From a virus, in IMG/VR virus record IMGVR_UViG_3300046690_000186, positions 1-49,961 of that record: 49,961 nucleotides of DNA; one strand, given 5' to 3'. Every line of letters begins with the position of its first letter. Position 1 is the stretch's first letter. Both the position numbers and the translations under genes were made by a program. This document shows positions 1 to 49,961 of this stretch, in pieces. A model generated the notes under the pieces. It saw only the letters and a list, made by a program, of their open reading frames with translations, was not told the DNA's origin and made no database searches.

Positions 1-791
1 TCGGCGTGCGCGTCGATGTCAGCGGCTACGGCGACGGCCTCGGCTTCCTCGGCGGCGAGCCGCATCCCGACGCGTTGATCGTCGCCGCCGCGATCCGCGC
101 GCTCGACACGCATGCGCGCTTCGCGGATCGCGTCGAGATCGAGCCGCTGTTCGGTGAATTCATCGGCATCGCCGGCGACGCCGTCGGCGCGATCCTCGGC
201 GCGTCGTTCGATCAACGCGGCATCGTGATCAGTCATGCGACGATGGGCACGCGCCCGGCCTGGGCCTTTGAGTTGCCGGCGCCGCAACAGCGCTTTCACG
301 AGGCGACAAACAAGGCCGGCGCGATGCGCGCTTATCCCGTTGTGCTCGGCATTGATGCCGACGGCGATATGGTGATGTTGCGAAAGAACGAAGGCCGCGC
401 GCGCAAGCGTGATGGTGAATACACGTGGTCGATGTCGCCGCGCTCGCCGATTGAGTGGCACGATCCGGCGCCGTTGAGCGTCGCGCATTCGCGTGCACAA
501 TTCGTCGCGTGGCATGCGGCGCTCTCGCATCTCGCGACGGTGCTCGATGGTGCACTCGAAAGCTACGCGCCGACGCCGCTTGCTTTGCCGGTGATGCCGT
601 GGCTCTCGCCGGCGCTCGCGACGCGCGTGATTTTCCGCGATGCGTTTGCCCGCTATGACACGGTCGGGTTGCCGTTGCAGCCAAAGCGCGAGGCCGGCAT
701 CGCTCCAATCGAGTCGCCGATCGAGGCCGAAACGCGGGCCAGCTATAACCGGGCGAGCCGGGAAAAGATGCGCCGATCCGCTGCAATCTAA
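1..791 (+). CDS. Conserved phage protein of unknown function, 5'-truncated by window start
   Basis: This is the C-terminal 262 codons (reading frame begins at base 3) of the protein encoded complete at 47886-48797. The two copies have the same amino-acid sequence over the shared part; the one substitution I see (base 50) is silent. No signal peptide, membrane segment or catalytic motif is visible. The central part (FDQRGIVISHATMGTRPAW) reads like a soluble globular protein, and the C-terminus is basic (SREKMRRS). It sits between the candidate replication origin and the packaging genes, so a link to DNA replication or packaging is possible but unsupported. I do not recognise the family. Confidence 0.8.
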   Translation, partial: GVRVDVSGYGDGLGFLGGEPHPDALIVAAAIRALDTHARFADRVEIEPLFGEFIGIAGDAVGAILGASFDQRGIVISHATMGTRPAWAFELPAPQQRFHEATNKAGAMRAYPVVLGIDADGDMVMLRKNEGRARKRDGEYTWSMSPRSPIEWHDPAPLSVAHSRAQFVAWHAALSHLATVLDGALESYAPTPLALPVMPWLSPALATRVIFRDAFARYDTVGLPLQPKREAGIAPIESPIEAETRASYNRASREKMRRSAAI

Positions 792-882
792 GGGGTTCGG
801 TGCGTTTCCGTGTCGGGGGTGTTTGACCCGGAAGGCCTCACTTGACATAACCCCGGACGTTCCAAAAGGTCTTGAAAAAACC

Positions 883-911
883 AAGCCCGCCCGCAACCGC
901 GAGGCGGGCTT
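883..911. terminator. Intrinsic-terminator-like hairpin, copy 1
   Basis: AAGCCCGCC at 883-891 pairs perfectly with GGCGGGCTT at 903-911 around an 11-base loop. On the minus strand the stem is followed by a T run (complement of GAAAAAAC at 874-881), so termination is stronger leftward than rightward. Copy 2 has an equivalent hairpin at 48890-48913 with a different loop, so the structure is kept although the sequence has drifted. Confidence 0.6.
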
Positions 912-942
912 TGCAATTCTGCACCGATCAGGAAATCGACCG

Positions 943-957
943 ATGCGAAAGATTTGA
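943..957 (+). other. Four-codon minicistron Met-Arg-Lys-Ile, copy 1
   Basis: ATG CGA AAG ATT TGA lies 31 bases after the hairpin. Copy 2 (48947-48961) reads ATG CGC AAG ATT TAA: the peptide is the same although the Arg codon and the stop codon both differ, and the flanks have diverged. A purine-rich GGAAA precedes it in copy 1 and GGAGA in copy 2. It could be a leader peptide or minigene, or a coincidence over 15 bases. Confidence 0.3.
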
Positions 958-1044
958 TCTCTCGTTGTTTCGTCGTGTATCGCCGTTTGATCCGGGGCTT
1001 GCCCGGCGGCGTTTGTGACTGACTACCGGCCTTAGCGCCGGCGC

Positions 1045-1095
1045 CATAGCAACCCTAGCCCGAGGGCATGTTGCATCCTACTGTTGACGCAACGC
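1045..1095. other. Conserved non-coding island with GTTGC-N14-GCAAC dyad, copy 1
   Basis: CATAGCAACCCTAGCC, then GTTGCATCCTAC (1070-1081), then GACGCAACGC (1086-1095) are kept in copy 2 (49043-49092) within sequence that otherwise cannot be aligned. It contains an inverted repeat GTTGC (1070-1074) / GCAAC (1089-1093). It lies 1.8 kb upstream of the small-terminase gene on the packaging side, so a cos or terminase-recognition element is the leading guess; a small RNA is the alternative. Confidence 0.35.
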
Positions 1096-1468
1096 TGATT
1101 TAAACCCGGCGCCGCTCCGATCACTGATGTGATGAGGGAATCGTTTAACGGGTTATCGGCAAACTGAATGGCTGACCGCCCGAGCAATCGCACGCTCGTG
1201 AAACACGGCGAGTTTCCGCGACTTATTGCGGCGTTCAACGCGAGGCCGACGAGACGGGCCTCGCACCAAATTCGTGTTTCCACGCGTCGGACGCGGCGCG
1301 GTGCTCGGCTTTGATCAGCGCGAGAGTCGGCGGGGCTTTGAAAGGCCCTCGGCCGGCACCAATTCCAGAATTCATCACGCGCACGCGACCGGCTTCTCAG
1401 CCATAGCTAAGTGCAAGTGCACATCAAGCCGTGCTCGCTCGCGTGATGATCCAAATGTGAGGTGTGTC

Positions 1469-1666
1469 ATGGGTTGCCGCTGCAATGAACGCAAACAAGC
1501 GATCACGCGCGGCATGTCCGCCGCCGTGCGAGGTGATGCTAAGGCGGTCGCGGGGGCGGCCGGCTTTGTAGCGCGCACCCTTCGGGAAGATGCGCGCACG
1601 GGCGCGCTTCGCACGGCGGCAACGGCACGGCTCGCGCAACTCGGCGCCAAGCTAACCAAGCGGTGA
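1469..1666 (+). CDS. Small CxC-motif basic phage protein, copy 1
   Basis: This is a 65-aa protein beginning MGCRCNERKQ, then an alanine/arginine-rich helical stretch. A good ribosome site (GTGAGGTG) lies just upstream. Copy 2 (49472-49669) differs by two residues (T13V and A25S), while most nucleotide changes are silent, which supports it being translated. Its stop is 4 bases before the next start at 1671, so the two are co-translated. The close cysteine pair (C3, C5) might bind metal. The function is unknown. Confidence 0.7.
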   Translation: MGCRCNERKQAITRGMSAAVRGDAKAVAGAAGFVARTLREDARTGALRTAATARLAQLGAKLTKR

Positions 1667-1670
1667 CGTG

Positions 1671-2234
1671 ATGGCGTTCTCGATGCTTGAGATCGACGCT
1701 CGCGAGATCGACCACCTCGCCGAGCTATTCAAGCGCGCCGAGCGCGAGGCGCCAAAGGCTATTGCCCGCGCCATCAAGCGCACCGGCGATCAAACCGCAA
1801 CCCGCGTTGTGCGCGCCCTCACGGCGCAAACCGGACTGCAACGGCAAGTTATTGCCCGCGCCGTCAAGAAAAAGCCGGCGGGCCTGACTTACACGCTCAA
1901 ATCGCGCGGCGGCAACGTCGCGCTGAAATACTTCAAGGCGCGCGAAACCCGCAAGGGTGTGTCGGCGGCGCCGTGGAATCACCGGCGTGTGTTCGCCGGC
2001 ATGTTCATCAAGGGCGGTCGCTTCCCCAAACGGGTGGCGCTCGGCCTCGGCGGGCAAGTGTTCAAGCGCACCGGCGCGAGCCGCGTGCCGATCGCGCGCG
2101 TCAAGTCGGGCCTGTTCATCCCAACCGAGATGGTGACGGGCGCGACGGCCGGCGAGTTCCTTAGCGCAGTGAGGCAGATACTGCCGGCACGGCTGCAACA
2201 CGAGATCGCCGCGATATTGGGCGGTCATGCTTGA
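1671..2234 (+). CDS. Prophage minor tail protein Z-like (tail completion)
   Basis: This 187-aa basic protein resembles the phage minor tail protein Z / tail-completion family: an N-terminal amphipathic helix (AELFKRAEREAPKAIARAIK), a TRVVRALTAQTGL segment and a C-terminal LFIPTEM segment. In lambda, gpZ acts late in tail maturation so that tails join heads. ATG 1671 is chosen over GTG 1668 because in copy 2 the upstream codon is GCG while the ATG is kept. The gene lies upstream of the terminase genes and far from the other tail genes, which is unusual. Family assignment is moderate. Confidence 0.6.
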   Translation: MAFSMLEIDAREIDHLAELFKRAEREAPKAIARAIKRTGDQTATRVVRALTAQTGLQRQVIARAVKKKPAGLTYTLKSRGGNVALKYFKARETRKGVSAAPWNHRRVFAGMFIKGGRFPKRVALGLGGQVFKRTGASRVPIARVKSGLFIPTEMVTGATAGEFLSAVRQILPARLQHEIAAILGGHA

Positions 2235-2244
2235 GGGTGTGATC

Positions 2245-2526
2245 ATGTCGAGGGGCGCGCGCTATGTTGAGGTGATCATTCGCCTCGTGATCTTAGGTGG
2301 CGTGATGCTCGGCGCTGATGTGCTGGCCGTGCTGATGTTCCTCGCTGGCGCCTCGGCGCCGGGGATCATCCTCGCCATGGGCGCATGCGGCGTCGCGGGC
2401 GTCATCCTCGGCCATCGGGCCACCCGGCCAGGCCGGCCGGGCGCGGGTCCCTCCCGGCCCCCACCCCCACACGGCACAAGCGCGCCCCGAAATCTCGCCA
2501 GCCGCAAATCTGAAAAGTTGGGTTGA
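2245..2526 (+). CDS. Small membrane protein, two predicted TM segments
   Basis: This is 93 aa from ATG 2245, chosen for the GAGGG ribosome site 8 to 12 bases upstream; an upstream in-frame ATG at 2227 is possible. Two hydrophobic helices (about residues 9-30, IIRLVILGGVMLGADVLAVL, and 36-58) are followed by a proline/arginine-rich tail (RPGRPGAGPSRPPPPHG). It overlaps or abuts the gpZ-like gene and precedes another small ORF at 2528, so it belongs to the same transcript. Function is unknown; holin, superinfection exclusion and membrane anchoring are all possible. Confidence 0.55.
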   Translation: MSRGARYVEVIIRLVILGGVMLGADVLAVLMFLAGASAPGIILAMGACGVAGVILGHRATRPGRPGAGPSRPPPPHGTSAPRNLASRKSEKLG

Positions 2527-2527
2527 C

Positions 2528-2776
2528 ATGGTTGACAGGTTGACAGGGGTGCACCCGGCGGATCGCAGATGGCACGTCTTGCGCGATCCTGCCGTGATGT
2601 CGTGTGCCGACTTCAAGTCCTTGCGCGTTGTGTCGGCGCGTATCGCGCCGGTCTATGACAGATGCCGCGCGTTGATCGGCGGGCGTTGGCACGTCGTTGA
2701 GCGGCAAAGTCAATTCGGCTCGCCGGTCTACTTCGCCAACCCGATCACGATCCGGCTCAAGGCGGCCGAGCTATGA
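2528..2776 (+). CDS. Hypothetical phage protein, 82 aa
   Basis: This is a soluble 82-aa protein that starts one base after the preceding stop and overlaps the next ORF by 4 bases, a typical phage operon arrangement. It has three cysteine or histidine-rich spots but no clear metal-binding pattern. I recognise no family. Its place just before the small terminase subunit is the only functional hint. Confidence 0.55.
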   Translation: MVDRLTGVHPADRRWHVLRDPAVMSCADFKSLRVVSARIAPVYDRCRALIGGRWHVVERQSQFGSPVYFANPITIRLKAAEL

Positions 2777-2871
2777 CGCAGCGGGGCGTTAGCGGGTTTC
2801 TGCTGATCATCGCGTCGTCGGCGCTCGCCGTCGGTGTGATGCGCGGCGTCTTGCTGATGTGGGGCATGTGA
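2773..2871 (+). CDS. 32-aa single-TM peptide
   Basis: ATG 2773 overlaps the previous stop (ATGA) and its own TGA shares a base with the ATG of the small terminase gene at 2871. The peptide MTQRGVSGFLLIIASSALAV continues to a second hydrophobic stretch and ends GM. It is nearly all membrane segment. The tight overlaps on both sides support translation. Function is unknown. Confidence 0.45.
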   Translation: MTQRGVSGFLLIIASSALAVGVMRGVLLMWGM

Positions 2872-3488
2872 TGAGCGACGACGCGGGCGACGATCTCGCC
2901 GATGTCGGGCTTTGGCTTTCGGTCTCCGAGATCGCCCGGCAAAAGGATAAATCGCGGCAAGCGATTGCGAAGCGCGTCGACTCGCTCGTCGAGGCCGGCT
3001 TGCTCGAAACGCGGCCGGGGTCAGGCGGCACCAAGCTCGTCAACCTCGCGCAATTCGATCGCGCTGTCGGCGAAGTCGGCGACGCCTTCAAGGAAGCCGC
3101 AGCCGAAACTCGAGCCGAGGCCGAGATCGACACCGCGTCGCCGGCCTCGCCGGTGTTGCGCGATCACCAATCGCGCGCGGCGCAATATACGGCCGATCTC
3201 AAGTTTCTCGATCTTGAGGAACGGCTCGGCCGGCTCGTGCCGATCGAGGAAGCCAAAACTGGCGGCGTCAAGATCGGCGAGGCGGTTGTGCGCATCATCG
3301 GCCGCTTGCCGACATACGCCGAGGCAATGACTGCTGTCGCGGTCAAGGATGGGGTGCAGGGATCGCGGGGCCTGTTCAAAGACATCGAGCGCGATTTGCG
3401 CGTCGCTATCGCAGCCGCAATCGGCGAGATCGCGGGCGCGGCCGTGCCGTCAACGATTGATCCGGGCGAGGATGGCTCGCCCGCGTAA
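2871..3488 (+). CDS. Terminase small subunit-like protein
   Basis: This is a 205-aa protein immediately before the large terminase. The N-terminal third has a winged helix-turn-helix reading (VSEIARQKDKSRQAIAKRVDSLVEAGLL) like the Nu1-type DNA-recognition subunit, and a charged middle and helical C-terminus (FLDLEERLGRLVPIEEAKTG) fit an assembly or large-subunit contact region. It would bind the packaging site and recruit the large subunit. ATG 2871 shares its A with the stop of the previous ORF. The assignment rests on the HTH plus synteny. Confidence 0.7.
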   Translation: MSDDAGDDLADVGLWLSVSEIARQKDKSRQAIAKRVDSLVEAGLLETRPGSGGTKLVNLAQFDRAVGEVGDAFKEAAAETRAEAEIDTASPASPVLRDHQSRAAQYTADLKFLDLEERLGRLVPIEEAKTGGVKIGEAVVRIIGRLPTYAEAMTAVAVKDGVQGSRGLFKDIERDLRVAIAAAIGEIAGAAVPSTIDPGEDGSPA

Positions 3489-3497
3489 GGGCCGGTC

Positions 3498-5552
3498 ATG
3501 CTGCATTTCAAACGATCCGCCGTCGCCGCCATGTGCGCCGAGGCGATGGCGCTGATCGAGCCGCCGCGCAAGGTGCTACCGGCCGATTGGGCCGCGCAAA
3601 ACCTGATCGTGCCCGACGGCCCGCGCGCTAACGAAAAGTGGGACCCGAGCCTAACGCCTTACGTCGTCGAGCCGTTGAACAACAGCGGGCCGGAGTCGAC
3701 CGTCAATAAATGGGCGGTGCGCAAGAGCGCGCAAACCGGCTTCACGGTGATGGCGATTGCGATCGTTGGCTCGACGATCGACACCGACCCGTCGGGCGGC
3801 ATCCTGCTCGTGCAGCCAACCGACGGCGCGCTCGCCGACTTCATTGCTGACAAGCTCAATCCCTCGATCGAGCAGTCGGCCGCGCTCAAGGCCAAAGTAA
3901 AGCCGCAAGTCTCGCGCTCGGGCGAGGGATCGACGACCTATCTCAAGCGCTATCCGGGCGGCTCGATGGCGCTCGCGATTGCCAACTCAACCGCCGATCT
4001 GCGCTCAAAAACAAAGCGCAAGATCATCAAAGACGAGGCGAGCGAGTATCCCGACGATCTCGACGGCCAGGGTTCGCCGCACGCGATGATCGAGGCGCGT
4101 TATGAGTCGTTCCTCGACACCGGCGACTGGAAAGAGGTGAACATCTCGACGCCGACGGTTAAGGGCGCGTGCTACATCGACAAGCAATTCGAGGCCGGCG
4201 ACCAGCGCCTTTGGCATGTGCCGTGCCCGCATTGCGACGGCAAATTCGCGTTCCGCTTCGGCCCGCAATTCAAGTTTAACGACGCGTTCCCGTATCAGGC
4301 GCACTACATCGCGCCTTGCTGCGGTGCTGTGATCGAGGCGCATGAGAAAAAGCCGCTCGTGCAGAAGGGCGAATGGATTTCGCTGGCGCCGGGGCCAGGC
4401 AAGTTTCCGTCCTACCATATCGACGCGATGTCGTCGCCGTTCGTGCCGTGGGACAAGATCGCCGAGCGCTGGATCACGGCGCAAGGCGATCCGGCCAAGC
4501 TGAAAGCGTTCTACAATCTGACGCTCGGCGAGGCTTTCGAGATCAAGGGCGACGCGCCCGATCACGTGCGGCTGATGGAGCGCCGCGAGGATTACCCGAA
4601 AGGGCGCATCCCCGCGCGCGGCCTGATGCTCACGGCCGCCGCCGACGTGCAGATGAATGGCATCTATGTCGAGGTGGTGGCGTGGGCGCCCAATCGTGAG
4701 TCCTGGGTTGTGTTCGTCGATGTGGTGGAGGGTGACACCACCAACGCCAACGCCGGCGCCTTCCTGAAACTCGGCGAGCTTTACGATCGAGAGTGGCCCG
4801 ACGCGTTCGGCAACCGCCGCAAGGTGGATGCGTTCGCGATCGACTCCGGCTTTCGCTCGCATGTCGTCTATCATTGGTGCCAGTCGCGCCATAACGCCTA
4901 TGCGGTGGACGGCCGCGACGGCTGGCATCTGCCGGCGATCGGTACGCCGAGCGTCAAGGATATCGATCTCGACGGCCGCAAGCTTGGTTATGTCAAGCTG
5001 TGGCCCGTCGGCACGTGGCCGTTGAAGGGCCATTGGTACGAAGATTTGCGCAAAGAGGGCAAGTCGGCCGGCCACGAAGTCGATCCGCCGGGCTACTGCC
5101 ATTTCGGCAAGTTTCTCGACGAGAATTACTTCAAACAGGTCACGGCCGAATATCTCGCCGATGTTCGCAATCGCGGGCGGCAAACCAAGCGTTGGGAGCC
5201 GCGCGGAAACCAGGCCAACCATTGGTTTGACTGCCGCGTGTACAACATGGCCGTCGCCGATCACCTCGGCTTGTCCACGATGACCGAGGACGAGTGGAAA
5301 ATTCTTGCGCGCGAGCGCGCGCCGACGATCTCGCAAGGCGATCTGTTCGCCGCGCGCCCGCTCGCCGTTCAAATTGCGTCTAGTCCCGCGTCCGCAATGC
5401 CGTCCGATCAGGACGGCGACGATCCGCCGCCGGTTCAAGTCGTGTCACCGCCCGCAAATGCCAGTGACGACGCGCCGGCGGCGCGATCCCAAGACGAGCC
5501 GAGCGGCTCGGGGTGGATCGGCCGCGATCTCAGCAATTGGGGCAGCCGATAG
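3498..5552 (+). CDS. Terminase large subunit, lambda GpA family
   Basis: At 684 aa the length is usual for GpA-type terminases, which pump DNA into the prohead by ATP hydrolysis and cut the concatemer with a C-terminal nuclease. The adenine-binding/Walker A region is KSAQTGFT (residues 76-83). KIIKDEASEYP supplies the Walker B acidic pair. A CPHC...CC cysteine cluster (after HVPCPHCDGKF) matches the GpA zinc-like element. Acidic residues of the nuclease lie in AADVQMNGIYVEVV and DAFAIDSGF. GpA-type enzymes are known from cos phages such as lambda. It follows the small subunit by 9 bases. Confidence 0.93.
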   Translation: MLHFKRSAVAAMCAEAMALIEPPRKVLPADWAAQNLIVPDGPRANEKWDPSLTPYVVEPLNNSGPESTVNKWAVRKSAQTGFTVMAIAIVGSTIDTDPSGGILLVQPTDGALADFIADKLNPSIEQSAALKAKVKPQVSRSGEGSTTYLKRYPGGSMALAIANSTADLRSKTKRKIIKDEASEYPDDLDGQGSPHAMIEARYESFLDTGDWKEVNISTPTVKGACYIDKQFEAGDQRLWHVPCPHCDGKFAFRFGPQFKFNDAFPYQAHYIAPCCGAVIEAHEKKPLVQKGEWISLAPGPGKFPSYHIDAMSSPFVPWDKIAERWITAQGDPAKLKAFYNLTLGEAFEIKGDAPDHVRLMERREDYPKGRIPARGLMLTAAADVQMNGIYVEVVAWAPNRESWVVFVDVVEGDTTNANAGAFLKLGELYDREWPDAFGNRRKVDAFAIDSGFRSHVVYHWCQSRHNAYAVDGRDGWHLPAIGTPSVKDIDLDGRKLGYVKLWPVGTWPLKGHWYEDLRKEGKSAGHEVDPPGYCHFGKFLDENYFKQVTAEYLADVRNRGRQTKRWEPRGNQANHWFDCRVYNMAVADHLGLSTMTEDEWKILARERAPTISQGDLFAARPLAVQIASSPASAMPSDQDGDDPPPVQVVSPPANASDDAPAARSQDEPSGSGWIGRDLSNWGSR

Positions 5553-5562
5553 CCGGTTTTGC

Positions 5563-5576
5563 TTCGTACGATACAA
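5563..5576. repeat. Dispersed motif TTCGTACGATACAA, site 1
   Basis: TTCGTACGATACAA occurs here, at 18297-18310 (last base C) and at 44087-44100. It has the palindromic core TCGTACGA. Here it sits 14 bases upstream of the ParA-like gene and 10 bases after the terminase stop. I see no other copy with more than 8 matching bases. See the separate finding for possible roles. Confidence 0.6.
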
Positions 5577-5590
5577 AAGGACACCGCACC

Positions 5591-6229
5591 ATGACTAAGC
5601 CGAGCCTCTACATCATCGGCGCCGACAAGGGCGGCGTCGGCAAAACCACCATCACCCGCGCGTTTCTCGACTATCTCGACGCGCTCGGCGTGCAGAACCG
5701 GCCTTTCGATACCGAGAACGAGGTGCCGGGCGGCGTGCTCAAGCGTTTCTATCCCGAGCGCGCCGAGGTGGTCGATCTCGTCGACTCCGACGGGCAGATG
5801 CGCGTTTTCGACACGCTCAACAGCCTCGCGGCTACGGTGATCGACATCCGCGCCGGGCTGTTGTCGCCGACGCTGCAATTGCTCGCCGATATCGGGTTTC
5901 TCGATCTCGACAAATACGCGATCACCGTGTTGCACGTGCTCGGCAACACGCAAACGTCGATCGATGAAATCAAGCCGGTCGCGGCCAGGCTCGCCGCCGG
6001 CGCCCGTCACATCGCGATCGGCAATCGCATCAACGCGACGAAATTCAACTTCCCGGCCGATGCGCTCGACGTTCCGATGTTGAGCGCGGCGGCCGTCGAG
6101 GCCGTCGATAAATCGAACATGCCTTTCCGTGTGTTCGGCAAGGAAAATCCATCTGCGGTGCTTCGCGGCACCGTGAACACGTGGCTCGATCGCGTCTTTG
6201 TGCAGTTCGCAAGCGCCAAGATCGCCTAG
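5591..6229 (+). CDS. ParA/MinD-like P-loop ATPase
   Basis: This is a 212-aa protein opening with a deviant Walker A box GADKGGVGKTT (about residues 9-19), the signature of the ParA/MinD/SRP-type ATPases, with the signature lysine of KGGVGKT. VIDIRAGL is a plausible Walker B segment. It is shorter than plasmid ParA and lacks an N-terminal HTH, so it is closer to orphan ParA or VirC1-like proteins. No ParB follows. It lies between the large terminase and the head genes, where such an ATPase is not a standard component. A role in locating phage DNA or assembling particles at a cellular site is inference. ATG 5591 has AAGGA upstream. Confidence 0.8.
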   Translation: MTKPSLYIIGADKGGVGKTTITRAFLDYLDALGVQNRPFDTENEVPGGVLKRFYPERAEVVDLVDSDGQMRVFDTLNSLAATVIDIRAGLLSPTLQLLADIGFLDLDKYAITVLHVLGNTQTSIDEIKPVAARLAAGARHIAIGNRINATKFNFPADALDVPMLSAAAVEAVDKSNMPFRVFGKENPSAVLRGTVNTWLDRVFVQFASAKIA

Positions 6230-6246
6230 TAAGGAGTATCGCCCCG

Positions 6247-6513
6247 ATGACTGAGGCGCCGGTTAAATCTCTCGATCAGCTAACGGCCGATGTCGGCCCC
6301 GACGGCAAACATCGACTTGAGGCCGTCGTCGTCGGCGCTCGCGATAGCGCCGGTGCCGCCATCAACCCCGATTTTTATGCGCATGCTTTCACGTATGGCG
6401 CCGACAACAACCTCGCGACGGATTCGTTTAGCGATGGCGTCAACACGTGGGTGCAGACGTTCACCTACACGTCGGGCCAGTTGACCGCAGTCAGTGCGTG
6501 GGTGAAGGCATGA
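6247..6513 (+). CDS. Small beta-rich structural-type protein, 88 aa
   Basis: ATG 6247 follows a clear AAGGAG ribosome site. The C-terminal half (FSDGVNTWVQTFTYTSGQL, ending AVSAWVKA) reads as alternating beta strands like small virion or fibre-associated proteins. Its stop overlaps the start of the SGNH-like gene (ATGA at 6510-6513), so the two are translationally coupled and probably work together. No enzyme motif is visible. A virion decoration or spike adaptor is the most likely role, by inference. Confidence 0.6.
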   Translation: MTEAPVKSLDQLTADVGPDGKHRLEAVVVGARDSAGAAINPDFYAHAFTYGADNNLATDSFSDGVNTWVQTFTYTSGQLTAVSAWVKA

Positions 6514-7892
6514 CATCGATCAGCCAAACGCTCAAGCACCTCGCGGCGCTCGGAATGTATCCGGCGCGGCAATATCTATGGGATACGTTCGACATCCTCG
6601 GCGATAGCCGGGCCGATGCGATTTCCTCGGCCATCCTCGGCCAGGCCCACGGCACTCAAGCCAACCATTGGTTCTCCTGGGTGCGTGCGATGAGCATGCA
6701 CAAGTACAAGCTCGGACTTGCGCTCGGCATCTCCGGCAAGACGCCGGATCAATACATCAACGCCAATCTGAGCAAGGCGCTCGCGAGCAAGTCGGGCTGG
6801 CTGGTATTCGACAAGCCGCTGATCAACGCCATCATGGCGGTTCCGAACGGCGGCGTTTTTCCGTACACGAATAGCAATGGCGTTGTCGTGACGGCGACGA
6901 ATGTTGCGCAAGTCTCGGTTGGCGACATCATCGCGGCGGCCACGAAGGCCCTCGCGATCGGAAAGCGCGTCTTGATCACGGCCGAGCCGGGATCGACCGG
7001 CGTCTCGCAAGCGATGTTGAACCAAGTGTTTCTTGCATCGGACATGCTGAAAGCATGGTGCGCGGTAACGCCGGGAGCCTATTTTTACGATCCGCGCCCG
7101 CGCATTTGGGCCGCGACGGCGTCAACGACCGCACTCGCCTTCAAGCCTGGGTTCTCGTCGGACGGCACGCATGCCTTTCCGTTGATGGCGTACACCGAGG
7201 CCATCGACATCAAGCAAATGCTCGATCCCGTGGTGCTCGGAAACGATAGCGGGCCATCGCATATCGCGATGCTCAATTCGAACTACACGCGCCAGCTTTT
7301 CGCTAATCCGCTATTCAATGCGACGAGCGGCGGAATTCGCACAACGATCGCGGGCACGGGCAACGTTCCGGGCGGCGTGACGCTCTCTGGCGCCGCGACG
7401 ACGACGTGCAACATCACTTATGCGGCGAACGCGAACGGGCTCGGAAACGATGTCACGTTTGCATTTAGCGCCAGCGCAGCCGACTCGTCGGTGAAAATCC
7501 TTTTGGCTCAACCGGCCCTCGGGCTGTGGTCGCTGAATAACTATCTCACGTGCGGCATCGACGTGGATGTCGCCGCCGGCGCTTTGAATGCGTCGGTGCC
7601 GTATCTCACGAATGCAATCGGCGCCGTGGTTAGCGGCTCAAACGTCGGCGCGTCAACTTACGATATGTATTCGAACGTCGCGAATTGGGTTAGCCCGGCG
7701 GCAGCCTATCCGCTGCGGCTGCGGACTCCCAAGACGCGGCCTGTTGATCTGCTCCCCGGCGCTACTGCGCAGTGGTACACGCAATTCCTCCTGACTCCGA
7801 TTTTCTTCGGTGCAGGCAACATCACGCTGACGCTGCGCCGGCCGACGTTCGAGGCAGGGCTCGTCTACGCGAACGGCGCATTCGCCGGGTAG
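6510..7892 (+). CDS. SGNH/GDSL-like hydrolase domain virion-type protein
   Basis: This is a 460-aa protein. The N-terminal 230 residues carry the landmarks of an SGNH hydrolase: block I GDSR (residues 31-34, nucleophile S33) and block V DGTH (218-221, acid D218 and base H221). The C-terminal half is rich in Gly, Ala, Thr and Asn with beta-sandwich character (TTIAGTGNVPGGVTLSGAA), as in carbohydrate-binding or fibre modules. Such enzymes deacetylate or de-esterify polysaccharides. Its location inside the head cluster, not with the tail fibres, suggests a capsid-borne enzyme or head spike. I did not identify the block II Gly and block III Asn with certainty. Confidence 0.65.
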   Translation: MTSISQTLKHLAALGMYPARQYLWDTFDILGDSRADAISSAILGQAHGTQANHWFSWVRAMSMHKYKLGLALGISGKTPDQYINANLSKALASKSGWLVFDKPLINAIMAVPNGGVFPYTNSNGVVVTATNVAQVSVGDIIAAATKALAIGKRVLITAEPGSTGVSQAMLNQVFLASDMLKAWCAVTPGAYFYDPRPRIWAATASTTALAFKPGFSSDGTHAFPLMAYTEAIDIKQMLDPVVLGNDSGPSHIAMLNSNYTRQLFANPLFNATSGGIRTTIAGTGNVPGGVTLSGAATTTCNITYAANANGLGNDVTFAFSASAADSSVKILLAQPALGLWSLNNYLTCGIDVDVAAGALNASVPYLTNAIGAVVSGSNVGASTYDMYSNVANWVSPAAAYPLRLRTPKTRPVDLLPGATAQWYTQFLLTPIFFGAGNITLTLRRPTFEAGLVYANGAFAG

Positions 7893-7900
7893 GGGGCTGA

Positions 7901-8110
7901 ATGTCTTACACGCAAGACGACATCGACGCGCTCAAGGCCGCGATTGCGACGGGCGCGCAAAAGGTCACGTTCGGCTCGGGGCCTGATAGCCGCACGGTCG
8001 AATATCGCTCGCTCGCTGAAATGCGATCCATCCTCGGCGACATGATCGCCGAGGTGTCATCGTCGGGCGCGCGCTCGACGGTCTCTTATGTCGAGCATTG
8101 CAGGGATTAG
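7901..8110 (+). CDS. Head-tail joining protein, lambda gpW family
   Basis: This 69-aa protein has the gpW pattern: an N-terminal helix (YTQDDIDALKAAIATGAQKV), a short beta hairpin (VTFGSGPDSRTVEYRSL) and a second helix (AEMRSILGDMIAEV). gpW plugs the portal channel after packaging and allows the tail connector to bind. Position directly before the portal gene matches lambda-type order. The ribosome site AGGGGCT lies upstream of ATG 7901. Confidence 0.85.
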   Translation: MSYTQDDIDALKAAIATGAQKVTFGSGPDSRTVEYRSLAEMRSILGDMIAEVSSSGARSTVSYVEHCRD

Positions 8111-8113
8111 CGC

Positions 8114-9628
8114 ATGTCGAGGTTTCTCAAGGCGCTCGCCTACGTCGCGCCGATGGCCGCCGTTCGCCGCGCTCACGCGTTCGCCGCGCTCGATGCCGGC
8201 CGATCCTATGACGGCGCGATGGTTGGCCGGCGCGGCAAATCGTTCAAGGGATCGTTGCAGGATAGCGCCAACGGCGAGATTGGGCCGGCGCTGACAAAGC
8301 TTCGCGCCCGCTCAAGCGATCTCGTGCGCAACACGTGGATTGGCGCGCGATGCCTCGACGTGTTGTCGGCGCATGTGATCGGCACCGGCATCACCGTGTC
8401 CTGGGAAGATGAGCGGCTGCAAGCGCTGTGGGATGAATGGTGCCTGTCGTCGGATATCGAGGGCGTGCAGGATTTCGCCGGGCAGCAGTTGACGGCGTTC
8501 CGCTCGTCGCTTGAGCGCGGCGATAGCGGTGTGCGCATGGTGCCGCGCAAGCGCGGCGGTGATCGTCGCATTCCGCTGGCGCTGCAAGTCGTCGAGGGCG
8601 ACGTGATCGCAACCGAACGCAACGGCTTGTTCGAGGGCAAAAAATCGCGCCTCGGCGTGGTGCTCGGCGATTGGAATGAACGTGAGGGCTATTGGCTGCA
8701 CCCCGAGCATCCCGGCGAGATGGGCCTCACGCCGCAGGGCGTGAACATCATGCCGAATTTCGTGCCGCGCGCCGACTTCTGCCACCTCTACCGCGTGTTG
8801 CGGGCCGGCCAGGTGCGCGGCGTGCCGCTGCTCTCGCCCGTGCTGATGGACGCGCGCGACTTCGCCGACGTGATGGACGCGAGCGTGGTCAAGCTGCGAA
8901 TGGAAGCCTGTTACGGCCTGATCGTCAACGCCGCCGATCCGGTCAAAAATCTCGCCGACGCCAAGACGCGTCAAGACGATGCGGGGCGCAACATTGAGGG
9001 CATGTCGCCCGGCATGATCTATCGCGCCAAGCTCGGCGAAAACGTGCAAGCGTTCTCGCCGTCGGGCTCCGGGCAATTCGAGCCGGTCGCGTTCGCCGCG
9101 TTGATGGGGATCGCGTCGGGCGGCATGATCACTTACGATCAGTTGACCGGCGATTTGCGGCAGGCGAATTATTCGTCGCTCAAGGCCGGTGAGCGCATTC
9201 TCAAGGTGCTCGTCGAGCAAATCCAGTGGTTGCAGTGTACGCCGCAACTGATGCACCGCGTCACCGAGCGCTGGCTCTCAATGGCGATCTTGGCCGGCGA
9301 GGTGCGCGCGCGCAAGAAACCCTATGGGCGTTCCTACGTGATGCCGGCGGTGATGCCGATCGATCCGCTCAAGGATTTGAAGGCCGATATTCTCGCCGTG
9401 CGATCGGGCCGGATGTCGCCGCAGGAATTCATTGGCGGTTGGGGCCGCGACTGGCGCAAGGTTGTCGAGGAAACTCGCACGTTCTGGCAGGAAGCCGACA
9501 AGGGCGACGATCCGCTCGTGCTCGATATCGATCCTCGCCGCGTCGATCAACTCGGCAAGTCGCAATTGACGCAGGATGCCGAGTCCGATCCGTCCGATGA
9601 TAAAAACCTCGGCAACGCCGGGGAATAG
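8114..9628 (+). CDS. Portal protein, lambda gpB family
   Basis: At 504 aa it is of normal length for the lambda-type portal family. It shows the family pattern: an early RARSSDLVRNTWIGARCLDVL segment, a GTGI turn, then PRADFCHLYRVLRAGQVRGVPLLSPVL and TYDQLTGDLRQANYSSLKAGE. The portal forms the dodecameric ring at one capsid vertex through which the terminase packages DNA. The C-terminus is acidic and probably flexible. It starts 4 bases after the gpW-like gene and ends 12 bases before the protease-capsid gene. Confidence 0.93.
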   Translation: MSRFLKALAYVAPMAAVRRAHAFAALDAGRSYDGAMVGRRGKSFKGSLQDSANGEIGPALTKLRARSSDLVRNTWIGARCLDVLSAHVIGTGITVSWEDERLQALWDEWCLSSDIEGVQDFAGQQLTAFRSSLERGDSGVRMVPRKRGGDRRIPLALQVVEGDVIATERNGLFEGKKSRLGVVLGDWNEREGYWLHPEHPGEMGLTPQGVNIMPNFVPRADFCHLYRVLRAGQVRGVPLLSPVLMDARDFADVMDASVVKLRMEACYGLIVNAADPVKNLADAKTRQDDAGRNIEGMSPGMIYRAKLGENVQAFSPSGSGQFEPVAFAALMGIASGGMITYDQLTGDLRQANYSSLKAGERILKVLVEQIQWLQCTPQLMHRVTERWLSMAILAGEVRARKKPYGRSYVMPAVMPIDPLKDLKADILAVRSGRMSPQEFIGGWGRDWRKVVEETRTFWQEADKGDDPLVLDIDPRRVDQLGKSQLTQDAESDPSDDKNLGNAGE

Positions 9629-9639
9629 AAGGGCACTCA

Positions 9640-11694
9640 ATGATCAAAACGCATTGGATGCGCGGCGTTGCCGCGCGTCCGCATCAGACTCCCGACGGCT
9701 TCGTTCCGGGTGAGATCGTCTCGCGCGCGTCGAGTGACGATCTCTCGGCCCGGTTCACGCCGTCGAGCTACAACAAAGCCAAGCGCACCGTCGAGGCGAT
9801 CTTTTCCGCCGGCTCGCGTGTGTCGCGCTGGGGCGTGTTCGAGGAATTGGCGATCTCGCCCGAGGCGATCGACTTGAGTCGTGTCGCGCTCGGGCAGGTT
9901 CGTTTGCTCGACACGCATTCGCAAGGTTCGATCGACGCCGTGTTCGGTGTCGTCGAGGAAGCGCGGATCGAGGGCGGCAATCTCGTCGGCCGCATCCGCT
10001 TTGCCGACACCGAGGGCGGCCGGAAAGCCGAGGGCATGGTGGCCCGAGGCGAGATCACCGGCATCTCTGTGGGCTACCGCGTAACGACGTGGACTCTTAC
10101 GTCGCTCGCAAACGAGGTTGAGGTTTGGCGCGCCGACCGTTGGGAGTTGCTTGAAGTCTCCCTCGTGTCGGTTCCTGCCGATCCTCAAGCGTCGATCCGC
10201 TCGACGCAAGTTTCATCGCAACGGGCAGATGATGCCCAATCTTCAATGGAGAATGACGACATGCGGCGCAATGCTGCCAATCCCGCCGACATCACCCCGG
10301 CAACCCCGCCCGCCCCGGCGCCCGAGGGCACCCGCGCTGCACCCGCTCCGGCGGTTGTGCCGCCCGCGCCCGAGGCCACGCGCGCCGCGCCCGGCCCCGA
10401 CGCCGCGACCCTGATCGCCGCCGAGCGCACCCGCTCTGCCGAAATCGGCGAGATCGGCACCCGTGCCGGCATGGCCGCCGCTGACGTTGCCGCTGCGCAG
10501 CGTGACGGCGTCACCGTCGAGGCGTTCCGAACCCGCGCTTTCGATCACATGGCAACGCAGGCCGATCGCACCCGCTCGTCGAGCGTCACGATCACCCGCG
10601 ACGAGACCGACACGCGTCACCGCTTCATCACCGATGCGCTCACGGTGCGCATGGGCGGCGCCTCGGCGCTTCGCGACGCTGCGGGCCAGGTCCGCGCGCT
10701 CGATGCGGCGGCTCGGGAATATTCCGAGTATGGCTTCGCTGACATCGCGGCGATCGTGCTCAATGAGCGGCGCATGCCGGTCACTGCGGCGCAGCGCGAG
10801 GATGTGATCCGCCGCGCCATGACAACGACCGCCGATCTTCCGGTGATCTTCGAGTCGACCGTCAACCGCGTTCTGCTCGCGCGCTACCAGATTGCCGAAA
10901 CGACCTATCGGCAGATTTCGATTCAGCGCAACTTCCGCGACTTCCGGCCGCACGAGCAGTTGCGCGTCGGCGACTTCCCGACTTTGCAGCCGGTGACGCA
11001 GTCCGGCGAGATCAAGTTCGGTTCGTTCGGTGACAGCAAGGAAGTCGTCGCCGTCGCCCCGTACGCCGTGCAGTTTGCGATTTCGCGTCGCATGCTGATC
11101 GACGACAATGTCGGCGCGATCGACCAGATGCTCGGCAGCTACGGCGCGACCGTCGCTCGTTTCGAGGAAAACACGTTCTACGCGATGAAGGCGGCGAACG
11201 GCGGCGCCGGCCCGACCCTGATCGACGGCAACGCGGCCGTGTTCCACACTGCCAAGCACGGCAACCTCGCCGCTGCGGGCACCGCGCTCACGTCCGACGA
11301 TCTCGGCAACGGCCGCGCGGCGATGCGCAAGCAAAAGGATCAGTCGGGCCAGTTGCTCAATCTGGCACCGCGTATCCTCGCCGTCGGCCCGGATATGGAG
11401 ACCGACGCCGATCGCGTGCTCGCCGTCATCACCCCGACCAAAGAGGGCGATGTCAATCCCTTCGGCGGCAAGATGCGTTCCGTCGTGATCCCCGTCGCGG
11501 GCAACGGCTGGGAGCTCTACGCCGATCCGTCCGTCGCGCCGGTTTTCGTGTGGGGCATGCTCGACGGCTACAATGCGCCGCGCTTGCGCATCGAAAACCC
11601 GTTCGGCGTCCAGGGCGTCGGCGTGTCGCTCGAACACGATTTCGGTTGTGGCGCGATCGACTATCGCGGCGGCTATCGCAACGCCGGCCTGTAA
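9640..11694 (+). CDS. Prohead protease fused to major capsid protein
   Basis: This is a single 684-codon frame. Residues 1 to about 180 form a U35/HK97-type prohead serine protease: H93 in LLDTHS and S143 in GEITGISVGYRV fit the catalytic His and Ser. Residues 190 to about 270 are a Pro/Ala-rich linker. Residues 355 to 684 are a capsid fold of the Mu-type major head protein (RNFRDFRPHEQLRVGDFP, AISRRMLIDDNVGAID, ending GCGAIDYRGGYRNAGL). Protease and shell are usually separate genes. An in-frame ATG at 10261 with a good ribosome site could give capsid protein without protease. A terminator follows. Confidence 0.9.
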   Translation: MIKTHWMRGVAARPHQTPDGFVPGEIVSRASSDDLSARFTPSSYNKAKRTVEAIFSAGSRVSRWGVFEELAISPEAIDLSRVALGQVRLLDTHSQGSIDAVFGVVEEARIEGGNLVGRIRFADTEGGRKAEGMVARGEITGISVGYRVTTWTLTSLANEVEVWRADRWELLEVSLVSVPADPQASIRSTQVSSQRADDAQSSMENDDMRRNAANPADITPATPPAPAPEGTRAAPAPAVVPPAPEATRAAPGPDAATLIAAERTRSAEIGEIGTRAGMAAADVAAAQRDGVTVEAFRTRAFDHMATQADRTRSSSVTITRDETDTRHRFITDALTVRMGGASALRDAAGQVRALDAAAREYSEYGFADIAAIVLNERRMPVTAAQREDVIRRAMTTTADLPVIFESTVNRVLLARYQIAETTYRQISIQRNFRDFRPHEQLRVGDFPTLQPVTQSGEIKFGSFGDSKEVVAVAPYAVQFAISRRMLIDDNVGAIDQMLGSYGATVARFEENTFYAMKAANGGAGPTLIDGNAAVFHTAKHGNLAAAGTALTSDDLGNGRAAMRKQKDQSGQLLNLAPRILAVGPDMETDADRVLAVITPTKEGDVNPFGGKMRSVVIPVAGNGWELYADPSVAPVFVWGMLDGYNAPRLRIENPFGVQGVGVSLEHDFGCGAIDYRGGYRNAGL
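10248..10263 (+). promoter_or_regulatory. Internal ribosome site and in-frame start within the protease-capsid gene
   Basis: GGAG at 10248-10251 is followed after nine bases by ATG 10261, in frame with the long gene (codon 208). The start lies at the protease/capsid boundary, in front of the Pro/Ala-rich linker. Translation from here would give a 477-residue product with a scaffold-like N-terminus plus the capsid domain, in excess over the full fusion. Lambda C/Nu3 and similar nested pairs are the precedent. Confidence 0.5.
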
Positions 11695-11716
11695 GCCGGG
11701 CGATCGGTTCGCAATG

Positions 11717-11749
11717 AGGCGGGCGGCTTAGGGCCGCTCGCCTTTTTTG
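11717..11749 (+). terminator. Intrinsic terminator after the major capsid gene
   Basis: AGGCGGGCGGC (11717-11727) pairs with GCCGCTCGCCT (11733-11743, one G-T) around a 5-base loop, then a T run to 11748. It lies 23 bases after the capsid stop and would lower expression of the genes downstream or process the capsid transcript. Confidence 0.8.
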
Positions 11750-11782
11750 TTTCCCCGTTTCTTCAAGAGGACGAACAACTCA

Positions 11783-12121
11783 ATGGCAAAGAATTACGTG
11801 CAGCACGGCCACGTGCTCGACTTGACGGCGCCCGCTGGCGGCGTCGTCTCCGGTACGCCTTACCTGATCGGAAGCATCTTCGGCGTCGCCGTCGATACCG
11901 TTGCGCAGGGCCTTCCCTTCCCGCACGGCGTCGATGGCGTGTGGGGCTCCCTTCCCAAGAAAACCGCCGAGGCCTGGGCCGAGGGCCAGGCGCTGTATTG
12001 GGATGACGTGAACAAGTATCTCACGACGACCGCCGGCTCGCTCAAGCGCGTCGCTTTCGCCGTCGTGGCTGCGCAGGCCGCCGACACCGTCGGCACCGCC
12101 AAGATCGTTTCTGCGGTCTAA
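11783..12121 (+). CDS. DUF2190 family capsid decoration/cement protein
   Basis: This is a 112-aa protein with the DUF2190 look: an early GHVLDLTAPAGGVVSGTPYLIG stretch, a central FGVAVDTVAQG, then AEGQALYWDDVNKYLTTTAG and a C-terminal GTAKI. Members of this family follow the major capsid gene in many phages and include decoration proteins that stabilise the expanded head. ATG 11783 has AGAGGA upstream. Confidence 0.85.
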   Translation: MAKNYVQHGHVLDLTAPAGGVVSGTPYLIGSIFGVAVDTVAQGLPFPHGVDGVWGSLPKKTAEAWAEGQALYWDDVNKYLTTTAGSLKRVAFAVVAAQAADTVGTAKIVSAV

Positions 12122-12135
12122 GTGAGGGCTTAGTC

Positions 12136-12552
12136 ATGGCGTCACCGTTTGCGCGTGCTGTCGCCGCTGCGGCGGTGACGCATGACAGAGTGCAGGGCGA
12201 TCTTTTCACGTTCGCCCCGATGAAGCACGCGACCGATCGCAATGCGCCGCTGATCCCCGACGGATCGCGCGATGTGGTCGAGCACGTGCTTTGCCCGTTC
12301 GGCGAGTCGGCTGCGCGTGCCGCCGCCGGGCCTTTCCATCAAGTCGGCGTGCAGCCCGAGCGGGCCTCGCATTCGACGAGCCGGCCTTATGTGTCGCTCG
12401 ATCTTCGGCGGGTGCCGTGGCGCCCGCGTGTCGGCGATCTCGTCACCTCGGAAGATAGCGGCCGGCGCTTTCGCATTTTCGAGGTGCTGCCCTCGACGCC
12501 GGGTTTTGTGCGGCTCACTCTCAACGAGATTTTTGCCAATGCTCGCACGTGA
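12136..12552 (+). CDS. Putative head-tail connector/completion protein, 138 aa
   Basis: This basic 138-aa protein lies between the decoration protein and a tail-terminator-like gene. The C-terminal part (RPRVGDLVTSEDSGRRFRIF, then FVRLTLNEIF) is typical of small beta-barrel connector proteins that cap the portal. Position is the main evidence. It overlaps the next gene by 14 bases. Confidence 0.55.
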   Translation: MASPFARAVAAAAVTHDRVQGDLFTFAPMKHATDRNAPLIPDGSRDVVEHVLCPFGESAARAAAGPFHQVGVQPERASHSTSRPYVSLDLRRVPWRPRVGDLVTSEDSGRRFRIFEVLPSTPGFVRLTLNEIFANART

Positions 12553-13321
12553 ATTCTTGCGGTTGACCGCGCTTGAAGCGTTGCGCCCCTCGGCGCTGCT
12601 CGATGCCGGCGGCCCGTGGCCGACTGGCGCGGGCACCTATGTCTCGGACTCGCGCATCGATCCGATCGACGATCTCAATGCCGACGAGCGTCGCCCGCTG
12701 ATCGGCGTTTTCACTGAGAACACGACGCTGACAAAGATCAGCCAGGCGGGGCCGCAATTCTACAAGGGCGATGTCGATCTCGTTTTCGAGTTGTCCGTCG
12801 TTGCGACCTATCAGGTCGCCGACGGCGACGGCGGATCGCAACTGATCGTCGATTATGCCGACACCGATGCGGCGATCGAGACCACGCTCGGCGTGCTTGA
12901 GGAACAGATTTTTCACGCCTTGCACTTCGGCCCCTCGGGCGCGCTGTTCCGGCGCATGTGCAAGTTGCCGTTCGATGATTGGCAATCGACGATCAAGCAT
13001 CGATCGGGCGAGGAAAACATCCGCCTCGCCGCGCGCACGATCCGCGCGCGCATCTGTATGAAAGAGGCCTGTTACGATCCGGCGCCGGTTGCCGCCTTGA
13101 CCGATTTCGATCGCTTGCCGGCCCTACTCAAGTCGATCGCGTCGCAACTCGGGCCAAGCACCTATCTGCACGATCTCGCCCTCGGCATGGCCCGAATGGC
13201 GCCGGTCATGCCGACGCGTGTCAACCTCAACACCGTGGGGATCACCACGGCGCCGCAACCGGGCGTCACCGGCACCGATCCGGTGCAAGGGGCGGCCACC
13301 AACATGCAAGGTCAGGAATGA
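12539..13321 (+). CDS. Putative tail terminator / head-tail completion protein, 260 aa
   Basis: This protein starts at ATG 12539 inside the end of the previous gene. It has an alternating alpha/beta pattern (RRPLIGVFTENTTLTKI, VDLVFELSVVATYQVADG) like tail terminator proteins that cap the tail tube, with a longer C-terminal helical region. It sits between head genes and the DUF2635-sheath pair, the usual place for that function. I do not match it to a named family with certainty. Confidence 0.5.
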   Translation: MLAREFLRLTALEALRPSALLDAGGPWPTGAGTYVSDSRIDPIDDLNADERRPLIGVFTENTTLTKISQAGPQFYKGDVDLVFELSVVATYQVADGDGGSQLIVDYADTDAAIETTLGVLEEQIFHALHFGPSGALFRRMCKLPFDDWQSTIKHRSGEENIRLAARTIRARICMKEACYDPAPVAALTDFDRLPALLKSIASQLGPSTYLHDLALGMARMAPVMPTRVNLNTVGITTAPQPGVTGTDPVQGAATNMQGQE

Positions 13322-13617
13322 CGAATATCTACATCAAGCCCGCCCCGATCGAGATCGAGGGCGAGACCGTGATCGCGCTCGTGCGCGATCCGCAGACGCT
13401 CATTCCGCTCGCCGAGGGTGGCGAGTGGAAAACCAAGTCGCAGTATTGGGCGCGCCGCCTTCGTGATCGCGATGTCGTCGAGGCCGATCCGACTGCCTCC
13501 GCGCTGGTCGCGGCCGATGCCCCGGCCGCGCCGGCGGCCTTCGCGGTGTGCGCCAATTGCGTGACACCGGACGCGTGCGGCAGTGCCGCGCGATGCGTCA
13601 AGGCGCCGCTGGCCTAA
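13318..13617 (+). CDS. DUF2635-type protein preceding the tail sheath
   Basis: The 99-aa protein starts by ATGA overlap with the previous gene. Its first 60 residues (IYIKPAPIEIEG, then VRDPQTLIPLAEGGEWKTKS, YWARRLRDRDVVEAD) follow the pattern of the short DUF2635 proteins found just upstream of the Mu-type sheath gene. The C-terminal extension carries four cysteines (CANC...C...C) that could bind a metal ion and are not part of the usual short form. Its exact role in tail assembly is unknown. Confidence 0.75.
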   Translation: MTNIYIKPAPIEIEGETVIALVRDPQTLIPLAEGGEWKTKSQYWARRLRDRDVVEADPTASALVAADAPAAPAAFAVCANCVTPDACGSAARCVKAPLA

Positions 13618-13694
13618 CGCCACCTCAACCGCAAATCACCACCTCAACCGCCGCCCGGCGCTGACACGTCGGGCGAACATGGAGTCACGTCAAT

Positions 13695-15200
13695 ATGTCG
13701 GTGTTGTTAAACAACATTCCGGGCAACCTCTTGGTGCCTTTCTTCTATGCCGAGATCAACTCGGGCGGCACGCCGTATCAGAATGATCCGCGCGTCGTCC
13801 TGATCGGGCAGAAACTCACGGCCGGCTCGGCTACCGCCGGCACCGTGATCGGCCCGATCCAGAACCAGGCCGAGGCCGACGCTTTCTTCGGTGTCGGCTC
13901 GATGCTGTCGGCGATGTTCACGATCGCTCGCCGCAACGCGCCGTTCCAGCCGCTTTGGGCGTTGCCGCTGGCCGATCCCGCCGGCGCCAAGGCCGCCGGC
14001 TCGCTCACGTTCACCGCGCCCGGCGTCACCGGCGCCGCCATCCTGTGGGTGCTCGGCCGCCGCGTCGTGTTTCAGGTCAACGCGGCGCACACGTCGGCGC
14101 AGGTTGCGACTGCAGCCACGGCGGCGATCAACGCGGCCAATCTGCCGGTTGTCGCGGCCGTGGATGGCACCACGGCATCGAAAGTCAACGTGACCGCGCG
14201 GCACGTCGGCGCGCTCGGCAACGGGCAGGAAGTCACCTTTGCGACTGACGAGTCGAATTTGCTGGTGGCCGCCAATGTGACGGTCGTCGCGATGACCGGC
14301 GGTAGCGGCGTGCCCGATCTCGTCGCGCCGTTCGCGAGCCTCGGCGACGAAGAATTCGACTTTCTCGCCGGCCCGTATAGCGACACCGCGTCGCTCAATG
14401 CCGTGCGCGACTTCCTCGACGACACCGCCGGCCGCTGGTCTCCGATCCAGCAGCTTTACGGTCATTACTTCTCGACGCAGTTCGGCACGCTGTCGGGCCT
14501 CGTGACGTTCGGCGACGGCCGCAACGACCAGCACGTGACCGTGCTCGGCTCGCAGCGCTCGCCGACGCCGGAATGGGAATGGACCGCCGCGCTCGCCGGC
14601 AAGGCAAGCGCGCATCTCGGCGACGCGCCGGAAGTCTCGCGCCCGCTGCAAACCCTGACGCTCGACGGCGTGTTGCCGCCGCGTGATCGTGGCGTGTGGT
14701 GGGACATCGTCGATCGGCAGGCGCTCTACGCCGACGGCATCGCGGGTTACAAGGTCCGCGCCGACGGCATCGTCGCGATCGACCGCGTCGTCACCACCTA
14801 CCAGAAAACCGCCGCCGGCGTCGGCGATGGCACCTTCCGCGATGTTGAAACGATGTTTCAGCTTATGTTCGCGGTGCGCTACTTCAAGACGCTGGTGAGC
14901 AACCGCCACTCGCGCCAGGCCCTCGCGGATGACAATCCGTTCAACCTCGCCGAGATCGCGACGCCGAAGTCGATCCGCAACACGCTCGTGCATGCGTACA
15001 ACGATCTCGTCGCGCTCGGCGTGCTCGAAAAGGGCGATTTGTTCTCGCAGTATGTCAACGTTGAGCGTGATCCCAACGATGCCAACCGCGTCAACGCCTA
15101 TCTGCCGGTCGATGTCGTCAATCAGTTGCGCGTGTTCGCCGCCAACGTGACGGCGTTCCTGCAATACCAGTCGCCGTCCGGCGACTCGGCTGTCGTCTAA
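13695..15200 (+). CDS. Contractile tail sheath protein, Mu gpL-like
   Basis: At 501 aa it matches Mu-type sheath size. The N-terminus FYAEINSGGTPYQNDPRVVLIGQ, the GSMLSAMFTIARRNAPFQPLWALPL block and the C-terminal sheath domain (NTLVHAYNDLVALGVLEKGD, then VNVERDPNDANRVNAYLPV) are characteristic. It polymerises around the tube and contracts on adsorption, so the virion is a myovirus. A GGAG ribosome site precedes ATG 13695. Confidence 0.93.
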   Translation: MSVLLNNIPGNLLVPFFYAEINSGGTPYQNDPRVVLIGQKLTAGSATAGTVIGPIQNQAEADAFFGVGSMLSAMFTIARRNAPFQPLWALPLADPAGAKAAGSLTFTAPGVTGAAILWVLGRRVVFQVNAAHTSAQVATAATAAINAANLPVVAAVDGTTASKVNVTARHVGALGNGQEVTFATDESNLLVAANVTVVAMTGGSGVPDLVAPFASLGDEEFDFLAGPYSDTASLNAVRDFLDDTAGRWSPIQQLYGHYFSTQFGTLSGLVTFGDGRNDQHVTVLGSQRSPTPEWEWTAALAGKASAHLGDAPEVSRPLQTLTLDGVLPPRDRGVWWDIVDRQALYADGIAGYKVRADGIVAIDRVVTTYQKTAAGVGDGTFRDVETMFQLMFAVRYFKTLVSNRHSRQALADDNPFNLAEIATPKSIRNTLVHAYNDLVALGVLEKGDLFSQYVNVERDPNDANRVNAYLPVDVVNQLRVFAANVTAFLQYQSPSGDSAVV

Positions 15201-15270
15201 GCGCGGCCTTCAATCGGCGTCCGGTCCCGGCCGGGCGCCTCCCGCCAACACTCTTTGAGGTAAACAGAAC

Positions 15271-15657
15271 ATGGCAAACGATTGCTGCGATAGCTTCGGC
15301 GGTCGCATCTCGATCACCGTTGACGGTGATCGCATGGCGCCGACTGACGGCGATGTGACGCTCGATCCGACCAATATCACGGTCACGGGCGGCGCCAACG
15401 GCGACGGCTCGGCGTTCTATACGTCCAAGCCGAGATTGTACGGCGCCGATCTCAACTTCCGCAACGGCTGCGGCATCAAATGGGATGACAAGCTGCGCAA
15501 GTGCAAGATCGACGTGACGATCGTCGAGGAAGATAATGCCCGAACGCACATCTTCACCGGCGCGCGCTTCACCGGCGAGCCGAAACTCAATCTGAGTACC
15601 GGCGAAGTGACCGGCGTCAAGATCGAGGGGCCGCAATATCAGCCCCTCAACAGCTAA
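15271..15657 (+). CDS. Tail tube protein, Mu gpM-like
   Basis: The 128-aa protein begins MANDCCDSFGGRISITVDGD and has the beta-rich tube fold pattern (GSAFYTSKPRLYGADLNFRN, KIDVTIVEEDNARTHIFTGA, TGEVTGVKIEG). It stacks as hexameric rings inside the sheath. It follows the sheath gene, as in Mu, and has GAGG upstream. The CC pair and further cysteines are more than usual for the family. Confidence 0.92.
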   Translation: MANDCCDSFGGRISITVDGDRMAPTDGDVTLDPTNITVTGGANGDGSAFYTSKPRLYGADLNFRNGCGIKWDDKLRKCKIDVTIVEEDNARTHIFTGARFTGEPKLNLSTGEVTGVKIEGPQYQPLNS

Positions 15658-15667
15658 CGACACCATT

Positions 15668-15692
15668 GCCGGCGGGCCTCGTGCTCGCCGGC
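15668..15692 (+). terminator. Hairpin between tube and tail chaperone genes
   Basis: GCCGGCGGGC (15668-15677) pairs with GCTCGCCGGC (15683-15692, one G-T) around CTCGT. It is followed by a T-rich but interrupted tract, so it may only attenuate transcription, keeping the tube abundant relative to the downstream assembly proteins. Confidence 0.5.
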
Positions 15693-15724
15693 CACTTTCG
15701 ATTTGATGTTTAACGGGGGCCAGG

Positions 15725-16036
15725 ATGGCACGCGAACGAAAAACGGTACCGCTGAAAAAGCCGTTCGATGACGGCAAGGGCGGCAAGGTGACGGCGATCA
15801 TTCTGCAAGAGCCGTCGGCGCCCGACTTCTTTGAATTGGGCGCCCCGCAAACGTGGGTGCGATCTCGCGACGGCGCGATGCTCGTCGACAACGACGCGGC
15901 GATCAAGGCCTATACCGAGCGCATGATCGTCGAGCCCGATCCGCTGCTCGCGATGACGCATATGGGCATTCTCAATGCCATGGCGGTGAAGGATGCCGTT
16001 CTCGATTTTTTTCGGGACTCTCCGGCGACACCGTAG
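15725..16036 (+). CDS. Tail assembly chaperone, short form (Mu gp41-like)
   Basis: This is a 103-aa zero-frame product: MARERKTVPLKKPF, then EPSAPDFFELGAPQTWV, then PDPLLAMTHMGILNAM. It fits the small chaperone that precedes the tape measure gene and coats the tape measure protein during tail assembly. It ends at TAG 16034-16036. A slippery T7 run at 16006-16012 lets part of the ribosomes continue in the -1 frame. Confidence 0.85.
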   Translation: MARERKTVPLKKPFDDGKGGKVTAIILQEPSAPDFFELGAPQTWVRSRDGAMLVDNDAAIKAYTERMIVEPDPLLAMTHMGILNAMAVKDAVLDFFRDSPATP

Positions 16037-16164
16037 GGGTGGTTTGGGATTACCTCGTCTTGGTCGAGCGCGTCGTCTCTCCCGAGATCGCCGACAAGGC
16101 GGGGTTGGCCGAATTATTCCGATGGGCCGGCCGGGCCATCACGTTGAACAAGAAAAGGCGTTAA
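15725..16164 (+). CDS. Tail assembly chaperone, -1 frameshift extended form
   Basis: Zero-frame translation to codon 96 followed by a -1 shift at T-TTT-TTT (16006-16012) continues in the open frame (SGLSGDTVGVVWDYLV to NKKRR) to TAA 16162-16164, giving about 146 aa. The extension frame has no good independent start and ends 3 bases before the tape measure ATG. Programmed frameshifting of the tail chaperone pair is well known in long-tailed phages (lambda G/GT, Mu gp41-42). Confidence 0.82.
16006..16012 (+). other. Slippery heptamer T TTT TTT for -1 frameshift
   Basis: In the chaperone frame the codons are GAT TTT TTT CGG. Both Phe codons can re-pair as TTT after slipping back one base, and the -1 frame then reads TCG GGA CTC. 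It matches the X-XXY-YYZ rule exactly and sits 22 bases before the zero-frame stop. A GC-rich region follows that could form a stimulating structure. Confidence 0.82.
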
Positions 16165-16167
16165 GTG

Positions 16168-18174
16168 ATGGGAACGATCCTTGAAGCCCTTGCCGTCATC
16201 AAGGGCAAAGATGCAACCGGCGGTGCGTTCGATGCCGTTGCGCAGAAAATCCAGCGCATCAGTCGCGCCGCGAGCGCGCTCAACCGCGATGTGCAAAAGC
16301 AACTCAACCTCGCCGCCGGCGCCGATCGCGCTGCCTCGCGGATGGAGCGGGCCACCTCGACGCTTGGCAAGGGTGCGCGGATCGCCGCCGGCGCCGCCGC
16401 TGCCTATGGCGGCGCGCATGCCGTCGGCGCGGTCGCGCGCGAGGCGATCAAGGTCTCGGCCGATCGCGAGCACGAAAAGGTGCGCATGTCGGCGTCGGGC
16501 ATGACGGCCGACGAGATCAAAGAGGCCGGCGAGCTTGCCGGCAACATCTCGAAAAAATACCCGTCGCTGTCGCAAACCGAGATCATGCACACCGCGCGCA
16601 ACGTGCGCTCGATGGTGGGCACGTTCGAGGAAGCGACGCACATTCTTGAGCCGCTGGCGCAGTTGCGCGTTGTGGCGCTCGGTGCGCACCCCGACAAGGC
16701 CGACGAGCTAAACGAGGATTTCGACAAGCTCGCCAAGGGTATGGAGATCAAGGGCGTCACTCAGGACCTTGGCAAATTCAATCACTATATCGACGGCATG
16801 GCGAAGGCGCTCAACGTGTTCGGCGACACGCTGCGGCCGACCGACTACTATGAAATGTTCAAATACGGCCGCGCCGCAACCAACGCGTTGAGCGATGACT
16901 TCATGCTCAAGACGGCGCCGACGCTGGCGCAAGAGTTGGGCGGCTCGTCGGCCGGTAAGGCCATGTCGAGCTTCTACACGCAATTTGTCGGCGGCAAGAT
17001 GTCGAACAAGGCCGTCGAGCAGTTGCAGCAATATGGCTTGATCGATCCCGCCAAGGTGATCAAGACATCAACCGGCAACGTTAAGGGCGTGATGCCGGGC
17101 GGGGTCGTGGGCGGCGAGTATTTGCAGCCAGGCGCGACCGATCCTTATGCGTGGGTCAATAAGGTGTTGCTACCGAAGCTAGCAGAGAAGGGCGTGACCG
17201 ATCCGGCGAAAATCCAAGAGGTGATTGCGGCGATGGCGTCGCAAACGACGACCGCGCAAATGATGACGATTTTTGCGACACAGCAATCGCGCATCGAGAA
17301 GGATCGGCGCCTCGTCGAGCATGCCGACGGCAAGGACGCCGCCGGCAAGTTTCAAGCCAACGACCCGAAAGTGATCGCGAAGTCGATCGGCTCGCAATTC
17401 GACAACCTCTTGAGCAACACCGGCGAGCAGATGATGCCGGGCGCCAATGCGGGGATGAATTGGCTCGCAAGCGGCTTGAGTTGGGCGGCCGAACACGCCA
17501 AGTCAAAGCCGGGCCACACGGCGGCGGCCGGCGGCTGGCTCGCCGCGCTCACGGGTGCGATGAGCTATGATGGTGCGCATTCGGCGATCAGTGGGTTGAT
17601 GGGCAAGGAGGGCACCGGGTTTGCGTTGAGCAAGACGGTTGCCGCCATGGCGCCGATGCTGGCGATCACGCAACTGGCGAGCGACATCGTCGATGATGAC
17701 GACATTGCGCGGCTCAAGCGTTATGAGGCCGGGCCGCGTTATCGGTTCGATCAGTTGCGCGAGCTTGACGACAAGGACAAGGCCGCCGGCATCTATGGCG
17801 ATCCCGATTTCGAGTCCTACGTCAAAGGGCAGACGGACGCCAAGCGTGCGGGCCTCAATGCCGACCTCGGCCAGTTCGGCTATAATCCGGCCGTTACCTC
17901 GGGCCGCTATCAGGGCCAGGGCGCGGCCAATTGGACGATCGACGACATCCGCCGTGCGACGGGCATCGGCTCGGGCGAGCCGGTCAAGGCCGAGATTGTC
18001 GGCAACGCCACGCTCGACGCCACGATCAAGGTGCAGGCGGGCGATGGGTTTTGGGCGCAAGTCGAGCAGCGCATTCAGAACGGCATCAACGCCTTCCGCT
18101 CGACGGGCGCGCCGGCAACGGGAACATCCGGCTCGACCGGAAAATCGATGCCGGAAGCCGGGCCGCCGCAGTGA
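16168..18174 (+). CDS. Tail tape measure protein, Mu gp42-like
   Basis: This 668-aa, largely helical Ala/Lys-rich protein begins MGTILEALAVIKGKDATGGAFD and has long amphipathic helices at the N-terminus, a small hydrophobic stretch (ARIAAGAAAAYGGAHAVGAV, about residues 72-91) and another near residues 455-470. It sets tail length and is ejected with the DNA. Length is consistent with a tail of medium length. ATG 16168 is preferred; GTG 16165 directly before it is possible. It follows the chaperone frame by 3 bases. Confidence 0.9.
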   Translation: MGTILEALAVIKGKDATGGAFDAVAQKIQRISRAASALNRDVQKQLNLAAGADRAASRMERATSTLGKGARIAAGAAAAYGGAHAVGAVAREAIKVSADREHEKVRMSASGMTADEIKEAGELAGNISKKYPSLSQTEIMHTARNVRSMVGTFEEATHILEPLAQLRVVALGAHPDKADELNEDFDKLAKGMEIKGVTQDLGKFNHYIDGMAKALNVFGDTLRPTDYYEMFKYGRAATNALSDDFMLKTAPTLAQELGGSSAGKAMSSFYTQFVGGKMSNKAVEQLQQYGLIDPAKVIKTSTGNVKGVMPGGVVGGEYLQPGATDPYAWVNKVLLPKLAEKGVTDPAKIQEVIAAMASQTTTAQMMTIFATQQSRIEKDRRLVEHADGKDAAGKFQANDPKVIAKSIGSQFDNLLSNTGEQMMPGANAGMNWLASGLSWAAEHAKSKPGHTAAAGGWLAALTGAMSYDGAHSAISGLMGKEGTGFALSKTVAAMAPMLAITQLASDIVDDDDIARLKRYEAGPRYRFDQLRELDDKDKAAGIYGDPDFESYVKGQTDAKRAGLNADLGQFGYNPAVTSGRYQGQGAANWTIDDIRRATGIGSGEPVKAEIVGNATLDATIKVQAGDGFWAQVEQRIQNGINAFRSTGAPATGTSGSTGKSMPEAGPPQ

Positions 18175-18262
18175 CATTAGAAGGCCCCGCGCCTTCGCAG
18201 CCGTTGCGCGCCATGCGATGAAATCCAAGGCCGGGCGGATATAGCCCGGCACGTTGTTTAGG

Positions 18263-18295
18263 CGGCCCTCAAGAGCATCTTGGGGGCCGTTTTTG
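18263..18295 (+). terminator. Strong intrinsic terminator after the tape measure gene
   Basis: CGGCCCTCAAGA (18263-18274) pairs with TCTTGGGGGCCG (18278-18289, one G-T) around GCA, followed by five T. The 12-bp stem is the strongest in the window. The following genes would need their own promoter or antitermination, and the dispersed motif TTCGTACGATACAC begins directly after it. Confidence 0.88.
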
Positions 18296-18296
18296 T

Positions 18297-18310
18297 TTCG
18301 TACGATACAC
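18297..18310. repeat. Dispersed motif TTCGTACGATACA, site 2
   Basis: TTCGTACGATACAC lies between the strong terminator and the gpN-like gene (ATG 18329). It matches site 1 (5563-5576) at 13 of 14 bases and site 3 (44087-44100) at the same 13, with the preceding G T also shared with site 3. A position right after a terminator suggests a promoter or activator element. Confidence 0.6.
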
Positions 18311-18328
18311 AAGCGAGGTTCCCCGGCG

Positions 18329-19564
18329 ATGGCTTCCACCGAGTGCCGCGACTGGCTCAAGACGCTGTGGCGCGCGTCCTATAAGGGCGTGCCCTTCTAC
18401 TTCGAATCCGACGACGAGGAGGGCGGCCGGGACAACGTCAAACACGTGTTCCCGCATCGCGATCCGCCCTATATCGAGGATATGGGCGAGGCCCTGCGCT
18501 TCTACGGCGGCGTGGCCTATGTGCACGGCGACAACGCCGACGCGCTCGCCAATGCGCTGAAATCGGCGCTGGCCTCCTATGGCCCCGGCACGCTCGTGGT
18601 GCCCTATTTCGGCCCGGTGACGGTTCATTGCGAAACCTTCAAGCGCTCGACGCAGCGCGACCAGATGGGCTATGTCGCGTTCGAGTTGAAATTCGTACGC
18701 GCCGGCGCGGCGAGTGCCTTCATCTCGGTCCCGCTGTTGCAAAACGTCGCGTTCACGGCCGCCGAAACCTTGGCCGGCACGATCTCGTCGCTGTTCTCGC
18801 GCGCGATCGTGACGCTCGATCAGCCCGATTATGTGGTGTCGGCGGCCGTCGAGCCGCTGGCGAGCGCGGCGGCGGCGGTCGATGTGCTGCGGCAATCCTA
18901 CCCGGTCGATCCGGCCGTGAGCGCGAAGTTGCGCGACGGCGTCGCCGGCTTTCTGGCGGCGCTTCCCGATCAGGTCTCGAACACGGCGCCGGCCGCAGAT
19001 GCCGGCGCGGCGATGGCGAGCCTCGTCGCGATCGTGCGGCAATTCGGCGACGGCTTGCCCGCAGATAGCGCGGTGCGCGCCTCGCTCGAATTGGCCGATG
19101 CCTTCCCGGCGCCGGCGCCGATCGCGGTGCAATCCTATCCGTCGCCGATCGTGACGGCGGCGAGCAACACGGCCGCCGCCGCGCGCGCGGTGCGGCTCGC
19201 CGCCTTGACCGCGTACGCCGAGGCGGTGTTGCGCCAGACCTTCAAGGCGCGTCCTGACGGCGTCACCGCGCGCGGCGAGGTGGCCGAGCATTTCGAGGCC
19301 GAGCTTTACGACACCACCGGCGCCGACAACCACGATCTCTATGTCGCGATCGAGGCGTTGCGCGGCAAGGTGATCGACTGGTTGACCAAGACAATCAACA
19401 CGCTCGCGCCGGTGATCATCGTCGAAAGCGCGCGGATTATGCCCTCGCTGGCGCTAGCGTGGACGCTCTACGCGGACCCGTTGCGGGCCGACGAATTGGT
19501 CGCGCGCAATGACGTGCGCCATCCATCCTTCATGCCGCGCACGATCGAGGCGCTTTCGAGGTAA
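18329..19564 (+). CDS. Baseplate/DNA circulation protein, Mu gpN-like
   Basis: The 411-aa protein has the DNA-circulation N-terminal domain: DWLKTLWRASYKGVPFYFES, then HVFPHRDPPYIEDMGE and GTLVVPYFGPVTVHCETFK. In Mu this protein joins baseplate and tail assembly. The C-terminal two thirds are Ala-rich and helical. ATG 18329 with GAGG upstream is chosen; an in-frame upstream start at 18254 would run through the terminator. Confidence 0.87.
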   Translation: MASTECRDWLKTLWRASYKGVPFYFESDDEEGGRDNVKHVFPHRDPPYIEDMGEALRFYGGVAYVHGDNADALANALKSALASYGPGTLVVPYFGPVTVHCETFKRSTQRDQMGYVAFELKFVRAGAASAFISVPLLQNVAFTAAETLAGTISSLFSRAIVTLDQPDYVVSAAVEPLASAAAAVDVLRQSYPVDPAVSAKLRDGVAGFLAALPDQVSNTAPAADAGAAMASLVAIVRQFGDGLPADSAVRASLELADAFPAPAPIAVQSYPSPIVTAASNTAAAARAVRLAALTAYAEAVLRQTFKARPDGVTARGEVAEHFEAELYDTTGADNHDLYVAIEALRGKVIDWLTKTINTLAPVIIVESARIMPSLALAWTLYADPLRADELVARNDVRHPSFMPRTIEALSR

Positions 19565-19567
19565 GCA

Positions 19568-20629
19568 ATGGGCGATGAATTCGTCACGGTGTCCGCTGGC
19601 GGCGGGCTGTGGTCGGCGTGGCGGCGCGTCATGGTGCGCGCCTCATTCCAAGAGGCGGCGCGCTCGTTCCAGATCGAGGCCGCCGTCGAGCGCGGCGGCG
19701 CCGCGACGGCCTGGACCTTCAAGGCCGGCACGTCGCTCGACATCCTGTTCAATGGCGATCTTGCCTGTCGCGGCTACGTCGATCGCTATCAACCGAAACT
19801 CGGCCAGCACAAAACCGCCGAGGCGGCGATCTCGGGGCGTGGCAAGTCGCAAGACTTCATCGACTCTAGCGCAGTGCACGATACCGGCCAGTTCAAAAAC
19901 AAGACGCCGCAAGAGATCGGCGCCGAATTGGACAAGTTCGGCGTCGGCATCTCCACCGACGAGCAACTCAAAAAGGTTCCGGTCTACCGCATCACGCCGG
20001 GCGAGACCGCATTCCGTTGCGTCGAGAAGCTGTGCCGCGAGCAGGGGGTTTTCCCTGTGGGGCAGGCCGACGGCTCGATCAAGATCACCACGGGCGGCAA
20101 GGGCCGTCACGCCGGCGGCTTGATCGAGGGCGTCAACATCATCGAGATCGAGGCCGATCACAATTTTAGCGGCCGGCATTCCGACGTGATCGTGCGCGGC
20201 CAAAAGCCCTACGGGCACGGCGAAGATGCGTTGCAAATCGAGGCCAAGGCGCGCGACGCCGAGATCGGCCGCTATCGCCCGGTGATCGTCATTCACGACG
20301 GCGACACCGACAAGGATCGCGCCAAGAAACGCGCGAGCACGCGGCGCGATCGAGAGGCCGGCAACAGTCTCAAGGCCAACGTGACGGTGCAAGGTTTCCG
20401 CGACGATGGCGGCGCGCTGTGGGAGCCGGGATGGCTTGTGTTCGTCGAAAGCGCGTTCGCGGACGTTCACCAAGACATGGCGATTGAAAGCGTCACGTTC
20501 TCGCAGGATCGCGAAAGCGGATCGTTGAGCGTGTTGTCGCTGGTCGATCCGCGCGCGCTCGGCGGCAAGGGCGGCAAGGGCGGCGGCGCCGGCGGCGCCT
20601 GGTTGAGTGATGCGGGTGGGGATGAGTGA
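19568..20629 (+). CDS. Baseplate hub protein, Mu gpP / late-control D-like
   Basis: The 353-aa protein has the hub pattern: VTVSAGGGLWSAWRRVMVRA, then FNGDLACRGYVDRYQPKLG and SGRGKSQDFIDSSA, which is typical of Mu gpP and gp27-like hubs at the centre of the baseplate. The C-terminus is glycine-rich (LGGKGGKGGGAGGAWL). It begins 3 bases after the gpN-like gene and overlaps the spike gene by one base. Confidence 0.87.
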   Translation: MGDEFVTVSAGGGLWSAWRRVMVRASFQEAARSFQIEAAVERGGAATAWTFKAGTSLDILFNGDLACRGYVDRYQPKLGQHKTAEAAISGRGKSQDFIDSSAVHDTGQFKNKTPQEIGAELDKFGVGISTDEQLKKVPVYRITPGETAFRCVEKLCREQGVFPVGQADGSIKITTGGKGRHAGGLIEGVNIIEIEADHNFSGRHSDVIVRGQKPYGHGEDALQIEAKARDAEIGRYRPVIVIHDGDTDKDRAKKRASTRRDREAGNSLKANVTVQGFRDDGGALWEPGWLVFVESAFADVHQDMAIESVTFSQDRESGSLSVLSLVDPRALGGKGGKGGGAGGAWLSDAGGDE

Positions 20630-21267
20630 TGTGGGTTTGGTTTCCCGAGGGGCAAGAGGGCATGGTTGCGACGCTGCGGCGCGCGACCGTGCTCAAGACG
20701 GACGATAGCGGCACGCAACAGATCCTCAAGAAGATGACCGGCCTCAAGTCGGAAGAATTCGAGGATGTGTATCGGGCGCAGCCGCACGGCTTTTCCTCGC
20801 ACGCGCCGAGCGGGTCCGAGGGCAAGTTTCTCGCGCTCGGAGGCCGCTCCGATCGGCTGCTCGCGCTCGGCTTCGAGCACAAGAAGCACCGGCCGAAGGA
20901 TACGCCGGAAGGCGGCACGGTGATCTACAATCACACCGGCGATATCATCCGCGTGTTTAAGGACAATCTCGATGCGGTGCATTCCAAGCTGATCAACATC
21001 AAGATCGGCAAGGGGCAGGAGTCGAGCGATCAGGGCAGCAGCGCCGCCGAGGATGACGACGAGACCAATATCTCGATCGTGCTCAAGGGCGGCGATAGCG
21101 TGACCGTCACCTACGACGACGCCTCGATCAAGCTGGAAAGCGGCAAGATCACCCACACGGCGCCGCACGTCGTCATCAAATCCGATCGCGTCGATTTGGG
21201 CGACGAGGGCGGCGATCCCGTCGCGCTCTGCGGCGCCGGCTGTGCAACAAAAGTTTTTGCGGTGTAA
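20629..21267 (+). CDS. Baseplate spike / assembly protein V, Mu gp45-like
   Basis: The 212-aa protein has an N-terminal OB-like region (RRATVLKTDDSGTQQILKKM, EDVYRAQPHGFSSHAP, GGRSDRLLALGFEH) and a C-terminal beta-helix-like part (ISIVLKGGDSVTVTYDDAS, KITHTAPHVVIKSDRVDLG), the layout of Mu gp45. It trimerises as the membrane-piercing spike. The last residues (CGAGCATKVFAV) replace the metal-binding HxH tip seen in some homologues, but the cysteine pair could play the same part. Confidence 0.87.
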   Translation: MWVWFPEGQEGMVATLRRATVLKTDDSGTQQILKKMTGLKSEEFEDVYRAQPHGFSSHAPSGSEGKFLALGGRSDRLLALGFEHKKHRPKDTPEGGTVIYNHTGDIIRVFKDNLDAVHSKLINIKIGKGQESSDQGSSAAEDDDETNISIVLKGGDSVTVTYDDASIKLESGKITHTAPHVVIKSDRVDLGDEGGDPVALCGAGCATKVFAV

Positions 21268-21270
21268 ATC

Positions 21271-21825
21271 ATGGCACAAGTAACGATCCGCGCCGCCGAA
21301 GGGTGTGCGGCCGATAGTAACGTGCTTTGGGATTCGGTGTGGGATGTCGCCAACGGCTACGCCGATTGGGCGATGGCCGATCCCGACGAGGCGCAAAATC
21401 ACGGCGGCTTGCGCGCGAAAGCCGCGATAGAGACCGCCGTCATTCTCGCGCTGTTCACCGACAAGCGCGTCGATCCCGAGCATCCGCTCGCATGGCTCGC
21501 CGACGGTGACGTGCGCGGCTATTTCGGCGACGGCATCGACGTGCGCGCCGATCTCGACGAGGGCGAGTTGGGCTCGCTGTTGTGGCTGCTCGAACGCGCG
21601 CCGATGACGATCGCCGGCGTGCCGGCGGAAACATGGGCCGAGCAATTCGCAAACGAGGCCTTGGCGACGCTGATCACGCAGGGCGTTTGCGTACGGATCG
21701 AGATCGCCGCGACCGCGAACGCGCCGGCCGGCCGGATCGAGCTTGTTGTCGCGCTCTACGGCCGGGACGGCGCGCGCATCTATGATCGAAAGTTTGATGT
21801 TCTTTGGAGTCAGGTGGCCCGCTAA
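21271..21825 (+). CDS. Baseplate protein, Mu gp46-like
   Basis: The 184-aa protein shows the gp46 pattern: GYADWAMADPDE, then IETAVILALFTDKRV, YFGDGIDVRADLDEGELGSLLWLL and FANEALATLITQGV. This is the counterpart of the gp25-like baseplate wedge in Mu-type phages. It starts 3 bases after the spike gene and its stop shares a base with the next start. Confidence 0.88.
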   Translation: MAQVTIRAAEGCAADSNVLWDSVWDVANGYADWAMADPDEAQNHGGLRAKAAIETAVILALFTDKRVDPEHPLAWLADGDVRGYFGDGIDVRADLDEGELGSLLWLLERAPMTIAGVPAETWAEQFANEALATLITQGVCVRIEIAATANAPAGRIELVVALYGRDGARIYDRKFDVLWSQVAR

Positions 21826-22958
21826 TGTTTGCAATTCCTTCACTCAGGGATTTGGTCGAGCGCGCGCGCTCGCAATTCCGCACCAATCTGCCGGGCTCGG
21901 ATGCCTGGATTTGGCCGAACAACATCAACCCGACCGCAAAGGTTCTCGGCGGCATGACGCATGAGGTTTTCGGCTTTGCCGATTACATCCAGCGGCAGAA
22001 ATTCGCGCTGACGGCCGATAGCGAAAACCTCGACATGCACGGCGCCGAATTGGGCCTTGCGCGTCGCCCGGCGGCGCCGGCGAGCGGCCTTGTCACGATC
22101 ACCGACGTGGCGGCGATGTCGCTTGCCGTCGGCGCCGTGCTGCGGCGTGCCGACGGCGTCGAGTACATCGCGACCGCCGGCGGCTCGATGACCGGCGCCG
22201 GCACGGTTGACGTTGAGGTGGTGGCCGCGATCGACGGCCAGGCGACGACGGCGATTGCCGGCACGCCGCTTGAGATCATCTCCGGCGTCGTCGGCAGCGA
22301 TCCGACGGCGGCGGTCTCGACCGCGAATGGCGGTCAGGGCATCACCGGCGGCCAGGACGTGGAAGGGGACGAGCCGTTTCGGGCGCGCATCCTGTTTCGC
22401 AAGCGCAATCCGCCACACGGCGGATCGGCGGCGGACTATGTGATGTGGGCATCGAGCGTTCCCGGCGTGTCGTCGTTTCTCGATCAACCGACCGTGTTTG
22501 TCGAGCGGCTGTTCGCCGGCCCCGGCACGGTGCGCGTGTTTCCGCTGATGTTCGATCTCTACGCCAACGGCATCCCATTGCCGGCCGACGTGGCGCGCGT
22601 ACAGGACTACATCGAGACCGTGCGGCCCGCCGGCGCGATGGTGACGGTTGCGGCGCCGATCGCGCACCCCGTCGATGTCACGATCAGCGGCTTGCATCCG
22701 AACACGGCCGCCGAGCGCTCGATCGTCGTCACCGAATTGCAGAACGCATTTCGCCGGCTTGCGCGTGTCGCGGGCAGCGACATTGATGTCGGCAACATGC
22801 CCTATCTGGCCTATCCGACATCGTTCTCGCGATCGTGGATTTGGCAGGCGGTTGCGAACGCGACCGGGGAAGTTCGGCACGCGATCGATGCGCCGGCGGC
22901 GGATATCCCGCTGGTAACGGCTGAGATGCCGACGCTCGGAACAGTCAGTTTTGTGTGA
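21825..22958 (+). CDS. Baseplate wedge protein J, Mu gp47-like
   Basis: The 377-aa protein begins MFAIPSLRDLVERARSQFRT and has the baseplate J pattern LDMHGAELGLARRPAAPASG, FRARILFRKRNPPHGGSAAD and VMWASSVPGVSS. It forms part of the wedge that rearranges before sheath contraction. ATG 21825 overlaps TAA of gp46 by one base. Confidence 0.9.
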   Translation: MFAIPSLRDLVERARSQFRTNLPGSDAWIWPNNINPTAKVLGGMTHEVFGFADYIQRQKFALTADSENLDMHGAELGLARRPAAPASGLVTITDVAAMSLAVGAVLRRADGVEYIATAGGSMTGAGTVDVEVVAAIDGQATTAIAGTPLEIISGVVGSDPTAAVSTANGGQGITGGQDVEGDEPFRARILFRKRNPPHGGSAADYVMWASSVPGVSSFLDQPTVFVERLFAGPGTVRVFPLMFDLYANGIPLPADVARVQDYIETVRPAGAMVTVAAPIAHPVDVTISGLHPNTAAERSIVVTELQNAFRRLARVAGSDIDVGNMPYLAYPTSFSRSWIWQAVANATGEVRHAIDAPAADIPLVTAEMPTLGTVSFV

Positions 22959-22967
22959 GGTGCTGCG

Positions 22968-23690
22968 ATGACACAATGCGCGAACGCGCGCGCGGCGCCG
23001 TTGCGGTGCCCGACGCGCGATGAAATTCTCAACTCGGCGCTTGCGCTGTTGCCGCAGGGTCGGGCGTGGCAATCCAATGAAGGCGGCCCGGCCGTCGGCT
23101 ACGATGTCGGCTTTGATGGCGGCGGCTATCAGGACAACGGCTTTCAAACGGAATTCCGCAAAGGCTCGATCCTGCGGCGGTTCTGGAAGTCGGTCGCGGG
23201 CGTGTTCTCGTTTCTCAATGATCGCTTGTGCGCGTTGCGTTGGGAATTCTGGTGCGCGACGCATGTCGAGACCCACGACATCTGGATGGCCGAGTATGGC
23301 TTGCCGGATGCGTGCGATCCGTTCCCTGATCTCTGCACAAAGGTCGCGGCGATCGGCGGCACGCGCTGCGAATACTACGCCGAGGTGGCCGCCCGCGCCG
23401 GCTGGTCGATCTCGTGCGTCGATAAATTCAGCGCATGCGGCACGCGCGTCGGCTCGGCCGGTTCGAAAGCCGGTCGCGCGATGCCTGGTCGTCGCTCGGC
23501 AGCGATCCTGCAAATCGATGTCGATCTCGGCGCAAGTCCGTCTTGGTCCGGCACCTCGCGCACGTTGCCGAGGGCCGGGCGTCTCAAGGCCGGCCGGCGC
23601 CTGTCATGCGGTCCCGATCTCGGCCCGCTCGAATGCATCCTCGCGCGCGTCGTGCACGCGGAAATTCAAATCCAATATGAGGCAATCTAA
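22968..23690 (+). CDS. Tail protein, Mu gp48-like (DUF2313)
   Basis: The 240-aa protein carries the gp48 signature LALLPQGRAWQSN near residue 25 and a following FWKSVAGVFSFLNDRLCALRWEFW helix, which is typical of the Mu/P2 gpI-type baseplate edge protein. The C-terminal part is cysteine-rich (CEYYAEVAARAGWSISC, SACGTR) and probably holds the fibre contact. Start ATG 22968 lies 9 bases after gp47; its stop overlaps the next start. Confidence 0.85.
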   Translation: MTQCANARAAPLRCPTRDEILNSALALLPQGRAWQSNEGGPAVGYDVGFDGGGYQDNGFQTEFRKGSILRRFWKSVAGVFSFLNDRLCALRWEFWCATHVETHDIWMAEYGLPDACDPFPDLCTKVAAIGGTRCEYYAEVAARAGWSISCVDKFSACGTRVGSAGSKAGRAMPGRRSAAILQIDVDLGASPSWSGTSRTLPRAGRLKAGRRLSCGPDLGPLECILARVVHAEIQIQYEAI

Positions 23691-25024
23691 TGAGTGATTT
23701 TCTTGGTCCGGCCGACGCGCCGAACGCCGTCGCGATCCGGCCCTCGGACACCCGCAGTTTTCCGACTGCCGATACGTGGTTTCGAGATTGCAGCACTGCG
23801 ACCGCCGACGACGGTACCGACATTCAGGCCGCGTTTCTCAATAGCGTGGCGGCGGCGATGCGTGCCGTCGCGCGTGTCAATGGCGGCACGGCGGCCGATC
23901 CGACGATCAAGATCGTGCCCGAGAACGGCCTCGACGACAATTTGCTGATCAAGGCCATTCAGCATTTGTTGCAGCGCGGCCAGCCGTCTTATGCGGCGGA
24001 TACCGGATCGGTCAACGCGTTGTCGATCACGCTGTCGCCGACGCCGCCCGAGTTGAAGTCGGGCATGACGGTGCGCGTCAAGGTGGCGCACACCGTCACG
24101 GGCGCCTCGACCTTGACGGCGAACGGCTTCTCGGGGCCGATCGTGCACCCCGACGGCTCGCCGACGCAAAATCTCGACTTGGTCACCGGCGAGGTGGCAA
24201 CGTTCAATTGGGATGGGTCCCGTTGGCAAAAGGTCGGGTTGTCGGGCGCGCTGTTGACGGCGTCGCGGGACTACTACGTCAACAATTCGACCGGCAGCGA
24301 CACGGCAAACGATGGCTTGAGTGCCGGCGCGCCGTTCGCAACGATCCAACATGCGTTGGATGTGACCGCCAAATTCAACATGAATGGATTCAACGTCACC
24401 ATTCACGTTGCTGACGGAACGTATAACGCCCCGGTGTGGCTCAACCCGGTCAACGGCCAGGGCTCTGTCATCATCATCGGCAACGTCGCCAACCCTGCGA
24501 ATTGCATCGTCAACGGCACGTCGGGCTCGGCTTTCCAGGGCATCGGGCGCGGCTACACCGTGACCGGCTTCACGGTGACGGGTGTGGCTGTGGGCGCCGA
24601 TCCCGGCTGCGGCTTCTACGTCGGCGGCGCGGTCAATCTCGGGGCGATCAACTTCGGTACCGCGACGTTGGCGCACGTTGTCGCGTCCGGCAGCGGCGCG
24701 ACCGTCGTCATTTCGGGTCCGATCAAGATCGTCGGCAGTGCGCAGGTTCATCTTGACGCGAATCTCAATGGGACGATCGTGCTCAACACGTCCGCGCCGC
24801 CGGCGCTGACGATTGTCAACCCCGTCGTGTTTTCGGAATTCTTTATCGCGACGCAGCTCGGCGTCATCGCCGGGGTCTATTCGTCGATCACCGGCGCCGG
24901 CAACGTGTCCGGCATTCGCTACGTCGTGTCGCTCAATGGCGTGATCAGCGTCAACGGGTCGGGCGTCAACTATCTGCCCGGCACGAGCGCTGGGCTGCCA
25001 TCAACGGGAGGTCAATACCTGTGA
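23690..25024 (+). CDS. Tail fibre/spike with predicted beta-helix domain
   Basis: The 444-aa protein has a short N-terminal virion-binding region (to about residue 110), a linker with TNG-type beta repeats, then a right-handed beta-helix start (RDYYVNNSTGSDTANDG, APFATIQHAL) followed by repeated short strands with Gly-Asn turns. This pectate-lyase-like fold is common in host-recognition spikes and some depolymerases; no catalytic site can be assigned by eye. It overlaps gp48 by one base. Confidence 0.8.
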   Translation: MSDFLGPADAPNAVAIRPSDTRSFPTADTWFRDCSTATADDGTDIQAAFLNSVAAAMRAVARVNGGTAADPTIKIVPENGLDDNLLIKAIQHLLQRGQPSYAADTGSVNALSITLSPTPPELKSGMTVRVKVAHTVTGASTLTANGFSGPIVHPDGSPTQNLDLVTGEVATFNWDGSRWQKVGLSGALLTASRDYYVNNSTGSDTANDGLSAGAPFATIQHALDVTAKFNMNGFNVTIHVADGTYNAPVWLNPVNGQGSVIIIGNVANPANCIVNGTSGSAFQGIGRGYTVTGFTVTGVAVGADPGCGFYVGGAVNLGAINFGTATLAHVVASGSGATVVISGPIKIVGSAQVHLDANLNGTIVLNTSAPPALTIVNPVVFSEFFIATQLGVIAGVYSSITGAGNVSGIRYVVSLNGVISVNGSGVNYLPGTSAGLPSTGGQYL

Positions 25025-25611
25025 AAACGTTCAATCCTACCAATTGGTATTGGGCCGTCGGCGGCTCGACGGCGCAGGTTTATTCCAGTGCCAGCAACAC
25101 CTATGTCGCATTGTCCGACGCGACGTTCGGTGCGTGGCGCGCTGCGGGCGGTGTGCCGTCGCAGATTGCCAGCGAGGCTGATCTTTGGGACGTGCTGGCG
25201 CAGGCCGGCGCCACGATCGCCGCGTGGCTGTTCGATGGCGCGACGTTCTCGCAAACGGCTGTCGATCAGTACAGCAAGGCGCAATTGTCGGCCTATGCGA
25301 CCTTCAAGCGCTACGCCGTCGAGACCGGCGGCATCACCGTCGAGGCGATGCCGATCTCGACCGACCGGCAGTCCCAAGCGATGATCAATGGCGCTTACAA
25401 CCTCGTGCAGTTGGCGCCGGCGTCGTCGCTCCAGTTCAAGACGGATTCCGGCTTTGTCGCGCTGAATGCGACGCAGATCATTGCGCTTGCAACGGCGGTC
25501 GCCGTGCACGTGCAGAAGTGCTTTTCGGCCGAGGCTTCGGCGTCCGCCGCGATTGCTGCGGGCACCATGACGACGCCGGCCGAGATCGACGCGGCTTTCG
25601 TCGGCGCCTGA
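25021..25611 (+). CDS. Tail fibre assembly/attachment-type protein (DUF4376-like)
   Basis: The 196-aa protein starts at GTG 25021 by GTGA overlap with the spike gene. The N-terminal part (WYWAVGGSTAQVYSSASNTY) is a small beta module, and the C-terminal part (FVALNATQIIALATAVAVHVQKCF, AEIDAAF) matches the DUF4376 helix pair found next to phage fibre genes. It may be a fibre chaperone or a short fibre segment. Confidence 0.7.
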   Translation: MKTFNPTNWYWAVGGSTAQVYSSASNTYVALSDATFGAWRAAGGVPSQIASEADLWDVLAQAGATIAAWLFDGATFSQTAVDQYSKAQLSAYATFKRYAVETGGITVEAMPISTDRQSQAMINGAYNLVQLAPASSLQFKTDSGFVALNATQIIALATAVAVHVQKCFSAEASASAAIAAGTMTTPAEIDAAFVGA

Positions 25612-25637
25612 TCCGACACATCTTTCGAGGGGCAACA

Positions 25638-27098
25638 ATGCCGATCAAGCACACAAAACTCGCGACGCGCGACGACGGCCTCGACGATGGCCGCGTGCAG
25701 CCGTCATGGTGGAACGAGGATCATGATATCGGCGACTTTCTGTCGGCGATCATCGATCTCGCGGTGACGCCGGGAACGGTGCCGTACATCAAGGCCGACG
25801 GCACCGCCGGTCAATTCGCGCTGTCGGATTTTGCGCGGGCGCTGCTCGTGCTCGCCGATGCGCCGACGTTCCGTTCGGCGCTGGGCGTGGCGGCGCTCGA
25901 CTCGCCGGCCTTCGTCAACACGCCGACGGCGCCGACGGCGCCGCTCAATGCCAACACGATGCAACTCGCCAACATGGCGGCGTTGCAGGCGATGCGCGCC
26001 GATCTCGTCGCGTCGTCGCCGGCGACGCTCGACACGCTCAACGAATTGGCGGCCGCGCTCGGCAACGATCCGAGTTTCGCCACCACGATCACGAACGCGC
26101 TTGCGGCGCGGCTGCGGTTCGATGCGGCGCAGACGTTGACGACGGGCCAGAAGGCGCAAGCGCTGGCTAACCTCGGCCTCGCGCTGGCGGCGGTTGCGAC
26201 GACGGGGGCTTATGCCGACTTGACGGGAAAGCCGACGCTCGGCACGGCCGCCGCGCTCAATGTCGGCACGGGTGCGAACAACATTCCGCAACTCGATTCC
26301 GGCGGCAAGATGCCGGCGGTGGATGGCTCGGCGCTGACGAACATCACGCCGTCGGGCCTCGCGTTCGGACAATGCGTGTTAAAGCTCGTCTCCGGAAATC
26401 TCGTGCTGTTGCCGTACCAGGGTAACCGCATCACGATCAACGGCGTGAGTTGCACGGTTCCCGACGCCGGCGTGTCGCTGGCGCCGACGGGGTTGACGGT
26501 CTCGACGCTCTATTATGTCTATGCCGTTGCGACGGCCGGCGCCGTCACCTCGATCGAGGCCTCGACCACGGGCCACGCCACCTCGACGACGGCGGGCAAC
26601 AAGGGCGTCGAGATCAAGAGCGGCGACAACACGCGATCTCTCGTCGGCATGGCCTATATCGACGCCGGCCCGGCGTTCGCCGATGCCATCGGGAAGCGGT
26701 ATGTCCGGTCATGGTTCAACGACAATGGCCGCACGCTTGAGTCTGCAAAAACTGGCAGCACTACGTCGAGCGTCAACGTATCGCAAGGCATGATTGTAGG
26801 CTTGCTTATGTGGGCCGGCGAGGCGGTGACGGCGACGGCGAGTGGCATCAATTATAACACTGTCGTAACGGGCAGCGGCTACGGCATGCAAATCATGTAC
26901 GATGCGGCGGTCCTGCTCGGAGATGCCATTATCTCGGCGCCAGCCTCGCAATCGTTTTTTCAGATGACGTTCTCCGGAACGGCCTCGCACGCCGCGCTAC
27001 CCGAGGGGCTGCATACGTTTGATCTCGGCGCAACGGCGGGAGGCGCTGGCGGGACGATCCAATACACGGCGCGGCTCAGCGTAGTGGTGCGCCGCTAA
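25638..27098 (+). CDS. Tail fibre protein, distal
   Basis: The 486-aa protein from ATG 25638 begins MPIKHTKLATRDDGLDDGRV and has the helical/beta repeat shaft typical of phage fibres (NTPTAPTAPLNANTMQLANM, ATLDTLNELAAALGNDPSF, GAYADLTGKPTLGTAAALNV). The C-terminal 200 residues are a Gly/Thr-rich beta region likely to hold the receptor-binding tip. A longer frame upstream to 25185 overlaps the preceding gene fully and is rejected. Confidence 0.82.
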   Translation: MPIKHTKLATRDDGLDDGRVQPSWWNEDHDIGDFLSAIIDLAVTPGTVPYIKADGTAGQFALSDFARALLVLADAPTFRSALGVAALDSPAFVNTPTAPTAPLNANTMQLANMAALQAMRADLVASSPATLDTLNELAAALGNDPSFATTITNALAARLRFDAAQTLTTGQKAQALANLGLALAAVATTGAYADLTGKPTLGTAAALNVGTGANNIPQLDSGGKMPAVDGSALTNITPSGLAFGQCVLKLVSGNLVLLPYQGNRITINGVSCTVPDAGVSLAPTGLTVSTLYYVYAVATAGAVTSIEASTTGHATSTTAGNKGVEIKSGDNTRSLVGMAYIDAGPAFADAIGKRYVRSWFNDNGRTLESAKTGSTTSSVNVSQGMIVGLLMWAGEAVTATASGINYNTVVTGSGYGMQIMYDAAVLLGDAIISAPASQSFFQMTFSGTASHAALPEGLHTFDLGATAGGAGGTIQYTARLSVVVRR

Positions 27099-27134
27099 GG
27101 GCGGCTTTCCTCCAAACGAACAGGAACGATCCCG

Positions 27135-27524
27135 ATGCGATCACTTCTCGCAGCGGTGTCGCTTGCGCTTGCGCTCGCGGCATCGCCGGCGCATGCGCGC
27201 CCGCACCATCATCACCACCATCACCATCACGTCGCATCGGGGCGGCCGGCAGCGTGCGCCGGCATTCCATGGTGTGGGTGCTGGCTGCGGCTTCGCCTCG
27301 GCGTCGGCGATGCGCGGCTCAATCTGGCGCGGGCATGGGCCGATGTCGGCTCGGCCGCCTCGGGGCCCGGCGCCGGCGTCGTCGCGGTGTGGCGGCATCA
27401 CGTCGGCATCATCACTGAAAACCTCGGCGGCGGTTTGATCCGCCTTCTCTCCGGCAATGACGGCAATGCGGTGCGCGAGCGTGTTCGCTCGACGCGCGGC
27501 ATCATCGCCTATCGAAAGGTCTGA
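27135..27524 (+). CDS. Secreted CHAP/NlpC-like (TIGR02594-type) protein with nine-histidine run
   Basis: The 129-aa protein has a signal peptide (MRSLLAAVSLALALAASPAHA, cleavage probably after residue 21) and then nine consecutive His (24-32). The rest fits the TIGR02594 cysteine-peptidase-like pattern: IPWCGCW (C47), HHVGII (H89) and SGNDGNAV (N108). Members are thought to cleave peptidoglycan peptide bonds. It is the first gene of the lysis cassette, so it may be an exported auxiliary lysin. The His run may bind metal ions. It is followed after 2 bases by the muramidase gene. Confidence 0.7.
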   Translation: MRSLLAAVSLALALAASPAHARPHHHHHHHHHVASGRPAACAGIPWCGCWLRLRLGVGDARLNLARAWADVGSAASGPGAGVVAVWRHHVGIITENLGGGLIRLLSGNDGNAVRERVRSTRGIIAYRKV

Positions 27525-27526
27525 TC

Positions 27527-28744
27527 ATGTTCTCGGAAACTCTCACTCAAGCGCTCGTCGCTGCGGCGAACGCGAACGGGATCGAGCCGCCCGCGATGCT
27601 CGCGCTCGGCGAGGTCGAAACCGCCGGCAATGCGTTTGAACAGGACGGCCGCACGCCGGCGCTGCTTTATGAGCGGCACAAGGCCTATAGCATCGCGGCG
27701 AAGTTCTCCAAGGCGCTGCAAGCCGCGTTCGTGCGCGCGGGCCTCGCGATCCCGAAATGGTCGCCAAAGACGCAATACAAGGATCAGGGCACGAGCGCGA
27801 AGCGCCTCACGCTGATCGCCAATGCGCGCGGCATCAACGCCGAGATCGCCAATCAATCGGCGTCGTGGGGCATCGGTCAAACGATGGGCTTCCTTTACGC
27901 CGAGTTGGGGTTCGGCTCGGCGTGCGCCATGGTCGATCACATGACCGGCAACCTCGCCGGCCAGATCGAGTGCATGGTGCGCGAGATCAAAAACAAGCAT
28001 CTGATCGAGCCGTTGAACCGGCACGATTGGGCGCATGTCGCGCTGATCTATAACGGCAAGGGCTATGCCGCCAACAATTACGATGTGCGGCTCGCCGACG
28101 CCTATAAGCGTTGGGTGCGCAAGCTCGGCGCCGGCGCCGCCGTCGCGACCGTTCCGGCTATGCCGGCCGACGATGTCAAGGCGCTGCAACGCAAGTTGCG
28201 CGGGCTCGGCTATGCCGGCGTGGGCAATCCCGATGGCCGATGGGGCGTCAAGACGATCGGCGCGCTGTCGCAGTTTCAGGCGCATGAGGGCTTGCCCGTC
28301 ACCGGCAAATATGACGACGCGACGCGCGAGGCGATGAAGTCGGCCGAGCCGATCGAGCCGCCGGCCGAGCGCAAGCGGGCGACGGCGTCCGATCTCGCCG
28401 AGGCCGGATCGAAAACCGTCAAGGCGGCCGATGGCGGCTCGATGTTCGCGTGGCTCAAGGGCATCACCGGCACCACGATCGCCGGCGGAAGTGTCGCCGA
28501 AAAGTTCGGCCTTCTCGACACCGCGCAAGCCGGGATCGACAAGGCGAACCAGGCCAAGGGCATTTGGGATTCGTTCTGCGATCTCGCGCACCCGCTGCTC
28601 GCCGGCCCGGCGCCGATCATCGTCGGCCTCGTGCTGATCGCCTCGGGCGTCGCGGCTTATGTCCTGTTCGCGCGGATCAAGGCCTATCGCGTCGCCGATC
28701 ACAACAGCGGCGCGCATGCCGGGCCGCTCAAAGACGAGGTGTGA
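27527..28744 (+). CDS. Endolysin: N-acetylmuramidase + PG-binding domain + C-terminal TM segment
   Basis: The 405-aa protein has an N-terminal N-acetylmuramidase domain (PF11860 type: LGEVETAGNAFEQDGRTPALLYERH, then SWGIGQTMGF), a peptidoglycan-binding domain (about residues 209-270: DDVKALQRKLRGLGYAG, FQAHEGLPVTGKYDDATREAM), a linker and a hydrophobic C-terminal helix (about 361-383, PIIVGLVLIASGVAAYVLFA). It should cleave cell-wall glycan at lysis. A C-terminal anchor is unusual for an endolysin. There is no N-terminal signal. ATG 27527 is 2 bases after the previous stop. Confidence 0.88.
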   Translation: MFSETLTQALVAAANANGIEPPAMLALGEVETAGNAFEQDGRTPALLYERHKAYSIAAKFSKALQAAFVRAGLAIPKWSPKTQYKDQGTSAKRLTLIANARGINAEIANQSASWGIGQTMGFLYAELGFGSACAMVDHMTGNLAGQIECMVREIKNKHLIEPLNRHDWAHVALIYNGKGYAANNYDVRLADAYKRWVRKLGAGAAVATVPAMPADDVKALQRKLRGLGYAGVGNPDGRWGVKTIGALSQFQAHEGLPVTGKYDDATREAMKSAEPIEPPAERKRATASDLAEAGSKTVKAADGGSMFAWLKGITGTTIAGGSVAEKFGLLDTAQAGIDKANQAKGIWDSFCDLAHPLLAGPAPIIVGLVLIASGVAAYVLFARIKAYRVADHNSGAHAGPLKDEV

Positions 28745-28747
28745 GCC

Positions 28748-29194
28748 ATGATTGCTTCGCTATTGCTGTCGCTGGGCGTGCCGGTCGCGCTCGGCGGCGG
28801 TTGGTGGGTTGCGGCGCTGTTCTTTGCGCCGGCGGCCTCGACGCTGAAATCGACGCTCGATTTCCTCCGATCGCCGCTCGGCACCGCGCTCGGCGTGATC
28901 GCGCTCGCGCTGTTTCTCTACGGCTCGGGGTGGATCGGCGGCGACATTCACGGCGCGCGCGAGGTGCGCGGCGCCTGGAAGGCAGACACCGCCGCGCGCG
29001 TGACGGCCGAGGCTGCTCGCGAGGCGGCGTTGCGCGCCGAGATGAAGCGCACGGCCGACGCCGGCGTGTCCGTCGATCTCACCTATTCCCGTTCCATCGA
29101 TCAGAAGGTGCATGACTATGTTGCGCAAACTCCCGCAATTGCTTGCCGTCGCGCTACTCGCGACGACATTAGCCGGTTGCTTTCCATCAAGTGA
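28748..29194 (+). CDS. Inner-membrane spanin (Rz-like) with two hydrophobic segments
   Basis: The 148-aa protein has two hydrophobic segments (about residues 2-28 and 42-63) followed by a charged helical region (REVRGAWKADTAARVTAEAA, REAALRAEMKRTADAG), as expected for the periplasmic coiled coil of an i-spanin. A lipoprotein gene begins inside it in another frame, the classic embedded or overlapping Rz/Rz1 arrangement. Two membrane segments instead of one is odd; it may combine a pinholin-like hairpin with a spanin. It starts 3 bases after the endolysin. Confidence 0.7.
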   Translation: MIASLLLSLGVPVALGGGWWVAALFFAPAASTLKSTLDFLRSPLGTALGVIALALFLYGSGWIGGDIHGAREVRGAWKADTAARVTAEAAREAALRAEMKRTADAGVSVDLTYSRSIDQKVHDYVAQTPAIACRRATRDDISRLLSIK

Positions 29195-29408
29195 CGGCCC
29201 GACCGTGCCGGGCGTGCCGCGCCACGTGCCGCGCGATTGCGTGAAGCTTTTCAACAAAGTGCCCGATCCCGGCGCCGCCGAGGGTCAGGATTTGGGCGAC
29301 ATCGCTGCGGGGTACAAAGGCGCATGGCGCAAGGCAAACAAGCGCATCGCCGTCGCCGGCGCTTGCGTCGAGCATCAGGCCGACGCGATCGAGCAGGGTG
29401 CGAAGTGA
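29112..29408 (+). CDS. Outer-membrane spanin lipoprotein (Rz1-like)
   Basis: This is 98 aa from ATG 29112 (or 29118). A lipoprotein signal ends in the lipobox LAGC (Cys about residue 23) after LLAVALLATT. The mature part is proline-containing (SSDGPTVPGVPRHVPRD) and short, as in o-spanins, which bridge to the i-spanin to fuse the two membranes at the last step of lysis. It overlaps the Rz-like gene by 83 bases in another frame. Confidence 0.85.
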   Translation: MTMLRKLPQLLAVALLATTLAGCFPSSDGPTVPGVPRHVPRDCVKLFNKVPDPGAAEGQDLGDIAAGYKGAWRKANKRIAVAGACVEHQADAIEQGAK

Positions 29409-29776
29409 TGGCGCTCGATCAGAGCGCGTTGACGCAAGAAGTTGCCAACCTCAAGGCCGGGCACGGCGAATTGCGATCGGATTTCCGCAACCTCGAAAAC
29501 AAGGTCGATAGCGGCTTTGCGATGTTGGTGCAGAAGCTCGACACCAAGACGACGCCGCAATGGCAGCCGATCGGCATCGCCGTCACGGTGCTGTTGTTCA
29601 TCGGCGGAATTTTCGTGACCGCGATCAAAGACGGCCTCGGCAAAAACGAGGCGACGATCGAGATCATGCGGCGCGAGAACGAGGGCCGCATCGTCAAGCT
29701 GTGGGACGCCGAGAACGCGACGGCGCGTGAGCTTTCGTTTCTCAAGGGGCAATTGCACCCGCTGCCGAAACAGTAG
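29408..29776 (+). CDS. Coiled-coil protein with one central TM segment, holin-like candidate
   Basis: The 122-aa protein has an N-terminal heptad-rich helix (ALTQEVANLKAGHGELRSDF, NLENKVDSGFAMLVQKLD), one hydrophobic segment (about 55-75: IGIAVTVLLFIGGIFVTAI) and a charged C-terminal helix. The layout recalls XhlA-type holin partners. It shares a base with the Rz1 stop and closes the lysis cassette, so a lysis-timing role is plausible, but the family is not certain. Confidence 0.55.
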   Translation: MALDQSALTQEVANLKAGHGELRSDFRNLENKVDSGFAMLVQKLDTKTTPQWQPIGIAVTVLLFIGGIFVTAIKDGLGKNEATIEIMRRENEGRIVKLWDAENATARELSFLKGQLHPLPKQ

Positions 29777-29796
29777 CGGGCGAGGGGCACAATCAA

Positions 29797-31011
29797 GTGA
29801 ATGATGATCTCAAGCGCCGGGCCGATGCTTACAAAGAGCGCGGCTCGGAACGGGCCGCCGCGCGCGCGCTCGGCATCTCCAAAACCGCCATGCACGAAAG
29901 CCTCAAGCGGGCCGCCGAGCAAGGTTTGCTCGGCTTCAAGCCGGTGTTGCCCGGCTATGAGTTGAAGCGATCGAGCGCGCAACTCGACAAGTCGGGCAAC
30001 GTCGAAAAGGAGTGGGTGACGCAGCACAAGGAGTCCGGCCCGGCGTTCGCGATGCCGGCTGGCCAAGTGCTCAAGGGCGTGTCGGCGTTCGTCGATGGCG
30101 ACGGGCGTATCCGTCACCAATGGATCAAGACGAAAAGCGATAGCGCTGCGCCGGAATTGATCGAGGCCATCAAGGCCGAGTTCAAGGATTACAACGGCCG
30201 CGCGCCCGTGATCCGCAAGCCGCTCTCGACCGATCGCGACTTTCTCAACGTGCTGGCGATTGCCGATCCGCACGTCGGCATGCTGTCGTGGGGTGAGCAA
30301 ACCGGCGCCGATTACGATCTCAACATCGCCCGCAAGCGCGTGCTTGGCACCTCGCAAGAGGTTCTCTGTGCGGCGCCGAAGGCGCGCGAGTTACTGATCG
30401 CCAATCTCGGCGACTGGTATCACGCCAACGATCAACGCAACGTCACGCCGAAGTCGAAACATCAACTCGATGTCGATGGGCGGCATTTCAAGGTGCTACG
30501 GGCCGGTGTTCGGCTGTTCATCGACATCATCGAGATCGGCTTGCGCCGTCACGATCACGTCGAGGTCGTCACCATTCCCGGCAACCATGACCCCGAGGCG
30601 TCGCTCGCGCTGGCGCTGGCGCTGTCGTGTTTCTATTCGCGCAACCGGCGCGTGACGATCGCGCTGCCGTCGGACATCTATTATCGGCAGTTCGGCGCGA
30701 CGCTGATCGGCTGCGCGCACGGCGACAAGGCGCCGCCTTCGCGTATGGCTATGGCGATGGCGGTTGACCAGCGCGAGGCCTGGGGCAAGACGGCGTATCA
30801 TTGGTTCCTGTATGGGCACATTCACAATGAGAAGGTCGATACGCACGGTGATGTCAAGGTAGAGGCGTTCTCGACGCTCGCCGACAAGGATAATCACGCC
30901 TTCGGCGGCGCGTGGCGCTCGTCGCAATCGCTGCAACTGATCACGCTGCACAAGAAGCGGGGGCCGCACGGCCGCGTGATCCGCAACATCCCGCCGCCGA
31001 GCATGCGGTGA
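29797..31011 (+). CDS. HTH-containing calcineurin-like metallophosphoesterase
   Basis: The 404-aa protein starts at GTG 29797 with GAGGGGC upstream. Residues 1-45 form a helix-turn-helix (ERGSERAAARALGISKTAMH, ESLKRAAEQGLL). From about residue 148 a metallophosphoesterase domain shows all its metal motifs: ADPHVG, GDWYHAND, GNHDPE, CAHGD and YGHIHNE. Such domains cleave phosphodiesters or phosphomonoesters with two metals. The HTH-phosphoesterase union suggests action on DNA. It sits between lysis genes and nucleotide-metabolism genes. Confidence 0.82.
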   Translation: MNDDLKRRADAYKERGSERAAARALGISKTAMHESLKRAAEQGLLGFKPVLPGYELKRSSAQLDKSGNVEKEWVTQHKESGPAFAMPAGQVLKGVSAFVDGDGRIRHQWIKTKSDSAAPELIEAIKAEFKDYNGRAPVIRKPLSTDRDFLNVLAIADPHVGMLSWGEQTGADYDLNIARKRVLGTSQEVLCAAPKARELLIANLGDWYHANDQRNVTPKSKHQLDVDGRHFKVLRAGVRLFIDIIEIGLRRHDHVEVVTIPGNHDPEASLALALALSCFYSRNRRVTIALPSDIYYRQFGATLIGCAHGDKAPPSRMAMAMAVDQREAWGKTAYHWFLYGHIHNEKVDTHGDVKVEAFSTLADKDNHAFGGAWRSSQSLQLITLHKKRGPHGRVIRNIPPPSMR

Positions 31012-31015
31012 TGCC

Positions 31016-31273
31016 ATGGCGAAAAAGGCGAGGAAGCCGAAAAAGCTAGCGCGGCCGAGCAAGCCGCGCTCGTCACCGTATCTGCAAATCTATGAGGGCG
31101 AGTGGATCGAGCCGGCCAAGCGCGGCTTCATTCACGCGTGCTGTGGCTGCGATCTCGTGCACGTCACCGACTATCACGTCGCGCCCGGTGATCGGGTGCA
31201 ATTCAGAACGCGGGTTGATCGGCGGCTCACGGCCGCCGCTCGCCGTGCAAAAAAGGACAAGGGCGACGAATGA
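31016..31273 (+). CDS. Small basic Cys/His protein, 85 aa
   Basis: The protein has a very basic N-terminus (MAKKARKPKKLARPSKPRSS), a central HACCGCDLVHVTDYHV with three Cys and three His that could bind zinc, and a basic C-terminus. It lies between the phosphoesterase and dNMP kinase genes with a 4-base overlap to the latter. A nucleic-acid-binding role is inference from charge. Confidence 0.55.
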   Translation: MAKKARKPKKLARPSKPRSSPYLQIYEGEWIEPAKRGFIHACCGCDLVHVTDYHVAPGDRVQFRTRVDRRLTAAARRAKKDKGDE

Positions 31274-31842
31274 AGCAGTTTCCGTTTCGAATCATGGTGG
31301 TCGGCCATGGCCGCCACGGCAAGGACACCGCCGCCGAAATCCTCCGAGATGACTTCGGCGCGACCTTCGTCTCGTCGAGTTGGTTCATGGCTGAGCGCGT
31401 GGTTTTTCCGCATTTTTGCAAGGCACATCCGGGCCGCTACTCGTCGGTGCAAGCGTGCTACGACGATCGAGCTAGCGAGCGAGCGACATGGTTCAATCTT
31501 ATCGCCGCATCTAACGCGGCCGATCTCACTACGCTCGGCCGAGCGATCTTTGCCGAGTATGATCTCTATGTCGGCAACCGCAACGCGCGCGAGTTTCATG
31601 CGCTGCGGAACGCCGGCGCGTTTGACTTGTCGATTTGGGTCGATGCGTGTGAGCGGGTGGAGTATCGGGAGCCGCGCACCTCCCTGACTATTGAACCTTG
31701 GATGTGTGATTTTGTGCTCGACAACAACGGAACGCCGGACGATCTCCGGCGCAACGTCGGCTCGCTGATGGGTGGGCCTATGCGGCCTCGTCGGCCTCGA
31801 TCAGCCGGCGGGCTTGCGCCGGCGTCAATAGCCGCAACATGA
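31270..31842 (+). CDS. Deoxynucleoside monophosphate kinase-like P-loop protein
   Basis: The 190-aa protein has a Walker A box GHGRHGKDT (about residues 12-20) typical of phage dNMP kinases (T4 gene 1 type) and a lid-like arginine-rich middle. SIWVDACERVEYREP, then FVLDNNGTPDDLRRNVGSLM resembles the C-terminal base-binding segment. It would phosphorylate dNMPs for phage replication. The last 65 bases overlap the convergent minus-strand HTH gene, so the C-terminal tail (RPRRPRSAGGLAPAS) may be a run-on extension. Confidence 0.75.
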   Translation: MKQFPFRIMVVGHGRHGKDTAAEILRDDFGATFVSSSWFMAERVVFPHFCKAHPGRYSSVQACYDDRASERATWFNLIAASNAADLTTLGRAIFAEYDLYVGNRNAREFHALRNAGAFDLSIWVDACERVEYREPRTSLTIEPWMCDFVLDNNGTPDDLRRNVGSLMGGPMRPRRPRSAGGLAPASIAAT

Positions 31843-32011
31843 TTTGCACCGCGCGCGGGATGTCGAGCGCGGTGCCGTCGCGCTTGAGCCAGCGTCGCAC
31901 CGTCGAGGGGTTGACGCAGATCACGCGGGCGAGGGCCTGTTGCGAAAGTCCGAGGCGCAACAGATGCCATCGCGCCTCGGCGGGTGTCATGGTCGGGGTT
32001 TCAAGTTGCAT
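31778..32011 (-). CDS. Small helix-turn-helix regulator
   Basis: The 77-aa protein carries a recognisable HTH: LSQQALARVICVNPSTVRRW in the middle, then PRAVQIMLRLLTPAQARRL. Start ATG 32011 is used; an internal ATG at 31990 is possible. It overlaps the end of the gene before it by 11 bases and ends convergently inside the dNMP kinase gene. It probably regulates phage genes and is the last gene of the operon that starts at the 33034 operator. Confidence 0.65.
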   Translation of the reverse strand: MQLETPTMTPAEARWHLLRLGLSQQALARVICVNPSTVRRWLKRDGTALDIPRAVQIMLRLLTPAQARRLIEADEAA

Positions 32012-32294
32012 CGGGCGCCGGTTCCTCGAAAAAGGGTGCCTGCCCTTTGTAGCGGATCGCGTAGCCGTAGAACGGCCCGCCGAACATGCTCGCATAGATG
32101 CCAATCTGGCCCTCGGCGTCATGCTCGACGAGCAGGCGCATCGCCTCGGCCTTGAACGCCTCGGGCCGCCGCGCTTTCGCGCGCCGGCTGTGGATCGCGG
32201 GCGTGGTGTCGCAATCAAGCCAGGGCGTCGCCGGTAGCGGCGCCTCGACGCGGAAGGCCTCGACGAAGCCGGGTGTATCTTGAGATTGGCGCAT
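32001..32294 (-). CDS. Hypothetical phage protein, 97 aa
   Basis: The protein begins MRQSQDTPGFVEAFRVEAPL with a clear AAGGGAAAT ribosome site. A central part EAFKAEAMRLLVEHDAEGQI and an end YGYAIRYKGQAPFFEEP suggest a small alpha/beta protein. I recognise no family. It is cotranscribed with the HTH gene that overlaps its end. Confidence 0.6.
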   Translation of the reverse strand: MRQSQDTPGFVEAFRVEAPLPATPWLDCDTTPAIHSRRAKARRPEAFKAEAMRLLVEHDAEGQIGIYASMFGGPFYGYAIRYKGQAPFFEEPAPDAT

Positions 32295-32385
32295 ATTTCC
32301 CTTTCGTTGAGCGTGCCGGGCTATCAGGCGCCGGCGTTGGATTTTAAACGCATAGGCGACGGCCGCCAGGGCCGACGCGGTGGAT

Positions 32386-32490
32386 TTAAACAGGCAACGG
32401 CAGGGCCGAGAAAAAGGCGCGGCCGACGATGAAGGCGATCCCGAAAGCGAGAACGAGCGACACGATCGCATCGGTGCGGTTAGCTGGCAT
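32386..32490 (-). CDS. 34-aa single-TM peptide
   Basis: ATG 32490 lies inside the end of the next upstream gene (11-base overlap). The peptide MPANRTDAIVSLVLAFGIAF continues with a hydrophobic IVGRAFFSALPLPV end, so it is almost all membrane helix. It may have a role in exclusion or lysogeny, but support is limited to overlap and hydrophobicity. Confidence 0.4.
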   Translation of the reverse strand: MPANRTDAIVSLVLAFGIAFIVGRAFFSALPLPV

Positions 32491-32947
32491 TGTCGTCACC
32501 GCCGAGGCTTGCGAGTTCGGCGCGTGCCGCCTCATAGCGTTCGAATAGTGCCTCGGCGCCGTCGGCGCGGCCGCGCCCGGTGCGCCACAAGGAAAGCAAT
32601 TCCTGCTCGATGTCGTACCTCTCTTGACGCAACGCCGTGCACCGTTGCTTGCGGGCGATCTCGGCGGCGTGATCCGCCCGCGCCTTGGCGAGAAGGTCGT
32701 CGCGCGCGACGATCGCCCACACTTCGGCCCAAACCTCCGATTGTGCCTTGTTGGTGCGATCGAGCGCGCGGTGCTCGTCGCGACGGGCGCCGGGCGTCGG
32801 TGTGACCGGGTTGGAGTGCACGATATCCTCGGGCACGCCGTCGAGTTCCAGCCACACATGAAACTTTCGGTCGCCGATCGTCCAAAGCACGGCCGGGCGA
32901 AAACCGTCGGCCTCGACGGTGACGTTTGCGATATTGGTCTTTGCCAT
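32480..32947 (-). CDS. Hypothetical phage early protein, 155 aa
   Basis: Start ATG 32947 (MAKTNIANVTVEADGFRPAV) is chosen for the GAGAAA site upstream. Residues 1-60 are beta-rich (AVLWTIGDRKFHVWLELDGV), and residues 75-150 form a long charged helix (AKARADHAAEIARKQRCTAL and following). It is the first gene behind a promoter overlapped by the repressor operator at 33034, so it is probably repressed in the lysogen. Function is unknown. Confidence 0.65.
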   Translation of the reverse strand: MAKTNIANVTVEADGFRPAVLWTIGDRKFHVWLELDGVPEDIVHSNPVTPTPGARRDEHRALDRTNKAQSEVWAEVWAIVARDDLLAKARADHAAEIARKQRCTALRQERYDIEQELLSLWRTGRGRADGAEALFERYEAARAELASLGGDDNAS

Positions 32948-32999
32948 TTCTCTTTGCTCCGAATTCGGCTGCGCACGATCGCGCCCGCCTCGCTCCGAG

Positions 33000-33028
33000 A
33001 CATAGTGCATGATGCGCTAGTCTGTCAA
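33000..33028 (-). promoter_or_regulatory. Predicted leftward promoter
   Basis: On the minus strand TTGACA (complement of 33023-33028) is followed after 18 bases by TATGTC as a weak -10. A half operator CGCTAGT (33015-33021) lies in the spacer and the full operator 33034-33052 lies just upstream. Bound repressor would block this promoter. Confidence 0.45.
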
Positions 33029-33033
33029 ACGAA

Positions 33034-33052
33034 ACTAGCGTAACCCGCTAGT
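33034..33052. promoter_or_regulatory. Repressor operator O1, ACTAGCG-TAACC-CGCTAGT
   Basis: This is a perfect 7-5-7 inverted repeat. The same arms occur with other spacers at 37830-37848 and 38841-38859. A further half-site is at 33015-33021. The sites flank divergent transcription units around the repressor gene, so they are the likely binding sites of the repressor at 38020-38772. Confidence 0.75.
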
Positions 33053-33114
33053 CGCGTGCCCGGTCGTTTGCCACCTCGACGAGTGAACGCTTAGAGAACG
33101 TATTCCCCGGCACT

Positions 33115-33130
33115 GGGCGGATTTTGGGCG
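33115..33130. repeat. 16-bp direct repeat GGGCGGATTTTGGGCG, left of attP
   Basis: The identical 16-mer occurs at 33336-33351, with the attP core between the two. Paired direct repeats about 100 bases either side of a core are the usual form of integrase arm-type binding sites. The right copy lies within the 3' end of the gene ending at 33306. Confidence 0.55.
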
Positions 33131-33225
33131 TATCTGTTCGCGTTTTGACGCTCAAAAGCGTCTCGAAAGGTACATTGGAACCGAGGGGGTTTTGACGGGA
33201 AACCCTATAAAACAAGGGGTTTTGG

Positions 33226-33271
33226 TGGTGGGCGCAGCAGGGATCGAACCTGCGACCTCTCCCGTGTGAAG
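33226..33271 (-). other. attP: attP core: 3' fragment of a tRNA-Val(CAC) gene
   Basis: On the minus strand the segment reads as the anticodon loop TTCACAC (anticodon CAC), GGGAG stem, variable region, T arm GCAGG-TTCGATC-CCTGC and acceptor end TGCGCCC-ACCA. The 5' half of a tRNA (GGGCGCA acceptor strand and D arm) is absent, so this is not a functional tRNA gene. Phages that integrate in tRNA 3' ends carry exactly such fragments. It lies 1.1 kb from the integrase gene. Integration into host tRNA-Val(CAC) is predicted. Confidence 0.85.
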
Positions 33272-33305
33272 GTAATTCACCCCCTCGGCTACCGTGTTGA
33301 TTTAC

Positions 33306-33581
33306 TTAATCTTTACCGTCTTGGGCGGTTGTCGTGGGCGGATTTTGGGCGCCGAGGCAATGGGCGGGATCATCCTCGCGGCGGCGCTCGCCGGTTAGGT
33401 CGTGAAAGCGGATTTGCTCGGGTGTCATGATCACCCATGCGCGTCCGCCGCCGATCGGATAGACTTTCACCGACACAAGGTTGCAAGCGGGGCACAGCCA
33501 CACATAGCCGTAAGCCGGCGCCTTCTCGACTTCGCGCTCGTCGCCGCATGTGCACGCCATCATTTCGCGAAACCGCGTCAT
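33306..33581 (-). CDS. Small zinc-ribbon-like protein, 91 aa
   Basis: The protein begins MTRFREMMACTCGDEREVEK and carries CTC near residue 10 and CPAC near residue 31, a CxC...CxxC arrangement typical of a small zinc ribbon. The central YVWLCPACNLVSVKVYPIGG is beta-rich. It overlaps the preceding gene by 4 bases (ATGA). The attP core lies 35 bases beyond its stop. Confidence 0.6.
   Translation of the reverse strand: MTRFREMMACTCGDEREVEKAPAYGYVWLCPACNLVSVKVYPIGGGRAWVIMTPEQIRFHDLTGERRREDDPAHCLGAQNPPTTTAQDGKD
33336..33351. repeat. 16-bp direct repeat GGGCGGATTTTGGGCG, right of attP
   Basis: This is the partner of 33115-33130; the two start 221 bases apart with the attP core between them. It is part of the coding end of the 33306-33581 gene. 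Confidence 0.55.
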
Positions 33582-33841
33582 GGCTCGGCCCTCCGCTGGA
33601 TCAGGCCGGCGGCGAACCAGCCGAGCGGCACGAAAAAGTTAACCCGGCGCGGGTCGTGCGGATCGCGCTCGATGATGATCTCGCTTGTGTCGAGCGGCGC
33701 CGCCAAGCTCTCGACGCTTTCGACCAGCGCGGCCTTGAGCGCGCTCGCCGTCACCGGCCCGTCGCCGAGCCGCGCGCGGATGTCGGCCTCAAGGATCGCG
33801 GCGGCCTCCCGCTCGATCGGTGTCAATTCGCGTTCCGTCAT
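33578..33841 (-). CDS. Hypothetical phage protein, 87 aa
   Basis: The protein starts MTERELTPIEREAAAILEAD with a strong GAAGGGG ribosome site. It consists of two helices followed by a basic beta segment (EIIIERDPHDPRRVNFFVPL). No family is recognised. It is translationally coupled to the zinc-ribbon-like gene. Confidence 0.55.
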   Translation of the reverse strand: MTERELTPIEREAAAILEADIRARLGDGPVTASALKAALVESVESLAAPLDTSEIIIERDPHDPRRVNFFVPLGWFAAGLIQRRAEP

Positions 33842-33880
33842 AGCTTCCCCTTCTTGGTGGTGTGGTGTATGGAATGAGGC

Positions 33881-34099
33881 ATGATTACAGCCCTGATCAT
33901 CGTCGCCGTGCTCGTCGTCCTGTTCGCTGCCTTCCTGTGGGTCATGAGCGGCGATCTCGGGCTCGATCCGCGATTTCAGTGGATGTGGACGTGGCAGCTA
34001 ACTTACGGTGTGCTGTTTACCGCACGAGGCTTTCCGGTCCTTGTGCTCGAATGGACATGGGGAAGCCCGCCGCCGTGGAAACCGGACTATCGGCGGTGA
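33881..34099 (+). CDS. Small membrane protein on the strand opposite to its neighbours
   Basis: The 72-aa protein has an N-terminal membrane helix (MITALIIVAVLVVLFAAFLW) and a Trp-rich remainder (WMWTWQLTYG). GGAATGAGG precedes ATG 33881. It lies in the gap between the leftward genes ending at 34209 and starting at 33841, reading rightward. It could be expressed in the lysogen. Function is unknown. Confidence 0.45.
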   Translation: MITALIIVAVLVVLFAAFLWVMSGDLGLDPRFQWMWTWQLTYGVLFTARGFPVLVLEWTWGSPPPWKPDYRR

Positions 34100-34215
34100 A
34101 GCGCGCGCTCGAATGGCTGTGCATGATCGTGCTCGCGGTCCTCGTGCTGCTCCCGCTGTGTCTGACGTTCTGGCTGTACCGGCATAGTCACCGCCGCCGG
34201 CCCTCCGCTCATTGA
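34096..34215 (+). CDS. Second small membrane peptide in the plus-strand pair
   Basis: GTG 34096 overlaps the TGA of the preceding ORF, giving VKRALEWLCMIVLAVLVLLP and a basic tail (YRHSHRRRPSAH), 39 aa. An in-frame ATG at 34051 would lengthen it to 54 aa but overlaps its neighbour more. One membrane helix fills most of the peptide. Its end overlaps the convergent gene at 34209 by 7 bases. Confidence 0.35.
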   Translation: MKRALEWLCMIVLAVLVLLPLCLTFWLYRHSHRRRPSAH

Positions 34216-34400
34216 GACTTGGCGCGACGCGCGCCGATCGCCGCGACCGCAAACAGCGCGGCGCAGAACACCATTCCGCCAAGCCACCACACGCCGGCGG
34301 ACACTTCTGCAAGCGGATCGCGCGCGATCAGGAATCGCCACGCGCTCCACACCGTCACCCACGCGAACAGCGCGCCGGCGATCCCGCCGACGGCCCTCAC
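34209..34400 (-). CDS. Two-TM small membrane protein behind the integrase
   Basis: GTG 34400 overlaps the integrase stop (GTGA). The 63-aa product has two hydrophobic helices (GGIAGALFAWVTVWSAW and GVWWLGGMVFCAALFAVAAI) and a basic end. Coupling to the integrase suggests expression with it. Function is unknown. Confidence 0.5.
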   Translation of the reverse strand: MRAVGGIAGALFAWVTVWSAWRFLIARDPLAEVSAGVWWLGGMVFCAALFAVAAIGARRAKSQ

Positions 34401-35560
34401 GCTGCACCTCGCTTGCGCGACTTCGCGACAACCTTTGCTTTGCTCGCTGCCTTGCCCTTGGCCGGGCCAGGCGCGGCCGTGGGCGCGATCGAGGGCATGC
34501 TGTTGATCGACGGCGCGGCGTGCGCGACGTTGACGTGCGCATAGCGCAACACCATCGAGAGGCTCGACCAGCCGCCGAGGTGCATGAGCATGTTGAGATC
34601 GCGGTTTTCCTGGTAGTGCCAGGTTGCCCATGTGTGGCGGCAATCGTGCGGATGAAAGTTTGTGATCCCGGCGCGCGACACCGCCGCCTTAAAACCCTTC
34701 TTGATCCGCGATCCCGCCGACACGTCGCGCGGATCGTCGGCATCGAGCGGCGCATAGGGCTCGCCGAGGTGATATTCTGGCACGATCGGCTCGCCGCTGT
34801 TGGAATTGCGCGGCGTGAAGCCCGTCGGCTTGATCAGGCGGCCTTGCTTGCGGAACACGCAACCGTCGCGATGCGGAAGGTTGGCGAGGATCGCGACGAG
34901 ATCGGGGTGCAGCGGCACGCCACGGTCGCGGCCGTTCTTGGTGTCGAGGAATTGCACTTGGCCGCGCTGCAAATCGATGTTGCGCCAATCGAGCCACAAC
35001 GCCTCGCCGATGCGGGCGCCGGTGTAGAACAGGAAGGCGACGAGCGGTTTGAGATGCGGCGCGCATGCCTCGATCAGACAAAACGCCTCGGCGTGGGTGA
35101 TCCAGCGCACGCGGCCCTTTGGCAGTTTCGGGCGCTTGAACTTGACTGGCGCGCAATAGTCTTTGCTCGCCGCCATGTTGATGACGGCTGACAACGGTGT
35201 GTAGAGCTGGCGATTGATCGTGGCCGGCGCGAGGCCGGGATAGATCGCGAGCGCGGCGGTGTCGGCGCCGGCTTGGTCGATCTTGGCGAGCGCGGTCGAT
35301 CCGAAATGGTCGATCAGCGGTTGCAGGAATCGCGCGTCGCCGTCGTTCTCTAGGTAGATTGCGACGGCGCCGATGAACGTGCCCGACGCTTTGATGCCAT
35401 AGACACTACGTTGCAGGATTTCCCATTCCCGCTTCGCCCGGATTTCTTTGGCAATTTTTTCGTCATCAGTGCCGCAACTCTCGCGTACGCTGACGCCTCG
35501 GAGGGTGCCGCGCAAGTACCAGTTTTCGGAGTCTGGCCGTTGGTAGATTTTGAGGGACAT
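34397..35560 (-). CDS. int: Tyrosine recombinase integrase
   Basis: The 387-aa protein has the catalytic set: R183 in TGARIGEAL, K208 in DTKNG, H305 and R308 in HPHDCRHTW, W331 in LGGW and the nucleophile Y340 in VLRYAHV. The N-terminal part is the arm-binding and core-binding region. The C-terminus after residue 350 is a Pro/Ala/Lys-rich tail (GPAKGKAASKAKVVAKSRKR). It catalyses recombination between attP and a host tRNA gene and, with an excision factor, the reverse reaction. It lies 1.1 kb from attP and overlaps the excisionase-like gene by 211 bases. Confidence 0.93.
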   Translation of the reverse strand: MSLKIYQRPDSENWYLRGTLRGVSVRESCGTDDEKIAKEIRAKREWEILQRSVYGIKASGTFIGAVAIYLENDGDARFLQPLIDHFGSTALAKIDQAGADTAALAIYPGLAPATINRQLYTPLSAVINMAASKDYCAPVKFKRPKLPKGRVRWITHAEAFCLIEACAPHLKPLVAFLFYTGARIGEALWLDWRNIDLQRGQVQFLDTKNGRDRGVPLHPDLVAILANLPHRDGCVFRKQGRLIKPTGFTPRNSNSGEPIVPEYHLGEPYAPLDADDPRDVSAGSRIKKGFKAAVSRAGITNFHPHDCRHTWATWHYQENRDLNMLMHLGGWSSLSMVLRYAHVNVAHAAPSINSMPSIAPTAAPGPAKGKAASKAKVVAKSRKRGAA

Positions 35561-35721
35561 TTTAGCGCCGCGTCCAATTGTGCAAGGTCCTGATCGGTAA
35601 AGAGTTTTGCACGGCCAAGCTCTCTATAAAAGGGGTGCTCGGCCACATATCCGGCGAATGTGCGCTTGGAAACACGGAAAATCGCCGCCGCCTCGTCCAA
35701 AGTGTAATATTTCAGGCTCAT
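35350..35721 (-). CDS. Excisionase-like MerR/HTH_17-type DNA-binding protein
   Basis: This is 123 aa if translated to the stop at 35350. Only the first 50 residues look like a domain: MSLKYYTLDEAAAIFRVSKR is the typical HTH_17 start, followed by FYRELGRAKLFTDQDLAQLD. The remainder is low-complexity basic sequence that overlaps the integrase start in another frame. Position and fold suggest an excisionase or directionality factor. Confidence 0.65.
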   Translation of the reverse strand: MSLKYYTLDEAAAIFRVSKRTFAGYVAEHPFYRELGRAKLFTDQDLAQLDAALKCPSKSTNGQTPKTGTCAAPSEASAYARVAALMTKKLPKKSGRSGNGKSCNVVSMASKRRARSSAPSQST

Positions 35722-35749
35722 TGGCCCCGATCCCCGTTAACCCCAAGAG

Positions 35750-35773
35750 CGCCGGCGGGCGTACCCGCCGGCG
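35750..35773. other. Perfect GC-rich hairpin between leftward genes
   Basis: CGCCGGCGGG (35750-35759) pairs fully with CCCGCCGGCG (35764-35773) around CGTA. No T run follows on either strand, so it is more likely an mRNA-stability or translation-control hairpin between the 35781 gene and the excisionase-like gene than a terminator. Confidence 0.45.
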
Positions 35774-35780
35774 GCGTCGT

Positions 35781-35969
35781 CTACCGGCTCACGGCCGAAA
35801 GGCTCGATCCGAGCGAGCGCAATTCGCGGTCGATCTCGTTCTCGCGGCGCTGCAAATCGTCGAGGTGCACGACGCCGTTGCGCGAGGCCGTGGCGGTGAT
35901 GCGCTTGATCGCCTCGGCGTGAACGGCGTCATAGTCGGCGCGCAATTGCGCGATGCGGATCGCGCTCAT
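35781..35969 (-). CDS. Small coiled-coil phage protein, 62 aa
   Basis: The protein starts at ATG 35969, overlapping the previous stop. MSAIRIAQLRADYDAVHAEA, then a second helix (VVHLDDLQRRENEIDRELRS), predict a helical hairpin. It is one of a series of short coupled leftward genes. Function is unknown. Confidence 0.5.
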   Translation of the reverse strand: MSAIRIAQLRADYDAVHAEAIKRITATASRNGVVHLDDLQRRENEIDRELRSLGSSLSAVSR

Positions 35970-36187
35970 GCCCACGCCGCCCCGAGATCGCGCGCTTGCG
36001 ACATCAACCCGTCGCGCTCGGCGTCGAGTTCGGCGATGTGCGGATCGTGGATGCCGAACGCCGCGAGCGCAACGCGGCGCTGAATGCGCAAAATGTCGAG
36101 CGCGTTGAGGATCAGGCCGCATTGCTCGTCGCGTGCGGCGGCCTCGCGCCGGCCGATGGTGAGGCGTTTGATGATGGTCAAGATCAC
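35966..36187 (-). CDS. Small helical phage protein, 73 aa
   Basis: GTG 36187 follows the previous stop after 5 bases, with GGGGAA immediately upstream, closer than usual. The product (VILTIIKRLTIGRREAAARD to the end GLMSQARDLGAAWA) is helical. No family is recognised. The start codon is uncertain because no ATG is available before the conserved-looking part. Confidence 0.45.
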   Translation of the reverse strand: MILTIIKRLTIGRREAAARDEQCGLILNALDILRIQRRVALAAFGIHDPHIAELDAERDGLMSQARDLGAAWA

Positions 36188-36192
36188 TTCCC

Positions 36193-36441
36193 CTAGTCCT
36201 CGTGCTGGTAGCGGCCGAATTTCACACGCGCGGCCGTGACGCGTTCGGTGCCGTTGATGGAAAGCCAGGCGAGCGCGTGCCATTCGTGGCGGCCCTCGCG
36301 TTCGATCGTGGCCCGACAAAGCTCGCCGCCTTTTTGCTTCGCCATCGTTGCCACGCTGACGCCGTCGGCGACGAGCGTCGGCAGTTGCTCGAATGCGTCG
36401 CGGGCCATCAAGGCGTCGGGCAGAAAAATGATGTCAGTCAT
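36193..36441 (-). CDS. Hypothetical phage protein, 82 aa
   Basis: The protein begins MTDIIFLPDALMARDAFEQL and ends with a beta-rich SINGTERVTAARVKFGRYQH. It overlaps the preceding gene by 4 bases (ATGA). I do not recognise the family. It belongs to the leftward early operon. Confidence 0.5.
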   Translation of the reverse strand: MTDIIFLPDALMARDAFEQLPTLVADGVSVATMAKQKGGELCRATIEREGRHEWHALAWLSINGTERVTAARVKFGRYQHED

Positions 36442-36731
36442 GATGTGCTCGTGCGGTTGCGCCGTGCGATGATCAGGCCGGCAAGCAACGCGCCTTGATC
36501 TCGGGCGATGTCATAGAAATTCGCAGCGATGTCGCCCGCCGGCAGGCGCCGGTTGCGGATCAGCGGCCAAAGGCTAACGAAGTGATGCCGCGCGTCGGCG
36601 TCCTCGGCCTCGACGGGCTCGCCGCCGGCGAGATGCCATCGCGCCTCGATCTTGATGCGCTCGACCAGATGGGCCGCGCGTGCGGTGACGTTGGTCGGCG
36701 GTTGATGATAGAAGTGGCGCGCGTGCATCAT
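36438..36731 (-). CDS. Hypothetical phage protein, 97 aa
   Basis: The protein starts MMHARHFYHQPPTNVTARAA and is rich in His and Ala. ATG 36731 overlaps the previous TGA. The end LLAGLIIARRNRTSTS has a short hydrophobic stretch. Function is unknown. Confidence 0.5.
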   Translation of the reverse strand: MMHARHFYHQPPTNVTARAAHLVERIKIEARWHLAGGEPVEAEDADARHHFVSLWPLIRNRRLPAGDIAANFYDIARDQGALLAGLIIARRNRTSTS

Positions 36732-36904
36732 TGCGGGCGCCTCTCGATCGTGGTGATGCTCTCGATCACCTCGGCGGCCTTGTGCACGCGCCTGATCGCG
36801 CGGATGTCGCCGCGCGTGATCACGGCCGGCTCGCCGATCTCGATGGTGTCGATGATGTTGTGATCGGCGTCGCGGATGATCAGTGTTTGCGAAACGAACA
36901 CCAC
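36728..36904 (-). CDS. Small phage protein, 58 aa, GTG start
   Basis: Translating the minus strand from GTG 36904 gives VVFVSQTLIIRDADHNIIDT and so on to TTIERRPQ. GGGAGG lies 12 bases upstream within the end of the previous gene, and its stop overlaps the next ATG. A beta-strand pair followed by helices is likely. The tight packing supports it being real although it lacks an ATG. Confidence 0.5.
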   Translation of the reverse strand: MVFVSQTLIIRDADHNIIDTIEIGEPAVITRGDIRAIRRVHKAAEVIESITTIERRPQ

Positions 36905-36908
36905 GGCC

Positions 36909-37238
36909 CTAACCTCCCTGTCGGCGCAAAAACGCCGGGATGCCGAGGCCGTCCGCTTCGCACCAAAGGTCGGGGCGAGTAGAACGCGACTGGACGCTAA
37001 CGATGGGCGCCGTCATCCGTTCCAGGGCCGTTCGCTCGGCGGCGTCGGCGGCGGCTTTCAGCGGCGCCACCACGGCGGCCAGCCGCTCGCGCTTGGCGAT
37101 CAGGCTCGGCATGATCTTGCGCTCGATCGCGTGCTTGGAGTTTGTGCGCGATGCGATCTCGCGCTCGACATCGTTCAGTGCGAGCGCTGCATCGCGATAT
37201 GCAACCCATTCGGGGATGTTGAAAGAGAGGGGAATCAC
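36909..37238 (-). CDS. Coiled-coil phage protein, 109 aa
   Basis: The protein begins MIPLSFNIPEWVAYRDAALA, and its centre is a long helix with charged heptads (KIMPSLIAKRERLAAVVAPL, KAAADAAERTALERM). It overlaps the preceding gene by 4 bases. Function is unknown. Confidence 0.55.
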   Translation of the reverse strand: MIPLSFNIPEWVAYRDAALALNDVEREIASRTNSKHAIERKIMPSLIAKRERLAAVVAPLKAAADAAERTALERMTAPIVSVQSRSTRPDLWCEADGLGIPAFLRRQGG

Positions 37239-37456
37239 TTCTGGCCCTCCCGGCTCGCGTGCATCTTGGCGAGATCGGCGACGAGTCGCTCGTCGATCGA
37301 GATCGACCAGAGGCGGCCGTCACGATCAAATCCGGCGACGCGGTAGCCGGTTTCTTTGCCATAGGAGGCAAAGGCCTCGCTGCAATTAGTGAAGTTGGCG
37401 CGGCCGGACCCGCCGCCGCGCCGTAGCTTATGCTTGCCGATGCTGATCGTCTTCAA
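37235..37456 (-). CDS. Small phage protein, 73 aa, TTG start
   Basis: The only start fitting the conserved-looking part (KTISIGKHKLRRGGGSGRAN) is TTG 37456, which overlaps the TGA of the previous gene and has GGGAGGAACGG upstream. The middle EAFASYGKETGYRVAGFDRD, then RLWSISIDERLVADLA fits a small beta-alpha protein. Function is unknown. Confidence 0.5.
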   Translation of the reverse strand: MKTISIGKHKLRRGGGSGRANFTNCSEAFASYGKETGYRVAGFDRDGRLWSISIDERLVADLAKMHASREGQK

Positions 37457-37812
37457 ACCCCGTTCCTCCCCATGATGACATTCGAAACGCCGTTGATCTC
37501 GACGCAATAGGACAAGCCCGCGATCTCGGTGCAGAGCGTGCGGGCGCACCAAAGGCCGCGCTTGTTGAGCCGGGCGACGTGGTGATGCACCATGAACAGC
37601 AGGCCGCGATTGATCAGCGCTTGCACGGTGACGCGGGGAAAGCGTTCGGTTTTGTCGGGGCCAAACCACCCCATGCCGCCGCGCCGCAATGATCCGCCGG
37701 CGGCCGATAGCAGCGCGCGACGGGTGCCGATGGTGAGGCGGTTGAGATCGGGGCAACCGGGCTCGCCGCGTGCGAGCGTCGGGAGGGATGTGGACAGGTC
37801 GGCGAGGCGCAT
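37453..37812 (-). CDS. First gene of the leftward early operon, unknown function
   Basis: This is 119 aa from ATG 37812 (MRLADLSTSLPTLARGEPGC); an upstream ATG at 37827 is less likely because it would touch the operator at 37830. The C-terminal half FPRVTVQALINRGLLFMVHH, then GLWCARTLCTEIAGL includes a winged-helix-like VQALINRGLL segment, so DNA binding is possible. It lies directly downstream of the operator and should be silent in the lysogen. Confidence 0.55.
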   Translation of the reverse strand: MRLADLSTSLPTLARGEPGCPDLNRLTIGTRRALLSAAGGSLRRGGMGWFGPDKTERFPRVTVQALINRGLLFMVHHHVARLNKRGLWCARTLCTEIAGLSYCVEINGVSNVIMGRNGV

Positions 37813-37829
37813 CGGAAACCCCAACAAAA

Positions 37830-37848
37830 ACTAGCGGATGTCGCTAGT
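37830..37848. promoter_or_regulatory. Repressor operator O2, ACTAGCG-GATGT-CGCTAGT
   Basis: This is a perfect 7-5-7 inverted repeat, 18 bases upstream of the first leftward early gene. Its arms match O1 (33034-33052) and O3 (38841-38859). I could not place a convincing -35/-10 pair next to it. Confidence 0.78.
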
Positions 37849-37865
37849 ATGATTCGCGAGGGTTA

Positions 37866-37884
37866 ACAAGCCGTCTGCGCTAGT
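37866..37884. promoter_or_regulatory. Imperfect operator, ACAAGCC-GTCTG-CGCTAGT
   Basis: The right arm is perfect (CGCTAGT, 37878-37884) and the left arm matches 5 of 7. It lies 36 bases from O2 (start to start), so two repressor dimers could bind side by side as in lambdoid operators. Confidence 0.5.
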
Positions 37885-37956
37885 TTTCTTAGCTTAGCCT
37901 CAGAAAAATCACACCACCGTCAAACTACGGTTGGGAAATTTACGGGTTGCGCGAAC

Positions 37957-37986
37957 GAAAAAAGCCCGCGTGGTCAACGCGGGCTT
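37957..37986 (-). terminator. Intrinsic terminator of the repressor transcript
   Basis: AAGCCCGCGT (37962-37971) pairs perfectly with ACGCGGGCTT (37977-37986) around GGTCA. Read leftward, the stem is followed by a T run (complement of the A run at 37958-37963). It lies 34 bases after the repressor stop and separates it from the leftward early operon. Confidence 0.85.
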
Positions 37987-38019
37987 GTGGATCGTCAGGC
38001 TCATGTCAGCGAGCCGGAA

Positions 38020-38772
38020 CTAATCCTCTTTGAGGAACACGCCGCGCACCCGGCCGACGATCTCGACGAGCAGGCCAGGTTTGCCCATGATCGGCGTCCA
38101 TTCCTGATGTTCCGGGTGATCGCTCTCGGGCTTGAACCAAAGTTGGCCCTCGGGGCCGAGCGTGAGGCACTTGATCGAGTCCTCGATCATGCCGTCGGCG
38201 CGTGCGACGCGCACGTGATAACGCCGCGCCTCTTTCAATTCGCCGGGTTGGTTGATCTCGCCCGGCTTGTAAGTCGAGATGACGACGATCGCGCCGCGCG
38301 GATATCGGCGATTAACATCGTCACCCCGTATTTCCCCGGCATAAAGGGACATTCCAGTGAAGGCCGCCTCGTTTGGGATCATGATTTCGTACTGCTCTTT
38401 TTCCGGCAGTTGCCATTGTTTGCGCCAAGTGCCGCCAGCTAGAGCACATACAACGGCCACACGTCTAAGATTTTCGGCGATCGGAGCACTAATTATTTCG
38501 GTGGGTGGCACGCCGAACACTTCGCCGAGCGTCGTCATCCATTCTTGAGTCAATGTCGCTGATCCCGTTGCTAATCGATTGATTGTAATGGTGTGGGTGT
38601 TGGCGCGCTCGGTGTCGCCTCGGCCCTTGGCAAGCTCGCTGACGCGACGCGCAACCTCGGGATAAGTCCATTTGCGCGCCTTCGTTAATTCGAAAATCCG
38701 GTTTGGCCTCGGGCGACTGGCTCGCGGCTGACGCAAAAGCTCTCTCCTCACAAAAATAATTTCATTAGGCAT
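38020..38772 (-). CDS. CI-type phage repressor with degenerate S24 domain
   Basis: This is a 250-aa protein. Residues 24 to about 95 form the HTH DNA-binding domain (TYPEVARRVSELAKGRGDTE, TITINRLATGSATLTQEW, LGEVFGVPP). From about residue 104 it follows LexA/CI-type S24 repressors: a linker with Ala-Gly (112-113), then EIRGDDVNRRYPRGAIVVI where family members have G-S-S/D-S-M-N. The serine nucleophile position is Asp152, while the partner lysine seems kept (K201, EDSIKCL). It should hold the lysogenic state by binding the ACTAGCG operators but may not self-cleave. It has its own terminator. Confidence 0.85.
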   Translation of the reverse strand: MPNEIIFVRRELLRQPRASRPRPNRIFELTKARKWTYPEVARRVSELAKGRGDTERANTHTITINRLATGSATLTQEWMTTLGEVFGVPPTEIISAPIAENLRRVAVVCALAGGTWRKQWQLPEKEQYEIMIPNEAAFTGMSLYAGEIRGDDVNRRYPRGAIVVISTYKPGEINQPGELKEARRYHVRVARADGMIEDSIKCLTLGPEGQLWFKPESDHPEHQEWTPIMGKPGLLVEIVGRVRGVFLKED

Positions 38773-38830
38773 ATCAGGACCCTACTCACAAACGAATGGC
38801 ATTGAAACTAGCAATCCCGGTCAGGGTTAC

Positions 38831-38859
38831 TTGACGAGAAACTAGCGAATCACGCTAGT
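38831..38859 (+). promoter_or_regulatory. Operator O3 (38841-38859) with rightward promoter -35
   Basis: ACTAGCG-AATCA-CGCTAGT at 38841-38859 is a perfect inverted repeat. TTGACG at 38831-38836 would be the -35 of the rightward early promoter, and a weak -10 (CTAGTT, 38855-38860) lies within the operator's right arm, so repressor would occlude it. A half-site ACTAGCA (38807-38813) toward the repressor gene could serve autoregulation. Confidence 0.65.
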
Positions 38860-38965
38860 TATGGAAACGCGGGACGTGCATCCCGGTTCCGCGCCTAGCC
38901 TACTTGACAATTCCGATTGGGGGATAGCGGCGCCGGGCGGGGGCTTGGCGACGCATGGGGGAATC

Positions 38966-39148
38966 ATGCCCGAGCATCGCCGAACCGTCATTCACGACGG
39001 CCAAAGCGACGCCATGCCGTGCCAGTGCCCGGCTTGCCGTTCGCCGTTCATCACCACCCGCATCATCCGCAACCCGGCCGACATCGCTCCGCACGCGCGG
39101 ATCGAGGCGCCGGCGCGCGATCACCTCGACGAGGCCCGCGCATGTTGA
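38966..39148 (+). CDS. Small zinc-finger-like early protein, 60 aa
   Basis: ATG 38966 has GGGGGA 8 bases upstream and is preferred to ATG 38861, which touches the operator. The protein contains CQCPAC near residue 18 and several His and Arg residues, suggestive of a one-site zinc binder. It is the first gene of the rightward early operon, a position often used for regulators or host-takeover proteins. Function is unknown. Confidence 0.5.
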   Translation: MPEHRRTVIHDGQSDAMPCQCPACRSPFITTRIIRNPADIAPHARIEAPARDHLDEARAC

Positions 39149-39369
39149 GCCTGATCAACCGTTTCTCGTTCGGCATGATTGCCGCGCTGCTCGGGCTGTT
39201 GCGGCCGGTGCCGCGCCTCGCTCGCTCGCCGTTCCCGGCTCTCCCGACGTTCGGGCGCTCCGCACCTCGCGCGCGGCGCATCTCCCGCCTCTACACGCCG
39301 AACGGTGCGCGCGAATGTGCGCGGCGTCGGCGTCAAATCGCGAACGGTCAATTGCGGGTGTCCGCGTGA
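39142..39369 (+). CDS. Small arginine-rich protein, 75 aa
   Basis: The protein starts at ATG 39142 inside the end of the previous ORF. The N-terminus (MLSLINRFSFGMIAALLGLL) is hydrophobic and may be a membrane or signal segment; the rest is Arg/Pro-rich. No family is recognised. The next ORF starts by GTGA overlap. Confidence 0.4.
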   Translation: MLSLINRFSFGMIAALLGLLRPVPRLARSPFPALPTFGRSAPRARRISRLYTPNGARECARRRRQIANGQLRVSA

Positions 39370-39656
39370 TCCGCGATGTCGCAATCGTTCTTATGGCCGT
39401 CGGCGCGATGTTGATCGCGGCTGGGGGGTCCTGTGCGCTGATCCAATGGATGCGCCGGCGGCCGTGGGCGGACGTGCTCGACATGATCGAGCCGCCGCGT
39501 GTCGTGATGCCGCTGCGGTGCATCTGCACCGGGCGGCGATCCTTCTGCGATTGCGCGATCGACGGCGTGCGCAACCCGCGCGGCGCCGGTCGCGCTCGCG
39601 CGTCACGCGCGGCGCACGCATGGGTCGGCGCGCTCGACGACGGCGGCGGGCAGTAA
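39366..39656 (+). CDS. Small membrane protein with Cys-rich cytoplasmic-type segment, 96 aa
   Basis: GTG 39366 overlaps the previous TGA. An N-terminal helix (VAIVLMAVGAMLIAAGGSCA) is followed by MPLRCICTGRRSFCDCAIDG, with four Cys that could bind metal or an Fe-S centre. The end is Ala/Arg-rich. Function is unknown. Confidence 0.45.
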   Translation: MIRDVAIVLMAVGAMLIAAGGSCALIQWMRRRPWADVLDMIEPPRVVMPLRCICTGRRSFCDCAIDGVRNPRGAGRARASRAAHAWVGALDDGGGQ

Positions 39657-39701
39657 GCGCCCGCCGTCATTCGACATCATTCAACATTTGGGGGCTAATC
39701 G

Positions 39702-40193
39702 ATGCGCGAAGCCAAGCGGATCAAGCTGCGACACGCCTATTTCGGACCGTTGACATTGCGCGAGATCGCGCGCGCGAACGCTGTCGGCGAGAAGATGCTC
39801 GAACGGTTCTGGCGCGACGAGAAGGCCGCCGGCCGGCTCGCCAACGCGCCGCGTCCGTTTTTCGCAAAATTCTGCCAGCCCGATCCCGCGCCGGCGGCCG
39901 AGGTGGCGCTCGACGCGGGCGACGACGCGCTCGGCTTCGATGCCGACGAGACGCCGATCGGCCAGCACAACCGCGTTTGCAAAACCGAATGCGATGCGCT
40001 GCTCGCCGCGATGCGCAAACATCATGTCGATCGTCCCGCCGCGCATTGCGTGCCTGAGGCGTGGTTGCGGTTTGATCTCAAGGGCATGCCGACGCCGCCG
40101 CACGCGATGCTGATGACGATGTGCCGCATGCGCGACGCCGTCGCTTCCCTTGCGGGTTTGGCGCGCGTGCCAAGCCGTGGCGTGCCGGCATGA
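39702..40193 (+). CDS. HTH-containing early protein, 163 aa
   Basis: Residues 1-45 read as an HTH: YFGPLTLREIARANAVGEKM, LERFWRDEKAAGRL. A Pro/Ala linker is followed by QHNRVCKTECDALLAAMRKH and a helical end. It may regulate early genes or take part in replication initiation. The next gene overlaps by 4 bases. Confidence 0.5.
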   Translation: MREAKRIKLRHAYFGPLTLREIARANAVGEKMLERFWRDEKAAGRLANAPRPFFAKFCQPDPAPAAEVALDAGDDALGFDADETPIGQHNRVCKTECDALLAAMRKHHVDRPAAHCVPEAWLRFDLKGMPTPPHAMLMTMCRMRDAVASLAGLARVPSRGVPA

Positions 40194-40492
40194 ATCTTCC
40201 GATGCGTGACTATGACAACGCGATGTCGCGCCTTGAAGCGCTGCAACGCTACCTCGGCGAGGGGCCTGTCACCGATCGGCTTGCCGGCTTGAAAATCACG
40301 ATCCTGGGCGGGGCGGGCACGCAGGCGCCGCCGAGTGAATTTATCGACTGCCTTGCGCCGATGATTCGCGCGGATTTGCAGCGCTACGGATCGCGGCTGA
40401 TCCAGGCCGCGCAAGACGAGGTGCGCAAGGCCGCCGACGCGTTGAAAGCGGCGATCGATGCCGATCTCAACTCAAACCATATGAGGGACTAA
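40190..40492 (+). CDS. Hypothetical early protein, 100 aa
   Basis: ATG 40190 overlaps the previous TGA. The protein is mostly helical ([20 protein letters not shown], then [20 protein letters not shown]). It lies one base before the SSB gene, so it is cotranslated with SSB and may belong to replication or recombination. No family is recognised. Confidence 0.5.
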
Positions 40493-40493
40493 C

Positions 40494-40994
40494 GTGGCTG
40501 GTAGCGTCAACAAGGTGATCATCGTCGGCAATCTCGGCAAAGACCCGGATGTCAGGCACACGCAAGACGGCCGGCCGATCGCGCAACTCTCGATCGCCAC
40601 CTCGGAAACATGGCGCGACAAAAACACCGGCGAGCGCAAAGAGAAAACCGAGTGGCACCGCGTCGTCGTGTTCAATGAGGCGCTTGCCAAGATCGCCGAG
40701 CAGTACCTCAAAAAGGGAGCCAAGGTTTACGTCGAGGGCAAGCTCGCAACCCGCAAATGGACCGATCAGTCAGGCGCCGAGCGCTACACGACCGAGATCG
40801 AGCTCTCCGGCTTCAACAGCACATTGACGATGCTCGACGGCCGGCGCGAGGGCGGGCCGCCGGCGAACGATGGCAGCGGCCACGATTTCAGCCGCGAGCC
40901 GACGGCGGGCGGCTCGGATCGCGGCGGCGGCATCGCGCCGCGCAATAGCGGCAACATCTCGTCGGGCAAGCTCGACGACGACATTCCGTTTTGA
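40494..40994 (+). CDS. ssb: Single-stranded DNA-binding protein
   Basis: The 166-aa protein has the OB-fold signature of bacterial [23 protein letters not shown], then [34 protein letters not shown] and [15 protein letters not shown] flexible Gly-rich tail ends DDDIPF, the tip that recruits partner proteins. GTG 40494 is the start. It protects single strands made by the phage helicase and primase. Confidence 0.97.
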
Positions 40995-41004
40995 GGGGCG
41001 CATC

Positions 41005-41190
41005 GTGAGCAATCCCACACTTGACGCGTTTAAGCGGGATGCCGCCGAGACATTGCGCAAGGTGCTCGCCGGCGAGGTGATCGCGGCCGCGTGCGGCGAG
41101 TTTCGCATCGCGCGCGGGCCGCTCGGCACCATCGGCATGTCGCCGGCGTTCGCCGCGCTCGTGCTCGACATCCTCGCGGGCCGCGCATGA
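41005..41190 (+). CDS. Small early protein, 61 aa
   Basis: GTG 41005 with GAGGGGCGC upstream gives a 61-aa protein (SNPTLDAFKRDAAETLRKVL to LVLDILAGRA). It overlaps the methyltransferase start by 4 bases. It is mostly helical and has no recognised family. Confidence 0.5.
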   Translation: MSNPTLDAFKRDAAETLRKVLAGEVIAAACGEFRIARGPLGTIGMSPAFAALVLDILAGRA

Positions 41191-42272
41191 TGAAGCCCGA
41201 CACCTTTTGCGATGGCCGCGTGACGCTGCACCGGGGCGACATGCTCAAGGTGCTGCGCACGCTGCCGGCCGGATCGCTCGACGCGTGCGTGACCGACGGG
41301 CCGTATTATCTGCCCGAGATGGAAAAGCGCTTTGGTTCGGCGAAGTCGGCCAGGGCGAAAGGCGAGATGTTCGCGCGCGGCGCCAAGGGCGCGGCGCATG
41401 GCAAGGGCGCCGTGTTCGGCGATATCTGCAACCGTCCCAAGACATGGGCCGCCGTCTATCGCGTGCTCAAGCCGGGCGGCTATCTGCTCGCCTTCAATTA
41501 CCCGAAAGCCTACGCGCACATGCAAGTCGCTGCCGAGGCCGCCGGCTTTGAAACGCGCGACGTGCTGTCATGGCTCTATGGCACCGGCTTCCCGCATGGC
41601 AAGCCGCTGGGGAAGTTTATCGACCGCGCCTTGCTCGGTGACTACCTCGACGCCGACGAGATCGAGCGCGGCCCGGTGACGCATACAGCGGCCTTCTACG
41701 GCGAGCGCGACATCACGCTCAAGCCGGCCGCCGAATTCATCATGCTGGCGCGCAAGCCGCTCGACGGCACGATCACCGAAAACCTTTTGGCGCACGGCGC
41801 CGGCTCGCTCGACGTGACCGGGTGTCGCGTGCAGCACGAGACCGGATCGAGCTTCCCCTCGAATGTGCTGCACGATGGCTCGGCCGAGGTGCTTGAGCAC
41901 TTTCCGCGCGACGCCGGCGGCAAGCCGATCGCGCGTTTCTTCTGGCATCCAAAGGCCGACGAGGCCGATCGCGCCGGCTCGGGCCACCCGACCGTCAAAC
42001 CGCTGGCGCTGATGCGCTACCTCGTGCGGCTCGCAACCCGGCCCGGCGACACCGTGCTCGATTGCTTCGCGGGATCTGGCGCGACCGGCGAGGCGGCGTT
42101 CGCGGAAGGCCGCCGTGCCGTGCTGATCGAGATCGATCCGCAGTTTCAAGACGACATCGCAAACCGCATGCGCTCGGCCTTCGCCGGCCCCGACGAGCGC
42201 AAGCGGATGTTGATCAAGGCTAAGGGCGAGGCCGCCTCATTCGAGGCCGGCACCCTGTTCGCGGGGCTTTGA
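41187..42272 (+). CDS. DNA methyltransferase, beta class (N6-adenine/N4-cytosine)
   Basis: The 361-aa protein has motif IV as DGPYY (residues 37-41) near the N-terminus and the AdoMet motif I as CFAGSGATGEAA (F294 onward) near the C-terminus; this order defines beta-class amino-methyltransferases. FHP-type preceding sequence (GHPTVKPLALMRYLVRLA) is typical. DGPY in place of the usual DPPY or SPPY is a mild variant. No restriction enzyme is adjacent, so it is a solitary phage enzyme, perhaps for protection against host restriction. The target is unknown. Confidence 0.9.
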   Translation: MMKPDTFCDGRVTLHRGDMLKVLRTLPAGSLDACVTDGPYYLPEMEKRFGSAKSARAKGEMFARGAKGAAHGKGAVFGDICNRPKTWAAVYRVLKPGGYLLAFNYPKAYAHMQVAAEAAGFETRDVLSWLYGTGFPHGKPLGKFIDRALLGDYLDADEIERGPVTHTAAFYGERDITLKPAAEFIMLARKPLDGTITENLLAHGAGSLDVTGCRVQHETGSSFPSNVLHDGSAEVLEHFPRDAGGKPIARFFWHPKADEADRAGSGHPTVKPLALMRYLVRLATRPGDTVLDCFAGSGATGEAAFAEGRRAVLIEIDPQFQDDIANRMRSAFAGPDERKRMLIKAKGEAASFEAGTLFAGL

Positions 42273-42284
42273 GAGGTGAGCGGC

Positions 42285-42713
42285 GTGTACGATCTCAATA
42301 CGCATCTATACCGGCAACGCGCGTTCTCGCGCGCGGCGTTCGGGCCAGGCGCGCGCACAAAGGGTGTCATCGATCATATCCGCAAAGAGTTGATCGAGAT
42401 CGAGCGCAAGCCGTACGATCTTGAGGAATGGATCGACGTTGTGTTGCTCGCGCTCGATGGCGCGTGGCGATGTGCCGAGGCGATGGGCATGCATCGCGAC
42501 CATGTGCCGGCGAGTGTCGTCGAGACGCTGGCGCTCAAGCAACTCAATAACGAGTTCCGCAATTGGCCGGATTGGCGAGCCGCCGATCCCGACAAGGCGA
42601 TCGAGCACGTCAAGCCGACGCCGGCGCCGCACGATTGCCCTGTGATCTCGTGCGGCTCGCCGTATCTGTGCCGAACGGGTTGCCGCGTCCTCGCTGATGA
42701 GGCCGGTTCATGA
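42285..42713 (+). CDS. dATP/dGTP pyrophosphohydrolase-like (DUF550)
   Basis: GTG 42285 is preferred over GTG 42276, since GAGAGG (42271-42276) then lies 8 bases upstream and the product begins (M)YDLNTHLYRQRAFSRAAFGP as family members do. HIRKELIEIERKPYDLEEWI, then DVVLLALDGAWRCAEAMG is the MazG-like metal-binding helix pair of DUF550, thought to hydrolyse dATP and dGTP. The C-terminal extension holds Cys residues (CPVISCGSPYLCRTGC). It may rebalance the nucleotide pool in infection. Confidence 0.75.
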   Translation: MYDLNTHLYRQRAFSRAAFGPGARTKGVIDHIRKELIEIERKPYDLEEWIDVVLLALDGAWRCAEAMGMHRDHVPASVVETLALKQLNNEFRNWPDWRAADPDKAIEHVKPTPAPHDCPVISCGSPYLCRTGCRVLADEAGS

Positions 42714-42838
42714 TCATCAGGCAAGAGGTTCGCAACCTCGCCGGCTCGGCCACGTGCGCCGGCGTGTGGTTGCTGACATGGGCGAAAGTCGGCGCGTTGC
42801 CGTGGTCGCTCGTCGCAATGGAGGCGATCGAGCAATGA
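42710..42838 (+). CDS. Small peptide, 42 aa
   Basis: ATG 42710 overlaps the previous TGA and its TGA overlaps the next ATG. The sequence MIIRQEVRNLAGSATCAGVW, then LLTWAKVGALPWSLVAMEA has a hydrophobic Trp-rich centre. Overlaps on both sides support translation. Function is unknown. Confidence 0.4.
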   Translation: MIIRQEVRNLAGSATCAGVWLLTWAKVGALPWSLVAMEAIEQ

Positions 42839-42963
42839 GCATCGATCGTTACGAGGTGCTCGCCCTTGGCGTGTTTGCCGCCGGCGTCACCGTGTTCGTG
42901 TTCGTCGTCATTCCACGGATCGAGATCGCAATCGCGCTCGTCGATCGCATCATTGGGGGTTAA
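42835..42963 (+). CDS. Small single-TM peptide, 42 aa
   Basis: ATG 42835 overlaps the previous TGA. MSIDRYEVLALGVFAAGVTV continues with FVFVVIPRIEIAIAL, one long membrane helix. It ends just before the TTG start of the deoxyribosyltransferase-like gene. Confidence 0.45.
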   Translation: MSIDRYEVLALGVFAAGVTVFVFVVIPRIEIAIALVDRIIGG

Positions 42964-42964
42964 C

Positions 42965-43564
42965 TTGACCAAACCGAAAATCTATCTTGCTGGCCCGATC
43001 TTTGGCGCGACCGGCGCCGAGGCAAATGACTGGCGTCGCGACATGACGGCGCGCCTTGCGCCGCACGGCATTGTCGGAATTTCTCCGCTGCGGTGTGAGC
43101 CGATGGTTGGCGAGCGTTATGATGTCGCCTATGCCGATCCGTGCTTCGGCACTCCCGAGGCCATTCTCGGAAAAAACTTCCTCGATCTCCGCGCGTGCGA
43201 TCTCACGCTCGCTTACATGCCGACGCCGCCCGAGGTGTCTGAGATGTCCGGCGTTCTCGATCGCATGGAGCATCTTACCACGCTCGCCGAGTCCATGTTC
43301 GGGCCGCTCGATGACGACGCCGCCGCGATCCGCCGCGATGTCGTGACGCTTCAGCGCATCGCGCGCAAGGGCGTGCAGCGGTCCGTCGGCACCATCGGCG
43401 AAATCTCGTGGGCGTACGCGCTGCAAAAGCCGCTCGCGATCGTGACGGACGATCCTTTGATGAAGTTTCATCCGTTCACGCTCGTGCAGCCGAATTGGAG
43501 GCTGTCGTCGCTCGACGAGGCCGAGCGGCTGATCGTCGGTCTCTTTGGCGCCTACGCGGGTTGA
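42965..43564 (+). CDS. Nucleoside 2-deoxyribosyltransferase-like protein
   Basis: The start is TTG 42965 with GGGGG upstream; no ATG is available before the first motif. The 199-aa protein begins (M)TKPKIYLAGPIFGATGAEAN, the KIYLAGPIF signature of the family, followed by DLRACDLTLAYM (the D near a substrate-binding strand) and GTIGEISWAYALQKPL, where E in GEISWA is the likely nucleophile. Such enzymes exchange bases between deoxynucleosides or hydrolyse nucleotides. It pairs with the DUF550 and dNMP kinase genes in nucleotide metabolism. Confidence 0.78.
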   Translation: MTKPKIYLAGPIFGATGAEANDWRRDMTARLAPHGIVGISPLRCEPMVGERYDVAYADPCFGTPEAILGKNFLDLRACDLTLAYMPTPPEVSEMSGVLDRMEHLTTLAESMFGPLDDDAAAIRRDVVTLQRIARKGVQRSVGTIGEISWAYALQKPLAIVTDDPLMKFHPFTLVQPNWRLSSLDEAERLIVGLFGAYAG

Positions 43565-43570
43565 TCGCAA

Positions 43571-43936
43571 ATGAGCAACCGGGGGCAATCATTCGTTGTC
43601 GAGGTGAGGCCGGCAAAGCGCGCCGGCTACGCATCCAAGCCGGGCGACGTGCGTCGCTCGGGCAGGGCCGAGGGCCAGGCAACCGGCCTTGAGCCGGTGC
43701 GGCTCGAATTCGTCGAGCGCTCGCACGTGATCGAGGCGCGGCTCGGTGTCGTCGTCGTCGGCACCGTCACCCATGACTCGACGAGCAAGGGCTATTTTTG
43801 GGCCGTCTATCTGCCGGGCATGACGCAAACGCCTAAGCCGGCGCGTGATCCCGAGGCGGGCCGGCGCGCGATCCTGCACAAGGTCAAAGAGTGGTGCGAG
43901 GCCGCGAAACTGATCTCGACGCGGCGGGCCTCGTGA
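43571..43936 (+). CDS. Hypothetical early protein, 121 aa
   Basis: The protein begins MSNRGQSFVVEVRPAKRAGY and is basic. A beta-rich centre (VIEARLGVVVVGTVTHDSTS, KGYFWAVYLPG) and a C-terminal helix (RRAILHKVKEWCEAAKLIS) are visible. No family is recognised. It overlaps the next ORF by 4 bases. Confidence 0.55.
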   Translation: MSNRGQSFVVEVRPAKRAGYASKPGDVRRSGRAEGQATGLEPVRLEFVERSHVIEARLGVVVVGTVTHDSTSKGYFWAVYLPGMTQTPKPARDPEAGRRAILHKVKEWCEAAKLISTRRAS

Positions 43937-44079
43937 GGCACGCAACGGGGATCGCATTGCTCGCCGGCATCCTCGCCGGCGTGCTGATCGAGCGGCACGT
44001 CGGCGAGGCGCCGGCGGCGCTCGCCCGCACGCTCGCAACCTATCAAGTGCAGCAATGCACCAAGGGGCCGCGCCTATGA
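43933..44079 (+). CDS. Small membrane-associated peptide, 48 aa
   Basis: GTG 43933 overlaps the previous TGA. VRHATGIALLAGILAGVLIE forms a hydrophobic N-terminal helix, followed by an Ala-rich part. Its TGA overlaps the next ATG. Function is unknown. Confidence 0.4.
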   Translation: MRHATGIALLAGILAGVLIERHVGEAPAALARTLATYQVQQCTKGPRL

Positions 44080-44432
44080 GCGTTGTTTCGTACGATACAA
44101 ATTCCGCCAACCCCGCACCCCCGGCCGAGGGGGCACCCCCCGAGCGTGTCTCGTGGGGTGCGATGTTGACCGTACTCGAAAACGAGCAGCAGCGACACGA
44201 GTCATGGGCGGGCGCACTCGCGCACGATCTCGCCAATGAGAAGCTGACGCCGGTCGAGCGCGACACGCTGCAACGGGCGATCCGCACGCATTTGCGCGAG
44301 GCGGCGGCGTTCGCCGGCGCGTGGCGCGCGATCGAGCGCATGCGCGGAAGCTCCGAAATTCTCGCGATACTGCGCCGCCTCGATCAGGCCGAGCGCGGCG
44401 GCGATGACGCCGACGAAATCCGGTATGAATAG
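44076..44432 (+). CDS. Hypothetical early protein, 118 aa
   Basis: The first 30 residues (MSVVSYDTNSANPAPPAEGA) are disordered and encode the third copy of the dispersed motif. The rest is helical (MLTVLENEQQRHESWAGALA, TPVERDTLQRAIRTHLREAA). It ends directly before the primase start. A later start at ATG 44163 would place the motif upstream of the gene, as at the two other sites. Confidence 0.55.
   Translation: MSVVSYDTNSANPAPPAEGAPPERVSWGAMLTVLENEQQRHESWAGALAHDLANEKLTPVERDTLQRAIRTHLREAAAFAGAWRAIERMRGSSEILAILRRLDQAERGGDDADEIRYE
44087..44100. repeat. Dispersed motif TTCGTACGATACAA, site 3
   Basis: TTCGTACGATACAA is identical to site 1 and shares the preceding GT with site 2. Here it lies at codons 4-9 of the 44076 gene if ATG 44076 is the start, and 346 bases upstream of the primase. 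Confidence 0.55.
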
Positions 44433-45713
44433 ATGATCTCCGATCAGGCACTCGACGCGCTGAAACAGCGCAACCCGGTCTATGTGGTGGCCGCAGGCGG
44501 CAAGGTTGCCGTGCGGCTGCGCAAGGGCGGCAAATTGGGCTATGTCGGGCCTTGCCCAATCTGCTCGGAAAAACTGCAATCCAAGACGGCCGGCCGGTTT
44601 GAGTGCAATGCCGACAAATGGGTGTGCGGCAATTGTCAGGACGGCGGCGACGTTATCAAGCTGATCTGTAAGCGCGACGGAGTCGGCTTTCGCGAGGCTG
44701 TCGATCAACTCGGCGGCGTTGGCGCCGACGACGAGGTGGCGACGCCGGTCACGGCCAGGCGCGCGGGTTTGCGGGCTTATCACGACGGCGGTGTGATGGG
44801 CGAGGTGCCGGCGCCGTACAACGCGACCGACGCGTTGCGTGTGGCGTGGTGTGCCGGTTGGTCCGAGGGCCGCAACCGCGATCTCTACGCCGACAAGATG
44901 CGCGAGCGCGAGCGCAAACGGCTCTATCATTTCTGGGCGGGGCCGGAAGGATCGCCGATCGCGCGGCATTGGATCGGCTCGCCCGTCGAGCAATATCTCG
45001 TCGATGTGCGCGGCGTGTCGCTGCCGGCCAATGCACGGTTGAAGTATCACCCGGATATGCCGCTGTTCGCCGATGGCCGCGAGAATGAGCCTCTGCTCGT
45101 GCATCGCGGGCCGGCGATGCTCGCGGCGTTCCGTGACGGCGCGGGCACGTTTCGTGGGCTGCATATCACGTGGCTCGATCCGCTCGGCCCCAAGGGCAAG
45201 GCGAGCGTGCATCACCCGCACACGGGCGAGGTGTTGCCGTCGAAAAAGATGCGCGGCACCAAGGCCGGTTGTTACCTCGATCTCGGCGGCCAGGGCGAGC
45301 CGTTGCGGATGTTTGCAGGCGAGGGCATTGAGACCGTTGGCGCGGTGCACGAGGCGTTGCGACGTGGCGGGCGGGATTTGTACGGCGTCGCGTTTCGCGC
45401 CGCTGGCGATCTCGGAAACCTCGCCGGCAAGGCCGCCTCGCAACTCTCTCACCCGACACTCAAGACGGACAAGGGCCGCGCCCGTCGCGTGCCCGGCCCC
45501 GATCCCGATCTCACATCGCCGGCGATGCCGGTGCCAGATAGCGTCACCGAGCTTGTGTTGCTCGGTGACGGCGACTCCGAACCGTTCCTCACGCGCAACG
45601 CGCTTGAGCGGGCGACGCGCCGCAATGAGCGCGAGGGCCGGATCATCCGCGCCCGCTTCGCGCCCGCCGGGCTCGACTATGACGACATGATTCAAGGCAA
45701 GAGCAATGACTGA
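44433..45713 (+). CDS. Phage primase: zinc finger plus Toprim domain
   Basis: The 426-aa protein has an N-terminal CHC2-type zinc finger (C41, C44 in PCPIC; C65, C68 in CGNC) and a C-terminal Toprim fold with GEGIET (residues 296-301) and GDGDSE (378-383), the acidic residues that bind metal for primer synthesis. It should make RNA primers on the lagging strand. It overlaps the helicase gene by 8 bases, so both are made together as the replication core. Confidence 0.9.
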   Translation: MISDQALDALKQRNPVYVVAAGGKVAVRLRKGGKLGYVGPCPICSEKLQSKTAGRFECNADKWVCGNCQDGGDVIKLICKRDGVGFREAVDQLGGVGADDEVATPVTARRAGLRAYHDGGVMGEVPAPYNATDALRVAWCAGWSEGRNRDLYADKMRERERKRLYHFWAGPEGSPIARHWIGSPVEQYLVDVRGVSLPANARLKYHPDMPLFADGRENEPLLVHRGPAMLAAFRDGAGTFRGLHITWLDPLGPKGKASVHHPHTGEVLPSKKMRGTKAGCYLDLGGQGEPLRMFAGEGIETVGAVHEALRRGGRDLYGVAFRAAGDLGNLAGKAASQLSHPTLKTDKGRARRVPGPDPDLTSPAMPVPDSVTELVLLGDGDSEPFLTRNALERATRRNEREGRIIRARFAPAGLDYDDMIQGKSND

Positions 45714-47574
45714 TCACGATGACGACATCCCGCCGCACGAGCGTATTCTCGCGATCATTGAAGGCGACGGCGAGCCCGATTCCGACACATCCGGTTTCAC
45801 CGACTACGCCCCGCACCCCGCCGAAGGGGGAGCCCCCTACGGGGGGCAGGGCGAGGATGATGTCGATCCGGCCGATGATGAGCGGCCCGCCGATGCCGAT
45901 GAAATCTCGCGCGAGGTGCTGCTCACGTGCTCGCACGAGCCGCAGAACGATACCGGCAATGGGCAACGGCTGTTGCACCATTTCGGCGCGGACCTTCTCC
46001 AAGTGCGCAATCTCGGCTGGCACGCGTGGGCGGGGACGCATTGGGAACGCGAGGGCGGCAATGAGATGGCAACACGTCTCGCGCACCGCACGGCCGCCCG
46101 CATCGTGCTTGAGGCCGACGTGATGGCCGCGACGCCGAAAGAGCAGGCGGCGATCGACGCGGCGGGCCAGGCGCGCGATGCGATGGGCGCGATCGAGAAG
46201 GCCAAGGGCCAGGTTGACGCGCGCAAGGATCAGCAATGGCAAATGCTCTCGCGCATCGTCGATGCCGGCGCCGAGGCTCAAGCCGCGTTGAAGGGCCGGC
46301 AGATTGCCCGGCGCAAATACTCGGTGTCGAGCGGCAACGCCGGCAAGATTCGCGGCATGCTCGATCAGGCCTTGCCCTACCGCACCGTGACGGTTGATAG
46401 CCTCGACGCCGACGCGCTGGCATTCAACGTACAGAATGGCACGATCAGGTTTGTGTGCGACGAGGTGCCCGATCCCGATGCCTCGGATCATTCCGGCAAG
46501 ATGCGCAAGCGCTGGCGTGTGGCGCTGACGCCGCACAATCGCACCGACAATATCACGAAGGTCGCGCCGGTCGATTACATCAAGGGCGCGCGGTGTCCGC
46601 ACTTCATGACGGCGGTCAATCGCTTCCTGCCGATCGAGCCGGTGCGCGACTTCGTGCAGCGCTTCCACGGCTACGCCTTGACCGGCATGGTGGGCGAGCA
46701 GTGCTTTATGTTCAGCTACGGCACCGGCGCGAATTGGAAATCGACATTCGTCGAGATCGTCTCGCGCATCATGGGGCCATACTGCGCAACGATCAATTTC
46801 GAGTCGCTAACCGGCGATCAACAGCGCTCGGGCTCGGGGCCGTCGCCCGATCTCGCGCGCTTGCCCGGCGCGCGTCTCGTGCGGGCATCCGAGCCCGAGC
46901 GCGGCGTGCAATTCAAAGAGTCGCTGGTCAAGTCGCTCACCGGCGGCGAGCCTATGCTCGTGCGATCACTCAACAAGGAGTTTTTCGAGATGCTGCCGAC
47001 GTTCAAGCTCGTGTTGTCAGGCAACCACAAGCCCGAGATCGGCGGCGTCGATCATGGCATTTGGAGGCGCGTCAAGTTTGTGCCGTGGCCGGTGACGATC
47101 GCCGATAACGAGCGGCGGCCGATGGATGAGGTGATGGCCGAGATTTGGCCCGAGCGCTCGGGCATTCTCAATTGGCTGATCGCCGGCGCGCTCGACTATC
47201 TCAACGGCGGCTTACGCACGCCGCCCGAGGTGGCCGAGGCAACGGCAGAGTACCGCGACGAAATGGACCCTGTCGGCACCTTCGTCGGCGCGTGTGTCGA
47301 TAGCGTGCCATCCAATCCCGACGGCTCGCCGGCGGCGAGCGTGAGTGCGCGTGAAATGTACGATGCATTTGCGTCCTGGGCCGTCGCGAACGCGGTGCGG
47401 CCGTGGAAGGAAAAAAGTTTCGGCACCGCGATGGGGCAGAAAGGTTTTGCCAAGGAACGCAAAGAGGCGGGCATGCGCTACCTTCATGTGCGGCTCAAGA
47501 ATGTGCCGGCTGCACCGCGACGGCGCACCGACGAGCCGCCGCACCCGGCCGACGACGACATGGCGCCGGTCTAA
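45706..47574 (+). CDS. P4-type/D5-like SF3 replicative helicase
   Basis: The 622-aa protein has a C-terminal SF3 helicase: Walker A GTGANWKST (residues 339-347), LVRASEPERGVQFKESLVKS, then KLVLSGNHKPEIGGVDHGIW with the sensor Asn and Arg finger (RRVKFVPW). The N-terminal part has an acidic disordered start and a helical D5_N-like domain (HAWAGTHWEREGGNEMATRL, SSGNAGKIRGMLDQAL). It unwinds DNA at the phage origin, probably at the repeats right after its stop codon. Confidence 0.92.
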   Translation: MTDHDDDIPPHERILAIIEGDGEPDSDTSGFTDYAPHPAEGGAPYGGQGEDDVDPADDERPADADEISREVLLTCSHEPQNDTGNGQRLLHHFGADLLQVRNLGWHAWAGTHWEREGGNEMATRLAHRTAARIVLEADVMAATPKEQAAIDAAGQARDAMGAIEKAKGQVDARKDQQWQMLSRIVDAGAEAQAALKGRQIARRKYSVSSGNAGKIRGMLDQALPYRTVTVDSLDADALAFNVQNGTIRFVCDEVPDPDASDHSGKMRKRWRVALTPHNRTDNITKVAPVDYIKGARCPHFMTAVNRFLPIEPVRDFVQRFHGYALTGMVGEQCFMFSYGTGANWKSTFVEIVSRIMGPYCATINFESLTGDQQRSGSGPSPDLARLPGARLVRASEPERGVQFKESLVKSLTGGEPMLVRSLNKEFFEMLPTFKLVLSGNHKPEIGGVDHGIWRRVKFVPWPVTIADNERRPMDEVMAEIWPERSGILNWLIAGALDYLNGGLRTPPEVAEATAEYRDEMDPVGTFVGACVDSVPSNPDGSPAASVSAREMYDAFASWAVANAVRPWKEKSFGTAMGQKGFAKERKEAGMRYLHVRLKNVPAAPRRRTDEPPHPADDDMAPV

Positions 47575-47577
47575 CCC

Positions 47578-47861
47578 TGTAGGGATGAAGGATGGCTGTA
47601 GGGTTGAGCGCGACCCTACAGCCGGTCGAAAGCGGAATGATCTCAAGATGCTAAGCGGTGCGGCTGTAGGGATGTAGGATCAAATCCGGTTTCGCCTCTT
47701 TCTATTCTCGGGGGTGCGGGGCGGCCTAAATCATCTCTCTCATATATGCGTAGACTTTAACCCTACATCCCTACAGCCATGATCTCTAACTCATTGAAAA
47801 ATAACAACCTAAACACCCTGTAGGATCATTCTCAACCCTACAGCCACCCTACATCCCTACA
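47578..47861. repeat. Iteron-like array, candidate replication origin
   Basis: Eleven units CCTACA or its complement TGTAGG start at 47578, 47597, 47615, 47665, 47673, 47762, 47770, 47819, 47837, 47848 and 47856. Many extend to CCCTACAGCC or CCCTACATCC; close pairs are spaced 8 or 11 bases. An inverted pair (47594-47624) and AT-richer stretches (CATATATGCG near 47741; GAAAAATAACAACC near 47796) are included. There is no gene in this 311-base gap. It directly follows the helicase gene, which supports an origin. Confidence 0.75.
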
Positions 47862-47885
47862 GCCATCACCAAATCAAGCGGGGCC

Positions 47886-48797
47886 ATGATCATGAAAACG
47901 AAAATCGACATCGAGCAGTTGGTGCAATGGGCGATGCGTGAGGAATTGCCGAAGGGTCAATCGGTCTCGGCCTCGCCGTGGCAACTCGTGACGCAGTATT
48001 GCGCGCTCGGCGTGCGCGTCGATGTCAGCGGCTACGGCGACGGCCTCGGCTTCCTGGGCGGCGAGCCGCATCCCGACGCGTTGATCGTCGCCGCCGCGAT
48101 CCGCGCGCTCGACACGCATGCGCGCTTCGCGGATCGCGTCGAGATCGAGCCGCTGTTCGGTGAATTCATCGGCATCGCCGGCGACGCCGTCGGCGCGATC
48201 CTCGGCGCGTCGTTCGATCAACGCGGCATCGTGATCAGTCATGCGACGATGGGCACGCGCCCGGCCTGGGCCTTTGAGTTGCCGGCGCCGCAACAGCGCT
48301 TTCACGAGGCGACAAACAAGGCCGGCGCGATGCGCGCTTATCCCGTTGTGCTCGGCATTGATGCCGACGGCGATATGGTGATGTTGCGAAAGAACGAAGG
48401 CCGCGCGCGCAAGCGTGATGGTGAATACACGTGGTCGATGTCGCCGCGCTCGCCGATTGAGTGGCACGATCCGGCGCCGTTGAGCGTCGCGCATTCGCGT
48501 GCACAATTCGTCGCGTGGCATGCGGCGCTCTCGCATCTCGCGACGGTGCTCGATGGTGCACTCGAAAGCTACGCGCCGACGCCGCTTGCTTTGCCGGTGA
48601 TGCCGTGGCTCTCGCCGGCGCTCGCGACGCGCGTGATTTTCCGCGATGCGTTTGCCCGCTATGACACGGTCGGGTTGCCGTTGCAGCCAAAGCGCGAGGC
48701 CGGCATCGCTCCAATCGAGTCGCCGATCGAGGCCGAAACGCGGGCCAGCTATAACCGGGCGAGCCGGGAAAAGATGCGCCGATCCGCTGCAATCTAA
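47886..48797 (+). CDS. Conserved phage protein of unknown function, complete copy
   Basis: This is 303 aa from ATG 47886 (ATG 47892 also possible; GCGGGG precedes). MKTKIDIEQLVQWAMREELP opens with a helix, then a Gly-rich GYGDGLGFLGGEPHPDALIV and an Ala-rich domain. A basic C-terminus (SREKMRRSAAI) is present. It begins 25 bases after the iteron array, so a replication-linked role is possible. The partial copy at 1-791 has the same amino-acid sequence where they overlap. The family is not recognised. Confidence 0.75.
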   Translation: MIMKTKIDIEQLVQWAMREELPKGQSVSASPWQLVTQYCALGVRVDVSGYGDGLGFLGGEPHPDALIVAAAIRALDTHARFADRVEIEPLFGEFIGIAGDAVGAILGASFDQRGIVISHATMGTRPAWAFELPAPQQRFHEATNKAGAMRAYPVVLGIDADGDMVMLRKNEGRARKRDGEYTWSMSPRSPIEWHDPAPLSVAHSRAQFVAWHAALSHLATVLDGALESYAPTPLALPVMPWLSPALATRVIFRDAFARYDTVGLPLQPKREAGIAPIESPIEAETRASYNRASREKMRRSAAI

Positions 48798-48889
48798 GGG
48801 GTTCGGCGCGTTTCCGTGTCGGGGGTGTTTGACCCGGAAGGCCTCACTTGACATAACCCCGGACGTTCCAAAAGGTCAAAAGATATAGC

Positions 48890-48913
48890 AAGCCCGCCCC
48901 GAACGGCGGGTTT
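48890..48913. terminator. Terminator-like hairpin, copy 2
   Basis: AAGCCCGCC (48890-48898) pairs with GGCGGGTTT (48905-48913, with G-T pairs) around CCGAAC. The stem sequence matches copy 1 but the loop and flanks differ. There is only a short T run rightward, so termination is weak. Confidence 0.5.
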
Positions 48914-48946
48914 CGCATTTCCGGACACCATCGGAGACTGACGACC

Positions 48947-48961
48947 ATGCGCAAGATTTAA
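48947..48961 (+). other. Four-codon minicistron Met-Arg-Lys-Ile, copy 2
   Basis: ATG CGC AAG ATT TAA with GGAGA 15 bases upstream. The peptide is the same as in copy 1 although two of the five codons differ at the third or stop position. Confidence 0.3.
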
Positions 48962-49042
48962 CTTCTACGCTTGTTCGATTTCAACCGCCGCATATGACGC
49001 GGCGTTGTTTGTGTGACGACTGTCGCCTCGGCGACGCGCTGA

Positions 49043-49092
49043 CATAGCAACCCTAGCCTGCGGGCCTGTTGCATCCTACGCTGACGCAACGC
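49043..49092. other. Conserved non-coding island, copy 2
   Basis: CATAGCAACCCTAGCC, GTTGCATCCTAC and GACGCAACGC recur as in copy 1 (1045-1095). The dyad GTTGC (49068-49072) / GCAAC (49086-49090) is kept with a 13-base spacer in place of 14. Confidence 0.35.
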
Positions 49093-49471
49093 ACGGATTC
49101 GCAATAAGCTCGATCGCAATAAGTGCCGACTAAGTCGGATGAGCATTGAGCGAACGCGACGACTGCAAAGCAAACCGGCTGACTGCCCGAGCAATCGCAC
49201 GCTTCGTTAAACACGGCGAGTATCCGCAAACTTATTGCGGCGTTCAACGCGCGGCCGACGAGACGGGCCGCGCACCAAATTCGTTTCCACGCGTCGGACG
49301 CGGCGCGGTGCTCGGCTTTGATCAGCGCGAGAGTCGGCGGGGCTTTGAAAGGCCCTCGGCCGGCACCAATCTTTAGAATTCATCACGCGCACGCGACCGG
49401 CTTCCAAGCCATAGAGCCAGTGCACATCAAGCCGCGCTCGCTCGCGTGATGATCCAAATGTGAGGTGTGTC

Positions 49472-49669
49472 ATGGGTTGCCGCTGCAATGAACGCAAACA
49501 GGCGATCGTGCGCGGCATGTCCGCCGCCGTGCGGGGTGATGCTAAGTCGGTCGCGGGGGCGGCTGGCTTTGTAGCGCGCACCCTACGGGAAGATGCGCGC
49601 ACGGGCGCGCTCCGCACGGCGGCAACGGCACGGCTCGCGCAACTCGGCGCCAAGCTAACCAAGCGGTGA
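49472..49669 (+). CDS. Small CxC-motif basic phage protein, copy 2
   Basis: The 65-aa protein is equivalent to 1469-1666, starting MGCRCNERKQ with two amino-acid differences. Most nucleotide differences are in third positions, which shows selection on the protein. It is coupled to the gpZ-like gene 4 bases downstream. Confidence 0.7.
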   Translation: MGCRCNERKQAIVRGMSAAVRGDAKSVAGAAGFVARTLREDARTGALRTAATARLAQLGAKLTKR

Positions 49670-49673
49670 CGCG

Positions 49674-49961
49674 ATGGCGTTCTCGATGCTTGAGATCGAC
49701 GCTCGCGAGATCGACCACCTCGCCGAGTTGTTCAAGCGGGCCGAGCGCGAGGCGCCAAAGGCGATTGCCCGCGCCATCAAGCGCACCGGCGATCAAACCG
49801 CAACGCGCGTTGTGCGCTCCCTCACGGCGCAAACCGGACTGCAGCGGCAAGTTATTGCCCGCGCCGTCAAGAAAAAGCCGGCGGGCCTGACTTACACGCT
49901 CAAATCGCGCGGCGGCAACGTCGCGCTGAAATACTTCAAGGCGCGCGAAACCCGCAAGGGT
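49674..49961 (+). CDS. gpZ-like minor tail protein, copy 2, 3'-truncated by window end
   Basis: The first 96 codons match 1671-1958 with one amino-acid difference (A47S). The frame is open to the end of the window. The codon before ATG 49674 is GCG, which identifies ATG as the true start in both copies. The rest of the gene is outside the window. Confidence 0.65.
   Translation, partial: MAFSMLEIDAREIDHLAELFKRAEREAPKAIARAIKRTGDQTATRVVRSLTAQTGLQRQVIARAVKKKPAGLTYTLKSRGGNVALKYFKARETRKG

Follow-up and report, generated by a model that had tools for sequence, protein, structure and literature searches.

Background

In bacteriophage Mu, the scaffold gene Z is annotated as starting in frame within the protease gene I, while gpT, the major head protein, is encoded separately and has a start of its own, which gives the order protease, scaffold, capsid (I, Z, T). 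In lambda, the protease C, which is of the S49 type, and the scaffold Nu3 lie in one frame, with nu3 annotated as beginning within C and the portal gene located directly upstream; the decoration protein D and the capsid protein E are separate genes. HK97 (gp4/gp5) has an S78-type protease and a capsid protein of HK97 fold to which a scaffold-like N-terminal domain is fused, protease and capsid being separate genes. The UL26/UL26.5 genes of herpesviruses yield a protease-scaffold and a shorter scaffold from one frame, resulting in few proteases and many scaffolds. There the short form, UL26.5, results from an internal promoter, with the capsid protein unfused.

Genes in which the protease is fused to the capsid protein pose a puzzle, as hundreds of shell subunits would each bring a protease into the procapsid. 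Such fusions have been classified: NCBIfam NF045541 ('prohead protease/major capsid protein fusion protein') and PHROG 4523 are described as fusions, NF045540 comprises the ClpP-type fusions, and the model names make no mention of an internal start. In the literature that we searched, which was limited to open-licence papers and is weak evidence in this respect, protease-capsid fusions are mentioned (PMC8601537, PMC6536676), an Achromobacter phage paper presents protease and capsid as separate genes, and no description of an internal start in protease-capsid fusions was found.

Features of the fusion gene

The window, i.e. the whole stretch of viral DNA analysed here, has a length of 49,961 nt. 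A previous inspection of its letters (the sequence-only reading) had proposed that a U35-type prohead protease with residues H93 and S143 shares one frame with a Mu-type capsid protein. The first part of this proposal was confirmed. One open reading frame of 684 aa encodes both parts (Table 1), His and Ser are found at positions 93 and 143 and are invariant among close relatives, and Peptidase S78 (PF04586) is matched with 44 bits vs 21, from which catalysis is predicted only. The second part had to be modified: the capsid domain is indeed present, but its top Pfam match is Phage_capsid_4 (PF25209, 4.8e-42), with Mu gpT giving a partial and weaker match (8e-8). The protein scores 546 bits against NF045541 (cut-off 525) over residues 44-683 and also matches PHROG 4523. 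The fusion as such is therefore already known as a named family.

In the AlphaFold2 model, which is of moderate confidence (pLDDT 64), residues 178-252 have very low confidence and are mostly unstructured; the protease lies on one side of them, the helical segment (255-313) and the capsid fold on the other. Foldseek matched the model to phage capsids and encapsulins with E about 1e-5. Because of the moderate confidence of the model, this search of PDB folds confirms the capsid fold only.

Table 1 Coordinates of the fusion gene, its internal start site and its neighbours in the window. SD denotes Shine-Dalgarno; energies are those of pairing with the anti-SD.
Feature	Position	Strand	Remarks
Large terminase subunit	3498-5552		5' of fusion gene
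Portal protein, lambda-type	8114..9628	+	Directly 5' of fusion gene
Upstream SD-like AAGGG	9629..9633	+	Just past portal stop; 6 nt before ATG 9640; -4.5 kcal/mol
Full-length protease-scaffold-capsid fusion	9640..11694	+	684 aa, 73.3 kDa
S78/U35-type prohead protease domain	9817..10209	+	Residues 60-190, PF04586; His93, Ser143
Linker, Pro/Ala-rich, predicted disordered, low-confidence	10171..10395	+	Residues 178-252; contains Met208
Other in-frame ATG, codon 203	10246..10248	+	Without SD, +0.4 kcal/mol
Internal SD GGAG	10248..10251	+	Nine bases before ATG 10261; conserved in relatives
Internal start codon ATG, codon 208, in frame	10261..10263	+
Nested scaffold-capsid product, predicted	10261..11694	+	477 aa, 50.8 kDa; deduced from start site
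Helical segment, putative scaffold domain	10402..10578	+	Residues 255-313; function inferred from position
HK97-fold major capsid domain	10816..11682	+	Residues 393-681, PF25209
Head decoration/cement protein	11783..12121	+	Directly 3' of fusion gene; PF09956 (search began at 11747)
Sheath, contractile tail module	13695-15200		3' of fusion gene

Putative internal start site

The sequence-only reading had pointed to an in-frame ATG with GGAG nine bases upstream and a Pro/Ala-rich linker directly after it, and all three are in place at codon 208. Among the 17 in-frame ATGs of the gene, this codon has both the strongest anti-SD pairing (-6.4 kcal/mol, compared to -4.5 at the annotated start) and the weakest 70-nt RNA structure (-13.9 vs -27.3 kcal/mol). 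Met208 falls inside the linker that is predicted to be disordered and that separates the S78 protease from the scaffold-capsid part. The ATG of codon 203 was rejected as a start, having no SD and being lost in several relatives. Taken alone, the SD of the window is not a basis on which we claim significance: 71% of synonymous shuffles were equally strong, i.e. in this single sequence the amino acids explain the SD strength. What makes it significant is the comparison with relatives given below.

We used Mu Z as a positive control with the same scoring. Within gene I, its site, caggagaacaaacccATG, ranks first in SD strength (-7.4) and has weak structure (-13.8), and the signature of SD caggag, ATG and weakly structured RNA is that of the window site. 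When lambda C was scored in the same way, the top ATG was found at NC_001416 5342 (L165:1143) with an SD of -9.7, compared to -6.4 for the annotated nu3 start at 5132. This suggests that the annotated start may be placed too far upstream; the real Nu3 is presumably shorter than annotated, which would agree with the top-ranked ATG.

The window gene resembles the known systems in several respects and departs from each of them. It shares with Mu the order of protease, scaffold and capsid and a nested start within the protease frame, with lambda the nested start and the portal directly upstream, and with HK97 the type of protease and the scaffold-like segment ahead of the capsid fold. Its in-frame internal start with an SD past the protease domain corresponds to that of Mu I/Z. 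However, there is no free scaffold apart from the capsid protein; the nested frame continues through the capsid domain, which makes the window gene an I/Z-like variant. Since scaffold and capsid form one chain, unlike in Mu, the nested product would be the shell subunit itself.

Conservation of the putative start signal

The relatives came from viral contigs, one contig each of Rhodopseudomonas and Afipia, 392 bacterial genomes belonging to a single family, and annotated phages, giving 72 distinct full-length S78 fusions and 34 representatives at 60% identity. The criterion was an in-frame ATG located at most 50 codons past the protease domain and preceded by an SD that pairs with -5.5 kcal/mol or better. 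Such a site is present in 61 of the 72 distinct fusions and in 26 of the 34 representatives, so the homologues do keep the ATG and ribosome site, as the sequence-only reading had suggested checking. An in-frame ATG with an SD of this strength occurs in 7.9% of other windows, and 9.6% of other in-frame ATGs are preceded by one, the control windows being taken from the same genes and the relatives being not fully independent. In synonymous shuffles, 11.2 +/- 2.2 of the 34 representatives had such a site, and none of 300 trials gave more than 17. The site is also less structured than the other ATGs in these genes (-16.8 vs -23.7, p=1e-5) and than its own synonymous shuffles (-16.0 vs -18.4, p=0.001). 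On the basis of these sequence comparisons, the SD-ATG signature past the protease domain is not due to chance. The site of the Rhodobacter capsulatus phage RcOceanus, aaaggaaagaccATG, is one example.

In most of the remaining 11 of 72, the SD is weaker, the start codon is GTG or the ATG is slightly more distant, e.g. AAAGGACACCGG-ATG and AGGAGCCTTCCA-GTG. Once GTG and weaker SDs are allowed, a candidate is present in 69 of 72, a looser figure in which the best of several codons is picked. Fusions without the site, which had been named as evidence against the proposal, are thus largely not found: clear absence is limited to three of the 72 (L077, L078 and L081), all of which have a shortened junction with little or no linker. 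These three indicate that a fusion can exist without the internal start. Along with the start, they have lost most of the linker/scaffold region.

Separate-gene relatives and alternative explanations

In Faecalibacterium phage FP_Epona, protease and scaffold-capsid are two genes, the second of which starts at the junction with AGGAGGtacccatctATG. Four prophage loci (L074, L075, L076 and L082) are split at the same junction, with an SD of its own before each capsid gene. At the start of the scaffold-capsid gene, these four loci encode a signal-peptide-like or membrane-spanning stretch (L082:1281-1370), e.g. MSTKRSYLMAAFSIAVAMVAVLAMSPDAFA; it would be unusual for a scaffold to be tethered to the membrane.

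The existence of separate-gene relatives makes a two-gene ancestry plausible and raises the question of whether the junction is a relic of that state, in which the old capsid start survives unused and only the full-length protein is made, to be cleaved by its own protease. That three fusions manage without the site would also fit. However, an unused start would decay, whereas the SD-ATG pair has been retained in linkers that have otherwise diverged. The SD cores are spread over the three codon phases (16/6/8), and the peptides at these positions are as varied as KG, ME, QE, RS, EE and RGE, among others, which indicates that an RNA signal and not a conserved peptide is what has been kept. The deficit of RNA structure at the site is likewise at odds with a relic, and we consider this explanation quite unlikely.

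Still less probable, in our view, is that the SD-like sequence acts as a translational pausing site, helping the protease to fold before the capsid part, with no start taking place. Although it is located exactly between the two domains, as pausing would have it, the density of SD-like cores is no higher in the linker (11.2 per kb) than elsewhere (11.5 per kb). What sets the linker apart is that 28 of its 57 cores (49%) are followed by an in-frame ATG at start spacing, compared to 20 of 686 (2.9%) elsewhere (p=2e-22), and pausing needs neither an ATG nor unstructured RNA. We therefore rejected it. Equally hard to sustain is that E-x-D-D-M is kept for a reason at the protein level, such as a protease cleavage site, with the SD a by-product of the codons: the peptide is conserved within the window's own clade, but SD plus ATG are still present elsewhere with unrelated peptides (IRSHDM, TKGNRM, EAPMPE, REENAM), and synonymous codons are fixed at the site, GAG and GAC GAC never being swapped for synonyms in the 14 relatives with ExDDM (relatives that are not independent).

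Fusions with other protease types

Most ClpP-type fusions carry the same site; in MD8, mEp043, Psul1, PSTCR8, Pmp14 and Yong805, an SD and ATG are found right after the protease. In the bacterial family of G001, a search with NF045540 gave just one genome above the cut-off. We also observed a third kind of protease-capsid fusion (L027, L028, L087, L088, L089 and L106). Two of these, L027 and L028, hit head maturation protease families (PHROGs 29592 and 15531); in a Pfam search, the N-terminal part of L027 gave no protease match. An SD and ATG are again located right after the protease in L027 and L028, and L087, L089 and L106 have no ATG with an SD of -4.7 or better at the junction.

We lean towards a general rule, in which a nested start at the junction belongs to the protease-scaffold-capsid fusions of tailed phages whether the protease is S78, ClpP-like or of the third type, and fusion is tolerated mainly when the same message still allows a shell subunit without the protease to be made separately. 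Cultured phages with fusions, such as RcOceanus, Pseudomonas phage MD8 and Stenotrophomonas phage S1, are suited to testing this rule.

Proposed mechanism

The reading that we favour, and regard as highly likely, is that a nested start of the Mu/lambda type has been retained in the protease-scaffold-capsid fusion, so that products of 73 kDa and 51 kDa would come from one gene. Initiation at ATG 9640 would give the full-length protein, and initiation at the internal site (GGAG 10248-10251, ATG 10261) the scaffold-capsid protein without the protease. Most of the procapsid shell would be built from the short form, with the protease domains, limited in number, supplied by the long form; these domains would later digest the linker/scaffold, and also themselves, from inside. 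The gene would then represent Mu I-Z-T condensed into a single frame, with the nested scaffold start (Mu I/Z, lambda C/Nu3) kept in a gene whose scaffold and capsid parts are fused.

The sequence-only reading had anticipated a minor full-length and a major scaffold-capsid product that together set the stoichiometry of protease to shell. As for the second product, the comparison of relatives, the separate-gene relatives and the Mu control all argue strongly in its favour, and very probably both a protease-capsid and a protease-free scaffold-capsid protein are made from the one gene. That both starts are used and that they serve stoichiometry is what we infer from the conserved signature; the short form as the major product would fit how the two starts compare in SD strength and RNA structure. 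A conserved nested start would remove the puzzle of protease dosage, few proteases and many shell subunits being possible from one gene. What is annotated as the major capsid protein in many records of phages and prophages may then be the minor product.

Other genes of the window

Two further genes are located between those of the large terminase and the portal protein. Positions 5591-6229, an unusual place for such a gene, encode a small ATPase; its ParA/CbiA match is weak and falls below the Pfam cut-off. A 460-aa open reading frame at 6510-7892 has no Pfam or PHROG match.
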